64,000 nt of DNA from Streptomyces sp. YIM 121038 (lineage in GTDB: Bacteria; Actinomycetota; Actinomycetes; Streptomycetales; Streptomycetaceae): the NCBI RefSeq assembly GCF_006088715.1, contig NZ_CP030771.1:9546001-9610000 (forward strand). Direction: 5' to 3'. The position numbers and the translations under genes were made by a program. Positions 1-64,000 of the stretch are shown one piece after another; positions within the stretch are counted from its first letter, which is position 1, and each line of letters begins with the position of its first letter. The notes beneath the pieces were generated by a model. That model saw only the letters and a list, made by a program, of their open reading frames with translations, had not been told where the DNA came from and did no database searches.

Positions 1-256
1 ACGAGCGCCAGGCCACCGTGCGCAGCCAGGCCTTGGGGTGGCGGATGGCCACGCCCGGCGCGCACATCTGCGTGAACGCGTCCTGCGCGGCGTCCTGCGC
101 CTCGTTCCAGGAAGCCCCGTGGAACAGCAGGAACCGCACCAGGGCCGGGTACTCGGTCTCGTGCAGCTCCTCGGCCAGCTCCCGGCCGGGCAGCGCGACC
201 GCGTCGGCCTCCAGTGGCCGTGGCGGACTCAGCTCAGCGCTCGCGGCTTCCTCCAC
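1..256 (-). CDS. ECF-type RNA polymerase sigma factor, N-terminal part (runs off window start)
   Basis: The visible 85 residues contain a sigma-70 region 2: a helix reading EYPALVRFLLFHGASWNEAQ, then DAAQDAFTQM and HPKAWLRTVA, the usual region 2.1-2.4 layout of ECF sigma factors that bind core polymerase and the -10 element. The GTG at 256 is chosen because a GGGGG purine run lies about 9 nt upstream; a second in-frame GTG at 265 sits right on that run, and a stop lies at 272-274. The 3' part (region 4) is outside the window, so the group cannot be assigned. It overlaps the end of the upstream 95-residue membrane protein gene by 23 nt, implying co-transcription. Confidence 0.8.
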   Translation of the reverse strand, partial: MEEAASAELSPPRPLEADAVALPGRELAEELHETEYPALVRFLLFHGASWNEAQDAAQDAFTQMCAPGVAIRHPKAWLRTVAWRS

Positions 257-521
257 GACGGCCACCCCCGATCACCGGGGCCGAGGGACGGCCGGGGCGG
301 GCCGTCTGCCGCGCCACGGCGACGACCTGTACGTGATGGCCGTCGCGGTACTCCCGCAGCGACGCCCACGGAGCGGTGCAGCGCACCCGCTCGGTCAGGG
401 CCTCGTGGGTGATGCGCGCCAGCTCCACCTCCCTGTCGAGCCACTGGCGGACTGTCTTCACCACACCGCTGACGACACTGACGAGCACCGTCGCCACTGC
501 CCCGGCCACCACAGGATCCAC
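234..521 (-). CDS. small membrane-anchored protein, unknown function
   Basis: A 95-residue protein begins VDPVVAGAVATVLVSVVSGV, an N-terminal hydrophobic helix, followed by a charged, probably cytosolic part (VRQWLDREVELARITHEALT). The GTG at 521 is preceded by a GAAAGGG ribosome binding site; longer upstream starts would add an Arg-rich tail typical of a shadow frame. I do not recognise the family. It is the gene immediately upstream of, and overlapping, the sigma-factor gene, so it may be a membrane partner of that regulator, but the sequence does not prove it. Confidence 0.6.
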   Translation of the reverse strand: MDPVVAGAVATVLVSVVSGVVKTVRQWLDREVELARITHEALTERVRCTAPWASLREYRDGHHVQVVAVARQTARPGRPSAPVIGGGRRGGSRER

Positions 522-698
522 TCGCGTGCCCTTTCTCGTCTCCGCGCCGCCACCGCGCGGCGCCGCACGCTCAACAGTGGCCCTGTAGCGGGGAGTTGTG
601 ACAAGACGCTGGTCACCCCCAGCGACGGTCGAGGGTGAGCACAGCACGACGCGGCGCCCCGGTTTCCCGGGACGCCGCGTCGTCACGCACGGGAGGTG

Positions 699-965
699 CT
701 AGAGGGCGCCCGCGCCCTTCGCGACCTCGCCGACCTTGCCTGCGGCCCTGGTGGCGTCGGCCTTCTTCAGCTTCCCCGCGGTCTCGTCCACGGTGCCGAC
801 GACCTTCTTCACGTCGACGGCGTCGAGCGGGGTCTTGTTCCCGGTGACGGCGGTGTCCAGCAACTGCTGTCCTCCGCCCAGCGGTTCGGCGGCGACGGCG
901 GGAGTGACGGCCCCGAGGGCCATCGCGACGCCGACGACACCGAAGGCGGCCTTGGCGATCTTCAC
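699..965 (-). CDS. small secreted protein with signal peptide
   Basis: An 88-residue product starts VKIAKAAFGVVGVAMALG and has a typical Sec signal ending near TPAVAAEP, so the mature protein is about 64 residues. The mature part is Lys/Asp-rich and contains no cysteine (LLDTAVTGNKTPLDAVDVKK, then a helical KVVGTVDETAGKLKKADATR). The GTG at 965 has a GGAAG site in front. Small helical exported proteins of this kind are common in Streptomyces; no function is assigned. Confidence 0.65.
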   Translation of the reverse strand: MKIAKAAFGVVGVAMALGAVTPAVAAEPLGGGQQLLDTAVTGNKTPLDAVDVKKVVGTVDETAGKLKKADATRAAGKVGEVAKGAGAL

Positions 966-1096
966 GATCGTTCTTCCTTCCCGGCAGTGGCGGCCTGCGG
1001 AACGCGACGGCCATGCCGTCGGAGCGTCGAGGTCGGACACTCATCTCGCCCTGCCGCAACCCGTAACCGTTCCTCGGCCGCAAAGGTGACCGTTCG

Positions 1097-1612
1097 TCAC
1101 CCGTTTGGCCGCGTCGCGCCACTGAGCGGCTCGTAGGCGCTGATGACGTACAGGGCCTCGTCGTCGATCGCCTCCTCCTCCCAGTCCAGGGTGATCCGCG
1201 CCGGATGCCCGTCGGCCGCGTACTCGGTCTCGGCCGTGTGCGCCTTCTCGCGCCTGGCCTGCTCGACCTCCTCCAACAGCTCGCCGATGGTGGGCACTTG
1301 CTCCGGCAGCTCCTTGACGACGCGGCGCCCGCTGTCGTCCAGGCCGACCGCCTCGCTCACCTTCCCGGCGCGCACCGTCACGCGGAACGTCCCGATCAGC
1401 GCCCGCTCGCCCGCACCGGACCTGAGCGTGTACGCGTACGAGGACGGCTCCTCCCAGTCACCCCCGCCCGATGGCGCGGCAGCCGCGGGCCCCGCTTTCC
1501 CGACGAGCGCGGCGGGCTCGTCCCCACAGGCGGCGGTCGTGCCCCCCACCCCCACGACCAGCACGGCGAAGGCCACGAAGCGGACGGGAACACCAGGACG
1601 CGCGGCGGTCAT
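1097..1612 (-). CDS. lipoprotein of the DUF6174 type
   Basis: A 171-residue product. The N-terminus has a lipoprotein signal (VRFVAFAVLVVGVGGTTAAC) with the lipid-accepting Cys near residue 29. The mature domain begins EEPSSYAYTLRSGAGERALI and continues with FRVTVRAGKVSEAVGLD and a late ARITLDWEEEAIDDEALYVI; the YAYTL start and the closing YVISAYEPL match the DUF6174 pattern of small extracytoplasmic lipoproteins. The ATG at 1612 has AAAGGG upstream. It lies 43 nt downstream of a small membrane-protein gene on the same strand. Function unknown; it probably sits on the outer face of the membrane. Confidence 0.7.
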   Translation of the reverse strand: MTAARPGVPVRFVAFAVLVVGVGGTTAACGDEPAALVGKAGPAAAAPSGGGDWEEPSSYAYTLRSGAGERALIGTFRVTVRAGKVSEAVGLDDSGRRVVKELPEQVPTIGELLEEVEQARREKAHTAETEYAADGHPARITLDWEEEAIDDEALYVISAYEPLSGATRPNG

Positions 1613-1655
1613 GTCGGCCCTTTCGACGACGGATACCGCTATGACGCCGCCGGGG

Positions 1656-1901
1656 TCAGGAACGTTCGTGTCCGACATCGGCGACCAGCGCGGCGTAGTC
1701 CTTCCGCTTCACGCCCTCGCAGACCTCCGGGCGCCCCTCGGCCCCCGCGTCGTTCCGCTCGCGGAGCGCGTGGGCGCAGTCCTGGACGCGGTCGTCGTAC
1801 GAAGAATCGTACGAGGGAGGGGTGAGCCAGAGGACGGTCCCCGTGAGGACTCCGGCGACGGCCAGAACGCCGGTGGGAATGAGGATCGTGGAGCGGCGCA
1901 T
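1656..1901 (-). CDS. small single-span membrane protein
   Basis: An 81-residue protein begins MRRSTILIPTGVLAVAGVLT, one transmembrane helix, followed by a short extracytoplasmic tail with two Cys (VQDCAHALRE and PEVCEGVKRK) that could form a disulfide. The ATG at 1901 has an excellent GGGGGGA ribosome binding site 5 nt upstream. It precedes the DUF6174-type lipoprotein gene by 43 nt, so the two probably form a small envelope operon. I do not recognise the family. Confidence 0.6.
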   Translation of the reverse strand: MRRSTILIPTGVLAVAGVLTGTVLWLTPPSYDSSYDDRVQDCAHALRERNDAGAEGRPEVCEGVKRKDYAALVADVGHERS

Positions 1902-1985
1902 GGGTCCCCCCGAGGCAGTGTGAGGGCCCCGGAGCGTAGCGCTGCCACGGTGGTGATCGGGCCGGAACGGGCAAGCCCGGCCTGC

Positions 1986-2016
1986 GGCGGTGACCGGGCG
2001 TCGCCCGGTCACCGCC
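1986..2016. terminator. perfect 14-bp hairpin, terminator-like
   Basis: Arms 1986-1999 and 2003-2016 are exact inverse complements around a GTC loop. There is no T-run, which is usual for GC-rich actinomycetes. No coding region ends here, so its present role is unclear. Confidence 0.45.
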
Positions 2017-2242
2017 CTGCACGCCGTGTCCGCTGCCGCCGACGTCGTTTCCTCGCGCTGCCAGGTCTCCAGCACCTGTAGGCGACCCGGGCCGCGCGAG
2101 CGCGGTGGCGGCGAGCGGGGGGACGGCGCGGCTGTGCTGCCGTCCGCAACCACTCGAAACTGACAGCCGTATGTCTTTCTACCGGCTCGGCGGGGAGGAC
2201 ACCGTGCCCGCGAGGGGGCTTTCTGTGACCGCTTCTGCCTGG

Positions 2243-2254
2243 GAGAGCGCTCTC
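2243..2254. promoter_or_regulatory. LacI-family-type operator palindrome
   Basis: GAGAGCGCTCTC is a perfect palindrome in the context TGGGAGAGCGCTCTCATC. It resembles the GCGC-centred operators of Streptomyces LacI-type sugar regulators such as CebR (TGGGAGCGCTCCCA). No sugar gene lies next to it; the nearest start is the acetyltransferase 116 nt downstream. Confidence 0.45.
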
Positions 2255-2369
2255 ATCCTCGGTGTTCAGAGGGAGGACGGGAGCGCTGCCGGACCGGAAT
2301 CGTGCCCGTTCCCCGCGCCGAGTTCGCCCGTATCACGCCCGCCTGCCGGTGCCGTGACATCGTGGTGCC

Positions 2370-2942
2370 ATGGTCATCAAGGTGCGTCCGGCATCCGTGT
2401 ACGAGGACGTCCGCGCGCTGGTCGGTCCGAAGGCGCCGGGGGCGAACGTCTGCTGGTGCCTGAGCTATCGGATCCCGTCCAAGCTCAACAACGAACTCCG
2501 CGGGCCCGCCCGGGGCGCGTACGTCGCCGAGCTGTGCCGCGCCGACCCGCCGCCCGGGGTGATCGCCTACGACGGTGACGAGCCGGTCGGCTGGGCCGCC
2601 GTGGCGCCACGCACGGACACCTCGTTCGCCCGCAGCCGGAAGATCCCGTACGTCGACGACCTGCCGGTGTGGTCGCTGTGGTGCCTGCGCGTCCGCCCCG
2701 GCCACCGCAAGCAGGGCGTCTCGCACGCCCTGATCGCCGGTGCCGTCGCGTTCGCCCGTGACCGGGGCGCGCCGGCGATCGAGGCGTACCCGCTCGACAA
2801 CGGCGACGCGCGGGTCGACCTCACGATGGCCTACGCCGGGATCCGCAGGAACTTCGAACGCGCCGGGTTCACCCACGCCGCCGACACCACCTCGGTGCTC
2901 GCCGGGCACCCCCGGGTCGTCATGCGGCTCGACCTGCGCTGA
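2370..2942 (+). CDS. GNAT family N-acetyltransferase
   Basis: A 190-residue protein with the acetyl-CoA binding motif A as LRVRPGHRKQGVSHALIAGA at about residues 109-128, preceded by the beta-4 strand VDDLPVWSLWC and followed by a beta-5 segment (APAIEAYPLDNG). These proteins transfer an acetyl group from acetyl-CoA to an amine; the substrate cannot be read from sequence. The N-terminus contains two nearby Cys (ANVCWCLSYRIP), seen in a Streptomyces subgroup. It stands alone on its strand, 105 nt before the His/Cys-rich membrane protein gene. Confidence 0.85.
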   Translation: MVIKVRPASVYEDVRALVGPKAPGANVCWCLSYRIPSKLNNELRGPARGAYVAELCRADPPPGVIAYDGDEPVGWAAVAPRTDTSFARSRKIPYVDDLPVWSLWCLRVRPGHRKQGVSHALIAGAVAFARDRGAPAIEAYPLDNGDARVDLTMAYAGIRRNFERAGFTHAADTTSVLAGHPRVVMRLDLR

Positions 2943-3009
2943 CGGGCCGGGCGCCGCCGCGGAGGGGATTCGGTCATTTGCCTGGCGCGATGACGTTGTT
3001 TCGGGGGAG

Positions 3010-3041
3010 TTGACGGAGCGGCCCCGAGAGCTGGTTAGGAT
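3010..3041 (+). promoter_or_regulatory. candidate promoter for a leaderless transcript
   Basis: A TTGACG -35-like hexamer (3010-3015) and a TAGGAT -10 hexamer (3036-3041) precede the GTG at 3048 by only 6 nt, the arrangement of leaderless actinomycete mRNAs. The 20-nt spacer is longer than ideal. Confidence 0.45.
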
Positions 3042-3047
3042 CACGGC

Positions 3048-3509
3048 GTGGTTACGGCTTGGTCACCCCGGCGCACGGCGCGGGACCGTGCTGGCGCGGA
3101 ACCCCGTGGTGCGACGGGTCCGCTGCTGCGGCTCCTGGCGCTCGCCGCGCTGCTGTTCGCCGTGGCCCTCGCGCACGGGGCGAGCCCCGACAACGCCGGG
3201 GCGCACCTGGCCACCAGCGCCGTGTCCGTGACGGGCCCGGCCGTGGACGCGCCCGCGGCCGCGGCCGAGGCGGCCGCCCTGGCCGCGGACGACGGCTGCC
3301 ACGGGGAGCACGGCTCCGTGCACCCGGACGAGCAGTGCGCCTCGGGGCAGCCCGCACAGGGACCGGCCCTCACGGCGCCCGGCCTGGCCGCCTCGGTCGG
3401 GCAGCAGGGCGCTTCCGGGCGCCCGCCCGCGAGCCGCGCCACGGGCGCGTACGCGTACGCGCTCGCACCCTCCGTGGCCCTCAAGTCATCCGTGGTCCAA
3501 CAGGTTTAA
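3048..3509 (+). CDS. membrane-anchored His/Cys-containing protein (DUF6153-like?)
   Basis: A 153-residue protein has one hydrophobic helix (LLRLLALAALLFAVALAHGA, about residues 26-45) and then an Ala-rich extracytoplasmic part with a His/Cys patch, DDGCHGEHGSVHPDEQCASG, that could bind a metal. The GTG start is supported by a -10 box 6 nt upstream. A second protein with the same plan is encoded at 3735-4166, and the cysteine-synthase-like operon follows. The layout recalls small His-rich actinobacterial membrane proteins such as DUF6153, but I am not certain of the family. A metal-related role is inference only. Confidence 0.6.
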   Translation: MVTAWSPRRTARDRAGAEPRGATGPLLRLLALAALLFAVALAHGASPDNAGAHLATSAVSVTGPAVDAPAAAAEAAALAADDGCHGEHGSVHPDEQCASGQPAQGPALTAPGLAASVGQQGASGRPPASRATGAYAYALAPSVALKSSVVQQV

Positions 3510-3581
3510 CCCGCGACGCCCGGCCCCGGCCCACCCTCCGCCCGTCCGTCTGCCCGTCCACCCGTGTGTCTGTCCGTGTGT

Positions 3582-3625
3582 CCGTCCGCGGACGGCGGGT
3601 GCGGCAGTTGTCCGTCCGCGGACGG
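3582..3625. promoter_or_regulatory. two identical 14-bp palindromes 30 bp apart (candidate operator)
   Basis: CCGTCCGCGGACGG is a perfect palindrome and occurs twice, at 3582-3595 and 3612-3625, within a 20-bp direct repeat. The 30-bp spacing is about three helical turns, as expected for cooperative binding of a dimeric repressor. It lies in the 225-bp gap between the two His/Cys-rich membrane-protein genes, in a (C/T)-rich GTCC/GTCT-repeat region. Confidence 0.5.
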
Positions 3626-3734
3626 CGGGAGCGGCCGTCGCCGGAGGCCGCTCGCTCCCCCCACCCCCCACTCACATCCGTCGTCGCCCCCTGCACGGCC
3701 GCCGCCGTCGAGGAGGCGCACGACCGGAGGACCC

Positions 3735-4166
3735 GTGTCCGTAACCCCCCGCGTGCCCGCCTGCCCCCGAAGGCGGCGCACACCGTGGCGGCGCAGGATC
3801 GCCGTGCTCGTGCGCGGCGCCCTGCTCGCCGTCATGGTGCTGTGCGCCCTCGTCCACGGACCGCTGGACGAGAACCACGGGCCCCAGCGCCCGCTCGTCG
3901 TGGCCACCACCGCCGTTGCCAGTGCGGGAGACGCCGCCCCGCACAGCCCTCACCAGCACCACGGGTCCGAGGAGTGCGCCCCGGACGGCCCCCTGCGCAC
4001 CCCCGCCGCCCCGGCGGCGGACCCCCCGCCCGCCGGAGCGGGAGCCCTCACCGCCGCGGCGGCCTGGGTGGTGCTCGTGGCGCCGGGGCCCCGCGCGGCA
4101 CAGCGGCGACGAAGAACACGAACGGGCCGGACGACTCTCGTCCGCACGGCCCGGTGGCGCATCTAG
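3735..4166 (+). CDS. second membrane-anchored His-rich protein, paralogue-like
   Basis: A 143-residue protein with an Arg-rich N-terminus, one transmembrane helix (IAVLVRGALLAVMVLCALVH, about residues 19-38), an external His/Cys patch (HSPHQHHGSEECAPDGP) and a second hydrophobic stretch (GALTAAAAWVVLVAPG). GTG at 3735 is chosen because CCGGAGG lies 5 nt upstream; the longer frame upstream is repeat sequence. It shares the order helix, then HG/H-rich, then acidic-Cys with the protein at 3048-3509, so the two look like distant duplicates. It lies 129 nt before the PLP-enzyme operon. Function unknown. Confidence 0.55.
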   Translation: MSVTPRVPACPRRRRTPWRRRIAVLVRGALLAVMVLCALVHGPLDENHGPQRPLVVATTAVASAGDAAPHSPHQHHGSEECAPDGPLRTPAAPAADPPPAGAGALTAAAAWVVLVAPGPRAAQRRRRTRTGRTTLVRTARWRI

Positions 4167-4295
4167 ACCGCCCGCCCGCAGCCGCACCCCCGGCTGCCGC
4201 GCCCGCGGCCCCGCGGACACGGACCGCCCGTCCGCCGCGAGACCGCGACGCGAGATGAACACGCACCGCGCATTCGTCGAGCGAGAGCGAAAGAG

Positions 4296-5393
4296 ATGCA
4301 GTCACCGATGAACATCGCCAGGACCACCGACCGTTCCGCCCTGTCGGCCCTCGTGGGGGACACACCGCTGCTGCGCGTGTCCGAGCCCCTCGCACCCGCC
4401 GGACACGGCTTCTGGGCGAAGCTGGAAGGCTTCAACCCCGGAGGCATCAAGGACCGGCCCGGCCTGCACATGGTGGAGCGGGCCCGCGCCCGGGGCGAAC
4501 TGCGCCCCGGCGGCCGGATCATCGAGTCCACCAGCGGCACCCTCGGCCTCGGCCTCGCCCTGGCCGGAATGGTCCACGGCCACCCCGTCACCCTCGTCAC
4601 CGACCCCGGCCTCGAACCGTCCATGACGCGCCTGCTCACCGCCTATGGAGCGAGCGTCGACATCGTCGCGGAGCCGCACCCCACCGGCGGTTGGCAACAG
4701 GCCCGCCGCGACCGCGTCACCGAACTGCTGCGCGCCCACCCCGGCTCGTGGTGCCCCGACCAGTACAACAACCCCGACAACACCAGCGCGTACACCCCGC
4801 TCGGCCTCGAACTGGCCGCCCAGCTCGGCCACATCGACGTCCTCGTGTGCAGCGTCGGCACCGGCGGCCACTCCGCGGGCGTCGGCCGCGTGCTGCGCCA
4901 GCTGTACCCGGACATCGAGATCGTCGGCGTCGACACCATCGGCTCGACCATCTTCGGCCAGCCCGCCCGGACCCGCGTCATGCGCGGCCTCGGCTCCAGC
5001 ATCTACCCCCGCAACGTCGCCTACGACACCTTCCGCGAGGTCCACTGGGTCGCCCCGCACGAGGCCGTGTGGACCTGCCGCCGCCTCGCCGCCTCCCACT
5101 ACGCCACCGGCGGCTGGAGCGTCGGCGCCGTCGCGCTCGTCGCGGGCTGGCTCGCCCGCACCCTGCCCGCCCACACCCGCATCGCCGCGATCTTCCCCGA
5201 CGGACCGCAGCGCTACCTCAGCACCGTGTACGACGACGACTACTGCGCGCGGCACGGCCTGCTCGACAGCCCGCCGGCCGCCGAACCGGAGGTCATCGGC
5301 CGCGCCGACGAGAAGGAGGTGCACCGCTGGACCCGGTGCGCCGAGGTCGTCGACCCGCTGACCCTGACCGCGCGGCCGGAGGCGGGCCGGTGA
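4296..5393 (+). CDS. PLP-dependent cysteine synthase family (fold type II) enzyme
   Basis: A 365-residue protein of the O-acetylserine/O-phosphoserine sulfhydrylase family. The Schiff-base Lys is K52 in [16 protein letters not shown], the substrate-carboxylate loop is [12 protein letters not shown], and the phosphate-binding Gly-rich loop is [13 protein letters not shown]. Such enzymes replace the beta-substituent of an activated serine with a nucleophile; SbnA of staphyloferrin B synthesis is a relative that uses O-phosphoserine. The C-terminus is about 40-50 residues longer than plain cysteine synthases. Its stop overlaps the start of an MFS exporter (GTGA), with a DUF1015 gene next, which argues for a specialised amino-acid product rather than routine cysteine synthesis. 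The start could instead be the ATG at 4308. Confidence 0.85.
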
Positions 5394-6670
5394 AAGCCAC
5401 CCTCGTCCAACTGCGGTCCTACGAGCGCAGCGTCCAGCTGCTGATGGTGAACCAGTTCACCATCAACCTCGGCTTCTACATGCTGATGCCCTATCTGGCC
5501 GCCCACCTCTCCGGCACGCTCGGCCTGGCGGGCTGGCTCGTCGGCCTTGTCCTCGGCGTACGCAACTTCAGCCAGCAGGGCATGTTCCTGGTCGGCGGCA
5601 CGCTCGCCGACCGGTTCGGCTACAAACCCCTGATCGTCGCGGGCTGCGTCCTGCGGACGGTGGGCTTCGCGACGCTCGGCCTGGTCGACTCGCTGCCCGC
5701 GCTGCTCGCCGCGTCGGCCGCCACCGGGCTCGCGGGCGCGCTGTTCAACCCGGCGGTGCGCGCGTACCTCGCGGTGGACGCGGGGGAGCGCAGGGTCGAG
5801 GCGTTCGCGCTGTTCAACGTCTTCTACCAGGCCGGGATCCTGCTGGGCCCGCTGGTCGGCATGGTCCTCACCGGGGTCGACTTCCGCATCACCTGCCTGG
5901 TGGCGGCCGCGATCTTCGCCCTGCTCTCCGTGGTGCAGATCCGTGCCCTGCCGGTCCGCGGCGGACAGCGCGCCCAGGGCGCGGGGGAGCGCGTGCTCAC
6001 CCAGTGGCGGGGCATCCTCACCAACCGGCCGTTCCTGCTGTTCTCCACCGCCATGATCGGCTCGTACGTCCTGTCCTTCCAGGTCTATCTGGCGCTGCCC
6101 CTGGACGTGCGCAGGGTCGGCGGGGACGGGCAGTTCGGCACCGTGGCGGTGGCGGCGCTCTTCGCCGTCAGCGGACTGAGCACCATCGTCGGCCAGACCA
6201 AGGTCACCGCCTGGTGCAAGGCCCGCTACGAACCCGGTGAAGCCCTGGTCAGGGGCCTCGCGGTGATGGGCGTCGCGTTCGTGCCGCTGCTCCTCGCCAC
6301 CGCGCTGCCCGTGCCCGGGTCACGCATCGGGCTGTGGGCCCTGGCCGCCGTGCCGCCCGCGCTCGCGGCACTGCTCCTGGCCCTCGGCACGATGATCGCC
6401 TACCCGTTCGAGATGGACACCATCGTCCGCCTCTGCGGCGATCGTCTCGTCGCCACCCACTACGGCCTCTACAACACGGTCTGCGGAGTCGGCATCACGC
6501 TCGGGAACCTCCTCACCGGCGCCGCCCTGGACGCCGCCCGCGAGGCGGGGCTCCCCGCGCTGCCCTGGGCCGCGCTGCTCGCACTCGGCCTCGGCTGCGC
6601 GAGCGCGCTGTACGGCCTGCACCGCACTGGCCGATTGGCGCCGCCCGCGCCGCGGCCCGCGGCGGCCTGA
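5390..6670 (+). CDS. MFS transporter, probable exporter of the PLP-enzyme product
   Basis: A 426-residue protein with about 12 hydrophobic segments and the MFS motif A between helices 2 and 3 ([17 protein letters not shown]). It starts with the GTG whose last bases form the stop of the preceding PLP enzyme (4-nt overlap), so the two are translationally coupled. MFS proteins of this kind use the proton gradient to export small molecules. The coupling suggests its cargo is made by the neighbouring enzyme; no substrate can be read from the sequence. Confidence 0.85.
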
Positions 6671-6751
6671 CCCACTGACCCGTGGCGGACGGGGGCAGAC
6701 GTCGTCTGACGCCTGCCCCCGGCAGGCCGCGCCATCCCACAGGAGTGCCCC

Positions 6752-7981
6752 ATGTCCACCTCCGACCTGACCGTGCCCGGCCCGACTCCGCCGCGCCTGC
6801 GCCCCTTCCGGGCCGTGCGCTACGACGAGGACCGCGCCGGTGACCTGTCCGCGCTCGTGGCCCCGCCCCACGACGACCTCGAACCGGCCCACGCGCGGTC
6901 CCAGCGCGTGCGCCCGCACCACATCGCGCGCCTGATCTACGCGTCCGACCCGCAGGCCGCGGCGGGACAGCTCCAGCGCTGGCTGCGGCGCGGCGTACTG
7001 CGGCGCGACGAACACCCCGCCCTGTACGTGTACCAGCAGCAACGCGGCGCCCGGATCCTGCAGCGCGGAGTGATCGGCGAACTGCCGCTTCCGCACCCGC
7101 GCGGCACGCCCCGGGACCTGCTGCCGCACGAGGACGTGTCCGCCCACGTCGTACGCCAGCGGGCCGCGCACATGGCGGGCCTGCGCGCCCAACTGGAGCC
7201 GCTGCTCCTGACGTACCGCGGCACGCGGTCGACGGCCACGCAGATCACGCACCACATCACCCGGCGCACCCCGACGGCCGTGGCCCGCGTCGGCGACACC
7301 ACCCACCTGGTGTGGGCGTGCCACGACGAGGCCGAGACGGCCCTGCTGAGCGCGGGCGTGGAGACCGACCAGGCCCTCATCGCCGACGGCCACCACCGCC
7401 ACGCCGCCTGTCTGCGCCTGGGCGTGGAGCGGAGCAGCCCCTGGGCCAGCAGCCTGGCCCTGTTCGTGGACACCGTCGCGTATCCGCCGCGGCTCGCCGC
7501 GATCCACCGGGTGCTGCCCGGACTCGACCCGGAGAAGGCGGCGTCGGCGGCCGCGGAGGTGGCTCGCGTCCGGCGGCTGCCGCAGGGGCCGCGCCCGCCC
7601 GCGCCCGACGAGATGGTCCTCACCGGCGGGGGCAGGGCCTGGACCGTCAGCGATCCGGAGCCCGGCGCCCTGCGCGACGCCCTCGCCGGGCGGCCGCCGC
7701 AGTGGGCCGCGCTTCCCACGGCCGTCAGCGACCACCTGCTCATCGGCGCCGCCTGGTCGGTGCCGGAGCTGCCCGGCGCCGTACGCCACCACCACGACGC
7801 GGCCAGGGCCGTCGCGGCGGTGGCCGCGCCGGGCCGGGGCAGCGCCGTGCTGCTGCCCGCGCTCGGGGAGGAGCAGGTGCGGGAGTTGGCGCGGGCCGGG
7901 GTGCTGCTGCCGCGCAAGTCCACGTCGTTCGGCCCGAAGCCCGCGATCGGCCTGGCCCTGCGGGTGCTCGGCCTGTCGTGA
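6752..7981 (+). CDS. DUF1015 family protein (possible serine kinase)
   Basis: A 409-residue protein showing the DUF1015 signatures: LIADGHHRHAACLRL at about residues 209-223 and the C-terminal LPRKSTSFGPKPAIGL. The start ATG has an AGGAG site. DUF1015 is a widely conserved family in the ParB/SerK-like fold neighbourhood; from memory, some members have been reported to phosphorylate free serine, but I cannot verify this here. Located 81 nt after the exporter in the same direction, it would complete a route serine to O-phosphoserine to beta-substituted product to export. The family call is strong; the function is inference. Confidence 0.8.
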   Translation: MSTSDLTVPGPTPPRLRPFRAVRYDEDRAGDLSALVAPPHDDLEPAHARSQRVRPHHIARLIYASDPQAAAGQLQRWLRRGVLRRDEHPALYVYQQQRGARILQRGVIGELPLPHPRGTPRDLLPHEDVSAHVVRQRAAHMAGLRAQLEPLLLTYRGTRSTATQITHHITRRTPTAVARVGDTTHLVWACHDEAETALLSAGVETDQALIADGHHRHAACLRLGVERSSPWASSLALFVDTVAYPPRLAAIHRVLPGLDPEKAASAAAEVARVRRLPQGPRPPAPDEMVLTGGGRAWTVSDPEPGALRDALAGRPPQWAALPTAVSDHLLIGAAWSVPELPGAVRHHHDAARAVAAVAAPGRGSAVLLPALGEEQVRELARAGVLLPRKSTSFGPKPAIGLALRVLGLS

Positions 7982-8130
7982 CGGCTGTCCTTCGGCCGTT
8001 CCCCGCACCTGCCCGCCGAGCCGTGGCACAGCCCGTACGCGGACGTCATGGCTCCAGCACACGGGCTCGCCAAGCTGGCGTGATGACGGCGACGGCACCG
8101 GCTGTGCGCCGGACGCGGGGGGCGGCGTGA
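7978..8130 (+). CDS. possible 50-residue small ORF coupled to the DUF1015 gene
   Basis: A GTG that overlaps the DUF1015 stop (GTGA) opens a 50-codon frame rich in Arg/Ala (ending APAVRRTRGAA). The coupling is suggestive, but composition and length do not separate it from a chance frame, and no family is recognised. Confidence 0.2.
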   Translation: MTAVLRPFPAPARRAVAQPVRGRHGSSTRARQAGVMTATAPAVRRTRGAA

Positions 8131-8160
8131 AGGACGGACACATGCCTCGAAGGCGGGGGC

Positions 8161-8181
8161 CGCGGGGGCGATGACCCCGCG
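8161..8181 (+). terminator. hairpin downstream of the DUF1015 operon
   Basis: CGCGGGG (8161-8167) pairs with CCCCGCG (8175-8181) around GCGATGA. Its place at the end of the + strand operon fits a terminator, without a T-run. Confidence 0.4.
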
Positions 8182-8203
8182 GCGACGACGAGAGGCGCGA
8201 GCC

Positions 8204-8236
8204 GATGCCCGACCGTGGAGAACACGGTCGGGCATC
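8204..8236. terminator. bidirectional terminator hairpin
   Basis: Perfect 14-bp arms 8204-8217 and 8223-8236 flank a GAGAA loop, 25 nt beyond the end of the snapalysin gene on the minus strand and downstream of the + strand operon. Confidence 0.7.
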
Positions 8237-8260
8237 GTCGCGCCGGGACCGTGCCGGGAG

Positions 8261-8842
8261 CTACCGCGCGTCGACCAGGACGCGGCCGTCGGTGGGCGTG
8301 TGCGCTGCCGCGCCGCTGCGGTACGCGGCTTCGACCCGAGCCTGTTCGGCGGCGTCGGGAACCGCGTTCTTGCAGGAGACCCCGCCGGTGGAGCCCGACA
8401 TCAACTGGGAGCACGGGCCGGGCTTGGTGTCGGGAAGGCCCAGGTTGTGGCCGATCTCATGGGCGGCGATACGGGTCTTGTCGTAGCCCTGGGTGACGGC
8501 TTCCTGGCCGAGTTGGACGACGCCACGGCCGCCGGGGCGGACCGGTCCGAGGGTGGCCTGCGGCCAGCCGCTGGTGGCCACGATCTGGATCTCGGCACGG
8601 GTGCCGGGTGCGGCCTTGACCAGTTTGACGTTGTCGACGTTCGTGTTCCAGGAGGCGACTCCGGCCGTGATCGCGGCCTCCCAGCCGGCGGCCCGGGTGT
8701 CGTCGTAGCGGAGCGTCACCACGGCGGACGCCTTGCTCGTGCGGGCGGGCTCCGGTGTCGCCAGGGCGTGCGCCGTCGGTAACGCCGTGAGGACGACCGC
8801 CGCCGCGGTGCCGGCTATTCCCAGCCGTATGTAATGCCGCAT
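8261..8842 (-). CDS. snpA: snapalysin-type secreted zinc metalloprotease (family M7)
   Basis: A 193-residue preproenzyme. A Sec signal (about residues 1-27, ending PTAHALA) precedes the M7 catalytic domain. The zinc site is AAHEIGHNLGLPDTKPG: H128, E129 and H132 with D138 as third ligand, the HExxHxxGxxD pattern unique to snapalysins. A downstream CSQLMSGSTGGVSC supplies the conserved Met-turn and disulfide Cys. The ATG at 8842 has AAGGGA upstream. Snapalysin genes are often divergent from a LysR activator; here the upstream neighbour is instead a TetR gene on the same strand, 283 bp away. The enzyme acts outside the cell on proteins. Confidence 0.92.
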   Translation of the reverse strand: MRHYIRLGIAGTAAAVVLTALPTAHALATPEPARTSKASAVVTLRYDDTRAAGWEAAITAGVASWNTNVDNVKLVKAAPGTRAEIQIVATSGWPQATLGPVRPGGRGVVQLGQEAVTQGYDKTRIAAHEIGHNLGLPDTKPGPCSQLMSGSTGGVSCKNAVPDAAEQARVEAAYRSGAAAHTPTDGRVLVDAR

Positions 8843-9125
8843 TGCTGTCCCTTCATTCGTGAGGCCGGCTCCCTCGGGAGCCGGAACTGTGGGGGGTGTG
8901 GACAGGCTGTACGCGGTGTTGATGGCAAGGGGTGGGTCAGCGACGGACGCCGTCTGGGGTGCATCCGATCGGGGGGCCGGACATGCGCCGCTCCCTTCCA
9001 CGCCACCGGACTTCGCCCGAGACGGTACAGCGCTGAGCGCGCTCGCAACAGCAGTCACAGGCATGTGAAATTCCGCAGGGCACCCCCCCAACTCCGCACC
9101 GGCGCCCGGGAAGCGCGGTTTCACG

Positions 9126-9734
9126 TCACGCGTGCGGGGCCCGCTCGGTGAGGGCGAGCACCGCGTCGAGCAGGGTGGCGGTCAGGGCGGGGAGCCGGTC
9201 GGGGGACTCGGAGAGCAGGAACAGCCAGGCGAAGACGGGGCCGACCACGAGGGCGTTGAGGGCGGCCGGGTCGGGGCGGGCGGCGAGTTCGCCGCGCGCG
9301 GCCGCGCGGTCCAGGATCTTCGTGAGGGTGCGGCGCTGGGCTCCCAGGTACTTCTCGTCGAACCTCTCGCGCAGGACGGGATCGGCGTGGAGGTCGGCGA
9401 GGAGGCCGGGAACCGTCCCCTGCGGCGGAGCGGTCATGGCGTCCGCGACCTCGTCGAGCACGGCGGCCAGGTCGGCGCGGAGGGAACCGCGGTCGGGTGC
9501 CACGGCCAGGAACTGGTCCGGCAGCAGCACGTCGAAGATCATTTCTTGTTTGGTGGCGTGGCGGCGGTAGATCGCCGCTTTGCCCACCCCGGCCCGCGCG
9601 GCCACCTCGGCCATCGTGAGCCGCATGTACCCCACCTCGCCCAGGAGTTGAAGGACGGCGGGGGCGATGGCGTCGTCGACGCGGCTGTCCCGGGGGCGGC
9701 CCCCCGGGTTGCGGGCTTGCTTTCGGGCGGACAT
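9126..9734 (-). CDS. TetR family transcriptional regulator
   Basis: A 202-residue protein. An N-terminal helix-turn-helix at about residues 33-65 (LTMAEVAARAGVGKAAIYRR) is followed by HATKQEMIFDVL and a helical ligand-binding domain of the TetR_C type. The ATG at 9734 (MSARKQ) is chosen because the longer frame upstream runs through the AT-rich promoter. An inverted repeat GGAACCA-N16-TGGTTCC lies 14 nt upstream, in the intergenic region shared with the divergent DUF2867 gene, so it very likely represses that gene and itself. Confidence 0.9.
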   Translation of the reverse strand: MSARKQARNPGGRPRDSRVDDAIAPAVLQLLGEVGYMRLTMAEVAARAGVGKAAIYRRHATKQEMIFDVLLPDQFLAVAPDRGSLRADLAAVLDEVADAMTAPPQGTVPGLLADLHADPVLRERFDEKYLGAQRRTLTKILDRAAARGELAARPDPAALNALVVGPVFAWLFLLSESPDRLPALTATLLDAVLALTERAPHA

Positions 9735-9747
9735 GAGCGCATCATAC

Positions 9748-9777
9748 GGAACCAGTAGTAACGATACCAGTGGTTCC
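9748..9777. promoter_or_regulatory. inverted repeat operator between TetR and DUF2867 genes
   Basis: Perfect 7-bp arms GGAACCA (9748-9754) and TGGTTCC (9771-9777) flank an AT-rich 16-bp spacer that contains GTAACGATAC, a likely promoter core. Position and symmetry fit a TetR operator. Confidence 0.6.
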
Positions 9778-9877
9778 GGAACTGACGGATCCATTTCTTC
9801 GGTACGGGATGACCGGCGGCGCCGTCCTCGCGTCCCCGTGCCACCGACAGGGCACACCGGCTGGGAAGGAATGACCG

Positions 9878-10495
9878 ATGCGCATCCCGAAAGCCACTCA
9901 CATCGCACAGCCGTGGCGGATACACGAGTTCGCCGAGGACTTCCGGATCGAGGACGTGTGGTCCTTCCGCGCGCCCGACGCCGGTCCCGACGACTTCCCC
10001 GTGATGGTCAAGGCGCTGAAGACGGCGTACGACATCCGGGAGGAGCCCGCCGCGGTCCGGTTCCTGTTCGCGGTGCGCTGGAAGCTCGGCGGCCTGCTCG
10101 GCTGGGACTCCGAGCGGGCGGGCGTGGGCGGCCGGGTCGCCTCGCTGAGGGACCGCCTCCCGCCTGACCTGGCCCGGACCGCGAGCGACGCGGTCCCCTG
10201 CACCGACCCGTTCTCCGAGGTGTACCAGCTCGACAACGAGGCGGCCCGTGAACTGGGCAACAAGACCGTCCACGCCATCATGCACGTGGGCTGGGTGCGG
10301 ACCGACGAGGGCGGATACGAGCTGCGCATGGCGGCCCTGGTCAAGCCGAACGGGCGGTTCGGGCGGATCTACATGGCCTGCATCCTGCCGTTCCGCTACC
10401 TCATCGTCTATCCGGTGCTGACCCGTCAATGGGAACGCGCCTGGCTCGACCACGGCCGCCCGAACCGGCGCGGCTGGTCCGTCGGCCCGGACTGA
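9878..10495 (+). CDS. DUF2867 domain-containing protein
   Basis: A 205-residue protein, starting MRIPKATHIAQPWRIHEFAE, with the DUF2867 signature of a mid-protein TVHAIMHVGWVRTDEGGYEL and a C-terminal hydrophobic GRIYMACILPFRYLIVYPVL. DUF2867 proteins belong to a helix-grip/SRPBCC-like group of unknown role, often next to TetR regulators. Here the gene is divergent from a TetR gene with a shared operator, so it is probably induced by that regulator's ligand. Confidence 0.8.
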   Translation: MRIPKATHIAQPWRIHEFAEDFRIEDVWSFRAPDAGPDDFPVMVKALKTAYDIREEPAAVRFLFAVRWKLGGLLGWDSERAGVGGRVASLRDRLPPDLARTASDAVPCTDPFSEVYQLDNEAARELGNKTVHAIMHVGWVRTDEGGYELRMAALVKPNGRFGRIYMACILPFRYLIVYPVLTRQWERAWLDHGRPNRRGWSVGPD

Positions 10496-10528
10496 CGCGC
10501 GGTGCGGCCGCGTCGGCCGAAGGGGGCC

Positions 10529-12067
10529 TCAGGCCGGGTGCTGCTCCAGGACCGTGGCCACGGTGTCCGCGTCCGCCGGCTGCTTGTCCTCGCGGTACCG
10601 GACGACCCGGGCGAACCGCAGCGTGACGCCGGCCGGATAGCGCGAGGACTTCTGCAGGCCGTCGTACGCGATCTCCACGACCAGTTCGGGGCGGACGGTC
10701 ACGACGGAACCGTCGTCGCTGACGGCCAGTTCCCGCAGGCGCCCGGTCTGCCAGGCGAGCATCGCGTCCGTCATGCCCTTGAAGGTCTTGCCGAGCATGG
10801 CGAACGTGCCGTCGGGGCGGCGGGCGCCCAGATGGAGGTTGGAGAGCTTGCCGGTGCGCCGCCCGTGGCCCCACTCGGCGGCCAGGACCACCAGGTCGAG
10901 GGTGTGCACGGGCTTCACCTTCAGCCACGCGGCGCCGCGGCGGCCCGCGCTGTAGGGGGCGTCCAGGCCCTTGAGGACGACGCCCTCGTGGCCGCGCGCG
11001 AGGGTGGCGGCGAAGAAGTCGTCGGCGGCGCGGCGGGCCGCCTCGTCCGCCGGGTCCTCGACGGTGAGGCGGCGCACCCGCATCGGTGCGGGCACGAGCC
11101 GGGCGAGCACCGTGTGCCGCTCCCGCAGGGGGAGTTCGAGGAGGTCCTGGCCGTCGACGGACAGCGCGTCGAAGAAGACCGGGGACAGGGGCACTTCCGC
11201 CGCCGCGGCGGCCACGTCGAGACGGGAGCCGACTCGGCCGGCGATCTCCTGGAACGACCGGGGCCGCCCGCCCGCGTCGAGCGCGATGACCTCGCCGTCG
11301 AGAATGAACCGCGCACCCGGCAACTCGCCCGCGAGGGCCGTCAGCTCGGGCAGCCGGTCCGTGATGTCGTCCAGGGTGCGCGTATAGACGCGTACGCCGT
11401 CGGCGTCGCGGTGCACCTGGACGCGGATGCCGTCGAGCTTCTCCTCGACCGCGCACGGCCCGAGCTTGTCGATCCCCTCGCCGACGGACGGCGCGCTGTG
11501 CGCGAGCATCGGCTGGACGGGGCGGCCGACGGTGAGCCGGAAGTCCGCGAGGGCGTCCACCCCGCCGTCGAGCACCGCCCGGGCGACGGGGGTGAGGCCG
11601 CCCGCCAGCATCACGGCCCGCCGCACCTCGGCTGCCGGGGCTCCGGTGGCCCGCGCGAGCCCCTCCACGGCGACCGCGTCGAGGGCGCCCTGGCGTACCT
11701 CGCCGGTGAGCAGGCCGAACAGCAGCTTCTGCTCGTCCGCCGTGGCCGCGCCCAGCAACTCCTGGACCAGTCGGCGCCGTTCCGCCTGTGCTCCGGTGCC
11801 CGCGACGGCGGCCAGGGCGGTGAGCGCCGCGTCCACGTCCGCCACCGTGAGCGTCGGCTCGGCCGCCGGGGCGACGGGATCCTTCAGCGCGTTCCAGCCC
11901 ACCCCGATCCGCCCCTGGGGGAGCCGTCCCGCCAGGTAAGGGATGACCAGGGGCCCGTCGGCGGGCCCGGCGGCCTGGAACAGGTCGGACAGCAGGGCGA
12001 CCTTCCGCGACCGCGCCGCCGTCGCGGCCACCTCCTTGGACACCTCCGCGACCCTGGCGAACAGCAT
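10529..12067 (-). CDS. ATP-dependent DNA ligase
   Basis: A 512-residue ligase with an N-terminal DNA-binding domain (about 1-175), the nucleotidyltransferase domain with motif I EEKLDGIRVQ (adenylated Lys K210), motif III FILDGEVIAL, motif IV EGVVLKGLDAPY and motif V AAWLKVKP, then an OB-fold. It seals nicks in duplex DNA using ATP. Length matches the stand-alone LigB-type ligase found in actinomycetes beside the essential NAD-dependent LigA. A TTG at 12082 is also in frame, but the ATG at 12067 (MLFARVAEV) matches the usual N-terminus. No other repair genes are adjacent. Confidence 0.93.
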   Translation of the reverse strand: MLFARVAEVSKEVAATAARSRKVALLSDLFQAAGPADGPLVIPYLAGRLPQGRIGVGWNALKDPVAPAAEPTLTVADVDAALTALAAVAGTGAQAERRRLVQELLGAATADEQKLLFGLLTGEVRQGALDAVAVEGLARATGAPAAEVRRAVMLAGGLTPVARAVLDGGVDALADFRLTVGRPVQPMLAHSAPSVGEGIDKLGPCAVEEKLDGIRVQVHRDADGVRVYTRTLDDITDRLPELTALAGELPGARFILDGEVIALDAGGRPRSFQEIAGRVGSRLDVAAAAAEVPLSPVFFDALSVDGQDLLELPLRERHTVLARLVPAPMRVRRLTVEDPADEAARRAADDFFAATLARGHEGVVLKGLDAPYSAGRRGAAWLKVKPVHTLDLVVLAAEWGHGRRTGKLSNLHLGARRPDGTFAMLGKTFKGMTDAMLAWQTGRLRELAVSDDGSVVTVRPELVVEIAYDGLQKSSRYPAGVTLRFARVVRYREDKQPADADTVATVLEQHPA

Positions 12068-12190
12068 GCGGCCATCCTGCAACGCGGGGCCTGATCCCGC
12101 ACGGCGGGCCGCACGGCGTCGCGCCCCGGCCGGGCGGCCCGTAGCGGTACGCGCCCGGCGGTCGGCCGAGTGCCCGGCCCGGTGCTCCGC

Positions 12191-13543
12191 TCAGCGCTCG
12201 ACGATGCCGCGCACCACGTCCAGGTCGACCAAGTCCTGCGGGCGAAGCCGCAGTTCGTCCGCGAGGCCGGGCGCGTCCGCGCGCGGACGCTTGAGGATGG
12301 CGGCCGCCGCCTCGGGCGCGATCACGGAGAAATAGCTGTCCGGGGTCGCCCAGGTGCGGCCGGGGGCGGCCAGGGCGAGCGCGCCGCCGGAGCCGCCCTC
12401 GCCGATGACCAGGCTGGTGACGGGGGTGCGGGCGGTGGCCACCGCCGCGAAGACGTCCGCGATCGCGGCGCCCGCCCCGGCGCGCTCGGCCTCGGCGTCG
12501 TTCGCCGCCCCGGGCGTGTCGATCAGGGTGAGCACGGGCACGCCGAGGCGGTCGGCCAGGCGGATGAGCCGGGCCGCGGTGCGGTACCCGGCGGGGCGTG
12601 TCGCCGTACCGCACTGGGCCGCGTACGCGACCGTCCGGCCGTCCCGCAGCCCGAACCCGCACCGCAGGCCCGCGTCCGTGCCGCCGCACCGGTCACCGCT
12701 GATCTCCTCCCGCGCGGAGAAGTACGCGTCGAGGTAGGCCTCCGCGCGCGGGCGCTCCGGAGCACGGGCCCGGAGCACCGCCTCCCAGCCCGTGCCGGAC
12801 GGCTGCGGGCGCCCGAGGGCGCGCGGCGGCGCGACGGGCCCCCGCGCGGGCGAGGTGAGCAGCCGCAGCCAGCGCCCCAGGCGCGTGCGCAGCTGCTCCC
12901 GCGGTACGACCGCGTCGACGGCGCCCGCCGCCAGCTGGGCCTCGGCGGTGTACGCCGCCGGGTCCGCGTCCGGCGGCCGGACCCGGGAGCCCGCGAAGCC
13001 CACCTGCGCGCCCGGCAGCGCGAGCACGAGGTCGGCGCCCGCGCCCAGGGTCGCCCAGCCGCCCCCTGTCGTCGGGTCGCGCACCACGGCGATCTGCGGC
13101 AACCCGGCCGCGCGGTTGAGTGCCGACTGGGCCGCCACGCGCTGGAGTTGGGACAGGGCCCGCAGGCCTTCCTGCATCCGGCTGCCGCCGGTCGCGACGA
13201 GCGAGACGAGCGGCAGCCGGTGCGTACGGGCCGCCGCGTACGCCGCCTCCAAGCGGTCGCCGGTCCGCTCGCCGAGCGAACCGCCCAGATAGCGGAACTC
13301 GAAGGAGACCAGGACGGCACGCACGCCCTCGACGACGGCCGTGCCGCACACCACGGACTCCGTCTCGCCGGTGCGCTCGTACGCCGCGGCGCGCGCGTCG
13401 TCGTATCCCGGCCAGGAGAGCGGTCCATCGGGCCGCGCCGCGCTCGGCGGCTCCGGGAGTTCGGTGAAGTCGGCGGTGACGGAGGCGATGGCCTCGCGTG
13501 CGGAGACGCGGTCGGCGGCGCGGTGCGCATGAGGTGAGGACAC
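12191..13543 (-). CDS. fused acetyl-CoA carboxylase carboxyltransferase (beta-alpha type)
   Basis: A 450-residue protein carries both halves of a carboxyltransferase. The N-terminal crotonase-like domain has EFRYLGGSLGERTGDRLEAA and VATGGSRMQEG (AccD-like); the C-terminal domain has TLIDTPGAANDAEAE and LVIGEGGSGGALAL (AccA-like). It would transfer CO2 from carboxybiotin to an acyl-CoA. The four-Cys zinc ribbon at the AccD N-terminus is absent. GTG at 13543 is preceded by AGGAG, and the longer frame upstream has no support. No biotin carboxylase or carrier gene is nearby, so partners must be encoded elsewhere. Confidence 0.88.
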   Translation of the reverse strand: MSSPHAHRAADRVSAREAIASVTADFTELPEPPSAARPDGPLSWPGYDDARAAAYERTGETESVVCGTAVVEGVRAVLVSFEFRYLGGSLGERTGDRLEAAYAAARTHRLPLVSLVATGGSRMQEGLRALSQLQRVAAQSALNRAAGLPQIAVVRDPTTGGGWATLGAGADLVLALPGAQVGFAGSRVRPPDADPAAYTAEAQLAAGAVDAVVPREQLRTRLGRWLRLLTSPARGPVAPPRALGRPQPSGTGWEAVLRARAPERPRAEAYLDAYFSAREEISGDRCGGTDAGLRCGFGLRDGRTVAYAAQCGTATRPAGYRTAARLIRLADRLGVPVLTLIDTPGAANDAEAERAGAGAAIADVFAAVATARTPVTSLVIGEGGSGGALALAAPGRTWATPDSYFSVIAPEAAAAILKRPRADAPGLADELRLRPQDLVDLDVVRGIVER

Positions 13544-13689
13544 GCCTCGTACTCCTACCCTGCTCCGTCCCGTTCCGTCGAGCACCGGCCGGTCGGTACG
13601 CCGTCGGCATCCCAGCCGCACCAATCCGGCCGGGTGGCCGTGACGAACCCCCTGTGTCCATCCAGACAATGGGACGAGGGAGTCAGCCC

Positions 13690-13923
13690 ATGCAGCAGAG
13701 CAACACCACCACCAAGCCGGGCCGCAGGCGGGCCGGGCGGTTCGCCGTCGCCGTCGCGGCGGTCGGGGTCCTCGTGGGCGGCGGCATCGCCGCGGCGGGC
13801 TCGGCCAGCGCCTCCACCTTCTGCGGAGCGACGGGGGACGGTGGCTACGGGTGCGTGATCGACCAGGGGGACGGGACGTTCAAGATGGTCAACAGCAACG
13901 GGGACATCGTCTACAACTGGTGA
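13690..13923 (+). CDS. small secreted peptide precursor, two cysteines
   Basis: A 77-residue precursor. Residues 1-41 form a signal with an Arg-rich n-region (PGRRRAGRF) and a clear hydrophobic core (AVAVAAVGVLVGGGIAAAGS), ending SASA. The mature peptide is about 36 residues, STFCGATGDGGYGCVIDQGD followed by a Thr/Asn-rich end closing in YNW. The two Cys, 10 apart, could form one disulfide. A GAGGGAG ribosome site precedes the ATG. It stands between two minus-strand genes and ends at a terminator. No family is recognised. Confidence 0.65.
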   Translation: MQQSNTTTKPGRRRAGRFAVAVAAVGVLVGGGIAAAGSASASTFCGATGDGGYGCVIDQGDGTFKMVNSNGDIVYNW

Positions 13924-13981
13924 CGCCGTACGGCTGGGACCTGACGCCTGGTGCCTGACGCCGGGCGTCCGACCTGAGGGC

Positions 13982-14023
13982 GGGCGGACCACGACCGGCT
14001 TGTGTGCCGGTGCGGGTCCGCCC
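13982..14023. terminator. branched terminator hairpin between convergent genes
   Basis: Outer arms GGGCGGACC (13982-13990) and GGTCCGCCC (14015-14023) enclose an inner stem ACCGGC/GCCGGT (13994-13999, 14006-14011). It lies between the ends of the small peptide gene and the membrane sigma-factor gene. Confidence 0.6.
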
Positions 14024-14054
14024 GTCCGTGCGACCGCCGGGCCGCACGCGCCTT

Positions 14055-15782
14055 CTAGGGGCGGTGGCAGATGTAAAGAGGGCCCGCCCAGTGCTCGCAG
14101 ACCGGGCCGGTGGTGGGCGCCGGTGTCGGCTCGGGGGGAGTGGTGGGCTCGACCGGGGTCGGCGTCGGAGTCGGTGTGGGCTCCGGGGGCAGGGTGGGTG
14201 TGGGCGTCGGGGTGGGTGTGGGTATGGGCTCCGGGGGTTGCGTGGGGGTCGGCGTCGGGGTGGGTGTGGGCGTAGGCGACGGCGAGGGAGGCTCTGTCGG
14301 GGTCGGGGTCGGGGCCGGGGTGGGAGTGGGCGTCGGTGTTGGAGCCAGCGCTGGCGTCGGTGTCGGAGGCAGCGGCGGCGTTGGCGTCGGAGCCAGCGGC
14401 GGCTCCGGCGGGCGCGGCGGCTGCGGTCGCGTCACAGGCGGGACAGGCTGCGGCGGCTCCGGCCGCGCGGCCGGAACCGGGGCCGGGCCCTGGGGCTGCT
14501 CGGCGGGCCGGTCGGCGGGCCGCTCGGGCCGCGCCTGCGGAGGGACCGGCGCCTCGGGCCGCCCCGGTGCCGCGCCCCCTGGTGCGTTCGGCTTCGCCGC
14601 GGTACCCGGCCGGGGCTCGGGCACGGTGATGTCCGGCGCCCCGTCGGACGCCTTCTCCGGCTCCCCGACCGGCGCGTCCGCGGGACGGGACGCCGCGCCG
14701 CTCTCCGCCGTGACGGCGCGGGCGGGGGTCGCCGAGTGTCCCGGGCCGCTCAGGACCAGGCCCGCGGCGACGGCGGCCCCGGCCACCGTCGTGCCGACGG
14801 CCCCGACGACGGCCACGGGCAGCTTCCCGCCCGCCGTGAGGGCGTGGCGCAGGCCGTGCAGCAGCCCGCCGGAGCCGGGCGCGCTCCCGCCGGACGACGC
14901 GGCGGCCGCGGCCCCGGCGCCCGCTCCGGCCGCGAGCGGCGCCAGGAACTTGCCCGCGCCCCCGAGGACGAACAGGAGCAGGGCGGGCCCGACCAGGGCG
15001 GGCAGCCGGTGGTTGGCGCGGGTCAGCAGTGCGAGGCGGCCCCGGCAGTCGGGGCAGCCGTCGAGGTGGGCGACCAGCGTCTCGGACTGCCGGGGCGTGG
15101 CCTCGCCGCGCACGTGCGCGGGCATGCGGTCCCAGTGGGTCTCGCAGGCCGGGTTCTCGGGCGCACCGGGGTGGGCGCGCAGGAAGGCCTGGCGCATGCC
15201 CTCGCGGGCCCGGTGCAGCAGCACCGCCGTGGCGCCGCGGCCCGCGCCGATGCTCCGGCCGATCGCGTCGAGCGGCTGGCCCTCCGCCTCGGCGAGCCAC
15301 AGCGCCTTCACCCAGCGCTCGGGCAGCTGGCCCAGGACCCGCGTCAGCAGGTCGACGGAGGACACCCGGGCCGCCGGGTCGCCCTCGCCGTCGGCGACGG
15401 TGGTGACGTCGACGACCTCGGGCGCCCACGGGGCCTGCGGGTCGTGCGGGGTCTCCTTCGCGGCGGCCCGCCCGACCGACACCGCGAGGTGCCGCACGGT
15501 CGTCATGAGGTACGCCGCCACGTTCTCGATCTCGTGCCCGGCGGCCAGGCGCCGCCAGACGCGGAAGTGCGCCTCGGCGACCAGGTCGTCGGCGACCCAG
15601 GCGTTGCCGGTCAGTGAGCGCGCGTACGCGACGAGGCGCGGATGCTCGGCTTCGTAGACGCGCGCGTACGCGGCGGTCGCCGCCCCGGAGGCGGCGGGAA
15701 CGGCCTCGGGCGGGCCGTCGGCGGGGACCTCAGGGGGGACGTCGGCAGGGACGTCGGATATGACAGGACACTCCTGTCCCAC
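14055..15782 (-). CDS. ECF sigma factor fused to zinc-finger, membrane and Pro/Thr-rich wall domain
   Basis: A 575-residue multidomain protein. Residues about 40-105 are sigma region 2 ([20 protein letters not shown], then [16 protein letters not shown]). Residues about 145-205 are region 4 ([20 protein letters not shown], then [13 protein letters not shown]). Next is an anti-sigma-like zinc motif HLDGCPDC (H239, C243, C246), hydrophobic segments at about 260-295 and 321-345, and a long extracytoplasmic stalk of PTPTPT/PEP repeats (about 440-558) ending in a Cys-bounded tail [14 protein letters not shown]. Sigma and anti-sigma-like functions thus share one chain tethered to the membrane, so release by proteolysis may be needed. 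The GTG start overlaps an inverted repeat. Confidence 0.85.
15762..15778. promoter_or_regulatory. inverted repeat at the translation start of the membrane sigma factor
   Basis: GACAGGA (15762-15768) and TCCTGTC (15772-15778) are perfect arms around CAC, within the first codons after the GTG. It could be an operator or an mRNA hairpin limiting translation. Confidence 0.35.
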
Positions 15783-15843
15783 TGCGGGGGTGGTGGGTGA
15801 GGTCGAAAGACTAGGTGAGAAATATCGGACATATCAGGGATAG

Positions 15844-15857
15844 GTGACGCAGGTCAC
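15844..15857. promoter_or_regulatory. Crp-like box upstream of the SsgA-like gene
   Basis: GTGACGCAGGTCAC fits the pattern GTG-N6-GNCAC described for Streptomyces Crp exactly. It lies 98 nt before the SsgA-like start and 62 nt upstream of the divergent sigma-factor start, so it could serve either gene. Confidence 0.45.
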
Positions 15858-15941
15858 AGTGAACTCTTCATGCACTCCCGTAATGAGGGCACCCGCTACC
15901 GGGTCGTAGGGGTAAGGAACCGGCAGAAGTGGAGCTCGACC

Positions 15942-16355
15942 ATGGCCGTCACGCTCGAACAGTCCGCCCGCGCTCGTCTGATCACCCCCGAGGGCCGTGA
16001 GCGTCCGATCTCCGTGACGTTGCGCTATGCGGCGAGCAATCCGCTGGCGGTGCAGGTGACCTTTCCGTCGGAGGTGTCCCTGGATGGCGCCGAGGTCACC
16101 TGGGTCTTCGCCCGCCGCCTGCTCGAGGACGGGCTGAGCGCCCCGGCGGGCACGGGGGACGTGCACGTCTGGCCCTGCGGGCGCGCGCGCACCGTCCTGG
16201 AGTTCCACGCCCCGCACGGCCTCGCGCTCGTGCAGTTCGACCGGGGCGCGCTGCGGCGCTTTCTGATGCGCACCTACGCCGTGGTGGGGGCGGAGGGCGA
16301 GGAGGTGGGGCTCGACCTGGACCGCGGTCTGACGGAACTCCTCGGCGGAGTCTGA
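15942..16355 (+). CDS. SsgA-like protein (SALP), sporulation/cell-division regulator
   Basis: A 137-residue protein with the SALP core: SVTLRYAASNPLAVQVTFPS, then WVFARRLLEDGL, GTGDVHVWPCGR and a late FLMRTYAVVGAEGEE. SALPs occur only in morphologically complex actinomycetes and steer septum placement and spore-wall remodelling through interactions with FtsZ-recruiting factors and autolysins. Length is close to that of SsgB, but the N-terminus differs, so I do not name a member. The ATG at 15942 has GGAG 7 nt upstream; the longer frame from 15870 is not needed. A Crp-like box and a terminator flank the gene, which is monocistronic. Confidence 0.9.
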   Translation: MAVTLEQSARARLITPEGRERPISVTLRYAASNPLAVQVTFPSEVSLDGAEVTWVFARRLLEDGLSAPAGTGDVHVWPCGRARTVLEFHAPHGLALVQFDRGALRRFLMRTYAVVGAEGEEVGLDLDRGLTELLGGV

Positions 16356-16358
16356 ACC

Positions 16359-16392
16359 GGCGGATCCCCTCCTGGACGCCGACGGATCCGCC
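16359..16392 (+). terminator. hairpin after the SsgA-like gene
   Basis: GGCGGATCC (16359-16367) pairs with GGATCCGCC (16384-16392), 4 nt after the stop codon. Confidence 0.5.
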
Positions 16393-16399
16393 CCCGGGT

Positions 16400-16418
16400 G
16401 TAGGTTAGGCTTGCCTAA
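16400..16418. promoter_or_regulatory. iron box (DmdR/IdeR-type) for the siderophore-interacting protein
   Basis: GTAGGTTAGGCTTGCCTAA matches the 19-bp consensus TTAGGTTAGGCTAACCTAA at 16 positions. It ends 67 nt before the downstream start codon, so that gene should be derepressed in low iron. Confidence 0.85.
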
Positions 16419-16485
16419 CTCGATCACGTGCGCGCGTTGTTCCACGTGAAACGGGCGTATCAGGATCTCAGGGGAGGAGACCGGG

Positions 16486-17217
16486 ATGGGCCACGGCTGG
16501 GAAGGCGTCGTCCTCAAGCTGTTCCGAGGCAAGGACTTCCGGTTCACCGTGACCGGTGCCGAGGACGTGACGGAGCACTACCGTCGCCTCCACGTCACCG
16601 ACGGCGGCATGCTCGCGCAGACCGGTGTGCACCCGACGATGTGGGTGCGGCTGTGGTTCGACAACGCGGGCAAACCCCATCAGCGCGCCTACACCCTCGT
16701 CGACCCCGATCCCGAGGCGGGCACGTTCAGCCTGGAGTTCGCGCTGCACGACGGCTGTGCGAGCGAGTGGGCGCGCAAGGCCGGGCCCGGCGACACCATC
16801 GAGGCGACCGTGCAGGGCACCGGCTTCGACCTGCCGCAGCCCGAGCCGTCGCGGCTGCTCGTCATCGGTGACGCGGCGTCGCTGCCCGCGGTGAACTCCC
16901 TCCTCGACGCGATGCCGGGCATCCCCGCGACGATCTGGTTCGAGACGCAGCACGCCTCGGACCGCGAACTGCCCCTGGGGGTCGACCCGGCACTCCACGA
17001 CGTGCACTGGATCGAACGGCAGCCCTCGGGCGCCGAGCTGGTGCGGCAGGCCGAGGCGGGTCTCGCCGCGGCCGTCGAGGGCACCGCCGACGCCTATGTG
17101 TGGATCACCTGCGACACGACGACCACCCGCACGCTCGCCGCGTACGTACGCAAGGAACTGGCGCTGCCCAAGAACCGCGTGCACGCGCTCGGTTACTGGC
17201 GGCCGGGACGCGGCTGA
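16486..17217 (+). CDS. siderophore-interacting protein (FAD/NAD(P)H ferric-siderophore reductase)
   Basis: A 243-residue protein of the SIP family. The FAD-binding barrel has the motif RAYTLVDPDPEAGTFSLEFA (about residues 66-85, with the RxYT-type FAD contact). The C-terminal SIP domain has RLLVIGDAASLPAVNSLLDA and ends in RKELALPKNRVHALGYWRPG. SIPs reduce ferric siderophores in the cytosol to release iron. AGGAG lies 6 nt before the ATG and a DmdR-type iron box lies upstream, agreeing with iron control. No siderophore synthesis or uptake genes are adjacent, so it serves systems encoded elsewhere. Confidence 0.92.
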   Translation: MGHGWEGVVLKLFRGKDFRFTVTGAEDVTEHYRRLHVTDGGMLAQTGVHPTMWVRLWFDNAGKPHQRAYTLVDPDPEAGTFSLEFALHDGCASEWARKAGPGDTIEATVQGTGFDLPQPEPSRLLVIGDAASLPAVNSLLDAMPGIPATIWFETQHASDRELPLGVDPALHDVHWIERQPSGAELVRQAEAGLAAAVEGTADAYVWITCDTTTTRTLAAYVRKELALPKNRVHALGYWRPGRG

Positions 17218-17247
17218 CGGCCGGGCGGTCCGGCGCCGCGCGGCCGC

Positions 17248-18246
17248 TCAGGGGCGCTCGGCCAGCTCCACGGCGACCCGCCGCCCGGAGTCCAGCGCCC
17301 GTACGCCCGCGTCGGCGACGGCCGCCGCCACGTACCCGTCCCAGGCGCCCGGGCCCGTCAGCCGCCCTGCGGCCGCCGCCCGCACCCAGGCCCTGACCTC
17401 GCGGTCGTAGGCGTCGGCGAAACGCACCAGATAGTCCTGCGCGATGTCCTGGCGCGCGCCGCCCCGGGACCGTACGACCATCGCGGACTCGTCGCCGACG
17501 CGGGCGGTGCCGTGCTCGCACACCGCCTCGCACGTCACCTCGTAGCCGAAGCCGCAGTTGACGAAGACCTCCACGTCGACCAGGGCGGCGCCGTCCGTCT
17601 CGAAGAGCACCAACTGGGGGTCGAGCAGCCCGGCGGGCGCCCCCGACGACGGCCGGGGCCAGGCCACGGTCACCGCCGTGATCTCCTGGCCGAGCAGCCA
17701 GCGCACCGCGTCGATCTCGTGCGACACCGAACTGCCGATGAGCATCGCGGACGTGAAGTGCGGGGGAGAGGACACATTGCGGTGGCGGCAGTGCAGCATC
17801 AGCGGCCTGCCCAGGTCACCGGCGTCCAACAGCGCCTTGAGCCGCCGGTACGCGGCGTCGTAGCGGCGCATGAACCCCACCTGGATCAGGGCGCGCCCGG
17901 CCCGTGCCTCCGCCTCGACGATCCGCAGCGCCGCCCGGGGGTCCGGCGCGAGGGGCTTCTCGCACAGCACCGGCAGGCCCCGCGCGACGGCGGCGAGCAG
18001 CGCCTCCTCGTGCGCGGCGTCCGGGGACGCCACCACCACGGCCCGCACGTCCGGCCGGTGGAGGGCGTCGAGGGCATCGGCGTGCACGCCCGCACCCGCG
18101 ATCCCGGCCGCGGCCTGCCCGGCCCGCTCCGTGTCCGGGTCCGCGACCGCCACCACGCGCGCCCCGGCCGTCCGCGCCAGACGGCGCACGTGATCGGCGC
18201 CCATGTGGCCCGCGCCCAGGACGGCCACCCCCAGCGGTTCGCTCAC
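17248..18246 (-). CDS. Gfo/Idh/MocA family oxidoreductase (inositol dehydrogenase-like)
   Basis: A 332-residue protein. An N-terminal Rossmann fold ([20 protein letters not shown]) contains the family motif [10 protein letters not shown] around residue 95, and the C-terminal alpha/beta domain contains [20 protein letters not shown] and the [14 protein letters not shown] segment with the active-site Asp/His. Such enzymes oxidise a hydroxyl of inositol or a sugar using NAD(P). The GTG start overlaps the stop of the carboxypeptidase gene by 4 nt, so the two form an operon, although no functional link is obvious. Confidence 0.88.
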
Positions 18247-19457
18247 TCCACGAACTCCCCTTCCGCGCCCGGCCGTCGGGCCACCGTAGCCGCACGCCGC
18301 CGCACGATCACCACGCATCCGGCGACGAGCACCGCCGCACCCGCCCCGACCAGGACGAGAGCGGGCCAGGCGGAGTCGTCGTCGGCGTCCGCGTCCGGCT
18401 CCGGCGCGAACGCGGGCGCCGCCGCGGCGGCGTGCCGGGCCCGGTCCGGCGCGGTACGGGGCTTCGCGGGCAGCAGCGAGCCGACCGGCCGCACCCGGCC
18501 CGCCGCCGCGAAGCCCCAGTCGAGCAGCCGCCTGGCCTCCTCGTACACGGCGTAGCCGCCGTTCTGAGGGTTCATCACCGTCACCACGAGCGTGCGCGCG
18601 CCCCGGTGGGCGGCGGCGATGAGGGTGTTCCCGGCCCGGCTGGTGTAGCCGTTCTTGACGCCGATCAGACCGGGGTAGCGGGCGACGCCGTCCGCCCCGG
18701 TGAGCAGCCGGTTGGTGTTCTGGATGGGGTAGGACCAGCCGCCCGCGGGGAAGGAGGCGACCGTCGTCGAGCAGTAGCGGGCGAACTGCGGGTCCGCGAG
18801 GCCCGCCCTGCCGAACACCGCCAGGTCGTACGCCGAGGAGACCTGGCCCAGGGCGTCGTAGCCGTCCGGTGAGACCACCTGGGTGTCGCGGGCGCCGAGC
18901 GCCCGGGCCTTGGCCCGCATCTGCCGGACCGTGCGGTCCATGCCGCCGTTCATCGCGGCGAGCACGTGCACGGCGTCGTTGCCGGAGCTGAGGAACACAC
19001 CGCGCCACAGGTCGGCCACGCGGTAGCTGCGGCCCGCCGAGACGCCCACCAGGCTGCTGCCGCCGCCGACGCGGGCGAGTTCGGCCTCGGTGACCGTGTG
19101 CCGCGTGTCCGGGTGCAGCCGGGGCAGGGCCGCGAGGGCGAACAGCGACTTCAGCGTGGAGGCGGGCGGCAGACGGCGGTGCGCGTCGCGGGCGGCGAGC
19201 ACCTCGCCGGTCCGCGCGTCGGCCACCACCCAGGACAGCGCCGAGACCCCGGCGGGCAGCGGCGGCGCCGCCGACCCCGGCCGCACCTGCGTGCCGGGCC
19301 GGTCCAGGAGCGAGGAGGTGTACGCGGGCTGCCGCACGGGCGGCGTGGGCTCGGCACACGCGGCGGTGCCGGTGAGGCAGACCAACGCCCCGGTGGTGAG
19401 GGCCGACGTGCGAAGGAGCGAGCGGCGCAGGGCGGCCGGCAGAAATCTGATGGTCAT
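18243..19457 (-). CDS. D-alanyl-D-alanine carboxypeptidase (penicillin-binding protein, S11)
   Basis: A 404-residue exported enzyme. A signal peptide (to about residue 35) precedes the serine peptidase domain with SxxK at S100-TLK, SxN at S158-GN and the third box as K268-NG in place of KTG ([16 protein letters not shown]). A C-terminal helix ([20 protein letters not shown]) and an Arg-rich tail anchor it to the outer face of the membrane. It trims the terminal D-Ala from peptidoglycan pentapeptides. The first gene of a two-gene operon, it is coupled to the oxidoreductase by a GTGA overlap. Confidence 0.92.
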
Positions 19458-19631
19458 TCAGCCACCGTAGGAGCGGGCTCCGGACCGCGCAGATCGGCTT
19501 GGCCCGGCCGGGGGCATCGGGCCGCCGTACTCCGCCAGTCGGGCGGCGCACACGGCCCGCGCGCCCAGTGGCGGCGCGGCCGGAAGTCGACGACCGCGCG
19601 GGCGAAGGTGCGTGCGGGGCCGGGGAAGAAG

Positions 19632-20765
19632 TCAGGCCTCGACGCTGGAGATGAGGTGGTCGATCACGTCCACGGGGCTTCCGCGCCGCCGGTACGCGGC
19701 GCGCTGGCGGTCGGCGCCGCTGCCGTCGGCCTGGAGCCGGGACCAGGCGGCGTGCACCAGCGGGACGTCACCGTGGCATTCGAGGGCGGGCCGCACCCGG
19801 CTCAACAGGCGCACGGCCTGGGTGGCCGCGGGGGCGAGGCGCCGGGTGGTCAGGTCGATGCCCGCCCCGCCGAGCCCGTCGCGCGCGGCCCGCCAGCAGG
19901 CGGCGCGCAGCATCTCCGGCGGCGGCCGGAGCGGGGGCTCCCCGGCCTCGATGGCCCGCAGCGCGACGCAGGCCAGCGCCCTGACGACACCGGCCAGCAG
20001 GACCACGTCGTTCACGGTGGACACCGCGTCCGCGACCCGGACCTCCACCGTGGGCACGTGGTGCGAGGGCCGGATGTCCCAGTACAGGCCACCCCGGTCG
20101 AGGAGCGTGTCGGTGGCCACCAGGTCGTCCACGAGGTCCTCGAAGTGGCTCTGGGACTCGAAGTACGGCGGCGGCCCCGACACCGGCCAGCGCCCCCAGA
20201 CCAGGGTGCGCCAGCTGGCGTAGCCGGTGTCCTCCCCGTACCAGTAAGGGGAGTTGGCCGCCAGCGCCACGAGCGCGGGAAGCCACGGCCGCAGATGGTT
20301 GCTCACGCGCAACGCGGTGGGCAGATCCGGAATCCCGACGTGGACGTGGCAGGCGCAGGTGCTCTGCTCGTAGTCCAGGGCACGGAAGCGCGCGAGACTC
20401 TTCACATAGCGCGGCGTGCTGGTGAACGCCGGTGGCACGGGATGCCCGAGGACCGGGGTGCCGCTGGAGATCAGCCGCAGCCCCTGCCGGGCCGCGGCCC
20501 GTGCGATGCCGCCGCGCGTGGACCGGATCTGGTCGGCCAGGCCGGCCAGCTCGGTGTGCGGGTCGGTCCGTCCCTCGACCTGATAGCGCGTGATCTCCGT
20601 GGTGACCCGGTCCTTGAGCTCCCCGACGGCGTCGGCCACGACCTTGTCGGCGCTGGGGCTCAGCTCCCGGGTGACCGGATCGACCAGCAGGTACTCCTCC
20701 TCGACCCCCACCGTGACGGTCGCCGCCGACCCTGCCGTGTCCCCGGGGTTTCCCATAGAAGCCAT
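19632..20765 (-). CDS. carboxylate-amine ligase (glutamate-cysteine ligase type 2, YbdK family)
   Basis: A 377-residue ATP-grasp-like GCS2 family enzyme. It begins with [20 protein letters not shown], the Mg-ATP site of this family, and has the metal-binding [30 protein letters not shown] and the late [10 protein letters not shown]. Relatives join cysteine and glutamate weakly; in actinomycetes, which use mycothiol, the real substrates are unknown. The ATG at 20765 was chosen; a GTG two codons upstream is possible, and neither has a strong ribosome site. It sits 44 nt downstream of the MFS gene on the same strand and may be co-transcribed. Confidence 0.88.
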
Positions 20766-20809
20766 GGTGACACCCGGAGGAAAGCCTGGATCTGACGGAA
20801 TACCGCCAA

Positions 20810-22021
20810 TTACGCCGTGCGGTGCGAGGGCCCGGACCGGTGCGTCGCCGGGGCGGGAGGCCGCGGCTGGGCGGGTTCGCGCAGGGGGCGCAGGAGCAGC
20901 CAGCCGATGGCGGGCAGCACGATCAGCGGCGCCAGGGCGGTGCGCAGGGACGTGGCGTCGGCGAGGGTGCCGATGAGCGGGCTGGCTACGCCGCCGACGC
21001 TGACGGTCAGGCCCAGCGTGACCCCGCTCGCCGTGCCGACGCGGCTCGGCAGATAGTCCTGGCCGAGGGTGACGTGCAGGGAGAAGGGCACGTACAGGCC
21101 CGCGGACGTGAGCGCCACGCACCCGTAGAGCAGCGGCCCGGGGACCAGGACGACCCCGGCGACGGCGAGCACGCTCACCGCGTACGACCACCGCACCACC
21201 GTGACGCGGCTGTAGCGGGTGGCGAGGCGGCCGCCGATCACCGTGCCGACGGCTCCGCCGATGTAGAGCACGAACAGACCGGCCGTACCGGCGACTTCGC
21301 CGCCGCCGACGCGCTCGCGCACGTACAGCGCGATGAACGCGCTCAGCCCGACGAACACGATCGAGCGGCACACGATCGCGCCGGAGAGGCGGAGGAACGA
21401 GGCCCAGTCGTCGGCGCCGGTGCCCTTGGCCGCGCGGGCGGCCGCCGCCGTGGCCGCGAGGGGCGCCCTGACCTCGCGCAGCGCCGCCGCGCACAGGGCC
21501 GCACCGGCGAGCGCGGGGACGACCAGGAGCGGCGAGGCCCGCAGACCGCCGGTGGCGATGACGGCGGCGACGAGCAGCGGGGCCGTGGCGAAGCCGATGT
21601 TGCCGCCGAGGGAGAACCAGCCCATCGCCGTGTGGCTGCCGCGGCTGGCGACGCGCGCCACCCGCGCGGCCTCGGGGTGGTAGGCGGCGACACCGACGCC
21701 GGACACGGCGACCACCACCAGCGTCAGGGCGTACGAGTCGAAGACGCCGCTGAGCGCGACCCCGGCGCCGCCGACCACCGTGCTCACCGGCAGCAGCCAC
21801 GGCATCGCCCACCGGTCGGTGAGCGCCCCGAACAGCGGCTGCACCACCGACGACAGGAGCGACGCGGCCAGGACGATGCCGGAGGCGGCGGCGTAGGTGT
21901 ACGCCCGCTCGGACACGAAGTACGGGACCAGGGCGGCCACGGCTCCCTGGTAGACGTCCACACAGGTGTGGCCGAGGGACATCAGGGTCAGGGGCCTGTT
22001 GCGAGGTGAGGGCTTGGACAC
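20810..22021 (-). CDS. MFS transporter, fosmidomycin-resistance (Fsr) type
   Basis: A 403-residue, 12-helix transporter. The first helix region MSLGHTCVDVYQGAVAALVP and the segment PLFGALTDRW are typical of the Fsr group of drug exporters. I use the GTG at 22021 (VSKPSPRNRP); the alternative is a TTG at 22072, which lies in the promoter between this gene and the divergent AraC gene. The AraC regulator across that short gap probably controls it. It exports a small molecule by proton antiport; the substrate is unknown. Confidence 0.87.
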   Translation of the reverse strand: MSKPSPRNRPLTLMSLGHTCVDVYQGAVAALVPYFVSERAYTYAAASGIVLAASLLSSVVQPLFGALTDRWAMPWLLPVSTVVGGAGVALSGVFDSYALTLVVVAVSGVGVAAYHPEAARVARVASRGSHTAMGWFSLGGNIGFATAPLLVAAVIATGGLRASPLLVVPALAGAALCAAALREVRAPLAATAAAARAAKGTGADDWASFLRLSGAIVCRSIVFVGLSAFIALYVRERVGGGEVAGTAGLFVLYIGGAVGTVIGGRLATRYSRVTVVRWSYAVSVLAVAGVVLVPGPLLYGCVALTSAGLYVPFSLHVTLGQDYLPSRVGTASGVTLGLTVSVGGVASPLIGTLADATSLRTALAPLIVLPAIGWLLLRPLREPAQPRPPAPATHRSGPSHRTA

Positions 22022-22125
22022 GGACCGATCGTCGCCCCGCCGCGCCCTGTCGGGCTTCCGATAAAATGCCAAAGTCTGCCGATTGTCCGCCAGCCTGGCG
22101 AACGCCGCACGGAGAGGCCCCTCGC

Positions 22126-22899
22126 ATGCCGGAAGGTGACGCCCCGCCGGAACAGGAGCCGGTCCGCCACACCCCCGTGGCCCCGACCCACGTCAGGGTC
22201 CTCGCCCCGGGCGACCGCATCGACGCGCACCGGCACGACGACCACCAGATCGCCTACGCGGGCTCCGGGGTCGTCGCCGTCACCACGGACGCCGGTACGT
22301 GGTACGCGCCCGGCACCCGTGCCATCTGGGTGCCCGCGGGCACCGTCCACTCCCACCGGGCCTACGGCCACCTGGAGATGTACTTCGTCGGACTGCCCGC
22401 CGACGACAATCCGCTGCACCTGGACGAGCCGACCGTCCTCGCCGTCAGCCCGCTGCTGCGGGAGCTGATCATCGAGTACGCCCGCGGGCCCAAGGACGGC
22501 AGCGCGGAGCGCCGCCGGCTGCGCGCGGTCCTGCGTGACCAGCTGCGCGCGTCCCCGCAGCAGCCGGTGCGGCTGCCCACGCCCGCCGACCCGCGCCTCG
22601 CGGCGGTCTGCGCGCTCGTCCACGGGGACCCCGCCGACCCCCGCACCCTCGCCGAGCTCGGGGCCGCGACCGGGGTCGGCGAGCGCACCCTCAGCCGCCT
22701 CTTCCGCGCCGAGCTCGGCATGACCTTTCCGCAGTGGCGCACCCAGTCGCGGCTGTACCACGCGCTGCGGATGCTCGGCGACGACCTGACCGTGACCGCC
22801 GTCGCGCACCGCTGCGGCTGGTCCTCGACGAGCGCGTTCATCGACGTCTTCCGGCGGTCGTTCGGCTGTACGCCGGGCACCCACCAGCGGCGCGCCTGA
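22126..22899 (+). CDS. AraC family transcriptional regulator with cupin sensor
   Basis: A 257-residue protein. The N-terminal cupin (DRIDAHRHDDHQIAYAGSGV, then GTRAIWVPAGTVHSHRAYGH) binds an effector, and the C-terminal double helix-turn-helix has LAELGAATGVGERTLSRLFR and VTAVAHRCGWSSTSAFIDVF. The ATG at 22126 has GGAGAGG upstream and follows the divergent MFS start by about 100 bp, so it most likely regulates that exporter. The layout matches the NimR/YdeO-like one-component regulators often paired with efflux pumps. Confidence 0.9.
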   Translation: MPEGDAPPEQEPVRHTPVAPTHVRVLAPGDRIDAHRHDDHQIAYAGSGVVAVTTDAGTWYAPGTRAIWVPAGTVHSHRAYGHLEMYFVGLPADDNPLHLDEPTVLAVSPLLRELIIEYARGPKDGSAERRRLRAVLRDQLRASPQQPVRLPTPADPRLAAVCALVHGDPADPRTLAELGAATGVGERTLSRLFRAELGMTFPQWRTQSRLYHALRMLGDDLTVTAVAHRCGWSSTSAFIDVFRRSFGCTPGTHQRRA

Positions 22900-23013
22900 G
22901 CCGCGCGCGGGCTCGCCGCGCCGTACGCCCCGCTTGTGGGGGATCGCGACACACCGAGCGGATCGTCAAACCTGGGGGTACCGCGGCCCGCGTGCCACCG
23001 TTCCGTTGGCCGC

Positions 23014-23033
23014 GGCCCGCGGACTCGCGGGCC
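23014..23033. terminator. hairpin upstream of the I36 inhibitor gene
   Basis: GGCCCGCG (23014-23021) and CGCGGGCC (23026-23033) flank a GACT loop. It may end the AraC transcript or form a 5' leader hairpin, since it lies just before the ribosome site of the next gene. Confidence 0.4.
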
Positions 23034-23052
23034 CTCAGAACGAAGGATCGGC

Positions 23053-23478
23053 ATGCGCAAGGTGAAGACGATGAGGACGAGGCTCTCCGCGCTGTTCGTC
23101 GCGGTGGCCGCCACGGCTGTCACGGCGGGCCCGGTCTCCACGGCCCACGCGGCCGACGGGTACGACCGGTGCCCCGCCGGCTTCTACTGCATGTTCTCGG
23201 GTCTCGACGGGACCGGCGAGATGATCAAGCTCAGCGGGAACACCCCGGACCTGGCGCCGCTCGGCATGGACGACCACGCCAAGTCGGACTGGAACCGGAC
23301 GCCGTCGACCATCTACCTCTGGTCGGAGGCGGGCTACTCCGGCTGCACGGCCGTGACCTCCTCGGGCCCGACCGGCAAGGGCAACTTCTTCCCCGCCTAC
23401 CGTGACTTCTTCAGCTCGGTGCAGTTCGACGGCCCGGGCGGCCCGAGCTGCGGGACGCCGCCCGGCGAGGACGGCTAG
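23053..23478 (+). CDS. secreted peptidase inhibitor, family I36 (SMPI-like)
   Basis: A 141-residue exported protein. The signal peptide spans about residues 1-34 (LSALFVAVAATAVTAGPVST, cleaved after AHA). The mature domain has the crystallin-like I36 pattern: CPAGFYCMFSGLDGTGEM at its start, SDWNRTPSTIYLWSEAGYSG in the middle and four spaced Cys. SMPI of Streptomyces inhibits metalloproteases such as thermolysin. The window also encodes two secreted proteases, so a protective role is plausible. The ATG at 23053 has GAAGGA upstream. Confidence 0.85.
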   Translation: MRKVKTMRTRLSALFVAVAATAVTAGPVSTAHAADGYDRCPAGFYCMFSGLDGTGEMIKLSGNTPDLAPLGMDDHAKSDWNRTPSTIYLWSEAGYSGCTAVTSSGPTGKGNFFPAYRDFFSSVQFDGPGGPSCGTPPGEDG

Positions 23479-23538
23479 CCTCCCGGGGCGGGGCGCCCGG
23501 GCTCCGGGGGCGGAGGTCCGGGGCGCGACCGGCGGTTC

Positions 23539-23544
23539 TAGGAT
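23539..23544 (+). promoter_or_regulatory. -10 element of a leaderless promoter
   Basis: TAGGAT ends 6 nt before the ATG at 23551, so transcription should start at or next to the A of the start codon. This fixes the start of the XRE-cupin gene. Confidence 0.6.
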
Positions 23545-23550
23545 GCCGTC

Positions 23551-24144
23551 ATGGCTGATCCGGACCCCTCGACCCGTACGTCCTCCAGGGACCCGGAGCT
23601 CGGTTTTCCACCCCCCGGCGCGGTGCTGCACCGGCTGCGCACCCAGCGGGGCATGTCACTGCGTCAAGTGGCCGCGGAGTGCGGCCTGTCGGTGTCCTTC
23701 CTCGCCTCCCTGGAGCGCGGCGAGACCGACATCGCCCTGGAGCGGCTCGGGCGCCTGGCCAAGGTCTTCGGCCACGACGTCGGCTCGTTCCTCGGCTTCT
23801 CCCGGGGCCGCGCCACGCCCTCGCTGTATCCGAGGGAGGAACAGGAGACCCTGGACCGCGCCCCGGGAGTCGTCTACCGCGTGCTGCGCGCCCCCGAGCT
23901 CGGCTACCAGGTCGTCACGGGGGACTTCGCACCGCACAGCGGCCTGTTCGAGGACCTCCAGCACGAGGGCACCGACCTGGTGACGGTCACCCGCGGCACG
24001 CTCGTGGCCCGCTACGACGGCGTCGACCACGTCCTGCGCGCCGGGGACTGCATCCAGTGGGCCGCGGGCCGTCCGCACACCTTCCGGAACGACGGCGACG
24101 AGCCCGCGCAGATGGTCGTGGTGCTGTTCTCCAGCCTGTACTGA
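23551..24144 (+). CDS. XRE family regulator with C-terminal cupin domain
   Basis: A 197-residue protein. The helix-turn-helix lies at about residues 25-80 (RLRTQRGMSLRQVAAECGLS, then SFLASLERGETDIALERLGR), and a C-terminal cupin ends the protein (FAPHSGLFEDLQHEGTDLVT, then HVLRAGDCIQWAAGRPHTFR). This HipB/PuuR-type architecture usually senses a small metabolite and controls nearby or amino-acid catabolic genes. It is monocistronic, with a leaderless promoter and a strong terminator after it, so its target is not evident. Confidence 0.88.
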   Translation: MADPDPSTRTSSRDPELGFPPPGAVLHRLRTQRGMSLRQVAAECGLSVSFLASLERGETDIALERLGRLAKVFGHDVGSFLGFSRGRATPSLYPREEQETLDRAPGVVYRVLRAPELGYQVVTGDFAPHSGLFEDLQHEGTDLVTVTRGTLVARYDGVDHVLRAGDCIQWAAGRPHTFRNDGDEPAQMVVVLFSSLY

Positions 24145-24196
24145 CGCACGGGCCTGCACTGAACGCTCGGGCCGCGCCGTGCCGTGCCGCGAAAGC

Positions 24197-24230
24197 GGCG
24201 GGTCCGGGCCGCGGCGCGTCCGGACCCGCC
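24197..24230. terminator. bidirectional terminator between convergent genes
   Basis: GGCGGGTCCGG (24197-24207) and CCGGACCCGCC (24220-24230) are perfect 11-bp arms, between the ends of the XRE-cupin and serine protease genes. Confidence 0.7.
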
Positions 24231-24240
24231 TGGGACTCAC

Positions 24241-25140
24241 CTAGCGGCGTGCGGCCGCCGCGGGCTTGGGCAGGGTGCAGCCCGGCCGGTTCAGGTCGAT
24301 CTTGTTGCCGGCGCCGACGCAGGGGACGACGATGTAGGTCTGCTGGGCGTACCCGATGTTGGGGCGGACGGTGACGTTGCCGTTCTGGTCGACCTCACAG
24401 GGGTTGTTGTCGGTGCAGCGCTGGCCGCTCTCATTGATGGTGTTGTTGACGGCCACGACCTTGCCGGTCTGGTCGTCGATCACCGGTGAGCCGGAGGTGC
24501 CGCCGATGACCTGGCAGGGCTGGGTGTAGCGGAGCGAGTCCTTCCAGGTCCAGCGCCCCTCCTTGAGGCGGTAGGCGAAGCCGTCGACGTTGCACTTGTA
24601 CATCCGCTTCCAGTAGCCGGACGCGACGGTGATGGCACGACCGGCCTGCGGGTGCGCCGCGTCGATGTCGAGGGCTTTGATGCCGTAGCGGGTCTCTATG
24701 TCGCGGTAGGTGCTGGTGAGTTCGTACAGCGAGACGTCTGTGTCGGTCATCGTGCCGTATGCGATTTTGCTCGCACGTACGGTGCCCGCGTTGCCGCCGC
24801 TCGCATTGAGGAGCGTGAAGCTGCGGCTGGACGCGCGGTTGACGATGACCTGGCCGGGGCCGGGGAAGCCGGTCTCCAGGCAGTGGCCGTTGGACAGGAC
24901 GAGCGCGGGGTCGGTGGGCTGCGAGCTGGGCACGCGGACGACGGAGCCGGAGCAGTTGCTGAGTGCCACGGTGCCCGCGAAGGTCACGGCCTTGGTGTTG
25001 ACCTTGGTCTTGGCGGCGGGCTGCGTCCGTACCACCTGCTTGTCGGCCGTCGGCGCCTCGTTGCTGACGGCGGCCGCGGGCAGTGCCGTCGCGCCGAGGA
25101 GCAGCGCGGTGAAGACGGCACCGACGAGAGGCTTGTTCAT
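24241..25140 (-). CDS. secreted trypsin-like serine protease
   Basis: A 299-residue preproenzyme. The signal peptide (residues about 1-24) ends LPAAAVS and a propeptide follows. The chymotrypsin-fold triad is H86 in LSNGHCLETG, Asp in TMTDTDVSLYEL and Ser in QVIGGTSGSPVIDDQTGKVV. Extra Cys pairs (CSGS, CNVD, CTDNNPCEVD) suggest disulfides for extracellular stability. It belongs to the bacterial trypsin-like peptidases secreted by Streptomyces. The ATG directly follows a GGGG-rich ribosome site. It is monocistronic, with a shared terminator at its end. Confidence 0.88.
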   Translation of the reverse strand: MNKPLVGAVFTALLLGATALPAAAVSNEAPTADKQVVRTQPAAKTKVNTKAVTFAGTVALSNCSGSVVRVPSSQPTDPALVLSNGHCLETGFPGPGQVIVNRASSRSFTLLNASGGNAGTVRASKIAYGTMTDTDVSLYELTSTYRDIETRYGIKALDIDAAHPQAGRAITVASGYWKRMYKCNVDGFAYRLKEGRWTWKDSLRYTQPCQVIGGTSGSPVIDDQTGKVVAVNNTINESGQRCTDNNPCEVDQNGNVTVRPNIGYAQQTYIVVPCVGAGNKIDLNRPGCTLPKPAAAARR

Positions 25141-25362
25141 GTGGGGGTCCCCTCTGATGGCTGTGTGACCGAAGGTGCTTCGGTTTTGTCATGCGCATCC
25201 TTGAGGGATCCTGCCGCCAGGACAAGACCGCGTACGGTCAAGTGCAGGGAAGACGCCGTGGGTTGTGGGCCCATGGGCGCCCGGCCGGGCCCGCCCGCTT
25301 CCGAACCAGCTGATGCCGTAAAGGACTTCAGCGCTCCTGTAGTGAACGATATTATGCTCAGG

Positions 25363-25380
25363 CGTACGATTTAACGTACG
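25363..25380. promoter_or_regulatory. CGTACG inverted/direct repeat in an AT-rich promoter region
   Basis: Two CGTACG boxes (25363-25368, 25375-25380) flank ATTTAA, just downstream of an AT-rich stretch (GAACGATATTATGCTC). It lies 57 nt before the acetyltransferase start and 220 nt from the protease start; a plausible operator for either. Confidence 0.4.
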
Positions 25381-25436
25381 AGCTTCGCGTGGGAAGCACA
25401 CGTGAGGCCGAGGAGCGACGACTTCGGGAGGACAGT

Positions 25437-26069
25437 GTGGTTCCGGAACTTGTCAGGACCTGGGCGGTGGGCTGGACGGTGTCGCGGAGCACGCCGCCGC
25501 CGGTGGAGCGGCCCTGGGGGCTCTACCTCGACGTGGGCGTCGCCGGTCAGGTGGGGCGTCATGTGCTGTCGTACGCCACCGAACCCGTCGTGCGCGCGGC
25601 GGCGGCGTCCGTGAGCGTGCCGGACACCTGGCTCAAGGTGCCCGGGGAGGCGGAGGACGTCGAACCCTGGCTGCCCGAAGGCTGGGTGGTCGACAAGGAG
25701 GAGTCCGGCCACTTGATGTCTGTAGGCCTGCGGGCCACGGCCCCAGCCGTGCCGGACGGCTACCGCGTGTCGGTGCGGACGCGCGACGGTGTCACCTTCG
25801 TGTGCCTGCACGACCGGGCGGGCGCTCTCGCCGCCCGGGGGCAGATGGCCGTCCTCGGTGAGGCCGCCGTCGTGGACCGCGTCGTCACGGAGGAGGCGCA
25901 TCGCCGTCGGGGCCTGGGCAGTCACGTGATGCGCGTCCTCGCCGACGAGGCGCTCGCACGCGGCGCGGGCCTCGGCGTCCTGGGCGCGACCGACGACGGC
26001 CGCGCCCTGTACGAGGTGCTGGGCTGGAAGCTCAGCGCTCCGTTGGCGGCGTGCATCTACCGGCCGTGA
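25437..26069 (+). CDS. GNAT family N-acetyltransferase
   Basis: A 210-residue protein. The C-terminal GNAT domain has the acetyl-CoA motif RVVTEEAHRRRGLGSHVMRV and the beta-5/alpha-4 end LGVLGATDDGRALYEVLGWK. The N-terminal part (about 1-110) is a divergent half domain. GTG at 25437 is used because GGGAGG lies 5 nt before it; an upstream in-frame GTG at 25389 is possible. The substrate is unknown. The gene ends at a perfect 40-bp palindrome. Confidence 0.82.
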   Translation: MVPELVRTWAVGWTVSRSTPPPVERPWGLYLDVGVAGQVGRHVLSYATEPVVRAAAASVSVPDTWLKVPGEAEDVEPWLPEGWVVDKEESGHLMSVGLRATAPAVPDGYRVSVRTRDGVTFVCLHDRAGALAARGQMAVLGEAAVVDRVVTEEAHRRRGLGSHVMRVLADEALARGAGLGVLGATDDGRALYEVLGWKLSAPLAACIYRP

Positions 26070-26071
26070 TG

Positions 26072-26111
26072 CTCGTGAGGGCGCGCCCGGGCCCGGGCGC
26101 GCCCTCACGAG
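26072..26111. terminator. perfect 40-bp palindromic terminator
   Basis: Positions 26072-26091 are the exact reverse complement of 26092-26111, with no mismatch and no spacer. It lies between the converging acetyltransferase and AraC-GyrI genes and should stop both transcripts. Confidence 0.85.
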
Positions 26112-26118
26112 GGTCCGC

Positions 26119-26985
26119 TCAGACGGCGGCCCGCTCCACGGGAATCCACAGCTTCGCGTCCGCCCGCGCCTGGTCCGCCGAGACCTCCACCTGGAGGATC
26201 TCGGGGCCCGGCCTGCTCCGGTACGGGTTCGACGGGAACCACTGCGTGAACACGTCCCGCCACAGGTGCTGGAGCGCCTGCGGGAACGGGCCGGAGTTCT
26301 CGAAGACGGCCCACGCGCCCGGGGGAACGGTGAGGACGTCCATGTCCTCCGGTGCCTCGGCGCCCGTCACCACGCCGTGGTAGTAGTCGAGTTCGGTCCC
26401 CTCGGCACGGCTGGGGTCGAGCTGGTCGCTGACCCCGACGATCCCCGTCGGCTCCTGGTCCGACAGCGCGGTGACGCGCCGCAGGGTCTCGGCGTCGATG
26501 CCGCGGATGAACTCGGCGATCGCGGGGTTGGCCCCTTCGTGGACGAGCGGGACGCGGGCCTTCTTGCCCACCACGCGGAACTCGTCCTTGTCCACGATCC
26601 GGTATCGCATGCTGCTGCTCCCTTCGATGATGAGGCGGAAGGACATCCGGGGCTGGGAGCGCAGCGCCGCACCGGTGCGGCGGGCCTCGCTCGGCCCCAC
26701 CCCGTGGACGGCGCGGAAGGCACGCGCGAAGGCCTCGCCCGAGCCGTAGCCGTAGCGCACCGCGATGTCGAGGAGGCCGCGCTCACCGGCGAGCACCTCG
26801 GCGCCCGCCGTGGACAGCCGCCGCAGGCGGATGTACTCCGACAACGGGACTCCCGCCAGCGCCGAGAACAGCCGCCGGAAGTGGTACTCCGACGTCATGG
26901 CGATGCGCGCGAGCTCGCTCACCTCGATCGGCTCGCCGAGATGAGCCTCGATGTGTTCCATGGCCTCGTTGAGCCGCTCCAGCAC
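26119..26985 (-). CDS. AraC family regulator with GyrI-like effector domain
   Basis: A 288-residue protein. The N-terminal AraC DNA-binding domain (EVSELARIAMTSEYHFRRLF, then LLDIAVRYGYGSGEAFARAF) is followed by a GyrI-like small-molecule-binding domain from about residue 125 (RIVDKDEFRVVGKKARVPLV, ending EVSADQARADAKLWIPV). This Rob/SbmC-like architecture typically responds to drugs or other hydrophobic ligands. GTG at 26985 (VLERLNEAMEHI) is the natural start for the family. No target gene is evident beside it. Confidence 0.9.
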   Translation of the reverse strand: MLERLNEAMEHIEAHLGEPIEVSELARIAMTSEYHFRRLFSALAGVPLSEYIRLRRLSTAGAEVLAGERGLLDIAVRYGYGSGEAFARAFRAVHGVGPSEARRTGAALRSQPRMSFRLIIEGSSSMRYRIVDKDEFRVVGKKARVPLVHEGANPAIAEFIRGIDAETLRRVTALSDQEPTGIVGVSDQLDPSRAEGTELDYYHGVVTGAEAPEDMDVLTVPPGAWAVFENSGPFPQALQHLWRDVFTQWFPSNPYRSRPGPEILQVEVSADQARADAKLWIPVERAAV

Positions 26986-27010
26986 CCGGATCCCCTTCCC
27001 TTTCGCTTCC

Positions 27011-27946
27011 TCACGTTAGGGAGGAGTCACCCTGCCCGACCCGACATTCTGTGCCCGGTGCGGTCGGGTCCGGCGCGCGCAGGGCGTCCAGCACGGCCCG
27101 CACCGCGGCGCGCGGCGGTGCGCCGTGCCGGACCGCCGCCGTGATGGTGCGCGTCACGGGGGTCGCCAGTTCGCTGGTGGCGACGCCGTAGCGGCGGTCC
27201 ACCGCCAGGCCGGGGAGCAGCGCGATCGACAGACCCGCCTCGACGTGCTGGAGGGCCAGCATGTAGTTGCTGAACCGGCACACCACCCGCGGCTCGAACC
27301 GCGCCTGCCGGCACAGGCGCAGCGCGAGGTTCGCCATGTACGACTGCGGCATGTCGAAGGCCCACGGCTCGTCCACGAGGGACGCGAGGTCCACGGCGCC
27401 GCGCCCGGCCGCCGGATGCCCGGAGGGCACCACGAGCAGGATCGAGTCCGTGGCCAGCGGCACGAGGTCGAGGTCGGGCCCCAGCGGCAGCTCGTCGAAG
27501 TCCGTGGTCGTGATGATGAGGTCCGCGTCACCGCCCCGCAGCGCGGGCATGCTCTCGTGCGGCTCCAGCTGGAGCACCTCGACGTCGAGGTGCGGATGCT
27601 CCCGCGCGAGCCGGGTCACCGCCGGTACGGCCATGGTGTGGACCGCGCTCTGGAACGCCCCCAGGCGCACGAGCCCGGCCGGTTCCTCGCCGAAGCCGCG
27701 CAGCTCGGCCTCGACGCTGTCCATGTGGTCGAGGATCGCCCGGGCCCGCCGCGCCAGGATCAGACCGGCCGAGGTCAGGCGCACCCGGCGCCCCGTCCGC
27801 TCGATCAGCTGGGTGCGGGTCTCGGATTCGAGCACGGCGAGCTGCTGGGACACGCTCGACGGGCTCAGACTGGCGGCCTGGGCGACCGCCCGGACGGTGC
27901 CGAGGGTGTCGAGCTGGGTCAGCAGGCGCAGCCTCCAGGGATTCAT
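27011..27946 (-). CDS. dgdR: LysR family regulator, divergent from dialkylglycine decarboxylase
   Basis: A 311-residue LysR protein. The N-terminal winged helix has TLGTVRAVAQAASLSPSSVS and QQLAVLESETRTQLIERTGR, and the substrate-binding domain begins near residue 90 (GLVRLGAFQSAVHTMAVPAV). The DNA-binding domain is complete. It is transcribed away from the decarboxylase gene with 90 bp between them, the arrangement known for dgdR/dgdA of Burkholderia cepacia, where DgdR represses dgdA until a dialkyl amino acid is present. ATG at 27946 or GTG at 27949 could be used. Confidence 0.82.
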   Translation of the reverse strand: MNPWRLRLLTQLDTLGTVRAVAQAASLSPSSVSQQLAVLESETRTQLIERTGRRVRLTSAGLILARRARAILDHMDSVEAELRGFGEEPAGLVRLGAFQSAVHTMAVPAVTRLAREHPHLDVEVLQLEPHESMPALRGGDADLIITTTDFDELPLGPDLDLVPLATDSILLVVPSGHPAAGRGAVDLASLVDEPWAFDMPQSYMANLALRLCRQARFEPRVVCRFSNYMLALQHVEAGLSIALLPGLAVDRRYGVATSELATPVTRTITAAVRHGAPPRAAVRAVLDALRAPDPTAPGTECRVGQGDSSLT

Positions 27947-27997
27947 CACCTCACGATTATTGTGCGGTTCTTCCGAACAGGAAAGCCGGAATTGTGA

Positions 27998-29482
<1,485 letters not shown>

Positions 29483-29575
29483 GGGGGGTGCACCCGCGCC
29501 GGTCTCTGAAGGGACATCCGCGCGGGGCTCTGAGGGGACACCCGGGCCGGGGCACCGCGCGGCCCGATGGCGCCA

Positions 29576-29591
29576 ATTGGTCTGGACCTGA
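29576..29591. promoter_or_regulatory. DasR-like (dre) site upstream of the first lactonase
   Basis: ATTGGTCTGGACCTGA shares the TGGTCTNGACC core of the GntR-family DasR site ACTGGTCTAGACCACT, with 11 of 16 positions matching. It lies 67 nt before the start codon. Confidence 0.45.
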
Positions 29592-29657
29592 AGGGTGCCA
29601 CCTCGCCACGCTTGACGAATACATGCCATACCGCTGTGTCGTCGAAAGGTGGCCGCC

Positions 29658-30872
29658 ATGTCCCCCCACACCTCGCAACACCCCGAGCGCACCGGCACCC
29701 CCGGCCCTGACACTCGCTCAGGCCTCGGTCGCCGCGCGTTCGTCGGCGTCCTCGGCGCCGCCGCCCTCGGCGCCCCCGCGTCCGCCGCGCACGCCTCGCC
29801 GGAGCCCGTGCGCGCGGGACGCGGCGGCACCGACCTGCGGCCGGTGTTTCTCGGCACGTACGGCAACGGCATCATCACCTGCACCTACGACACCACGACC
29901 GGCGCACTGACCCGGCAGAGCGCCTTCACGGCGGTGACCGACCCGTCCTTCCTCGCCGTGGCCCCCGGCGGCAAGGTGCTGTACGCGCTGGACAACGCCG
30001 GGCGCCAGGGCGCGGTGCGGGCCTTCGCCATCGGTGCCGGGGGCGCGCTGACCCCGCTCGGCCCGGCGCAGTCCACGGGCGGCGCCAACGTCACGCACCT
30101 GTCCGCGCACCCCGCCGGGCGCCATCTGCTCAGCGCCAACTACGGGGGCGGCAGCGTCGCCGCGCACACCCTCACCGGCGACGGCGGCGTGGGCGCGCGC
30201 ACGGGCTTCGTCCAGCACACCGGCTCCGGGCCCGACCCCTCGCGGCAGGAGGGCCCGCACGCGCACCAGATCCTCACCGACCCCAAGGGCTCCTACGTCT
30301 TCGCCGTCGACCTGGGCACCGACAAGGTGTACACGTACCGGCTCGACGCCGTCAGCGGTGCGCTGCGCCCGGTGTCCGAGGCCCGCTCGGTGCCGGGCGC
30401 CGGGCCCCGGCACATGGTCTTCCACCCGACGGCCCCGTACGCCTATGTGGCGAACGAGCTGAACAGCACCATCAGCGTCTACGCCTACAACACCGCGACC
30501 GGCGTGCTGACGCGCGGCCAGAGCCGGCCCACCGTCCCCGCCGGGGCCGGGCGGGCCGTGCGCAACTACCCGGCCGAAGTGACGGTCTCGGCCGACGGCC
30601 GCTTCGTCTACCTGTCCAACCGGGGGCACGAGAGCGTCGCCCGCTTCTCCGTCACCGGCGGCGGAGCCGAACTGCGCCTGCTCGACACGGTCCCGAGCGG
30701 CGGTTCCTGGCCCCGGCACCTCAGCCTCTCGCCGTCGGGCGCGCTGCTCTTCACGGCCAACCAGTACGGCAACACGGTCGCGGCCTTCACCGTGGACCGG
30801 GACTCCGGCGCCCTCACTCCCTCCGGCCGGCCCTTCGCCACGTCGTCGCTGGGCTGCGTGCTGCCGATCTGA
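29658..30872 (+). CDS. Tat-exported lactonase family (beta-propeller) protein
   Basis: A 404-residue protein. A twin-arginine signal (GRRAFVGVLGAAALGAPASA) precedes a seven-bladed beta-propeller of the 6-phosphogluconolactonase-like lactonase family, with blades marked by repeats such as FLAVAPGGKVLYALDN, HLSAHPAGRHLLSANYGGGS, HMVFHPTAPYAYVANELNST and HLSLSPSGALLFTANQYGNT. Folded enzyme is exported and probably hydrolyses a sugar lactone or similar compound outside the cell. GAAAGGTGG precedes the ATG at 29658. A paralogue is encoded at 38098-39240. A DasR-like site upstream suggests control by amino-sugar status. Confidence 0.87.
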   Translation: MSPHTSQHPERTGTPGPDTRSGLGRRAFVGVLGAAALGAPASAAHASPEPVRAGRGGTDLRPVFLGTYGNGIITCTYDTTTGALTRQSAFTAVTDPSFLAVAPGGKVLYALDNAGRQGAVRAFAIGAGGALTPLGPAQSTGGANVTHLSAHPAGRHLLSANYGGGSVAAHTLTGDGGVGARTGFVQHTGSGPDPSRQEGPHAHQILTDPKGSYVFAVDLGTDKVYTYRLDAVSGALRPVSEARSVPGAGPRHMVFHPTAPYAYVANELNSTISVYAYNTATGVLTRGQSRPTVPAGAGRAVRNYPAEVTVSADGRFVYLSNRGHESVARFSVTGGGAELRLLDTVPSGGSWPRHLSLSPSGALLFTANQYGNTVAAFTVDRDSGALTPSGRPFATSSLGCVLPI

Positions 30873-30963
30873 GCGGCTGCTGAGCGGCTCCTGGGCGGAA
30901 GGGGAGCGGTCCCGGCCACAACCCACTGGCGGCCTCGGTCCGCCGCGGCCGATCATGGAGCAC

Positions 30964-31518
30964 ATGAACGATCAACCCACGCGCTGGAGCCAGGCGACCG
31001 TCCACCCCGACATGTGGGCGGACCCGGGCGACGACCCCCGCGACGGAGCCACGCCGGACGGCGAACTCGCGACGCTGCGGGACTTCCTCACGAACTACCG
31101 CCACACCCTGCGGATGAAGTGCGAGGGCCTGGACGCGGAGCAGCTGGCCCGCCGGTCGGTGCCGCCGTCGACGATGTCGCTGCTCGGCCTGGTGCGCCAC
31201 CTCGCCGAGGTGGAGCGGGACTGGCGCGGCTGGCTCGGCGCGGGCGGTCCGCCGCCGAAGCTGTACGGCGTGCGGGACGGGGACTTCGACGGCGCGGTCG
31301 CCGACCAGGCCGTGGTCGACGCCTCGTACGCCGACCTGGAGCGCGAGCAGGCGGAGACCGACGCCGCGCTGGCCGCGTACGAGGACCTGGGCGAGCGGGT
31401 GGGGAAGGACAACGTCTCGATACGGGAGCTGCTGGTGCACCGCGTGGAGGAGTACGCCCGCCACTGCGGACACGCCGACCTGCTGCGCGAGTGCGTGGAC
31501 GGACGGGTCGGCCAGTGA
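30964..31518 (+). CDS. DinB/DUF664 family protein
   Basis: A 184-residue four-helix-bundle protein of the DinB (DUF664) group. The metal-binding His positions appear as LVRHLAEVERDWRG (about residues 76-89) and RVEEYARHCGHADLLREC near the end. Members resemble mycothiol-dependent isomerases and related thiol S-transferases, which would suit a mycothiol-producing actinomycete, but the substrate is unknown. The ATG at 30964 has GGAG 4 nt upstream; an ATG at 30955 is also in frame. A strong terminator follows. Confidence 0.85.
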   Translation: MNDQPTRWSQATVHPDMWADPGDDPRDGATPDGELATLRDFLTNYRHTLRMKCEGLDAEQLARRSVPPSTMSLLGLVRHLAEVERDWRGWLGAGGPPPKLYGVRDGDFDGAVADQAVVDASYADLEREQAETDAALAAYEDLGERVGKDNVSIRELLVHRVEEYARHCGHADLLRECVDGRVGQ

Positions 31519-31546
31519 CCAGGGGACTCGGGTAGCGGGAGCGCGG

Positions 31547-31582
31547 CCGTAGGCTCCGGTGGGCGCTCACCGGAGCCTACGG
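31547..31582. terminator. bidirectional terminator between convergent genes
   Basis: Perfect 15-bp arms 31547-31561 and 31568-31582 with a 6-nt loop lie between the DinB-like and glutathione peroxidase gene ends. Confidence 0.8.
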
Positions 31583-31595
31583 CGGGGCGGGGCCG

Positions 31596-32087
31596 TCAGG
31601 CGGGCAGGGCCGCCTCGACGGCGGCCACGACCTCGGCCGCGTCGGGCTCGGTCTGCGGGGCGAACCGCGCGGCGACCGTGCCGTCGGGGCCGATCAGGAA
31701 CTTCTCGAAGTTCCAGCGGATGTCCCCGGTGTGGCCCTCGGCGTCCGCCGCCGTGACCAGGTGCTGGTACAGCGGGTGCCGCTCCGCGCCGTTGACGTCG
31801 ACCTTCTCCGTCAGGGGGAACGTCACGCCGTACGTCGCCGAGCAGAACTCGGCGATCTCCTCGGACGTGCCAGGCTCCTGGCCCATGAACTGGTTGCACG
31901 GCACCCCGAGCACGGTGAAGCCACGGCCCGCGTACTGCTCGTGCAGCCGCTCCAGGCCCGCGTACTGCGGGGTGAGGCCGCACTTGGAGGCGACGTTGAC
32001 GATGAGGACGGCCTTGCCCAGGTACTGGGACAGGTCCGCGGGACCGCCCTGGAGGCTCTCGATCTCTACTGCGTCGTAGACAGACAT
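31596..32087 (-). CDS. glutathione peroxidase family protein (Cys type)
   Basis: A 163-residue thioredoxin-fold peroxidase. The peroxidatic Cys is C36 in VNVASKCGLTPQYAGLERLH; the family motifs TVLGVPCNQFMGQEPGT and RWNFEKFLIGPDGTV supply the Gln and Trp of the active site. Cysteine replaces selenocysteine, and the second Cys (VPCNQF) may resolve the sulfenic acid through thioredoxin rather than glutathione, which actinomycetes lack. It reduces peroxides in the cytosol. The ATG at 32087 begins the usual short N-terminus MSVYDAVEIESLQG. Confidence 0.92.
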   Translation of the reverse strand: MSVYDAVEIESLQGGPADLSQYLGKAVLIVNVASKCGLTPQYAGLERLHEQYAGRGFTVLGVPCNQFMGQEPGTSEEIAEFCSATYGVTFPLTEKVDVNGAERHPLYQHLVTAADAEGHTGDIRWNFEKFLIGPDGTVAARFAPQTEPDAAEVVAAVEAALPA

Positions 32088-32143
32088 GCTGCGGAGCCTA
32101 CGCCCCGGTACTGACGGGGCACCGCGTGGTGTCCATCCCGAGC

Positions 32144-32968
32144 CTAAGGTCCGGCCGTGCCGGGCGCCGTGCCGGGGCGGGCCTCCCGCGGCAGCTCGTC
32201 GCGGTGCAGCCTGCCGCGGGCGACCAGCTCGACGGTGACGGCCGTGGCGATGGCCTGCACCGCCATGAGGGCGATGAGGACGAACAGCTGCACCGCGCCC
32301 GCCTGCACGGGTGAGGCGCCGCCGAGCAGCATGCCGACGAACGCGCCGGGAAGCGTGACCAGGCCGACCGTGCGGGTCTGGTCGAGCCCGGGCAGCAGGG
32401 CGTCGGACGCTGCCGGACGGCAGACCTCCAGACGGGCGTCGTGCGGGAGCAGACCGAGGGCGAGACCCGCCTCGAACTCGCCGAAGCGGGTGTGAAGTTC
32501 GTCCAGGGCGCGGCGCCCGGCGAGCACCGTGGCCGTGAGCGCGCCGCCGATGAGGATGCCCGTGACGGGGATCATGGCGATGCCCCGCACCGGGACGAGC
32601 CCGGTCAGCGTGAGCACGCAGACGACCGGTACGACGGGCGTCGCCAGCGGCACGGCCGCCCGCCACCAGGTGCCGTTCGGGGTGATGCGGCGCCCCGCCG
32701 TGCGCGTGGCCACGGCGAGCATGAGCAGCAGAAACGCGAACAGGGCCGCCGTGTGGTGGACCACCCAGCCGATGAGCAAGGAGACCGCGGCCAGTTGGGC
32801 CGTCGCCCGCGCACCGGCCACCGCGATCTCACGGGCCCGGCCGCGCGCCCCGTCCGGTGAGAGCCGGAACACCGCCGCCACCGCGGCCGCCGCCAGGAGC
32901 AGGACCAGCAGGACGGCACCGAGGGTCACATTGGCGGGCAGCAGCGTCTGAGCAGCGAGTACACGCAC
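32144..32968 (-). CDS. UPF0014/FetB-type ABC transporter permease
   Basis: A 274-residue membrane protein with about seven hydrophobic helices and the UPF0014 pattern: [40 protein letters not shown], then [20 protein letters not shown] and [21 protein letters not shown]. coli FetB, with the ATPase FetA, exports iron and protects from peroxide. No FetA-like ATPase gene is next to it here, but glutathione peroxidase is, so a role in oxidative or iron stress is reasonable. The start is the GTG at 32968. Confidence 0.85.
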
Positions 32969-33078
32969 GGACCCACCCTAGGCGCGGGGGCCGTAGGCTC
33001 CTTCCTACCGACGCGTTCGCCCCAGGGTGGGCCGAATGCGCCGGACGGACGTACGCAGCGACAGAAGGGCGACCAGTC

Positions 33079-34164
33079 ATGGCGCAGCAAGTGCGGGGCG
33101 TGATCGCACGCGCGAAGGGCGAGCCGGTACGGATCGAGACGATCACCGTGCCGGATCCGGGGCCTGGGGAAGCCGTGGTGAAGGTCCAGGCGTGCGGGGT
33201 CTGCCACACCGACCTGCACTATCGCGAAGGCGGCATCAACGACGACTTCCCGTTCCTGCTCGGCCACGAGGCGGCGGGCGTCGTGGAGTCGGTGGGCGAG
33301 GGCGTCACCGAGGTCGCGCCGGGCGACTTCGTGATCCTCAACTGGCGCGCCGTGTGCGGCCAGTGCCGCGCCTGTCGGCGGGGCCGCTCCCAGTACTGCT
33401 TCAACACGCACAACGCGCGGCAGAAGATGACCCTCGCCGACGGCACCGAGCTCTCGCCCGCGCTCGGCATCGGCGCGTTCGCGGAGAAGACCCTCGTCGC
33501 GGCCGGGCAGTGCACCAAGGTCGACCCGGCCGCGTCCCCGGCCGCCGCGGGCCTGCTCGGCTGCGGCGTGATGGCCGGGCTCGGCGCGGCCATCAACACC
33601 GGCGGGGTGACCCGTGGCGACTCGGTGGCCGTCATCGGCTGCGGCGGCGTCGGCAACGCGGCGGTCGTCGGGGCCCGGCTCGCCGGAGCCGCGAGGATCA
33701 TCGCGGTGGACATCGACGACAGGAAGCTGGAGACCGCCCGCGGCCTCGGTGCGACCGACACGGTCAACTCCCGCTCGGCCGACCCGGTCGAAGCGGTCCG
33801 GGAGCTGACCGGCGGCTTCGGCGCCGACGTCGTCATCGACGCCGTCGGCCGCCCGGAGACGTACGAGCAGGCCTTCTACGCCCGTGACCTCGCGGGCACG
33901 GTCGTCCTGGTGGGCGTGCCGACCCCGGACATGCGCATCGACCTGCCGCTGCTCGACGTCTTCGGGCGCGGCGGCGCCCTCAAGTCGAGCTGGTACGGCG
34001 ACTGCCTGCCCTCGCGGGACTTCCCCATGCTCATCGACCTCTACCGGCAGGGGCGGCTCGACCTCGACGCGTTCGTGACCGAGACGATCGCGCTCGACGA
34101 GGTGGAGAAGGCCTTCGAGCGGATGCACCACGGGGACGTGCTGCGTTCGGTGGTGGTCTTCTGA
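33079..34164 (+). CDS. mscR: S-(hydroxymethyl)mycothiol dehydrogenase
   Basis: A 361-residue zinc medium-chain dehydrogenase. Catalytic zinc ligands lie in [17 protein letters not shown] and [17 protein letters not shown], structural zinc Cys in [15 protein letters not shown], and the NAD fold at [20 protein letters not shown]. The family pattern and the downstream hydrolase identify the mycothiol-dependent formaldehyde dehydrogenase, which oxidises S-hydroxymethylmycothiol and can reduce S-nitrosomycothiol. The ATG at 33079 has GAAGGG upstream. Its stop overlaps the start of the next gene (TGATG). Confidence 0.9.
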
Positions 34165-34811
34165 TGGCCCCCGCCACCGCGGGCCCCGTCCGCGTCGAAC
34201 ACCTCGTCACCTCCGGCACGTTCTCCCTCGACGGCGGCACGTGGGACGTGGACAACAACGTCTGGATCGTCGGTGACGACCGCGAGGTCCTGGTCATCGA
34301 CGCCGCGCACGACGCCGACGCCATCGCCGGCGCCGTGGGCGACCGGCGCGTCGTCGCCATCGTGTGCACCCACGCCCACGACGACCACGTCGACGCCGCT
34401 CCCGCGCTCGCCGAGCGCACCGGCGCGCCCGTCCTGCTGCACCCGGACGACCTGGAGCTGTGGAAGCTGACCCACCCGGACCGGGCACCGGACGGCGAGC
34501 TGGCCGACCGCCAGGAACTGGACGTCGCGGGAACGACCCTGACGGTCCTGCACACCCCCGGCCACTGCCGGGGCGCCGTGAGCCTCTACGCGCCGGGACT
34601 GGGCACGGTGTTCACGGGCGACACGCTGTTCGCGGGCGGTCCGGGCGCCACCGGCCGGTCCTTCAGTGACTTCCCGACGATCGTCGAGTCGATCCGTGAG
34701 CGGCTGCTGACGCTGCCCCCGGAGACGGTGGTGCGCACCGGCCACGGCGACACCACGACGATCGGCGCGGAGTCCGGTCACGTGGAGGAGTGGATCGCGC
34801 GCGGCCACTGA
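34164..34811 (+). CDS. metallo-beta-lactamase fold hydrolase paired with mscR
   Basis: A 215-residue MBL-fold enzyme. Zinc motifs are CTHAHDDHVDA (HxHxDH), HTPGHCRGAVSL, FTGDTLFAGG and a late TGHGDTT. It is translationally coupled to mscR by a TGATG overlap, an arrangement also seen in mycobacteria (Rv2259-Rv2260), so it probably hydrolyses the S-formylmycothiol or related thioester formed by MscR and regenerates mycothiol. That role is inference from context and fold; the fold itself is clear. Confidence 0.87.
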   Translation: MAPATAGPVRVEHLVTSGTFSLDGGTWDVDNNVWIVGDDREVLVIDAAHDADAIAGAVGDRRVVAIVCTHAHDDHVDAAPALAERTGAPVLLHPDDLELWKLTHPDRAPDGELADRQELDVAGTTLTVLHTPGHCRGAVSLYAPGLGTVFTGDTLFAGGPGATGRSFSDFPTIVESIRERLLTLPPETVVRTGHGDTTTIGAESGHVEEWIARGH

Positions 34812-34830
34812 GCGCCCGGACGCCTCGCGC

Positions 34831-34864
34831 AAGCCACCTGCGGACATCCCCGCAGGTGGCTTTT
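34831..34864 (+). terminator. Rho-independent terminator of the mscR operon
   Basis: AAGCCACCTGCGG (34831-34843) pairs with CCGCAGGTGGCTT (34850-34862), followed by TTTT overlapping the arm end: a classical intrinsic terminator, rare for its T-run in this window. Confidence 0.85.
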
Positions 34865-34873
34865 CCGCACTGC

Positions 34874-34879
34874 TAGCCT
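34874..34879 (+). promoter_or_regulatory. -10 element of a leaderless promoter
   Basis: TAGCCT ends 7 nt before the GTG at 34887, just after the mscR-operon terminator, so the acetyltransferase has its own leaderless transcript. Confidence 0.5.
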
Positions 34880-34886
34880 GTAGCAG

Positions 34887-35306
34887 GTGAACACACATAC
34901 TGACCCTTACGTCGTGCGCGCCGAGACGCCCTCCGTCGAGACCTACCTCCATCTGCGCGCCGCCTCCGGGCTCAGCCCTCGGACGGTCGAGCAGGCGTCG
35001 GCCGGACTGCCCCACACCTGGCACGCGGTCACCGTGTACGCCGGGGGCGAGCCGGTCGGCATGGGCCGCGTCGTCGGCGACGGCGGGTGCGTCTTCCAGA
35101 TCGTCGACATGGCCGTCCTGCCCGCGCATCAGGGGCAGGGTCTCGGCAAGCAGATCATGGCCGCGCTCGTCGGCGAACTGGAGCGCCGCGCACCCGAGGG
35201 GGCGTACGTCTCCCTCATCGCGGACGGCGACGCGCGCTTCCTGTACGAGAAGTTCGGCTTCCGCGACACGGCGCCCGTCTCCATCGGGATGCAGCGCTGG
35301 ATCTGA
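34887..35306 (+). CDS. GNAT family N-acetyltransferase
   Basis: A 139-residue compact GNAT. Motif A is VDMAVLPAHQGQGLGKQIMA (about residues 63-82), with QGQGLG contacting the acetyl-CoA pyrophosphate, and the end has FLYEKFGFRDTAPVSIGM. The short, complete domain resembles small-amine or antibiotic acetyltransferases, but the substrate is not evident. The GTG start follows a -10 box by 7 nt. Confidence 0.85.
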   Translation: MNTHTDPYVVRAETPSVETYLHLRAASGLSPRTVEQASAGLPHTWHAVTVYAGGEPVGMGRVVGDGGCVFQIVDMAVLPAHQGQGLGKQIMAALVGELERRAPEGAYVSLIADGDARFLYEKFGFRDTAPVSIGMQRWI

Positions 35307-35501
35307 CGGGACGTAGCGCCGGATCCGACGGGGCAGGGCGGTGGATCCGACGGGACGCGGGGCGGGACCCGACGCGGCGCGGTGCCGGGTCCGGCGGGTC
35401 GCGGCGCGTCGGACCCGGCGTCGCGGGAACCCGTGTCGGTCCCGTGAGGGCGGCGCGCCGCAGGTCACGCGTGCTGGCAGCGCTCCCCGATCTCCGATAA
35501 G

Positions 35502-35520
35502 TTAGGCAAGGCTTACCTAA
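35502..35520. promoter_or_regulatory. iron box (DmdR/IdeR-type) for the DUF2470 gene
   Basis: TTAGGCAAGGCTTACCTAA matches the iron-box consensus TTAGGTTAGGCTAACCTAA at 16 of 19 positions and ends 12 nt before the start codon, overlapping the ribosome-binding region, so repression by iron-bound DmdR should be tight. Confidence 0.85.
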
Positions 35521-35532
35521 TGGAGGTTGAGG

Positions 35533-36267
35533 ATGGGTGTCCGACACATCAGTACGACCATGCCCGCGGCAGCGGCGCGCGCCCGCTCCGTGCTCGCCAC
35601 CGCCTGGTCCTGCGCGGTGACCACGGAGATCGGCAGGGACGAACTCCTCGGCGCCCACAGCGTCACCGAGCGGGGTGCCGTACGCCTCGATCCGCCGGAG
35701 GACAGCGCTCTCGCGGCCGCCCTCATCTGCGCGCCGCGCGGCGCGCCTTCCACCCTCGTGGAGTTCGCGGACGTCTCGCCGGTGCCGGTGCGGGACCGGG
35801 TGCGCAGCAGGCTGTGGCTCTCGGGGTCGCTCACGGCCACCCACGACGAGCTCCTCTTCGAACCGACCACCGTCGTCCTGCACGACACCCACGGCCGCAC
35901 CGGCATCGACCTCGAAGAGTTCGCGCTCGCCGACCCCGACCCGCTGGCCCACGCCGAGTCCCGGCTGCTCACCCATCTCGCGGACTCCCACCCCGACGCC
36001 GTCGAGCAGCTCACCCGGCTCATCGCCGCGGAGAGCCTGAGCGGCGTCGTGAACGTCAAACCGGTGGCCGTCGACCGCTACGGCCTCACCCTGCGCCTCG
36101 AACGCGTCAGCAGCCAGGCCGACGTGCGCTTGCCCTTCCACGCATCCGTCGAGGACCTGGGCCAGGTCACCGAGCGGATGCACGCCCTGCTCACGAAGGC
36201 GCGCCTGCTGCGCCGCCCCGCGCTGCGCCCGGCGCCGCCGGAGCCCTGGGGGTCGACGGAGTCCTGA
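35533..36267 (+). CDS. DUF2470 domain protein, iron-regulated (HugZ-like)
   Basis: A 244-residue protein. The N-terminal split-barrel part (LLGAHSVTERGAVRLDPPED, later DRVRSRLWLSGSLTATHDEL) resembles the FMN-binding-like fold of haem-utilisation proteins, and the C-terminal DUF2470 has LLTHLADSHPDAVEQLTRLI and AVDRYGLTLRLER. DUF2470 occurs in HugZ-type haem oxygenases and related iron-scavenging proteins. GGAGG precedes the ATG at 35533. The iron box in front shows expression in iron starvation; haem binding or degradation is inferred. Confidence 0.85.
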   Translation: MGVRHISTTMPAAAARARSVLATAWSCAVTTEIGRDELLGAHSVTERGAVRLDPPEDSALAAALICAPRGAPSTLVEFADVSPVPVRDRVRSRLWLSGSLTATHDELLFEPTTVVLHDTHGRTGIDLEEFALADPDPLAHAESRLLTHLADSHPDAVEQLTRLIAAESLSGVVNVKPVAVDRYGLTLRLERVSSQADVRLPFHASVEDLGQVTERMHALLTKARLLRRPALRPAPPEPWGSTES

Positions 36268-36358
36268 GGGCCGTAGGCGTCCGAACCGCTGTTCCCGGCG
36301 GGGGAGATGAGGTCTCGCCGAGCCAGGGTCGGTTACCGTTCGCCGGAGTGATCCAGGC

Positions 36359-36964
36359 ATGATGGGCACCATGAGCGCGCAGAGTAAGTCTTTGCCCAAC
36401 GATCCGGTGGAACCGGTTCAGGCCCTGATCGTCGTCGACATGCAGTCCGCCTTCGTCTCCGGCGACGACGCCATCCCTCACGTCGAGCGTGTGCTCCAGC
36501 GCACCGAACAGCTCATCGCCAAGGCCCGTGCGGCCGACGCCCTCGTCGTCCAGCTCCAGAACGACGGCCCGGAAGGCGCCACCGACGAGCCGGGCACACC
36601 CGGCTGGCGGCTCCATCTGCCCGTGGACGCCGACCGCGGCGAGGTCGTGATCCGCAAGGAGTACGACGACGGCTTCGAGGAGACCGAACTGGAGGAACTG
36701 CTGCGCGAGGAAGGCGTCACCTCGCTGGCCATCTGCGGCGTCATGTCGGAGATGTGTGTCAGCGCCACCGCACGCACCGCGCTCGACCTGGACTTCCGCG
36801 TGGTCATGCCGCACGACGCCCACGGGACGTACGACATCCCGGCGGCCGAGGGCATCAGCGACGCCGTACCGGCGGCGACGGTGTCGCGCGTCGCCGAGTG
36901 GGCCCTCGGCGACGAGGTCGAGGTCGTGCCGAGCGCCGACGAGGTGAGCTTCACCGCGTCCTGA
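36359..36964 (+). CDS. isochorismatase family cysteine hydrolase
   Basis: A 201-residue protein. The catalytic triad of the family is visible as Asp in LIVVDMQSAFVSG, Lys in GEVVIRKEYDDGFEET and Cys in AICGVMSEMCVSATAR. Family members hydrolyse amides or vinyl ethers such as nicotinamide or isochorismate; no pathway partner is adjacent. Three in-frame ATGs exist (36359, 36362, 36371); GGAG lies 10 nt before the first. The gene ends at a strong hairpin. Confidence 0.88.
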   Translation: MMGTMSAQSKSLPNDPVEPVQALIVVDMQSAFVSGDDAIPHVERVLQRTEQLIAKARAADALVVQLQNDGPEGATDEPGTPGWRLHLPVDADRGEVVIRKEYDDGFEETELEELLREEGVTSLAICGVMSEMCVSATARTALDLDFRVVMPHDAHGTYDIPAAEGISDAVPAATVSRVAEWALGDEVEVVPSADEVSFTAS

Positions 36965-36982
36965 GACGCGCCCGTACGAAGG

Positions 36983-37019
36983 GCTGTCCGCCCGCCCGTG
37001 CGACGGGCGGGCGGACAGC
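36983..37019. terminator. bidirectional terminator between convergent genes
   Basis: Perfect 17-bp arms 36983-36999 and 37003-37019 with a 3-nt loop follow the isochorismatase gene and precede the end of the ketopantoate reductase gene. Confidence 0.8.
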
Positions 37020-37044
37020 GGGCGCCGCGACGGGGCGGCGCGCG

Positions 37045-38003
37045 TCACTTCCCGGTCGAACCCGCCCGTGCCGCGAGGACCCCGGCCACCTCGTACAGAT
37101 AGCGGTTGACCGGGGTCGGCGTCCCGGTGCGCTCGCCGAGCCGGACCACCGAACCGTTCCAGGCGTCCAGTTCGGACGGACGGCCGGACAGGATGTCGCG
37201 CTGGAGCGACGAGGTGCCCTCGGCGGGCTGCTGGTCGATGAAGTCCAGCGTCCTCAGCACGATGTCCTCCGGCAGCGGCACGCCGTGGGCCGCGGCCAGC
37301 CGCTGGATCTCGGTCATGCCCTCGACCAGCAGCCGCCGCGTCCCGGGCCGTGAGCGCAGCACGCCGAACGGCGCGTCCGTCACCGTGCCGAGCCCGCCGA
37401 ACGGCACCACGAACAGGAACTTGGCCCACAGCTCCGCCCAGATGTCGTCCGGCACGGCGGCGGCCACGGACGCGCCCGTGAGCGCGGACACCAGGCGCGT
37501 CACACGCTCGGACGCGCTGTTGTCCCACTCCGCGAACGCCAGCGCCGCGGGCCCGCCCACATGGCGCACGCGCCCCGGCCCGTCGAGGTGCGCGATGATC
37601 TTCGCGGTGCCCGGCAGGACAGCGCCGCGGCCGACCTCCTGGGCCACCCGCTCGGGGCCTCCACGCCGTTCTGGAACGTCACGACGGCCGTGTCGGAGCC
37701 GACGAGCGGCTTCAACGCGGCGATGGCGGAGGGTAGTTGCCAGGTCTTGACGCACAGCAGGACGTAGTCGACCTCGCCGATGTCGCGGGTGTCGTCGGTC
37801 GCGCGCACCGGCGCCACGGCGAAGCCCCCGGCCGTGCTGTCCACGCGCAGGCCGTCGCGCCGCAGGGCCTCCAGATGGGCGCCCCGCGCCACGAAGCGCA
37901 CGTCGTGCCCGGCGGCGGCGAGCCGCCCGCCGAAGTACCCGCCGATCCCGCCGGTGCCGATCACCGCGACGCGAACCTGCTCGGCCGTTGCCTTCCCCGC
38001 CAT
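37045..38003 (-). pseudogene. panE: ketopantoate reductase (2-dehydropantoate 2-reductase) broken by a frameshift
   Basis: The N-terminal NADP fold (VRVAVIGTGGIGGYFGGRLA, then VARGAHLEALRRDG) reads from the ATG at 38003 to AVVTFQNGVEAP. The rest, from ERVAQEVGRGAVLPGTAKII through ELWAKFLFVVPFGGLGTVTD to the end, is in another frame. The break is at 37654-37657, a run of four C on the coding strand where five would restore the frame. The open region is 959 nt; with one added base it would encode 319 residues, the normal family length. This is either a real inactivating mutation or a homopolymer error in the assembly; every other part looks intact. Confidence 0.85.
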
Positions 38004-38097
38004 GGAGAACCCCCTTGTACCGCCGGTCGTCACACCGGGCGGCCACGGCCCGGATCAGGCCACCCTATGCCGGGGCCGCGGGCCGGGCGCGTGCCCT

Positions 38098-39240
38098 TCA
38101 CAGGGGCAGCGCGCACACCGCCATGGGTGCCGTGAACGGCTCGCCGGCGGGGGTGAGTTCCCCCGTGCCCGCGTCGACGCGGAAGACGCTCACCGAGCCG
38201 GAGCGCTGGTTGCTGACGAACAGCAGCCGCTGCGTGGGGGAGAAGGCGAGGTGCCGGGGGAAGTCCCCGCCCGCGGGTGTCGTGCCGAGGAGGCGGAGCC
38301 GGGCCCCGCCCTGCTCGACGGCGTACCGTGCCAGGGAGTTGTGCCCCCGGTTGGCGACGTACGCGAAGCAGCCGTCGCGGGTCACGAGCGGCTGCGCCGG
38401 GTAGTTCGTGAGGCCGGACGGCGTGCCCGTGGACTGCGGCTCACCGGGTGTCAGACGCCCGGTCGTGGGGTCGTAGGCGCAGACCACGACCGTGTTGTCG
38501 AGCTCGTCGGCCACGTACGCGAAGCGCCCCGAGGGGTGGAACGCGAGGTGCCGGGGTCCCGCGCCCGCCCGCAGCGTGACCCGGGTGACCGGGCGCAGCG
38601 TGCCCGCTTCCGTGTCGAGGCGGTACGTGTACACGGTGTCGGTCCCGAGGTCGACGGCCAGGACGTGGCGGCCGTCCGGGGACGTCACGACCTGGTGGGC
38701 GTGCGGGCCCTGCTGCCCGGGGCCGGGCTGCGGCTCGGTGTGCTTGACGAGGCCGGTGCGCTCGCCGAGCGCGCCGGAGTCCTCGACGGGGTGCACGGCC
38801 ACGCTGCCGGAGGAGTAGTTGGCGCTGAGCAGCCAGCGGCCGCTCGGGTGCACGGACAGGTGGCAGGGGCCGTCGCCCCCGGTGTCGCGGGTGCCGAGCA
38901 CCCGGTGGGCGCCGTCGGGGGAGAGCGCGACGGCGGTCACGCTTCCCGGCGCCCGCTCGTTGACGCAGTACAGCGTCCGCCCCGAGGGGTGCGCCACCAG
39001 GTAGGACGGGTCCAGGACCCCGGTGAGCGTCCCGGCGCCGGTGATGCGGCCCGTCGTGTCGTCGTACGTGGCCAGGCCGATGCCGGAGCCGCCGCCCGGC
39101 TCGGAGGTGTAGGTGCCGAGGAAGAGGGGGCGCCCGCCGCTCCCGCTGCTGGGGAGGGGCGCGGCTCCGGCGGACGTGGTGGTGACGGCCCCGGCGGCGG
39201 CCGCGGCGAGTGTCGTAGCGATGAACCGGCGTCTGTCCAT
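38098..39240 (-). CDS. second Tat-exported lactonase family (beta-propeller) protein
   Basis: A 380-residue paralogue of the protein at 29658-30872. The N-terminus MDRRRFIATTLAAAAAGAVT is a Tat signal; propeller blades appear as YLVAHPSGRTLYCVNERAPG, HLSVHPSGRWLLSANYSSGS, HLAFHPSGRFAYVADELDNT and HLAFSPTQRLLFVSNQRSGS. Shared phrases include GPHAHQ and VDLGTDxVYTYRLD. It should be a folded, exported hydrolase of lactones or related ligands. Its upstream region has two dyads, one of LacI/GntR style, so regulation probably differs from the first copy. Confidence 0.87.
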   Translation of the reverse strand: MDRRRFIATTLAAAAAGAVTTTSAGAAPLPSSGSGGRPLFLGTYTSEPGGGSGIGLATYDDTTGRITGAGTLTGVLDPSYLVAHPSGRTLYCVNERAPGSVTAVALSPDGAHRVLGTRDTGGDGPCHLSVHPSGRWLLSANYSSGSVAVHPVEDSGALGERTGLVKHTEPQPGPGQQGPHAHQVVTSPDGRHVLAVDLGTDTVYTYRLDTEAGTLRPVTRVTLRAGAGPRHLAFHPSGRFAYVADELDNTVVVCAYDPTTGRLTPGEPQSTGTPSGLTNYPAQPLVTRDGCFAYVANRGHNSLARYAVEQGGARLRLLGTTPAGGDFPRHLAFSPTQRLLFVSNQRSGSVSVFRVDAGTGELTPAGEPFTAPMAVCALPL

Positions 39241-39292
39241 GCTGCACCTCGTGTGTCAGAAGTGACGGTAGTGGCGATGTGGCAGCCACCTT

Positions 39293-39304
39293 GGACCCTG
39301 GTCC
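39293..39304. promoter_or_regulatory. GGACC-CT-GGTCC dyad upstream of the second lactonase
   Basis: Perfect 5-bp arms with a 2-bp centre, 53-64 nt before the minus-strand start. Position suits a repressor or activator site. Confidence 0.35.
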
Positions 39305-39331
39305 GTTGAACAGGCAATAGTCGAAACATGA

Positions 39332-39348
39332 GTTGCATCATGTGCAAC
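39332..39348. promoter_or_regulatory. GTTGCA-N5-TGCAAC dyad (LacI/GntR-style operator)
   Basis: GTTGCA (39332-39337) and TGCAAC (39343-39348) are perfect arms around TCATG, in AT-richer DNA about 92 nt upstream of the lactonase start and just beyond the PaaX gene end. Confidence 0.45.
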
Positions 39349-39399
39349 GGGCAAGAGGGGCGGTGATCGATGCCCGGCACCCTCTTCTGAGCAGCGCCG

Positions 39400-40344
39400 T
39401 CAGCTTTCGCCGTCCGGCCCCTGCACATTTGCCAACGCATCCGCGTACAGCCGGAACAGGCGCGGGGAGGGCCGCCGGGAATCCCCGGTCGACCGCGCCG
39501 TGTGCTGGAGGCGCTCCCAGCAGCGCGCGGTGAGGGCCCTGGCCCGGGCGCCCGGCCAGGGCTCGGGCAGCAGCTCGGGAGGCAGCAGCGGGTCCGGCTT
39601 CATGGCCGTGGAGAACGCGGCGGCGAGCGTGACGGCCAGGGTGAGCCGCTCGACACCCGTCGGCTCCGGGGAGCCGTCCAACTCCGCGAGGCAGGACGCC
39701 GCGTAGGCCGCGAGCCGGTCGTGGCGGTCGGCGATCTCCGGCAGCGGCCACAGGGCCGCGGCCAGCTCGCGAGGCGCTTCCAGCTCGCCGATGCGGAGAT
39801 CCGTGCTGGTGAGGAAGGTGACCGAGGACAGCACGCCGAGGTGGCGCGCCTGGGCCTCGACCAAGCTCTCGACGGCGTTGGCGCACGCGTACAGGCCGCC
39901 CTGGACGGGGGCGGCGCCGAGGTGCAGCAGGGTGTCCCGCAGCGTGTCGCGGGCGGCGCGGCTCGACTCGGGCACGGCGAAGGCGAACAGGTGCCAGACG
40001 CCGTCCCAGGGGGCGAGCCCCCGGTCCTGGCGGTACGCGTGCCGCACGTACGCGGCGTCCGGGGCGAGGGAGCCGGTGACGTCGACGACGGCGCGCAGCA
40101 CCGCCTTGCGCCCCCGGCCCTCGTGTGTGAACCGGCCCTCGCCGACGAGCCGTTTGAGGCACAGCCGGACCTGCTGGTCGCTCATGCCGAGGACGTTCGC
40201 GACCGTGTACAGCTCGCCCGCGTCGACGGTGCCGTCCTCGCGCACGAGGGCGTGGACCAGCAGGCGCGTCGGGATCTCCGGACGGCCTACCGGTGCGGCC
40301 GCGGCCTGCGCTGCGTCGGTGCCCTCGCGTGCGGTGGTGCTCAT
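39400..40344 (-). CDS. PaaX family transcriptional regulator
   Basis: A 314-residue PaaX-like protein. The N-terminal winged helix (IPTRLLVHALVREDGTVDAG, then NVLGMSDQQVRLCLKRLVGE) is followed by the PaaX middle domain (APWDGVWHLFAFAVPESSRA, GAAPVQGGLYACANAVESLV). PaaX-type proteins repress phenylacetate or related aromatic catabolic genes via acyl-CoA ligands; no such genes are here. Its ATG overlaps the stop of the upstream acetyltransferase gene (ATGA), so the two are co-translated. AGGAGGAACG is an ideal ribosome site. Confidence 0.87.
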   Translation of the reverse strand: MSTTAREGTDAAQAAAAPVGRPEIPTRLLVHALVREDGTVDAGELYTVANVLGMSDQQVRLCLKRLVGEGRFTHEGRGRKAVLRAVVDVTGSLAPDAAYVRHAYRQDRGLAPWDGVWHLFAFAVPESSRAARDTLRDTLLHLGAAPVQGGLYACANAVESLVEAQARHLGVLSSVTFLTSTDLRIGELEAPRELAAALWPLPEIADRHDRLAAYAASCLAELDGSPEPTGVERLTLAVTLAAAFSTAMKPDPLLPPELLPEPWPGARARALTARCWERLQHTARSTGDSRRPSPRLFRLYADALANVQGPDGES

Positions 40345-40997
40345 CGTTCCTCCTGGGCTGCTGCCGAATCCGCGGTCGTGACCGCGCGGTGCATGGTGGT
40401 CACCGCGTCGAAGCCCATCAGGCGGCGCAGATACGGCGTGCGGTGGGTCCGGGTCGCCGTGAAGCCGTGCCGTTCGTAGAGGGCGCGCGCCCGCGGGTTG
40501 ACGTCGATGACGTCCAGGCGGACGCGGCGGCAGCCCGCCTCGGCCGCGACGGCGGCGACCTCCCGCAGCAGCAGACTGCCGATGCCGTGACCGCGTTGGT
40601 CGGCGGCCACGGCGATGCCGTCCATGACCAGCTCCCCGGCGGCGGGTGTCCGCTCGAAGAGGGCGAGCACCGCGAGCCTCGGCAGACCGCGGAGCGGACC
40701 GTAGGCGGACAGGACGTCGCGCGCGCCCCCACCGGTCAGCGCGCGCCCGTCCTGCTGGAACCCGGCGACCGCGACCACCCGGTGCCCGCGTACCGCCACG
40801 ACGCCCCGGTCGCGGTGGAGATGGCGGGCGAGGAAGGCCCGTCCGGCGTCGGGCGGGCCGAGGCCCGGCCCCAGCTTCCGTCCGAAGGCCTCCCAGTAGA
40901 GCGCGGCGACCTGCTCCTCCGCGCCTGCGGGGACGCCGCGCCGCACCTCGATCTCCCCGCCCGTCGCCGCGGTGGGTCCGTGGTTCGTCACGCTCAT
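40341..40997 (-). CDS. GNAT family N-acetyltransferase, coupled to PaaX
   Basis: A 218-residue GNAT. Motif A is MDGIAVAADQRGHGIGSLLL (about residues 125-144), and the closing part VRLDVIDVNPRARALYERHG is typical. It is first in a two-gene operon, with a 4-nt overlap to the PaaX gene. An AT-rich promoter with a CTCTC-TAC-GAGAG dyad (41075-41087) lies upstream. The enzyme may modify the ligand sensed by PaaX, but this is speculation from coupling only. Confidence 0.85.
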   Translation of the reverse strand: MSVTNHGPTAATGGEIEVRRGVPAGAEEQVAALYWEAFGRKLGPGLGPPDAGRAFLARHLHRDRGVVAVRGHRVVAVAGFQQDGRALTGGGARDVLSAYGPLRGLPRLAVLALFERTPAAGELVMDGIAVAADQRGHGIGSLLLREVAAVAAEAGCRRVRLDVIDVNPRARALYERHGFTATRTHRTPYLRRLMGFDAVTTMHRAVTTADSAAAQEER

Positions 40998-41187
40998 CGG
41001 TACCGCCCCCCTGTCACGGGAAGGGCTCCATGCCCGGAGAGCCCCCTTGTGCGATCGATTGTATTACGTTCATTCTCTCTACGAGAGTTTTCAAAGCGAT
41101 AGTTAAGTGGGGGTGGGGCATGCACGGGCATCCACGCGGGGCATCCGGGGAGCGACAGGGGCGGAAGCGGCCGAAGGGGGAGGGGGC

Positions 41188-42459
41188 GTGACCGAGACGA
41201 CCGTTCGCCGTCCGGCCGTCACCGCTCGGGCGCGCCTCACCGACGTCGACGCCCTGCGCGGCTTCGCGCTCCTGGGCATCCTGCTGGTCAACATCCACTA
41301 CCTGGCCTCCGCCCACCACGGCTCCGGAGTGGAGGACCCCGCCTTCGGCGCGCCGCTCGACACGGCGGTCCGCTCCGTGACCGCGGCGCTGTTCGAGGCC
41401 AAGTTCTTCCTGCTGTTCTCGTTCCTCTTCGGCTACAGCTTCACCTTGCAGCTCACCTCGGCGGAGCGCGCCGGGGCCCGCTTCGCCCCGCGCTTCCTGC
41501 GGCGCCTGGCGGGCTTGTTCGTGCTCGGGGTCCTGCACGCGGTGCTGCTGTTCCCCGGCGACATCCTCACCACGTACGCGGTGCTCGGACTGATCCTGCT
41601 GTCCCTGCGCCGGATGCGGCCGCGCACCGCCGTGCGCGTCGCCGTCGCGCTGCTCGCGCTCACGGCGGTGGGGTACGCGCTGCTCGCGCTCGTCGCCCAC
41701 GCGGCCCATCCGAGCCCCGACCTGGCGGCGGCCGCCGCCGGTGCCGACGAGGCCACGGCGGCGCTGCGCTCCGGCCCCGCCTCGGTCGTCGGCGCGCACC
41801 TGGACGAGCTGCCCGACGTGGTGTTCCTGCTCGCCTTCTTCCAGGCGCCCGCGGCCCTGGCGGCCTTCCTCCTTGGCCTGGCCGCGGGCCGGCGCCAGGC
41901 CCTGGCCGACCTCGACCGCCACCAGCGCCTCCTGCGGCGGCTCCAGGCCGTCGGCTTCCCGGTCGGCCTGGCCGGTGGGGTGGTGTACGCCCACGCGAGC
42001 CTCGCGCACCCCGGGACCGCGTACCAGGTGCTCGCCCTGGGCGTCGACGTGATCACCGCCCCGCTCCTGGCGGCCGCCTACGCCGCGACGGTGCTGCGCG
42101 TGGTGCGGTCCCCGCGAGGCCGGGCGGTGAGCGCCGTGCTGGCCCCCGCGGGCCGGATGACCCTGACGAACTACCTCACGCAATCCCTCGTCTGTGCCCT
42201 GCTGTTCACCGGCTACGGCGCCGCCCTCGTCGGCCGCGTGTCCCCGCTGGGTGTCACGGCCGTGGCCCTCGCCCTGTTCGCCGTGCAGGCCGTCGCCTGC
42301 CGCTGGTGGCTGCGCGGCCATCCGTACGGGCCGGTCGAATGGCTGCTGCGGGCGGTGACCAACCTCGCCCGGCCCGGGTGGCGCGAGGACACCTGGGCGG
42401 AGGGCCGCTCACGGAGGCGGAGGGCCGCTCACGCCGCGGCGCGCGAGCGGCGCCGGTAG
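41188..42459 (+). CDS. DUF418 family polytopic membrane protein
   Basis: A 423-residue membrane protein with about ten helices. It starts with the DUF418-associated opening DVDALRGFALLGILLVNIHY, has KFFLLFSFLFGYSFTLQLTS and the C-terminal DUF418 core GRMTLTNYLTQSLVCALLFT with RWWLRGHPYGPVEWLLRAVT. The family is related to membrane acyltransferases but its substrate is unknown. GTG at 41188 (VTETTVRRP) has GGGGGAGGGGG before it. Its last 31 nt overlap the end of the convergent AraC gene. Confidence 0.87.
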   Translation: MTETTVRRPAVTARARLTDVDALRGFALLGILLVNIHYLASAHHGSGVEDPAFGAPLDTAVRSVTAALFEAKFFLLFSFLFGYSFTLQLTSAERAGARFAPRFLRRLAGLFVLGVLHAVLLFPGDILTTYAVLGLILLSLRRMRPRTAVRVAVALLALTAVGYALLALVAHAAHPSPDLAAAAAGADEATAALRSGPASVVGAHLDELPDVVFLLAFFQAPAALAAFLLGLAAGRRQALADLDRHQRLLRRLQAVGFPVGLAGGVVYAHASLAHPGTAYQVLALGVDVITAPLLAAAYAATVLRVVRSPRGRAVSAVLAPAGRMTLTNYLTQSLVCALLFTGYGAALVGRVSPLGVTAVALALFAVQAVACRWWLRGHPYGPVEWLLRAVTNLARPGWREDTWAEGRSRRRRAAHAAARERRR

Positions 42460-43364
42460 CCGCCGGGGGCCTGCCCGTACTCACGCTTGAAGGCCTTGGC
42501 GAAGGCGTACTCCGAGCCGTAGCCGGTGCGGGCGGCGACCGCGGTGAGGGGGACCTCGGACTCCCGCAGGAGCTGGGCGGCGGTCGTCATCCGCCAGCGC
42601 GTCACGTACGCCATCGGCGGCTCGCCGACCAGCGTCGCGAAGCGGCGGGCGAACGCCGCGCGGGACAGGCCCGCCCGGTCGGCCAGCGACTCGACGGTCC
42701 ACTGGTTGGCCGGGTCCGTGTGGATCGCGGTGAGGGCCGGGGCGACCGCGGAGTCACTGAGCGCGGCGGCCCAGCCCTTGGCGGCCGAGGGCGGCTGCTC
42801 CTCCAGCCAGGCCCGCAGGATGTAGAGCAGGAGCGAGTCGATCAGGGCCGGGACGATCCCGGCCGAGCCGATGCGCGGGTGCTCCAGCTCGGTGCCGAGG
42901 AGCTGGACCGCGGTGCTCAGCTCGGGGTGGCGGCCGTGCCCGGTGGACAGGTGGACGACCTCGGGCAGCTGGCCCACCAGGGGGTGCGGCCGCCCCTGGT
43001 CCAGGTGGTAGTTGCCGCACAGCAGGCTGGTGCGCGGCCCTTCGCCGCCGAGCGAGACCGTGCCGATCGGCGAGCCCGGGCTGAACTGCTCGGCCCGCTC
43101 CTCCTCCGCCGGCGTCGACGGGTGGTCGGCGAGGACGTGCGCGGTGCCGTCCCGCAGGAAGACCACGTCGCCCGGGCTGAGGGCGACCGGCGCCAAGTGG
43201 GGCGCGCCCACGGGGATCAGCCAGCACGTGCCGTGCAGCACCACGTGGAACCCGGCACCCGCCACGGAGGGGAGGCGCAGCCCCCAGGGCGCGCGCCCCT
43301 CGGTGCGCACGGATGTGGGATGCCCGGTCCGCATCGAGCTCAGCGCCTCGGTCAGGATGTCCAA
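42429..43364 (-). CDS. AraC family regulator with cupin_6 sensor
   Basis: A 311-residue protein. The N-terminal cupin_6 domain (LPSVAGAGFHVVLHGTCWLI, then LSPGDVVFLRDGTAHVLADH) senses a ligand; the C-terminal AraC domain has VESLADRAGLSRAAFARRFA and VTAVAARTGYGSEYAFAKAF. I use the TTG at 43364 (LDILTEALSSMRTGHPTS), which matches the usual N-terminus of this group; an ATG at 43334 would cut it by ten residues. The quinone oxidoreductase gene ends to start 57 nt upstream on the same strand, and regulators of this type often control such reductases. Confidence 0.87.
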   Translation of the reverse strand: MDILTEALSSMRTGHPTSVRTEGRAPWGLRLPSVAGAGFHVVLHGTCWLIPVGAPHLAPVALSPGDVVFLRDGTAHVLADHPSTPAEEERAEQFSPGSPIGTVSLGGEGPRTSLLCGNYHLDQGRPHPLVGQLPEVVHLSTGHGRHPELSTAVQLLGTELEHPRIGSAGIVPALIDSLLLYILRAWLEEQPPSAAKGWAAALSDSAVAPALTAIHTDPANQWTVESLADRAGLSRAAFARRFATLVGEPPMAYVTRWRMTTAAQLLRESEVPLTAVAARTGYGSEYAFAKAFKREYGQAPGGYRRRSRAAA

Positions 43365-43420
43365 CGCCCCGCCCCTTCGTCGTCGTCCACGATCGGGCTG
43401 CCCACGATACGGCCCGTTGA

Positions 43421-44347
43421 TCAAGCCACGGTCAACACCACCTTGCCCTGCGTGCGGCCCGACCCCACCAGCTCGTGGGCCTTCGCCGCCTCGGTGAGGT
43501 CGAACGTCGCGGAGACGTGCGGCCGTATCCGCCCGGCATCGATGAGCTGGGCGATCGCCTCCAGGGACGCGTAGTCCGGCTCCACGGAGACGCCCGCGAA
43601 ACGGCGGCCCGCCTTCTCGACGGCCGCGGCCAGCTCCTGGTTCCCGTGCTCCATGATGCTCACCAGGGTCCCGCCGGGGCGCAGCACCGACAGCGAACGC
43701 GCGCCGTCGGACGAGGAGTCGAAGACCACGTCGAGGTCCTTGACGACCTCCGTGTAGTCGGTGGTGCGGTAGTCGATGACCTCGTCGGCGCCCAGACCGC
43801 GGACGAAGTCGTGCTTGGGGGCGCTCGCCAGGGCGGTCACATGCGCCCCGCGCGCCTTCGCGATCTGTACGGCGAAGTGCCCCACGCCGCCCGCGGCACG
43901 GTGGACCAGCACGCGCTGGCCCTCGGTCAGCCGCGCCGCGTCGACGAGGCCCTGCCAGGCGGTGAGCCCGGCGAGCGGCACCGAGGCCGCGTGCACGTGG
44001 TCGAGGGAGGCGGGCTTGCGGGCCACCTGGCGCGACGGCACGGCGACGTAGTCCGCGTACGCGGTCGCCGCGCGCGGGAAGAACGGCATGCCGAACACCT
44101 CGTCACCGGGCTTGAACCGGGCGCCCGGGGCCGCCTCCTCGACGACGCCGGAGATGTCCCAGCCCACGCCGTACGGCGGCTCGCCGAGCAGCGGGTAGAA
44201 GCCCGCCCGGACCGCCACGTCGACCGGGTTCACGCTGCTGGCGTGCACCCGCACGAGCACCTCACCACCGAGCGGAGCGGGGCGTTCGGTCTCCACGGTC
44301 TCCAGGACCTCGGGACCGCCGAAGGACTTCTGGACGACAGCGCGCAT
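43421..44347 (-). CDS. NADPH:quinone oxidoreductase-type zinc-less dehydrogenase
   Basis: A 308-residue medium-chain reductase. The GroES-like domain (GEVLVRVHASSVNPVDVAVR) is followed by a Rossmann domain with RVLVHRAAGGVGHFAVQIAK, the quinone-reductase AAGGVG signature; the zinc ligands of alcohol dehydrogenases are missing. It probably reduces quinones or enones with NADPH. Its N-terminus MRAVVQKSFGGPEVLETVET is canonical. A GATCG-AA-CGATC dyad lies 86 nt upstream. Confidence 0.9.
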   Translation of the reverse strand: MRAVVQKSFGGPEVLETVETERPAPLGGEVLVRVHASSVNPVDVAVRAGFYPLLGEPPYGVGWDISGVVEEAAPGARFKPGDEVFGMPFFPRAATAYADYVAVPSRQVARKPASLDHVHAASVPLAGLTAWQGLVDAARLTEGQRVLVHRAAGGVGHFAVQIAKARGAHVTALASAPKHDFVRGLGADEVIDYRTTDYTEVVKDLDVVFDSSSDGARSLSVLRPGGTLVSIMEHGNQELAAAVEKAGRRFAGVSVEPDYASLEAIAQLIDAGRIRPHVSATFDLTEAAKAHELVGSGRTQGKVVLTVA

Positions 44348-44748
44348 CTCGGTTTCTCCTCCTGCTGGGGGCGCGGCCCGCGGAGGCGATCCGCGGCCCT
44401 GCCCGGCGTGTTGATGTGCTCAACCCTAGGAAGATCGAACGATCCGCTGAATATCCTGCGCGCTCTCAAAGATGTCCTGTCGTCTTGCGCAGGTGGAGGG
44501 TGAGCCATCCCGGGGCGCAGGGACCCAAGCGGCGCGTTCAGCGGGCTCGGCCGGGCCCAGCTCGTCGGCGCGTGCTCGTACGCCGACCGGGCCCGGCCCC
44601 GATGCGTTCTGGCCGAATAGGCGTCACCAGGCATGCCATATCGGTCAGTCGACCCCTCGGAGCTGCGGATAGGTCGCCTGTACGGGTGAACCTTTGTTCC
44701 CGCACCGCGGTGCGGGAACAGCCATCAGCGCAGACGAGGAGCCACTGA
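44348..44748. other. 401-bp intergenic region with two dyads
   Basis: No gene is supported. It contains GATCG-AA-CGATC at 44433-44444, beside an AT-rich stretch suited to the oxidoreductase promoter, and a perfect 26-bp palindrome at 44695-44720 just upstream of the TNT-domain gene. The middle (about 44470-44640) shows nothing notable. Confidence 0.5.
44695..44720. promoter_or_regulatory. perfect 26-bp palindrome before the TNT-domain gene
   Basis: TGTTCCCGCACCG (44695-44707) is followed at once by its exact reverse complement to 44720. It ends 28 nt before the GTG, within the likely 5' leader or promoter; operator or terminator/attenuator are both possible. Confidence 0.5.
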
Positions 44749-45450
44749 GTGGACCACAGCCGTGTGATCCGGATCCGTACGACCCTGGCCGCGATGGGGG
44801 TGACGGCCACGCTCGCGACGGCCGTGGCGGCGGCCCCCGCCGCGACCGCGGCTCCGGCACCGAAGCCGCCGACGACGGCCGGCGCGCCGCACGAGCCGTG
44901 CACCGGCACCTTCCAGGAGGACGCGCGCCTCGGCCCCCAGTGGCTGCCGAAGAAGGGGCAGCGGCCGGTCGGCCCGCTCCTCAAGGGCTGGAAGCGCACC
45001 GGAAAGCTCACGCCGTCCGCGTTCCTGAAGAAGTACTGGGAGGGCCCGGCGGACACCGGTAGCTGGAAGTACCCGCCGAACGACGGCTTCGAGACGGTCA
45101 ACGGCCAGGTCGACAAGCACCGCGAGACCCTGGAGGCGGGCGAACGCCTGGACCGCTTCGGCTCCGAGTACGGCTCCTTCCTCGCGCCCGCGGGCGACTC
45201 CTACGCGGAGCGCGCCCTGCCGCCGCAGAACCTGAACACCCGCGACACCGCGTACGCCTGCGACTATCGCGTGTACAAGGTGGCCAAGCCGTTCGACGTC
45301 TGGCAGGGCGGCATAGCCCCCTGGTTCGAGCAGCCCGGCGGCGGCGAGCAGATCAAGCTGGACCCCGCCTTCCTCAACCCGGGCGACGGGCAGCGCCTGA
45401 ACGTGAAGTGGCTTCTCGACCACGGCTACCTGAAGCCCGCCAGGGCCTGA
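44749..45450 (+). CDS. secreted TNT-domain protein (NAD+ glycohydrolase toxin-like)
   Basis: A 233-residue exported protein. The signal peptide covers about residues 1-35 (LAAMGVTATLATAVAAAPAA). The C-terminal domain matches the tuberculosis necrotizing toxin fold: ERLDRFGSEYGSFLAPAGDS, AERALPPQNLN, YRVYKVAKPFDVWQGGIAPW and EQPGGGEQIKLD. R136, R155 and Q201 lie where TNT contacts and cleaves NAD+. GAGGAG precedes the GTG at 44749. In mycobacteria TNT kills by NAD+ depletion; here the enzyme is secreted alone. A small gene 19 nt downstream may encode a protective partner. Confidence 0.85.
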   Translation: MDHSRVIRIRTTLAAMGVTATLATAVAAAPAATAAPAPKPPTTAGAPHEPCTGTFQEDARLGPQWLPKKGQRPVGPLLKGWKRTGKLTPSAFLKKYWEGPADTGSWKYPPNDGFETVNGQVDKHRETLEAGERLDRFGSEYGSFLAPAGDSYAERALPPQNLNTRDTAYACDYRVYKVAKPFDVWQGGIAPWFEQPGGGEQIKLDPAFLNPGDGQRLNVKWLLDHGYLKPARA

Positions 45451-45469
45451 CGGCGACCAGGCACGCACA

Positions 45470-45703
45470 GTGGACGTCCACGCCCTGCGGTCCGCGCTGC
45501 GCGCCGCGGGCGTGGCCGACGGCTACTACTGGATCGAGGGCGTCCACGAACCGGCGCCCACGCCCCCGGACTTCGCGTATCTGCGCGGTGACGGACAGGG
45601 GGCGTGGGAGCTCGGAACGTACGAAAGAGGGGAGTGGCATCCGCTGGCACGGGGCCTTGCCGAGGCCGAGGCGTGCCGACGGATGCTGCGGCTCCTTGCC
45701 TGA
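45470..45703 (+). CDS. small acidic protein downstream of the TNT gene (candidate immunity partner)
   Basis: A 77-residue cytosolic protein with no signal (VDVHALRSALRAAGVADGYY, then FAYLRGDGQGAWELGTYERG and a C-terminal helix EAEACRRMLRLLA). It starts with a GTG 19 nt after the TNT stop, so the two are probably one transcript. No family is recognised. Position, small size and acidic, Trp/Tyr-containing sheet-like middle suggest an immunity or regulatory partner, but it is far shorter than the mycobacterial immunity factor and this is inference only. Confidence 0.55.
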   Translation: MDVHALRSALRAAGVADGYYWIEGVHEPAPTPPDFAYLRGDGQGAWELGTYERGEWHPLARGLAEAEACRRMLRLLA

Positions 45704-45763
45704 GGGGGCGGTGCCACGGCCGCTGGGGCAGCCTGCCTCGGCCGTATGCGGAACCCGCCTCGG

Positions 45764-46294
45764 TCACATGGGGTACGACAGGAGCCGGACCTCTCCCGGG
45801 GGCCAGTCCGCTCCGTCCCGCAGCGGCGTCCACATGGTGCGCAGCGGCATCACCACGGGCCCGTCGGCCTGTTCGACGTGCACGTCCTGGTCGAGCGCGC
45901 GCCAGCCGAGGCGCTCGTAGAGCGCGACCAGCGGGGGGCGGCAGAAGAGCAGCCCGTGGTGCGGCCCCATCGTCCGGGCGTGGTCCAGGGCGGCGGCCAC
46001 GACGGTGCGGGCGAGACCGCGACCGCGCACGTCCGGCGCGACGGCCACGCCACCGATGCCCACGACCTCGGTCGTGGTGTCGCCGATCGCTATGGGCAGC
46101 CGCAGCACACCGGTGTGGGCCACCAGGCGGCCGTCGAGACGGACGCCGAAGTGCTCCTCCTTGGGCAGCCAGGTGAGGCCGGTGTCATCGACGCCGAAGG
46201 GGTCGGGGCCGTCGCCGAGGATCTCGTTCTGGTGGGCGTGCGTGTACTCCGCGAGCCGCACGGCCGTCGCCGGTTCAGACAGGTGATCGGTCAT
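45764..46294 (-). CDS. GNAT family N-acetyltransferase
   Basis: A 176-residue GNAT. Motif A is VAVAPDVRGRGLARTVVAAA (about residues 84-103), preceded by TTTEVVGIGG and followed by HGLLFCRPPLVALYERLGWR. The N-terminus (AEYTHAHQNEILGDGPDPFG) is typical of a Streptomyces subgroup of unknown substrate. It is monocistronic as far as can be seen and ends 61 nt from the small TNT-partner gene, convergent with it. Confidence 0.85.
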   Translation of the reverse strand: MTDHLSEPATAVRLAEYTHAHQNEILGDGPDPFGVDDTGLTWLPKEEHFGVRLDGRLVAHTGVLRLPIAIGDTTTEVVGIGGVAVAPDVRGRGLARTVVAAALDHARTMGPHHGLLFCRPPLVALYERLGWRALDQDVHVEQADGPVVMPLRTMWTPLRDGADWPPGEVRLLSYPM

Positions 46295-46336
46295 TCCGGC
46301 ATGATCCCTCAGCGCCGGGGGAGGGCACCCGCCGGG

Positions 46337-46507
46337 TCAGCGCTCGACGGGGACGAGCCCGCGCTCGTACGCCTTGACCAGGCGCTGCGGCACGTGAACG
46401 GTGACGCCGTCGACGGTGACCGGGACCAACTGGGCCGTGCTGGCCTTCCACTGGGCACGGCGGTGACGCGTGTTGCTGCGGGACATCTTCCGCTTGGGGA
46501 CGGCCAT
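46337..46507 (-). CDS. rpmF: 50S ribosomal protein L32, cysteine-free paralogue
   Basis: A 56-residue protein that begins with the invariant L32 start [20 protein letters not shown] and ends [18 protein letters not shown]. The four Cys of the zinc ribbon in normal L32 are all absent. Such C-minus paralogues replace zinc-binding ribosomal proteins when zinc is scarce and are repressed by Zur. GGAGG lies 7 nt before the ATG, and a Zur-like box lies 44 nt upstream, in agreement. The housekeeping L32 must be encoded elsewhere. Confidence 0.93.
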
Positions 46508-46550
46508 GGTGAACCTCCGGGAGGGGGGTGCGGGCGGACACGTCGACCGT

Positions 46551-46571
46551 ACATGAAAATGGCTTCCATTA
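46551..46571. promoter_or_regulatory. Zur-like box upstream of the L32 paralogue
   Basis: ACATGAAAATGGCTTCCATTA agrees with the Streptomyces Zur consensus TCATGAAAATCATTTTCANNA at 14 of the defined positions, including the TGAAAAT half. It lies in the only AT-rich stretch upstream of the gene. Confidence 0.7.
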
Positions 46572-46742
46572 ACAAAAGGGTGCGGGGCGGCTGCCTCACG
46601 GGACGGGGGCGCCTCGCGGGGTGCCGGACCGGCCGTCTCGCGCCGCCGTCGCGACGGCCACCGCCCACGCGATGCGGGCCGCGCGCTGCTGACGCCGCAG
46701 GCGGCCGGGCGCGGCGGCCAGCGTTCCGCTCGCGGTGATGCG

Positions 46743-46934
46743 GTGATGCGCTGGCGCTGGCGACGGCCGCGTGCCGCCGTGGGTGCGCTGCTCACCGACG
46801 GAAGCGCCATCGCGGACACGGCCCTCGGCGCGGGCTTCGCCGACCAGGCGCACCTCACCCGCACCGCGCGGGCGCGCGCCGGACGCCCGCCCGCCTCGCC
46901 GCGCGAACGCCGCCGCGCACCCCGCCAACCCTGA
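46743..46934 (+). pseudogene. remnant of an AraC-type DNA-binding domain
   Basis: The frame to the TGA at 46932-46934 encodes [28 protein letters not shown], the second helix-turn-helix of AraC proteins (normally [22 protein letters not shown]). The preceding sequence gives no matching first helix or sensor domain in any frame. This appears to be the decayed 3' end of a deleted regulator, next to an orphan operator-like dyad. Confidence 0.55.
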
Positions 46935-46936
46935 AC

Positions 46937-46959
46937 CTCACCCTAAACCTGAGGGTGAG
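46937..46959. promoter_or_regulatory. CTCACCCT-N7-AGGGTGAG dyad (MerR-style)
   Basis: Perfect 8-bp arms (46937-46944, 46952-46959) around AAACCTG form a 23-bp dyad like those in the long spacers of MerR-activated promoters. An ATG at 46966 follows but opens a frame that soon runs antisense through the transferase gene, so the target seems lost. Confidence 0.4.
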
Positions 46960-47064
46960 AGTGACATGGCGTCAGCTATGGACACGGCCTCACACCGAGC
47001 CGAGGATCCCCGTCCCTCCAGCCCGAAGGAAGCCGGGGGCGGCGACCGCTCCGGCCGCTCGCTG

Positions 47065-48198
47065 TCACGGCCGCCCGGCCACCGACACCTCCTCGCCCTC
47101 CGGTACCGGCCCCGGTGGCGTCCCGTCGCCGAACGGGCGCCCGCCGAGCTGCTCACGGTGATGCGGCGTCAGCCATCCGCCGAGATCCGGCCCGAGCGGC
47201 ACGATGCCCGTCGGGTTGATGCCGGTGTGCACCTCGTAGTAGTGCCGCTTGATGTGGTCGAAGTCGACGGTGTCGCCGAAACCGGGGGTCTGGTAGAGAT
47301 CGCGGGCGTACGCCCACAGCACCGGGTCCTCGGACAGCTTCCAGCGGTTGCACTTGAAGTGGCCGTGGTACACGGCGTCGAAGCGCACCAGGGTCGTGAA
47401 CAGGCGGATGTCGGCTTCCGTAAGGCTGTCGCCGACCAGATAGCGGCGGTGCGCGAGCCGCCGCGAGGTCTCCTCCAGGCGGTGGAAGACGTCCCGGCAC
47501 GCGGCCTCGTACTCGCTCTGGCTCGAGGCGAACCCCGCGCGGTACACGCCGTTGTTGACGTCGCGGTAGATGCCTTCCATCACGTCGTCGATCTCGTCCC
47601 GCAGGGGCTGCGGATACAGGTCGGGCGCGCCCGGCCGGTGCAGGTCCCGCCACTCCGTGGCCAGGTCGAGGGTCAGCTGCTGGTAGTCGTTCGTGACCAG
47701 CTTGCCGCTGTCCGTGTCCACCAGCGCGGGGACGCTCACACCGCCCGGATAGCCGGTCTCCCGCGCGTCGTACGCCTCGCTCAGATAGCGGATGCCGAGC
47801 ACCGGGTCGCGGCCGTCGGGGTCCAGGGTGAAGCGCCAGCTCCGGTCGTCCTGGATGGGGTCGACGACTGCCAGGGACAGCGCGTCCTCCAGGCCGAGCA
47901 GGCGACGGGAGACGAGCGCGCGGCTGGCCCAGGGGCAGGCGAGGCTGACCACCAGGCGGTAGCGCCCGGCCTCGACCGGCCAGCCGTCCCGGCCGTCCGC
48001 AGTGACCCGGTCGGCGAAGTGACTCTTGGAGCGCTTGAAGGGCTTCTTGCCGTACGCGGCGTTGCTCTTCGCCGTGTCTGCGCCGCCGGTCGCCCCTCCG
48101 GACCGGTCGGTGCCCCCGTCTGCCGCCGCCCCGGGGCGTCCGGTCTCGCCGCCGGACCCGCTCGCCGCCTCGGTGCGGCCGCTGTCGTCGCCGGTCAC
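47065..48198 (-). CDS. Xi-class glutathione S-transferase (glutathionyl-hydroquinone reductase-like)
   Basis: A 377-residue protein. A disordered Gly/Asp-rich N-terminal tail (about 1-45) precedes the thioredoxin-like domain with the catalytic Cys in LVVSLACPWASRALVSRRLL, characteristic of the Xi class. The C-terminal helical domain has YLVGDSLTEADIRLFTTLVR and FDAVYHGHFKCNRWKL. Relatives remove a thiol from glutathionyl-hydroquinones; in actinomycetes mycothiol may replace glutathione. The GTG start overlaps the end of an 81-residue gene (GTGA), and they form an operon. Confidence 0.9.
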   Translation of the reverse strand: MTGDDSGRTEAASGSGGETGRPGAAADGGTDRSGGATGGADTAKSNAAYGKKPFKRSKSHFADRVTADGRDGWPVEAGRYRLVVSLACPWASRALVSRRLLGLEDALSLAVVDPIQDDRSWRFTLDPDGRDPVLGIRYLSEAYDARETGYPGGVSVPALVDTDSGKLVTNDYQQLTLDLATEWRDLHRPGAPDLYPQPLRDEIDDVMEGIYRDVNNGVYRAGFASSQSEYEAACRDVFHRLEETSRRLAHRRYLVGDSLTEADIRLFTTLVRFDAVYHGHFKCNRWKLSEDPVLWAYARDLYQTPGFGDTVDFDHIKRHYYEVHTGINPTGIVPLGPDLGGWLTPHHREQLGGRPFGDGTPPGPVPEGEEVSVAGRP

Positions 48199-48440
48199 CG
48201 TACGCTCTCCGCACGCGCGGGGGCCGGCAGGGGCGCGAGGTCGTAGATGCGGTTCAGCAGCGCCGCCTCGTTGCCCGCGAGGCCCGCCCTGCGCAGGGCC
48301 TCGTCGGCGTCCGCGATCGGCACGGCCAGGAGGGCCGCGGTCTGGGGCGTCACGGGGTCGGACAGCGCGGCGCGCGCGGTGTGCAGCAGCCGCAAGCAGG
48401 CCTGGGCCGCGGCCAGTTCGGGATACGTCGTGCCGGTCAT
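48195..48440 (-). CDS. small helical protein co-translated with the transferase
   Basis: An 81-residue all-helical, soluble protein (YPELAAAQACLRLLHTARAA, then DADEALRRAGLAGNEAALLN). The ATG at 48440 has AAGGAG upstream, and the stop overlaps the transferase start by 4 nt. No family is recognised. Tight coupling suggests it works with, or sets the level of, the transferase. Confidence 0.6.
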   Translation of the reverse strand: MTGTTYPELAAAQACLRLLHTARAALSDPVTPQTAALLAVPIADADEALRRAGLAGNEAALLNRIYDLAPLPAPARAESVR

Positions 48441-48520
48441 GTCGCTTGGCTCCTTAACCCGCGGGTCCACTGTGTGAAGGTGCAACCTCCACTCTCGCGC
48501 ACGGGTCTGACAATTGCCCC

Positions 48521-50017
48521 TCAAGCACCCGGCGCGTACCCGTGCGACGGCCCCGGAACCCCTCTGCGAGTGAGCCGCAGCCGCAGCCCGCGGGGCATCA
48601 GCGTGAGCCGTTCGGTGACCCGCAGCCGGTAGCCGGGCTCCGGCAGCAGGTCGTAGCGGCGCAGCAGGAGCGCGAGCACCAGCGTCGCCTCGTGCAGCGC
48701 GAACTGACGGCCGATGCAGGCACGCGCGCCCGTGCCGAACGGCTTGAAGGCGTGCGCGGGCCGCGCACGCACGGCGGCGGGTGCGAACCGCTCCGGATCG
48801 AACTCCTCCGGGCGCGCCCCCCACACCTCCGGGTCCCGGTGCAACATCACCGCCAGGACGACCGCCCACGCGCCCCGGCGCATCGGATGTACGCCGCCGA
48901 GCACGGTGTCGGCGCGCGCCTCCCGCGAGAAGGCGGGTGCCGTCGGCCACAGCCGCAGCGACTCGTCGAGTACGCGGCGCACGTACCGCAACTTCGCCAC
49001 TTGCTCGTACGCCGGTGATGCCGTGTCACCCCACACCTGGTCCACCTCCTCCCGCGCGCGGGCGAGCACGTCGGGGTGGCGCGCCAGATAGTGCAGCGCG
49101 AACGACAGGGCGCCGGACGTCGTCTCGTGCCCGGCCACCAGGAACGTGATGACCTGACGCCGGATGTTCTCGGCCGACAGGCGCTCGCCGGTCTCCGGGT
49201 GCGCGACCTCCAGCATCCGGTCCAGGAGATCCCCGCGGGCCCCCGAGGCGTCCGCCGCGCGGCGGGCCGCCACGACCCCGTCCACCGTCCGGTTCAAGTA
49301 CGCCATGTCGGCGGCGTTGCGCCGCTCGGCGCCGCGCAGCAGTGCGGGCGCGAGCGCGGGCGGCACCACGTTGCGGCGCTGGGCGTACGAAAGGGTGCCG
49401 ACCATGGCGGTGACGAAGGGGTGCGGCCGGGTGCGCTCGAAGGAGCCGAAGTCGTGCCCGAAGCCCGTGCGGGCGATCGTCTCCAGCGTCAGCTTGGTCA
49501 TGTCGCCGGGCACGTCGACGGCCCGCCCGGCCGTCGCCTCGGCGTCCCAGCGGTCCGTCAGCTGCCCGGCCACGTCCAGCATCAGGGGGTGGTAGCCCGC
49601 CATGGCGTCCCGGCTGAAGCCCGGGGCGAGGATGTCGTGCGCGAGCTGCCAGTTGGGCTCGTGGTTGTAGGCGGTGAACAGGCCGTCGCCCGCCACCGGC
49701 CGCAGGTTGGCGACGCCGAGCCCGACGTGCTTGGCGAACCGCGCCTCGTCGGCGAGCTCCCCCGCGAGCCGCGCGCCCCACACGAACACGATCTCCTTGC
49801 CGAAGGCCTTGCGCCGGAAGATCGGCCCGAGGTCGGCGCCGATCCGCATCGAGTCCTGTATGGGCGTGCGCGGATCGATGCCGAGCACGTCCCCGAGCAG
49901 CGGCACGCGGCGCGGCGGGTGCGGGATCCGGCGCAGCCGCGGCCAGCCGAGCTCGGCGCCACGGAACCCCTTGGGCAGCGCGGTGGCATCGCCCGGCTGC
50001 CGCGTCGTCTGCGCCAC
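48521..50017 (-). CDS. cytochrome P450 (CYP102-like heme domain)
   Basis: A 498-residue P450. The I-helix oxygen-binding motif is FLVAGHETTSGALSFALHYL, the K-helix ExxR is VLDESLRLWP, and the heme Cys is in AFKPFGTGARACIGRQFALH. The set resembles the heme domain of CYP102/CYP110 fatty-acid hydroxylases, but no reductase domain is fused, so separate redox partners are needed. Start codons at 50026 (ATG), 50023 and 50017 (GTG) are in frame; AAGGGAG is best placed for the last. The TetR gene is divergent and probably represses it. Confidence 0.9.
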   Translation of the reverse strand: MAQTTRQPGDATALPKGFRGAELGWPRLRRIPHPPRRVPLLGDVLGIDPRTPIQDSMRIGADLGPIFRRKAFGKEIVFVWGARLAGELADEARFAKHVGLGVANLRPVAGDGLFTAYNHEPNWQLAHDILAPGFSRDAMAGYHPLMLDVAGQLTDRWDAEATAGRAVDVPGDMTKLTLETIARTGFGHDFGSFERTRPHPFVTAMVGTLSYAQRRNVVPPALAPALLRGAERRNAADMAYLNRTVDGVVAARRAADASGARGDLLDRMLEVAHPETGERLSAENIRRQVITFLVAGHETTSGALSFALHYLARHPDVLARAREEVDQVWGDTASPAYEQVAKLRYVRRVLDESLRLWPTAPAFSREARADTVLGGVHPMRRGAWAVVLAVMLHRDPEVWGARPEEFDPERFAPAAVRARPAHAFKPFGTGARACIGRQFALHEATLVLALLLRRYDLLPEPGYRLRVTERLTLMPRGLRLRLTRRGVPGPSHGYAPGA

Positions 50018-50066
50018 GACCACCATCTCCCTTGTCAACAGGCCGAGTTCGGCCTTCTTGTACGTG

Positions 50067-50106
50067 GATTCAATAGGCGGGGCCAGTCTCCGCCCGCTGT
50101 TGAACC
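50067..50106. promoter_or_regulatory. inverted repeat between P450 and TetR genes
   Basis: GATTCAATAG (50067-50076) and, inverted, CTGTTGAACC (50097-50106; reads GGTTCAACAG on the other strand) match at 8 of 10 positions. They lie in the divergent promoter region and are a plausible TetR operator. Confidence 0.45.
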
Positions 50107-50127
50107 GACGTCAAGTAAGGTGCTCGT

Positions 50128-50745
50128 ATGGCCGCGAACGCCCAGGAGCGCACCCGCCGCAGACTCAGCACGGAGGAGCGCAAGGAACAGCTGCTCACGG
50201 TGGGCGCGCGCCTCTTCGCACGCAATCCCTACGACGAGGTCTGGATCGAGCAGGTCGCCGAGATCGCGGGTGTCTCGCGGGGCTTGCTCTACCACTACTT
50301 CCCGACCAAGCGGGACTTCTTCGCCGCCGTCGTGCGGCGGGAGAGCGCGCGCATGCTGGGCCTGACGGCGGCCGAGCCGGGCCTGCCGTTCCGGGAGCAG
50401 ATCAGCTCCGGCCTCGACGCGTTCCTCACGTACGTCGAGCAGCACGCCCAGGGCTTCCGGGCCTTCCACAGCGCGGAGGCGGCCGGGGACCCGGTGGTGC
50501 GCGAGGTCTACCGCGAGGGCCTCGCCGCCCAGGAGCGGCAGATCCTCGCGGCCCTCGCCGCCGACCCCGGGACCGCGCACCTGGGCGAGGACCTGCCCGC
50601 CGTACGGCTCGCCGTCCGCGGTTGGCTGGCCTTCATGGTCGCCGTGTGCCTGGAGTGGCTGGACACGCTCGACAGCGGGGAGCTGGGCCGCGACCAGGTG
50701 CGGGACCTGTGCGCGCGGGCGCTGCTCGGCGCGCTCCTGCCCTGA
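50128..50745 (+). CDS. TetR family transcriptional regulator
   Basis: A 205-residue TetR protein. The helix-turn-helix spans about residues 18-66 (GARLFARNPYDEVWIEQVAE, then IAGVSRGLLYHYFPTKRDFF). The ligand domain ends the protein. A TAAGGT -10 box 6 nt before the ATG indicates a leaderless mRNA. Divergent from the P450 gene with an imperfect inverted repeat between them, it most likely represses the P450 and itself, with the P450 substrate or product as inducer. Confidence 0.9.
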   Translation: MAANAQERTRRRLSTEERKEQLLTVGARLFARNPYDEVWIEQVAEIAGVSRGLLYHYFPTKRDFFAAVVRRESARMLGLTAAEPGLPFREQISSGLDAFLTYVEQHAQGFRAFHSAEAAGDPVVREVYREGLAAQERQILAALAADPGTAHLGEDLPAVRLAVRGWLAFMVAVCLEWLDTLDSGELGRDQVRDLCARALLGALLP

Positions 50746-50791
50746 TCGGCAGCCCGTGATCCGCCGTCGGTGTCCGGCGGCCGCGCGCCGC

Positions 50792-51007
50792 TTAGGCCGC
50801 TATCGCCAGGGTCGCAGGCGGCGGGGGTGCGAGCGGGCGCAGCGGTGGCACCACGCGTCCGTCCGGCAGGATCTCGCCGGTGTCGTCGAAGACGATCGTG
50901 CCGTTGCACAGCAGGCTCCAGCCCTGTTCGGGGTGGGCGCTGACGACCAGCGCGGCGTCCCGGTCGGAACCCTGCGCTGACGGGCACGGCGGCTGATGGG
51001 CGCACAT
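50792..51007 (-). CDS. DUF5999 family protein
   Basis: A 71-residue protein with the DUF5999 layout: MCAHQPPCPSAQGSDRDAAL with two N-terminal Cys, then HPEQGWSLLCNGTIVFDDTG and ILPDGRVVPPLRPLAPP. The family is restricted to Streptomyces relatives and has no known function; the Cys/His spacing could bind a metal. GGAGG lies 6 nt before the ATG. Confidence 0.85.
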   Translation of the reverse strand: MCAHQPPCPSAQGSDRDAALVVSAHPEQGWSLLCNGTIVFDDTGEILPDGRVVPPLRPLAPPPPATLAIAA

Positions 51008-51125
51008 GGCACACCTCCGGGTCGCTGTACGTCGGTGCCGCTTGGAGTGGCACCCTCTAGTACGAGTAATGACTCCTGCTCGCTCACGGATTCATCGCTC
51101 CGGGGGCTTACTAGGGCATGTTGAG

Positions 51126-51620
51126 TCACGCGGGCGAAAAGCCCGTCCCGAAGTGCTCCAGCAGTGCGCGCCGTGCGCCCTCCGTGTCGTCGCCGAGGCG
51201 CTCGGCGACCCACAGGAAGAAGTCGTCGGCGACCGTGTCGATCCAGTCGTCCGCGGGGTCGGCGGGGCCCGGATCCGGTGCCGGGTACCGCAGTTCGAGC
51301 TCCGGCCCGCGCGCCCCGAAGACCGTGAACAGGCGGTGCCCGTCCGCCTCGCACGCCTGCCGTACGGTCACCGTGGCGCAGTCCCAGCGCCGGGGCCCGT
51401 ACTGCAGCCACAGGACCGCCGGGTCCGGCTCTTCGGCGTACAGGGCGGCGGCGACGGGCAGTTCACCCGCGCCGCCGGACCCGCCGTCGAGGTGGAGGAA
51501 GCCGTGACAGCGCCCGGCCGCGGGCGCGAGCAGCCCCGTGGCCCGGGCCAGCGCCCACACCCGGCCGTGCTGGTCGTAGTCCTGGAGCACCACGGCGTCG
51601 CTCGCCACGCTGGGAGACAT
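51126..51620 (-). CDS. hypothetical protein, cytosolic
   Basis: A 164-residue soluble protein (AVVLQDYDQHGRVWALARAT, then YGPRRWDCATVTVRQACEAD and a C-terminal DDFFLWVAERLGDDTEGARR). It has neither signal peptide nor transmembrane helix. GGAAAGG precedes the ATG. I do not recognise the family. It lies alone between the DUF5999 and MFS genes on the same strand, with 118- and 108-bp gaps. Confidence 0.6.
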   Translation of the reverse strand: MSPSVASDAVVLQDYDQHGRVWALARATGLLAPAAGRCHGFLHLDGGSGGAGELPVAAALYAEEPDPAVLWLQYGPRRWDCATVTVRQACEADGHRLFTVFGARGPELELRYPAPDPGPADPADDWIDTVADDFFLWVAERLGDDTEGARRALLEHFGTGFSPA

Positions 51621-51728
51621 CGGGGGCCTTTCCGGGTGGGGCGGCAGTGAAGGGCGATGCGGACGTTACGGCGACACGTGCGGGTTGCCGGGGCATGGCG
51701 GCTGCGCGTCCGGGTGACGTACTCCTGG

Positions 51729-52943
51729 TCACGTGTCCGCACCGGCTCTCCTCCATGAGAAGGGAAGCCGCCGACGCGAGGGTGCGGTACAGGCCATGTA
51801 GCCCACCGCCGCGAGGAGTTCGCAGCCCGCGGCCACGAGCAGGGCGCCGGGCAGGGACCAGGTGGCGAGGGGCCCGCCGACGCCCGCGCCGAGCGCGTAC
51901 CCGGTGATCTTCAGGCTGGCGCCGGTGGTGAAGATCCGGCCGCGCAGCCGCTCCGGGGCCTCGCGGTGCCGGACCGCGAACAGGGCCGTGAGCTGCGGGC
52001 CTTCGGCGACCCCCGCGATGACCATCGCGGCGACGAGCGGCACCGGCGCGGCCGTCGCGGCGAGGGCGAACGCGGTGGCGAGGACGAGCGTGCTCACCAG
52101 CACGGTGACGTCGGGCCGCAGCAGCCCCGGCCGCTTCGCCAGCAGGGCGTTGGCGGCGAGCGACGCCGCGGCCAGAACGGTCAGCAGGACCGTACCGGAG
52201 TGGGACGAACCGAACGCCTCGGCGCCCAGCGGGGGAGTGCAGACGACGAGCACGCCGACGCCGACGTACGACACGACGGACGTCAGCGTCGCGCGGGCGA
52301 GCGGACGGGTGCTGCCGATGGCGACGAACCCGGAGAGCAGGTCGGCGACGATCGACGTCGTGGCGCCGCCCCCGGATGCCGGGGCGCGGCCGGGCAGGCT
52401 CCATGCCGCGGGCAGCGCCAGCAGGATCAGCGCGAGGGATACCACGACGCCCGCCGGGGCCCCGGCCAGCAGGGCCACGAGCCCCGCCAGGGCCGGTCCG
52501 GTCAGAGCGGCGGCGTTGTAGGTGAGCGCGTCGAGGGCGGTGGCGCGCGGCAGACCGTCCGGGGCGACGACGTCCGGAAGCCGGGCGGTCCAGCCACCGG
52601 CGAGCGCAGGCCCGAGCAGCCCGCCGAGCGCGGCGGTGGCCACCACGACGGGCAAGGGGATCCGCCCCAGGCTCACCAGGACGACGAGGAGCGTCGTCGC
52701 GTACGCGCCGAGCGCCCCCGCGAGCAGCCGCCCCGGCCGCGCCGCCCGGTCAAGCACGGCCCCGACGGCCGGGCCGCCCACCGCCGCCGACAACGTGAGC
52801 CCGGCCAGCAGCGCGGACGCGTCGGAAGCGGACCCGGTCACGGCGAGCCCGACGAGCAGCAGGGCGGGCCCCGACATCTCGTCACCGGTACGGGCGGTCG
52901 CGGCGCCCGCCAAGTAGAAGGCAAGTCTGTAACGCCTGATCAT
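51729..52943 (-). CDS. MFS transporter, paired with CGNR regulator
   Basis: A 404-residue 12-helix transporter (RRYRLAFYLAGAATARTGDE, AALGGLLGPALAGGWTARLP, GVAEGPQLTALFAVRHREAP). The sequence is typical of small-molecule efflux MFS in Streptomyces. The ATG at 52943 is preferred because a TAACGT -10 box lies 7 nt upstream on this strand (leaderless); a GTG at 52952 would lie inside that promoter. Divergent from the CGNR regulator, with four CGTTAC half-sites in between. Confidence 0.85.
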   Translation of the reverse strand: MIRRYRLAFYLAGAATARTGDEMSGPALLLVGLAVTGSASDASALLAGLTLSAAVGGPAVGAVLDRAARPGRLLAGALGAYATTLLVVLVSLGRIPLPVVVATAALGGLLGPALAGGWTARLPDVVAPDGLPRATALDALTYNAAALTGPALAGLVALLAGAPAGVVVSLALILLALPAAWSLPGRAPASGGGATTSIVADLLSGFVAIGSTRPLARATLTSVVSYVGVGVLVVCTPPLGAEAFGSSHSGTVLLTVLAAASLAANALLAKRPGLLRPDVTVLVSTLVLATAFALAATAAPVPLVAAMVIAGVAEGPQLTALFAVRHREAPERLRGRIFTTGASLKITGYALGAGVGGPLATWSLPGALLVAAGCELLAAVGYMACTAPSRRRLPFSWRRAGADT

Positions 52944-52989
52944 GATGGGCACGTTACGCAGTAACGCAATTCTTAAGGAAGAGCGTTAC
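52929..52989. promoter_or_regulatory. four CGTTAC/GTAACG half-sites in the MFS-CGNR divergent promoter
   Basis: GTAACG at 52929-52934 and 52961-52966, and CGTTAC at 52952-52957 and 52984-52989. Each same-orientation pair is exactly 32 bp apart, and the middle two form the dyad CGTTAC-GCA-GTAACG. Half-sites overlap both predicted -10 boxes, so one regulator bound here would silence both genes. Confidence 0.65.
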
Positions 52990-52999
52990 ATTCCAGGAT

Positions 53000-53632
53000 A
53001 TGGATCCCTCAATGGACGGCGCGGACGGCGGAGGCGGCATGGACAACGCGAGCGGCGACGGGCACGACGACTGGTCGACCCGGCACTCCGTGTTCCGCAC
53101 GGCCCGGCGCACCGCCGCGCTCGTCAACGCCCTCGGTACGGCACCGGACGCGCCGACGCAGGCGGAGGTGGCGGCGGTCGAGGCGGTGCTGCGCGAGTAC
53201 GGCGAGAGCGACCCGCTCGACCTGACCGCCGAGGACGTGCGGGCGATGCGCTCCGCCGCCTCGTCCCTGCGCGCCGTCTTCGCCGCGCCCGACGTCGACA
53301 CCGCCGCGCACCGCCTGAACCGGATCCTCGCCGAGCGCTGCGGCCCGCTCCGCCTCACCGCCCACGGCGGCGGCTCACCGTGGCACCCGCACCTGGACAG
53401 CGACGACGAGGCACCTTGGGCGGAGTGGCTCCTCGCCTCGTCCTGCATGGCCCTGACCGTACTCGTGTGGGACCGCCAACGCCCTCCGGGTGGCGTGTGC
53501 GCGTCACCGTGCTGCGCGCACGTGTACGTCGCGATCGGCGGCGGCGCGGACCGCCGCTACTGCTCCCGCCGGTGCGCCACGCGGGAGCGCGTGGCGAGCC
53601 ACCGCCGGGCGAAGAGGGCAGGCGCGGTGTGA
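53000..53632 (+). CDS. CGNR zinc-finger/ABATE domain regulator
   Basis: A 210-residue protein. The N-terminal ABATE-like helical domain (VFRTARRTAALVNALG) is followed by the C-terminal CGNR zinc finger, CASPCCAHVYVAIGGGADRR then YCSRRCATRERVASHRR, in which the name-giving CGNR is CATR. Such proteins are stress-linked transcription regulators. TACATT 7 nt before the ATG suggests a leaderless mRNA. The half-sites in its promoter point to autoregulation and control of the divergent MFS. Confidence 0.83.
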   Translation: MDPSMDGADGGGGMDNASGDGHDDWSTRHSVFRTARRTAALVNALGTAPDAPTQAEVAAVEAVLREYGESDPLDLTAEDVRAMRSAASSLRAVFAAPDVDTAAHRLNRILAERCGPLRLTAHGGGSPWHPHLDSDDEAPWAEWLLASSCMALTVLVWDRQRPPGGVCASPCCAHVYVAIGGGADRRYCSRRCATRERVASHRRAKRAGAV

Positions 53633-53672
53633 GGCCGCCCCGGAGGCGCGTGGCCTTGCCGGTCGGCCCGGT

Positions 53673-54389
53673 CTAACCCCCGTACCCCGCGAAGTCGTTC
53701 CAGCCCGGCGCCTGCGTGATCTGCTCCCACGTCGGCCGCGCGGCTCCCGTCCGCTCCCGTACGAGATCGCCGGGCAGGCTGAAGAGCGGTGCCTTGCCCG
53801 GTGAGACGAGGGCCTGGGCGACGATCGCGTCGCGCAGGGCCGCGGCCGTGTGCAGACGGGGGAGCGCGGCGTGCACACGGTCCGCGTACCCCGGCGGCAG
53901 ATCACCGGCGCTGCCCGCGACGTCCAGCCGGGCCCCGGCGCTCACCAGCGCGATCTCGGGACGCTTGCGGGAGACGATGCCCTCCGAGGTGTGCAGGGCG
54001 ATCGCGTCCCACACGACGTCCACGCGCTCCGGCGACACCCCCTGCCCGGTGAGGAACTCGGCGGCCAGGTCCGCGCCGTCGACCTCGAACCGCTGCTCGC
54101 CGTTGCCCTCCTCGGTGAGGCCGAGGTCATGGAGCATGCACCCGAGGAAGAGCAGCTCGTCGTCGTAGTCACGCCCGGGGACCACCCCGCGGGCCTCGCC
54201 TGCGCAGCGGCCGTACAGATAGGTGCGGATGCTGTGGTGGAACAGCATCGGCGACGCGATGCCCCGTGTGTACCGCAGTGCCTCTCGCGCCAACTCGCTC
54301 TCAGGAAGGCCGAATTCCGCGAACTCCGTGCCGGTGCTGTCGCCCGGAACGTGCTCTGCCGTTGCGTGCGTGCTCTGCTGTGTCGTCAT
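53673..54389 (-). CDS. HD domain phosphohydrolase-like protein (cyanamide hydratase-like)
   Basis: A 238-residue protein with an HD fold: ASPMLFHHSIRTYLYG (first His), LFLGCMLHDLGLTEEG (the HD pair), VWDAIALHTSEGI and a late GARLDVAG Asp. Similar proteins include yeast Ddi2-type cyanamide hydratases and nucleotide phosphohydrolases; substrate unknown. The C-terminus (PTWEQITQAPGWNDFAGY) is conserved in this subgroup. It is monocistronic, with an AT-richer upstream region. Confidence 0.83.
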   Translation of the reverse strand: MTTQQSTHATAEHVPGDSTGTEFAEFGLPESELAREALRYTRGIASPMLFHHSIRTYLYGRCAGEARGVVPGRDYDDELLFLGCMLHDLGLTEEGNGEQRFEVDGADLAAEFLTGQGVSPERVDVVWDAIALHTSEGIVSRKRPEIALVSAGARLDVAGSAGDLPPGYADRVHAALPRLHTAAALRDAIVAQALVSPGKAPLFSLPGDLVRERTGAARPTWEQITQAPGWNDFAGYGG

Positions 54390-54480
54390 GCGGGAAATTC
54401 TTCAACGGGCCTGAAGCGTCAGCAATGACGAGAATCCCACCTATCCAGCCATCGGCGCGTGGTCGCTGCCCCGGGGGGCC

Positions 54481-55506
54481 TCATGGCGGCGCGGGCACGG
54501 CGCGCGAGGTCGCGACGGGCTGAGCCCTTGCGGAGGCCGAGCCTCCGTAACGCGCGGCCACCGCGGTCGCACGAGCGTGCAGGGCGGTGCGCAGCGGCTG
54601 CGGGGCCAAGGCCTCCGCATCCATGCCGAGCTGCCACAGGGCCCATTCGGCGTGCCGGGAGTCCTGGAAGGTCACCTCCAGGCGCAGCCGGCCGTCCGCG
54701 TCGGCCTCTTCCGCGCGGACGGCCAGCGCGGTGTCGAGCAGCTCCTCCCGCCGGGCCGGATCCACCCGGACCAGCACGGTGAGGTGCTCGCCGCCGGAGA
54801 GGAACCGTGCGGACCGCTCCTGCCAGACGCGGTCCAGGTCGACCCGGTTCGGCCGCTGTGCCGGTTCGGGGAGTTCCTCGGCGGCCCGTACCCGCGCGAG
54901 GCGGTAGGTGCGGTCCGCTCCTGCTCTCGTGGCGAGGAGATAGGCCCAGTCGCGCACGGTGACCAGGCCGATCGGGTCCACCGTGCGCCACCGCGGCGGC
55001 CGGCCCGTGGCCGCGTAGTGGATGCGCAGCTTGTGCCCGGCGAGCACCGCGCGCCGGACCTCGGCCATCGTGCCGCGGGGCACCTCCTCGGTGACGAGCC
55101 TGCGGGAGAGCAGATCGGTCTCCGGGTCGACGAGGAATCGCCGGGCCGCGTCACCGGCGGAGTCCCGGTGGCTCTCGGGCAGCGCGTCGACCACCTTCCG
55201 CATGGCCGAGGCGAGCGCGGAGCCGAGGCCGAACACCTGCTCGCCGCGGACCGATCCGGCGGTCAGCAGGGCGAGGGCCTCGTCGTGGTTCAGCCCGGTG
55301 AGCTCGGTCTGGAAACCCGGCAGCAGCGCGAAACCGCCGTGCCTGCCGCGCTCGGCGTAGACCGGGACGCCCGCCGCGGACAGCGCCTCGATGTCGCGCA
55401 GCACGGTCCGGGTGGACACCTCCAGCTCCCGGGCCAGCGCGGCCGCGGTCATCCTGCCGTGCCGACGCAGCAGGAGCACCAGGGAGACCAGCCGATCGGC
55501 ACGCAT
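54481..55506 (-). CDS. WYL domain transcriptional regulator (YafY family)
   Basis: A 341-residue protein. The N-terminal winged helix (VSLVLLLRRHGRMTAAALAR, then VSTRTVLRDIEALSAAGVPV) is followed by the WYL domain with RIHYAATGRPPRWRTVDPIG and VRDWAYLLATRAGADRTYRL, and a WCX C-terminal extension. Such proteins bind nucleic acid or nucleotide ligands and regulate DNA-damage or metabolic genes. It is divergent from a RidA-family gene 138 bp away and is its likely regulator. Confidence 0.9.
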   Translation of the reverse strand: MRADRLVSLVLLLRRHGRMTAAALARELEVSTRTVLRDIEALSAAGVPVYAERGRHGGFALLPGFQTELTGLNHDEALALLTAGSVRGEQVFGLGSALASAMRKVVDALPESHRDSAGDAARRFLVDPETDLLSRRLVTEEVPRGTMAEVRRAVLAGHKLRIHYAATGRPPRWRTVDPIGLVTVRDWAYLLATRAGADRTYRLARVRAAEELPEPAQRPNRVDLDRVWQERSARFLSGGEHLTVLVRVDPARREELLDTALAVRAEEADADGRLRLEVTFQDSRHAEWALWQLGMDAEALAPQPLRTALHARATAVAARYGGSASARAQPVATSRAVPAPP

Positions 55507-55644
55507 GCCCGCACTCTAATTCCATACGTGACCAAGGGTGTCGTGATGTGTTGGCAGGCTCGTGGACGCGAAGCGACGCGACCTCCGTCGGCGGTCGCCG
55601 AGCCGATGGACGTACGTACTCCCTGTGAATCGAATGGAGCTGAT

Positions 55645-56046
55645 GTGACGGTGCGGCGAACGGCGGTCAATCCGGTGACGTGGTCGGTGGAGATGGGGTT
55701 CAACCAGGGAGAGGTCGTCTCCGGTCACACCCGGACCCTGTACGTCTCGGGGCAGACCGCGATGAACGGGGACGGCGAGCCCCAGCACGACGGGGACATG
55801 GGGGCGCAGCTGGCGCTGAGCATCGACAACGTGGAGGCCGTGCTCGGCGCGGCCGACATGGCCCTGCCGGACCTGGTTCGGCTCAACGTCTACACGACCG
55901 ACGTCGATCTGCTCCTCCAGCACTACGGAGTCCTGGCGGCACGCCTTGGCGCCGCCGGGGCGGCGCCTACGACCACGATGCTCGGAGTGACGCGGCTGGC
56001 CGTCCCCGGCCAGCTGGTCGAGCTGGAGGGAACCGCCGTCGCGTGA
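55645..56046 (+). CDS. RidA family protein lacking the catalytic Arg
   Basis: A 133-residue YjgF/YER057c/UK114 fold protein (LYVSGQTAMNGDGEPQHDGD, then [20 protein letters not shown] and APTTTMLGVTRLAVPGQLVE). RidA proper hydrolyses 2-aminoacrylate using an Arg in the ARS/T-xVGV motif; here that position is Thr (PTTTMLGV), so it is a divergent member with another role. GTG at 55645 is preceded by GGAGC. A terminator follows, and the WYL gene is divergent. Confidence 0.85.
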   Translation: MTVRRTAVNPVTWSVEMGFNQGEVVSGHTRTLYVSGQTAMNGDGEPQHDGDMGAQLALSIDNVEAVLGAADMALPDLVRLNVYTTDVDLLLQHYGVLAARLGAAGAAPTTTMLGVTRLAVPGQLVELEGTAVA

Positions 56047-56050
56047 ACGA

Positions 56051-56090
56051 CAGAGCCCACTCGCGCACGGCCGGGCGCGGGTGGGCTCTG
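56051..56090. terminator. bidirectional terminator after the RidA gene
   Basis: 16-nt arms 56051-56066 and 56075-56090 match except for one G-U pair, with loop ACGGCCGG; between converging RidA and PAP2 genes. Confidence 0.75.
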
Positions 56091-56119
56091 GGGGTGGTGC
56101 ACGGTCCACTGCCGAGGAA

Positions 56120-57472
56120 TTACACCAATTCGGGCTGCGGCTTCGCCTGGAGGGAGCGCGCGGGCTTGGGATCCGAGCGTTTGGTGGTCCGTATGTAACC
56201 GTAGATCACGGAGGACATCGCGAGAATGAGGAGCGGTCCGAACAGCCACGGGTATGTGGCCATTTCCACGGCCAAGTACCGATAGGACACCAAGAGCACC
56301 GCGAAGACCGCGGCGCCATGGGCGACGAGCTGGATTGCGGACCGGTCCCAGCCGAGCGCGAAGGAGCGCACGGCCACCTCGACCGTGAGCGCGAACACCA
56401 CACCGGCGATGAGGTCCACGCCGTAGTGGTACCCGAAGCCCAGCGTCGCCGTGAGGGTGGCGACGAGCCAGAACGTGCCCGCGTAGCGCAGCGCCCGCGG
56501 GCCCTTGCGGGAATGGATGAAGATGATCGTGGCCCACGCGGTGTGCAGGCTCGGCATGCAGTTGCGCGGGGTGATCTCGTCGTACGTCATGGGGCCCGGT
56601 GTGGTGCCCGGCAGCGTGTCCGGCCAGATGTTGGCCACCGCCCAGTGCTCGCCGCCGGTGCCGAAGGCGCCGGTGCCGTAGGCGAAGATCGGCCCGACCA
56701 CCGGGAAGATCATGTAGATGCTCGGCCCGAGGAGGCCGATCACCAGGAACGTGCGCACCAGGTGGTGGCGCGGGAAACGGCGCTCGGCCGCCACGTTCCG
56801 CAGCTGGTACGCCGCGACGACCACCGCGGCCACCGCCAGCTGCACGTACACGAAGTCCAGGAAGTGCTCGCCGAACGGCCCCGTGGCCCTGATGACGCGG
56901 CCCACCAGCCACGACGGGTTGCCCAGCGCGTGGTCGGCGGTCGCCAGGTACTGGTCGAGGACCGTCGGCCGGGTCTTCGAGGTGATGAGCAGCCAGGCGT
57001 CACCGGTCTTGCGGCCCGCCACCAGGAGCAGGCCGAGGCCGACGCCCTTCAGCAGCAGCATGCGTTCCCTGCCGGTGCGGCGCGTGATCGCGAAGACCGC
57101 ATATCCGAGAACGACCCACAGCGCGCCGTTGCCGAAAGTCAGCTTCTCGCCGAGTGCCCATCGCGCGAGAAAGAAGGGAATGTCGATCGCGACGGCGATG
57201 CCGAGTGCGACAAACCTTTCCCGCCAGGTGAGCACCACCATCATCAAGGCCATTCCGGCATACAGCAGGGGCCCCGACGCGGGCGGATATATCACCTCTT
57301 GCACCTGATTGGTGAGAGGCCCGGGAAGGCCGTAGCGGCGCGCGGTGATTTCAAGGGCGATGAGGAAGCCGAGGGTCACCACGCCCGCGGCGGCCCACAG
57401 GATCACCCGGGGTTGACGCCACGCGGCGAAAGAAATTCTGCAGTTAATTCGCGAGATCAACCGCGATACCAT
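56120..57472 (-). CDS. PAP2 superfamily membrane enzyme (Aur1-like)
   Basis: A 450-residue protein with about ten membrane segments. The PAP2 catalytic motifs are RNCMPSLHTAWATIIF (His nucleophile motif 2) and GFGYHYGVDLIAGVVFALTV (motif 3), on the outer face. The long N-terminal membrane part and the PSLH/H-Y-G-x-D spacing resemble inositol phosphotransferases of the Aur1/Ipt type rather than short phosphatases. It likely acts on a phospholipid or polyprenyl head group. The ATG at 57472 is used; a TTG at 57481 is also in frame. Confidence 0.87.
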   Translation of the reverse strand: MVSRLISRINCRISFAAWRQPRVILWAAAGVVTLGFLIALEITARRYGLPGPLTNQVQEVIYPPASGPLLYAGMALMMVVLTWRERFVALGIAVAIDIPFFLARWALGEKLTFGNGALWVVLGYAVFAITRRTGRERMLLLKGVGLGLLLVAGRKTGDAWLLITSKTRPTVLDQYLATADHALGNPSWLVGRVIRATGPFGEHFLDFVYVQLAVAAVVVAAYQLRNVAAERRFPRHHLVRTFLVIGLLGPSIYMIFPVVGPIFAYGTGAFGTGGEHWAVANIWPDTLPGTTPGPMTYDEITPRNCMPSLHTAWATIIFIHSRKGPRALRYAGTFWLVATLTATLGFGYHYGVDLIAGVVFALTVEVAVRSFALGWDRSAIQLVAHGAAVFAVLLVSYRYLAVEMATYPWLFGPLLILAMSSVIYGYIRTTKRSDPKPARSLQAKPQPELV

Positions 57473-57685
57473 GGATATCAATTGTTTGGCCGATTTGGTA
57501 GATGTTGACTAAACGGTTCGCTCTTTGTGCCGCGTGGCACGGGTTTCCGGTCGGGGCGGGCGGCGGGTGGTCGTGAGTCCGATCATGCTATCGGAGTGAC
57601 GCGGGTGGGTTTCCCTGGTCACGGGCTGTAAGAAGGTAAGTCGATCCTGTGCTCGAAAGTCCAGTGCCTAACGGTGATCGTGAAA

Positions 57686-57712
57686 CTCTCGACACCCCCG
57701 GGGCATCGAGAG
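57686..57712 (-). terminator. terminator hairpin of metG
   Basis: CTCTCGA (57686-57692) and TCGAGAG (57706-57712) form the stem outside a C-rich/G-rich inner part, 31 nt after the metG stop. Confidence 0.6.
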
Positions 57713-57742
57713 CACCACGCGCCAGCCGGGTCCGCCCGGGTC

Positions 57743-59266
57743 TCAGTCCCCGGGCCCGTCGAGCCGGGCGAACAGGGGCCGCGCCTTCGGGACGCGGCCG
57801 TCGGTCTCGGCCAGCTGCGCCGCTACGCGGGCCGCCGACTCCGGGACGAAGGGGGCGAGCTGGTCGGACAGCGTGCGACAGGCGTGCAGCAGGGCGGCGA
57901 GCACCGCGTCGAGACGGTCGCCCGCAAGGCGGTCCCCGGCGCGCTCGGCCTTGGCCAGCTCCCAGGGGCGCGTCGCGTCGACACAGCGGTTGGCCTCCTC
58001 CACGATCCGCCACACCGCGCCCGTCGCCCGCCGGAAGTCGAAGTCCGCCAGGGCCGCGTCGACCTCGTCCTGGACGCGGCGACAGGCCGCGTCGAGCCGC
58101 TCGGTGCCCGCGGCGGCGGCCCGCGCGGGGGCGACGCGGCCGTCGCGGAAGCGATGGGCCATCGTCACGACCCGGTTGACGAGGTTCCCGAGGCCTCCGG
58201 CGAAGTCGGCGTCGGCCCGCGCGACGAGTCGCTCCCGGGTGAAGTCCGCGTCCCCGACCCGGGGCACGTCCCGCAGCAGCCACCAGCGCACCGCGTCCGT
58301 GCCGTAGGCCGCGGCCAGCTCCGCCGGGTCGACGGTCGTGCCGCTGGACTTGCTGATCTTGCGGCCGTCGACGGTGAGGTAGTCGTGGACGAGGACGTCC
58401 GTGGGCAGCGGAAGCCCCGCCGACAGGAGCATGGCCGGCCAGTAGACGGCGTGGAAGCGCACGACGCCCTTGCCCACGAGGTGGACGCGGCGGGTGCTCC
58501 GCTCCCACCAGCGGGTGTACGCGGGATCGTCGGTGCCGTGGCCGAGGCTGGTGACGTAGTTGCCGAGGGCGTCCCACCAGACGTACACGACCTGGCTCGG
58601 GTCGTCCGGGACGGGGATGCCCCAGCCTCGGGCGCGCGTGTGCGAGCGCGAGACCGAGAAGTCGTGCAGGCCGCCGTCGATGAGGGCGAGCACCTCGTTG
58701 CGGCGCGCCGCGGGCTCGACGCGCAGCTCGCCGGAGGAGATCAGCGCGCGCAGCCGGTCCGCGTACCGGGACAGCCGGAAGAACCAGTTCTCCTCCGCCA
58801 CCGGCTGCGGCTCGGTGCCGTGCTCGGCGCAGCGCCCTTCGACCAGTTCGGCCGGGGTGTAGAACTGCTCGCAGCCGACGCAGTACAGGCCCTCGTAGTG
58901 CTTGCGGTACAGATCCCCGGAGGCCGCACACCGGCGCCACAGGTGCTCCACGCCCACGCGGTGGCGCGGGTCGCGGCTGGTGCGGATGAAGTCGTCGAAG
59001 GACAGGGCGAGCGGTTCGCGCAGCCCCTCGAAGGCCTCCGCGTTGCCGTCGACGAAGTCCTGCACGGGCACGCCCTCGGCCTCGGCGGCCAGGACGTTCT
59101 TCAGTGAGTTGTCGTCCGTCCCGGTCAGGAGCCTGACCTCGTCGCCCCGATGGCGCCGGTGGCGGGCGAGGACGTCCGCCTGGACCAGTTCGAGGGCGAA
59201 GCCCAGGTGCGGGCGGGCGTTGACGTAGGGGATCGTCGTCGTGACGTACGTACGGGGTGTGGTCAT
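57743..59266 (-). CDS. metG: methionyl-tRNA synthetase
   Basis: A 507-residue class I synthetase. HIGH appears as HLGF (H20-L-G-F) in IPYVNARPHLGFALELVQAD, KMSKS as VDGRKISKSSGTTVD, and a zinc knuckle as LYCVGCEQFY with GRCAEHG. It charges tRNA-Met with methionine. The C-terminal tRNA-binding extension of some MetRS is missing. Many Streptomyces carry two MetRS genes; with secondary-gene neighbours this could be the extra copy, which in some strains gives resistance to MetRS inhibitors, but that is not shown here. GGAGG precedes the ATG. A leader peptide and hairpin lie upstream. Confidence 0.93.
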   Translation of the reverse strand: MTTPRTYVTTTIPYVNARPHLGFALELVQADVLARHRRHRGDEVRLLTGTDDNSLKNVLAAEAEGVPVQDFVDGNAEAFEGLREPLALSFDDFIRTSRDPRHRVGVEHLWRRCAASGDLYRKHYEGLYCVGCEQFYTPAELVEGRCAEHGTEPQPVAEENWFFRLSRYADRLRALISSGELRVEPAARRNEVLALIDGGLHDFSVSRSHTRARGWGIPVPDDPSQVVYVWWDALGNYVTSLGHGTDDPAYTRWWERSTRRVHLVGKGVVRFHAVYWPAMLLSAGLPLPTDVLVHDYLTVDGRKISKSSGTTVDPAELAAAYGTDAVRWWLLRDVPRVGDADFTRERLVARADADFAGGLGNLVNRVVTMAHRFRDGRVAPARAAAAGTERLDAACRRVQDEVDAALADFDFRRATGAVWRIVEEANRCVDATRPWELAKAERAGDRLAGDRLDAVLAALLHACRTLSDQLAPFVPESAARVAAQLAETDGRVPKARPLFARLDGPGD

Positions 59267-59316
59267 CGGAACCTCCAGTGGAGAGGCGGGGCTCCGAAGC
59301 CGCTCGGAAACGGAAC

Positions 59317-59337
59317 GAGGCCCCGACTCGGGGCCTC
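59317..59337 (-). terminator. attenuator hairpin in the metG leader
   Basis: GAGGCCCCGA (59317-59326) and TCGGGGCCTC (59328-59337) form a perfect stem. Read on the minus strand it is followed by GTTCCGTTTCC, a T-rich tail, between the leader-peptide stop and metG. A competing pairing CGGGGC with GCCCCG further downstream could act as antiterminator. Confidence 0.6.
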
Positions 59338-59357
59338 GGAAACGTGAACGTCCGGTA

Positions 59358-59411
59358 TCAGCAGCCCCGTTGCGGGGGCATCATGGCGAAGAGGTACTCG
59401 GACGTGATCAT
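59358..59411 (-). CDS. metG leader peptide MITSEYLFAMMPPQRGC
   Basis: A 17-codon ORF upstream of metG ends in AMM-PPQRGC and carries two consecutive Met codons just before a hairpin-forming stretch (GCCCC CGCAAC GGGGC) and the terminator hairpin. A TACCAT -10 box lies 7 nt before its ATG, so it is probably the leaderless start of the metG transcript. Ribosome stalling at the Met codons when charged tRNA-Met is scarce would favour antitermination. It is too short for routine gene calls. Confidence 0.55.
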   Translation of the reverse strand: MITSEYLFAMMPPQRGC

Positions 59412-59649
59412 GGTGGGGATGGTAGCAGCCGCTGTGGCACGGGGGCGGGGAATTTCCGGCGGGGTGTGGGGAGCGGCTGGGAGGCGGGCGCGTGACGGCT
59501 TCCCGCAGCCGTGGGGCGCGGGGCGGGTGGCGCGTGGCCGGGCCCGGGCGGACGTCGGCCGCGGACTACGGCGTCGCGTACCTGCCAGACCGCAGGTCGC
59601 GCCCCTGCTGGACTGAGTCTCGCGATCAGCCCCTCACCAGGACGGACCC

Positions 59650-60897
59650 ATGCCTTCCGCTATTGCCGCAGCAGCCCTGCCCGCCCCTGACGGATCCACC
59701 ACGGCCCCTCGGTCCCCGCTCGTACGCCGACTCGCCGTCGCCACCGTCACGATGGGGATCTTCGCCATCGTGACGGTGGAGATCCTGCCCATCGGCCTGC
59801 TCCCCGCCATCGGCCGTGACTTCCGGGTCACGGACGGCACGGCAGGGCTGATGATGACCATGCCCGGTCTGCTGGCGGCGCTGTCCGCGCCCGTGGTGAC
59901 CGTGGCGTCCGCGCGGGTGGACCGGCGCACGATGCTCGGCGCCTTCATGCTGCTGCTCGCGGCGGCGAGCGCCCTCGCGGCGGCCGCGCCCGGCTACTGG
60001 CTCGTCCTCGTCTCGCGTGTCGCCGTGGGCGTCACCATCGGCGGTTTCTGGTCGATCGCGGCCGGTCTGGCCGAACGCCTCGTGCCCCAACAGTCGGTGG
60101 GGCGGGCCAAGGCGGTCATCTTCTCGGCCGTCCCCCTGGGTTCGGTCCTCGGCGTGCCCCTCGGCACCTTCGTCGGGGACGTGGCCGGGTGGCGGACCTC
60201 CTTCGCCGCCATGGCGGTCCTGGCCGTGGCGGTGTGGGTGGCGATGCTGGTGCTGCTGCCTCCGCTGCCGCCCGCCGAAGCCGTCCACCCGAGGGCCCTG
60301 TGCGGCCTGCTGCGGCGCACCGGCACCCGGCTCGCGCTGCTCATGACGTTCCTCGTCGTGCTCGCGCATTTCGGTGCCTATACGTACATAGCACCCTTCC
60401 TGGCCGAGGTGACGCGGGTGAGCCCGGGGCTGGTGACCCTGTTCCTGCTGGCGTACGGCGCGGCCGGGGTCGTCGGGAACTTCGTGGGCGGGGCGGTGGC
60501 GGCCCGTCGGCCGCGTACCGCGTTCGCCGTCGCTGCGGGGCTGATCGCCCTGGCCACGCTGGCGCTTCCGGTCGCCGGGCGGTGGGCGGGCGGCGCGGTC
60601 GCGCTGCTCGTCGTGTGGGGCGTCGCGTACGGCGCCGTGCCGGTGTGCTCGCAGACCTGGTTCGCCGTCGCGGCGCCCGGCGCGCCGGAGGCGGCCTCGG
60701 TCCTCTTCACCGCTTCCTTCCAGGCGACCTTCTCGCTGGGCGCGCTGGCGGGCGGTGCCGTGGTGGACCGGGCGTCGGCGGCCGCGGTGATGGTCTGCGG
60801 CGGTCTGGTCGCCGCTTCCGCGGTGCTGCTCGCGTGGGGCGCCGGACGGGTGGGCGGTCCGGCGCCCACCGTGGCCGGTGAGCGCCGGAACCGGTGA
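59650..60897 (+). CDS. MFS transporter, arabinose/chloramphenicol efflux type
   Basis: A 415-residue 12-helix exporter of the drug:H+ antiporter DHA1 group: GIFAIVTVEILPIGLLPAIG in helix 1, RVAVGVTIGGFWSIAAGLAE with the motif C-like GSVLGVPLGTFVGDVAGWRT. Relatives (AraJ, Cmx-like, PunC-type) export sugars, purines or chloramphenicol. AGGACGG precedes the ATG. It converges with the aldo/keto reductase gene, with only 9 nt between stops. No regulator is adjacent. Confidence 0.87.
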   Translation: MPSAIAAAALPAPDGSTTAPRSPLVRRLAVATVTMGIFAIVTVEILPIGLLPAIGRDFRVTDGTAGLMMTMPGLLAALSAPVVTVASARVDRRTMLGAFMLLLAAASALAAAAPGYWLVLVSRVAVGVTIGGFWSIAAGLAERLVPQQSVGRAKAVIFSAVPLGSVLGVPLGTFVGDVAGWRTSFAAMAVLAVAVWVAMLVLLPPLPPAEAVHPRALCGLLRRTGTRLALLMTFLVVLAHFGAYTYIAPFLAEVTRVSPGLVTLFLLAYGAAGVVGNFVGGAVAARRPRTAFAVAAGLIALATLALPVAGRWAGGAVALLVVWGVAYGAVPVCSQTWFAVAAPGAPEAASVLFTASFQATFSLGALAGGAVVDRASAAAVMVCGGLVAASAVLLAWGAGRVGGPAPTVAGERRNR

Positions 60898-60906
60898 CCG
60901 CAGGGG

Positions 60907-61779
60907 TCAGACCGCGGCCGTGAGCGCCTCGAACTGGGCGTCGGTCAGGGTGATCCCGGCGGCCGCCGTGTTCTGCTCCAGGTGCGCCACCCGGGACGTG
61001 CCCGGAATGGGGAGCATCACGGGGGAGCGGCGCAGCAGCCAGGCGAGGGCGAGCTGCGAGGGGGCCGCGCCGTGTTCCTTCGCGGCGGCGTCGAGCGGGC
61101 CGCCCGCGCGGGCGAGCTCGCCGGTGGCCATCGGGTACCAGGGGATGAACGCGATGTTCTCGCGCTCGGCGTACTCCAGGACGTCCTCGGAGGCGCGGTC
61201 GGCCAGGTTGTACCTGTTCTGCACGGAGGCGATCTCCGCGATCTCGCGGGCCGCCGTGAGCTGCTCGACGGTCACCTCGGACAGGCCGATGTGGCGGATC
61301 TTGCCTTCCTGCTGGAGCAGGACGAGCTCGCCGAGCTGGTCGGCGAGCGGCACCTGCGGGTCGATGCGGTGCAGCTGGAACAGGTCGATGCGCTCCACAC
61401 CGAGATGGCGCAGGCTCAGCTCGGCCTGCTGGCGCAGGTACTCGGGGCGCCCCACCGCGTGCCAGGCGTCCGGGCCCGAGCGGGTGAAACCGGCCTTGGT
61501 CGCGATGACCAGGTCGTCGGCGTAGGGGTGCAGCGCCTCCTTGATGAGGACCTCGTTGACGAAGGGGCCGTAGGAGTCGGCGGTGTCGATGAAGGTCACA
61601 CCGAGCTCGACGGCGCGGCGCAGCACGCGCACGGCTTCGTCACGGTCCTCGGGCTCGCCCCAGACGCCGGGCCCGGTCAGCTGCATGGCGCCGTAGCCGA
61701 GGCGGTGGACGGGCAGGTCGCCGCCGAGGGCGAACGTGCCCGAGGCGGCGGCGGGGCGCGGGGTGTTCGGGGTGCTCAT
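60907..61779 (-). CDS. aldo/keto reductase
   Basis: A 290-residue TIM-barrel oxidoreductase with the catalytic tetrad Asp ([11 protein letters not shown]), Tyr (same segment), Lys ([13 protein letters not shown]) and His ([12 protein letters not shown]), and the NADPH site [20 protein letters not shown]. It reduces an aldehyde or ketone; the substrate is unknown. AAAGGA lies before the ATG at 61779; the longer frame into the DJ-1 gene is a shadow. No regulator is evident. Confidence 0.92.
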
Positions 61780-62015
61780 GGGGGCGGTCCTTTCACGGCG
61801 TACGGATCGCGACATGGGGATCACAACGTACGAACGACACGGCATGGGTGACACGAGGTGTGTACCACCGAACCTATGCGCAAGAAGGCGTGAAGAGCGG
61901 CTTCGGCCGGGCACCGGCAGGTGGTCGGCCGGAGCCCGGCCGCCGCTCCCCACGGGCTGGTGGGGCGTCACGTCGGACAGGACACCCCTGGCCCGGGGCC
62001 CGCGGGCCGGGTCCC

Positions 62016-62714
62016 TCAGCCGTCCAGGCGCTTCAGGAGCTCGGCGGCCACCGCGCCGGAGGACGCCGGGTTCTGACCGGTGATCAGACCGCGGTCGACG
62101 ACCACGTACGGGGCCCACGGCCGGCCCTCCTCGAAGGCGGCGCCCGCCTCGACGAGGCGGTCCTGGAGCAGCCACGCCGCCCTGTCCGCCAGACCCGCCT
62201 GGGTCTCCTCGGCGTTGGTGAAGCCGGTGAGGCGGTAGCCCGCGAAGGCATTGCTGCCGTCGGCGGTGGTGGCGGCGAGCAGCGCCGCAGTGGCGTGGCA
62301 CACGGTGGCGACCGGGGTGCCCGACTCCAGCGCGCGGACGAGCAGCCTGCCGGAGGCGGGGTGGACCGCCAGGTCCTCCATGGGGCCGTGGCCGCCCGGG
62401 TAGAAGACGGCGGCGTAGGCGTCCAGGTCCACGTCCTCCAGCCGGACGGGGGAGCGGAGTTCGGTGAACGCGGCGAGCGCGGCGGCGGTGTCGGCGGCGC
62501 CCTGCTCGCCGCCGTTCACCTCCGGCGCCAGGCTCGCCCGGTCCACGGGCGGTACGACACCGCCCGGCGTGGCCACCACGATCTCGTGGCCCGCGGCCTT
62601 GAGGGCCGCGTAGGGCGCCACCGCCTCCTCGGCCCAGAAGCCGGTCGGGTGCGGGGTGCCGTCGGCGAGGGTCCAGTGGGCGGCGCCGGTCATCACGAAA
62701 AGAATCTTCGACAT
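62016..62714 (-). CDS. DJ-1/PfpI family protein (Hsp31-like glyoxalase/chaperone)
   Basis: A 232-residue protein. The nucleophile elbow is [20 protein letters not shown] with the reactive Cys, preceded by the family segment [18 protein letters not shown] and [20 protein letters not shown] with the active-site Glu. Hsp31-like members act as glutathione-independent glyoxalases or holdases. Two direct repeats 22 nt upstream look like operator sites. The next aldo/keto reductase gene on the same strand is 236 bp away and might join it in carbonyl detoxification. Confidence 0.9.
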
Positions 62715-62736
62715 GCCCCGAAGGTAGGCCGCTCAG

Positions 62737-62787
62737 GCCATAGGTATCCAATAGGGAAGTAAGTCGCTGCCATAGGAAATCCAATGG
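62737..62787. promoter_or_regulatory. tandem direct repeats upstream of the DJ-1 gene
   Basis: GCCATAGGTATCCAATAGG (62737-62755) and GCCATAGGAAATCCAATGG (62769-62787) match at 16 of 19 positions and are 32 bp apart, about three helix turns. They lie directly upstream of the DJ-1 start. Confidence 0.55.
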
Positions 62788-62939
62788 ACGGGAAGGGAAT
62801 ACCCGACGCCGGGCGGCGGCAGGCCCGAGCCCCCGTTCATCCTCCGTTCACAAGGGAATGAGACCGGCCGGCCTGGGGGTTGGAGGCACACATGCGTCGA
62901 CGGCAACGGGCCGTGACGCGTCCTGGCCTGGAGGACCTC

Positions 62940-63599
62940 ATGAGGATCGGCATCATCGGCGCGGGCAACATCGGCGGGAACCTCACCCGCCGTCTGACCG
63001 CACTCGGCCACGACGTGTCTGTGGCAAACTCCCGCGGCCCGCACACGCTCACCGCCCTCGCGGAGGAGACCGGGGCCACGCCCGTGACGGTGGCCGAGGC
63101 GGCGCGCGGCGCCGAGGTCGTCGTCGTGACGATCCCGCTCAAGAACATCCCCGACCTGCCGTCCGGCCTGTTCGACGGGGCCGCCGACGGCTTCGCCGTG
63201 ATCGACACCGGCAACTACTACCCGAAGGAGCGCGACGGCAGGATCGAGGCCATCGAGAACGGCCTGCCCGAGAGCCGCTGGACCGAGCAGCACATCGGCC
63301 ACCCGGTCATCAAGGCGTTCAACGGCACCTACGCCCAGGACATCCTCGACAAGCCCCTGCCCGCGGGCGACCCCGACCGCCTGGCCCTGCCCGTGGCCGG
63401 CGACGACCGGACGGCGAAGCGCACCGTCCGCGACCTCATCGACGCCCTCGGCTTCGACACCGTCGACGCGGGCGGCATCGACGACTCCTGGCGCCAGCAG
63501 CCCGACACCCCCGTCTACGGCCTGCGAGCGGGCACGGCGGAGGTCACCAAGGCCCTGGCGACGGCGAGCCCGGAACGGCCTGAGAACTTCCGGGCGTAG
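62940..63599 (+). CDS. NADP/F420-type oxidoreductase (NADPH-dependent F420 reductase family fold)
   Basis: A 219-residue protein with an N-terminal dinucleotide fold, MRIGIIGAGNIGGNLTRRLT, and the family segments TIPLKNIPDLPSGLFDG and HPVIKAFNGTYAQDILDKPL. Members move hydride between F420 or a flavin and NADP, or act on small substrates; the Pyrrol_reduct-like fold is clear but the substrate is not. GGAGG lies 5 nt before the ATG at 62940, which also gives the canonical N-terminus. It is divergent from the DJ-1 gene. Confidence 0.85.
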   Translation: MRIGIIGAGNIGGNLTRRLTALGHDVSVANSRGPHTLTALAEETGATPVTVAEAARGAEVVVVTIPLKNIPDLPSGLFDGAADGFAVIDTGNYYPKERDGRIEAIENGLPESRWTEQHIGHPVIKAFNGTYAQDILDKPLPAGDPDRLALPVAGDDRTAKRTVRDLIDALGFDTVDAGGIDDSWRQQPDTPVYGLRAGTAEVTKALATASPERPENFRA

Positions 63600-63656
63600 G
63601 CGTAGGCACAGCGGCCCGGTCCGGCATCCCCTTTCCGCCGCATGATCACCCCTGGG

Positions 63657-63662
63657 TAGATT
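63657..63662 (+). promoter_or_regulatory. -10 element of a leaderless promoter
   Basis: TAGATT ends 6 nt before the ATG at 63669, which fixes the start of the MurJ-like gene. Confidence 0.55.
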
Positions 63663-63668
63663 GGCGCG

Positions 63669-64000
63669 ATGACGGAGAGGGCGAACATCCCGGCGGACTT
63701 ATCACCGGGCGAGCAGCGGGACGGGCGAGGGGCACGGGGCAGCAGGCGGGGACGGCACGCCGCGCCGAAGCGCGGAGCCAAGGCGGGGAGAGCCGGAGCC
63801 AAGGCGAGGAAGGGCGCTGCCCGGCCGGGAAAGGGCGGCGGCCTCGCCCGGTCTTCGCTCCTGATGGCGCTGGGCACCGTCGTGTCCCGAGCGACCGGCC
63901 TCATCCGGCAGGTCCTCCAGGCGGCCGCACTCGGCACCGGCCTGCTGGCCAGCACGTACAACACGGCGAACACCGTGCCGACGGGCCTGTACACCCTGCT
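63669..64000 (+). CDS. murJ: MurJ/MviN-like lipid II flippase, 5' end only
   Basis: The first 110 codons are present. A basic cytosolic tail of about 55 residues rich in Lys, Arg, Ala and Gly (RHAAPKRGAKAGRAGAKARK) precedes the MurJ core SLLMALGTVVSRATGLIRQV with LQAAALGTGLLASTYNTANT and VPTGLYTL, the conserved first helix of this MOP-superfamily flippase that moves lipid II across the membrane. The remaining membrane segments lie beyond the window. It could be a paralogue rather than the essential copy; the long basic tail is common in actinomycetes. Confidence 0.85.
   Translation, partial: MTERANIPADLSPGEQRDGRGARGSRRGRHAAPKRGAKAGRAGAKARKGAARPGKGGGLARSSLLMALGTVVSRATGLIRQVLQAAALGTGLLASTYNTANTVPTGLYTL

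Follow-up and report, generated by a model that had tools for sequence, protein, structure and literature searches.

A predicted one-chain, membrane-tethered ECF sigma factor with a Pro-rich stalk, encoded head to head with an SsgA-like gene in Streptomyces

Introduction

Can one protein of Streptomyces hold an ECF sigma factor, its inhibitor, a membrane anchor and a surface sensor, and if so, what might it sense and which gene might it serve? The question is raised by a 575-codon open reading frame in a 64,000-nucleotide stretch of the Streptomyces sp. YIM 121038 genome, which we call the window (Table 1). A preliminary description read this frame as sigma factor, anti-sigma factor and external sensor merged in one protein that could be released by proteolysis. 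The layout is already known and a release mechanism has already been proposed for relatives. The fused ECF52 protein SCO4117 is described in PMC5826349, whose account includes truncation data and proposes a proteolytic cascade or a conformational change for ECF52, and the parts of PMC8999054 dealing with fusions cover ECF48, ECF52 and ECF53. The merged reading stands as to sigma factor, finger, anchor and stalk in one chain, but neither the layout nor the idea of proteolytic release is new. We asked what this protein adds.

Results

Sigma factor and zinc finger share one reading frame

A scan of named genomes gave 93 relatives. The best 80, picked on sigma similarity only, represent 79 distinct loci, all in Streptomyces; the closest to the window is L009, with 82% identity over the aligned part. 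Since the finger motif follows the sigma regions in frame in 78 of the 79 loci, the fusion is not an artefact of annotation, which the preliminary description had named as one way for its reading to fail. The family is not universal in the genus: it occurred in five of 31 genomes drawn, the window genome counted, and in 13 of 81 in a larger, overlapping draw.

Within the window protein, sigma region 2 and zf-HC2 scored above the Pfam cut-offs, region 4 scored below its cut-off, and Pfam gave no match C-terminal of residue 247. AlphaFold2, run on residues 1-350 with 76 aligned sequences, predicted confident helices within residues 30-109, 136-203 and 211-274. Confidence was low for the 110-130 linker and for most of the region past residue ~275 (mean pLDDT 75.2), and the pTM of 0.52 is too low to fix the interface between sigma and anti-sigma parts. 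In fold searches, the first two helical blocks matched solved structures of ECF sigma region 2 and region 4; we used single-domain rows alone, as the two-domain rows had rmsd >10. The protein thus has regions 2 and 4 only, in an ECF-like fold, and both lie in one chain as first described.

Whole-model fold searches were dominated by the sigma domains and uninformative on the anti-sigma part. The finger region has the ZAS motif, H-x3-C-x2-C with an upstream ligand, and all four predicted zinc ligands are invariant across the 76 aligned sequences, in keeping with the anti-sigma-like HxxxCxxC motif noted at the outset. Zinc anti-sigma factors were also its best, though weak, sequence matches in the PDB, with RslA, ChrR (twice) and RsiW filling four of five rows (E 0.09-0.19, not significant). 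The finger would therefore be expected to bind zinc and may inhibit the sigma factor to which it is joined. Together, sequence, conservation and structure prediction support a chain that joins a sigma factor, an anti-sigma-like zinc finger, a membrane anchor and a stalk.

Table 1. Features of the fused sigma gene, its divergent neighbour and the region between them (window positions)
Feature	Position	Strand	Basis
Called ORF, 575 aa, fused sigma/anti-sigma/stalk protein	14055..15782	-	ORF call, Pfam, conservation
Sigma region 2, residues 43-102	15477..15656	-	PF04542; model residues 31-116 match ECF region 2 structures
Sigma region 4, residues 145-194	15201..15350	-	PF08281 below cut-off; fold match to 3hug_E
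zf-HC2, putative zinc anti-sigma domain, residues 213-247	15042..15146	-	Pfam; C213, H239, C243, C246
First hydrophobic stretch, residues 260-278, GGAGK inside	14949..15005	-	Hydropathy; probably not a span
Second hydrophobic stretch, residues 325-343	14754..14810	-	Hydropathy, insertion energy; likely sole membrane span
Pro-rich stalk, residues 344-561, PT/PEP-rich at its end	14100..14753	-	Sequence
Two-Cys tip, C562 to C572	14067..14099	-	Two-Cys ends also in some relatives
Codon at conserved start position, ATA in window	15759..15761	-	Upstream alignment; conserved GGAG just upstream
Second dyad TTTGTCA-N7-TGACAAA, degenerate copy, 5 of 14 mismatches	15802..15822	-	Conserved in relatives
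Dyad GTGACGCAGGTCAC, matches Streptomyces Crp consensus GTG(N)6GNCAC	15844..15857	.	Exact sequence match
CGTAAT, -10-like element of SsgA-like gene	15879..15884	+	Nearly fixed distance from dyad
Divergent SsgA-like protein, 137 aa, nearest to SsgD	15942..16355	+	PF04686; NF052496 below cut-off

A single membrane span would place the stalk outside

The preliminary description combined two membrane helices with an outer stalk. These are incompatible: a chain that starts from a cytoplasmic sigma factor and crosses the membrane twice would have its stalk back in the cytoplasm. One alternative to an external sensor is therefore that both hydrophobic stretches cross the membrane as a hairpin and that the stalk is a disordered cytoplasmic tail. 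Two stretches do exceed the Kyte-Doolittle threshold in 71 of 80 rows, the window included (best 80 of 93 relatives), and the review PMC8999054, where it treats such fusions, gives one to two helices. However, on a flat Hessa 2005 insertion scale, the mean energy is 0.56 for stretch 2 versus 3.77 for stretch 1 (79 proteins, window + 78), and in 61 of these 79 proteins a Lys lies inside stretch 1. The loop joining the stretches is positive, with means of 2.5 Lys + Arg and 0.1 Asp + Glu and at least two Lys or Arg in 77 of the 79, and the tail after stretch 2 is acidic on average (8.7 Lys + Arg, 32.5 Asp + Glu). Because stretch 2 is the better span, stretch 1 contains Lys, and the charges agree, one span (residues 325-343) with the N terminus inside and the C terminus outside is the better model. 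Stretch 1 overlaps the end of a helix that AlphaFold2 predicts confidently (244-274), and perhaps belongs to the anti-sigma domain.

Relatives also argue against a cytoplasmic tail. An ECF52-type paralogue in the window genome has a similar membrane region, yet its C-terminal end is an NPCBM domain, and in other relatives a Big_9 or DUF642 domain closes the chain. All three are normally extracellular domains, and their presence at the same end favours a stalk outside. We consider the cytoplasmic tail unlikely.

The stalk itself and the Cys-bounded tail are present as first described. The stalk has ~218 residues; at an estimated 0.31 nm per residue, its 120-residue Pro/Thr stretch would, if extended, span some 35-40 nm, about the depth of a thick wall. 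It could reach into the peptidoglycan and might sense the state of the wall, and the linked SsgA-like gene points to the cell wall as well. The DNA encoding stalk and tail (14067-14753) includes imperfect 24/48-bp tandem repeats. One relative (P0001) seems to lose frame within the Pro/Thr tail, and L118 and L119 likewise have tails that seem to be out of frame. With regard to O-mannosylation of the stalk, the main text of the glycoproteome study of S. coelicolor (PMC6593405) makes no mention of SCO4117.

The stalk may end in a disulphide-closed tip

Sixty-five of the best 80 of 93 relatives are complete proteins. Fourteen of these end in a two-Cys motif, making this tip a minority form; 49 lack the motif but carry one or more Cys within their final 60 residues, and two have none. 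The pattern C-x(1-3)-W-x-G-P-x-x-[IVM]-C fits ten of the 14 two-Cys ends, and four are looser (L061, L062, L079, L085). Two proteins from another genus of the same taxonomic family (L115, L116) end in TCITLGGLTVCWTR and TCWTLSGLSLCWNR. The occurrence of two-Cys ends in and beyond Streptomyces suggests an old hairpin, presumably closed by a disulphide.

A second alternative is that the protein responds to thiol redox state and not to wall contact, either through its tail Cys (as a hairpin disulphide, or as linked dimers in single-Cys relatives) or through the finger. A Cys within the final 60 residues is common to 63 of the 65 complete proteins, and 11 of the 14 two-Cys proteins have no Cys besides the tip pair and the three of the finger. 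But the position and context of the tail Cys differ widely among relatives, and the one recurring gene found among those looked for, the sigma gene's neighbours in the window, is SsgA-like, not a redox gene. We judge a redox switch improbable.

An SsgA-like gene accompanies the sigma gene

The divergent gene belongs to the SsgA family (PF04686, 102.5 bits). Its score with the SsgD model NF052496 was 175.6 bits, short of the cut-off of 185, and another gene of the window genome (L091) passed that model with 229.5 bits. The genome has seven SsgA-family genes, the window gene included; one of the seven lies on a second contig (G000 contig 2, 47502-47795).

In 72 of the 79 loci (E <=1e-8; best 80 of 93 relatives) the sigma gene has a divergent SsgA-like gene as its neighbour; none was found at E 1e-3 in the other seven (L019, L041, L044, L052, L067, L069 and L079). 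Among 12 other family-bearing genomes of the larger genus draw, several of which are the same genomes as named loci, it was present and divergent in ten and missing at L124 and L130. Five of six window-family loci outside the genus also have it, L120 being the exception, and none of seven other fused sigma loci of other genera does at E 1e-4.

In a tree, 69 of 73 neighbouring SsgA-like proteins formed one group apart from six paralogues (support 0.62), with L062, L077, L084 and L085 outside. When the tree was rooted on L088, the group containing every neighbour also included L091 and L094 (support 0.71). One old partnership between the sigma and SsgA-like genes is likely, the tree being no proof of it. 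A literature search covering work other than the ECF classification studies with gene-context analysis turned up no paper that we recognised as describing an ECF sigma/SsgA-like pairing, which may already be published.

Two other features flank the pair. The sequence TAGGTTAGGCTTGCCTAAC (16401-16425, + strand) lies just upstream of a gene for a siderophore-interacting protein (16486-17217, PF04954) and resembles the actinobacterial DmdR/IdeR iron box. Convergent with the sigma gene is a small ORF (13690-13923, + strand) with a signal-peptide-like start and Cys in its mature part, for which we found no Pfam family.

Conserved candidate control elements lie between the two genes

We compared the 260-base regions upstream of the sigma gene (window + 78, best 80 of 93 relatives). 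GTGA-N6-TCAC occurs in 59 of the 79, against 13 occurrences in 824,474 bases of flanking DNA from the same loci, mostly coding (0.004 per 260 bases). Either this dyad or GTG(N)6GNCAC is present in 73 of the 79. GTG(N)6GNCAC is given as the strong S. coelicolor Crp consensus in PMC10033298, citing Gao 2012; in that paper's account of EMSA, purified Streptomyces Crp failed to bind, and the corynebacterial homologue GlxR was used instead. We regard the intergenic dyad as a putative Crp-type site.

CGTAAT lies on the SsgA-like side of the dyad. Of the 72 regions with an SsgA-like gene 69 contain it, compared with 0 of 7 regions without (Fisher p 4e-8, relatedness ignored). The dyad is kept in five of the seven regions without the gene, where those of L041 and L079 lie farther from the assigned start. 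Since CGTAAT tracks the SsgA-like gene and the dyad persists without it, the former is probably part of the promoter of the SsgA-like gene, whereas the latter probably acts on the sigma gene as well. Spacing between the two elements is nearly constant, at 27 or 26 bases between the starts of ATTACG and GTGA in 48 of 52 pairs, and the combination at matching spacing occurs once in the 11.1-Mb genome. The dyad centre lies ~28 bases upstream of CGTAAT, presumably close to where Crp sits in class II activation. The second dyad, which overlies a TANNNT element 5' of the sigma start, was found with at most three of 14 mismatches in 59 of the 79 regions versus 0 of 79 in one mononucleotide shuffle, the motif having been derived from the same regions in which it was counted.

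The conserved start position reads ATA in the window strain

An alignment of 69 upstream regions revealed a conserved GGAG, with ATG at one position in the 16 relatives displayed. At that position (15761-15759) the window reads ATA. The called GTG at 15782 sits upstream of the conserved ribosome-binding region and is doubtful as a start. Thus, the window protein probably begins seven codons downstream of the called GTG, at an unusual start codon, or else little of it is made in this strain. That the gene is poorly translated or decaying in this strain, with little function here whatever the family does, would accord with the ATA, the upstream GTG and the five mismatches in the second dyad, but the frame is intact over 575 codons to the conserved tip, the Crp-type dyad and CGTAAT are retained and L009 is close, and we see only a slim chance of it.

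The family is distinct from ECF52

Like ECF52/SCO4117, the window protein has an ECF sigma factor, zinc finger, membrane region and Pro-rich extension in the same order, with 31-37% identity to ECF52-like matches in genus genomes over at most 350 residues. Unlike ECF52, it lacks a carbohydrate-binding module and has a small tip in its place. According to the gene-context account in PMC5826349, SCO4117 adjoins the regulator gene atrA in most species, S. avermitilis excepted. The paralogue in the window genome, a second fused protein with 35% identity and an NPCBM end (E 9.8e-32), adjoins a TetR-family gene (PF00440) and a pyridine-nucleotide oxidoreductase gene; we used this TetR-family gene as the query for atrA-like genes, so named from its position.

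At ten ECF52-type loci (the window genome's own, five from other Streptomyces and four from other genera), both an atrA-like gene and NPCBM were present in 10/10 and an SsgA-like gene in 0/10; nine of these loci span ~4 kb, so the last count means none close by. At the window-family loci, an atrA-like gene and NPCBM were each found in 0/79 (best 80 of 93 relatives). These absences, and the NPCBM paralogue in the same genome, rule out that the window protein is the SCO4117 orthologue. In the 31-genome draw, matches with 31-37% identity turned up in 28 genomes; the window genome's own match and five others were checked for NPCBM.

ECF53 (reference WP_030276194.1) is similar by description: the entry in PMC8999054 gives an actinobacterial fused sigma factor with a zinc finger, one to two helices and expected proteolytic regulation. 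Some ECF52 and ECF53 proteins have glycosyl hydrolase or carbohydrate-binding domains, as summarised in the review PMC10766802; Pfam found neither in the window protein. The present analysis adds a distinct family that has a tip of its own, a strong gene pairing and conserved control sites, and possible identity with ECF53 caps any claim to novelty.

Fused sigma factors of seven loci in other genera (L134-L140) end in Big_9 (two), DUF642 (three) or no Pfam domain (two). With Big_9, DUF642, NPCBM and hairpin ends on the same base, this looks like a modular receptor class in which a common sigma/finger/stalk base would carry exchangeable tips.

Two further systems bear comparison. In IutY of Pseudomonas putida (ECF243), sigma factor and membrane anti-sigma factor form one chain, and regulated intramembrane proteolysis is reported in the passage on it in PMC8999054. 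Compared by description, IutY and the window protein have the one-chain arrangement in common, and iron-siderophore surface signalling is IutY's. The envelope-stress factor sigma-E is not known to be a fused protein. It positively controls ssgD in S. coelicolor, where wall antibiotics induce ssgD, as stated in the relevant passages of PMC10771440 and PMC3123327. The window locus is similar in tying an ECF sigma factor to an SsgD-type protein and wall stress (as in the PMC10771440 account) and different in that its SsgA-like gene and sigma gene are divergently transcribed and another gene of the genome matches SsgD better.

Discussion

We propose, as the probable though by no means certain answer, that the protein is a one-piece, membrane-tethered and self-inhibited ECF sigma factor whose stalk senses the envelope from outside and which is freed after a change there. 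Sigma regions 2 and 4 would lie in the cytoplasm, with the zinc finger and the helix that follows serving as an anti-sigma domain within the same chain. A single transmembrane helix would lead to the stalk of roughly 220 residues outside, and the small Cys-closed hairpin at its end would touch or report on the cell envelope. Wall damage or a developmental wall transition could cause cleavage or rearrangement near the membrane, freeing the sigma factor from its own anti-sigma domain to transcribe its targets. This release step is modelled on the ECF52 proposal as set out in PMC5826349 and on IutY as outlined in PMC8999054. The divergent SsgD-like gene shares the control region with the sigma gene and probably also its physiological role, in the synthesis of wall and spore wall; both genes are probably under the control of a Crp-type regulator. 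Against this explanation we count the low pTM, the scores of Pfam region 4 and SsgD below cut-off, the non-significant PDB matches of the finger, the minority standing of the two-Cys tip, the loci that lack an SsgA-like gene, and the ATA start codon and degenerate second dyad in the window.

More tentatively, and with the odds against it, the family may be a separate ECF lineage of wall gauges with a disulphide-hairpin stalk tip, dedicated to a head-to-head SsgD-type gene, gated by Crp and part of a modular class of receptors with interchangeable tips. Most of what is known about fused sigma/anti-sigma receptors with this layout comes from a single studied protein, SCO4117. The family described here has a compact tip and, in the recurrent SsgA-like neighbour, a candidate partner gene with conserved promoter elements, which make the signal and the targets of a stalked sigma factor directly testable. 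It would connect the sensing of the envelope with the SsgA-like proteins, which place wall synthesis in Streptomyces.
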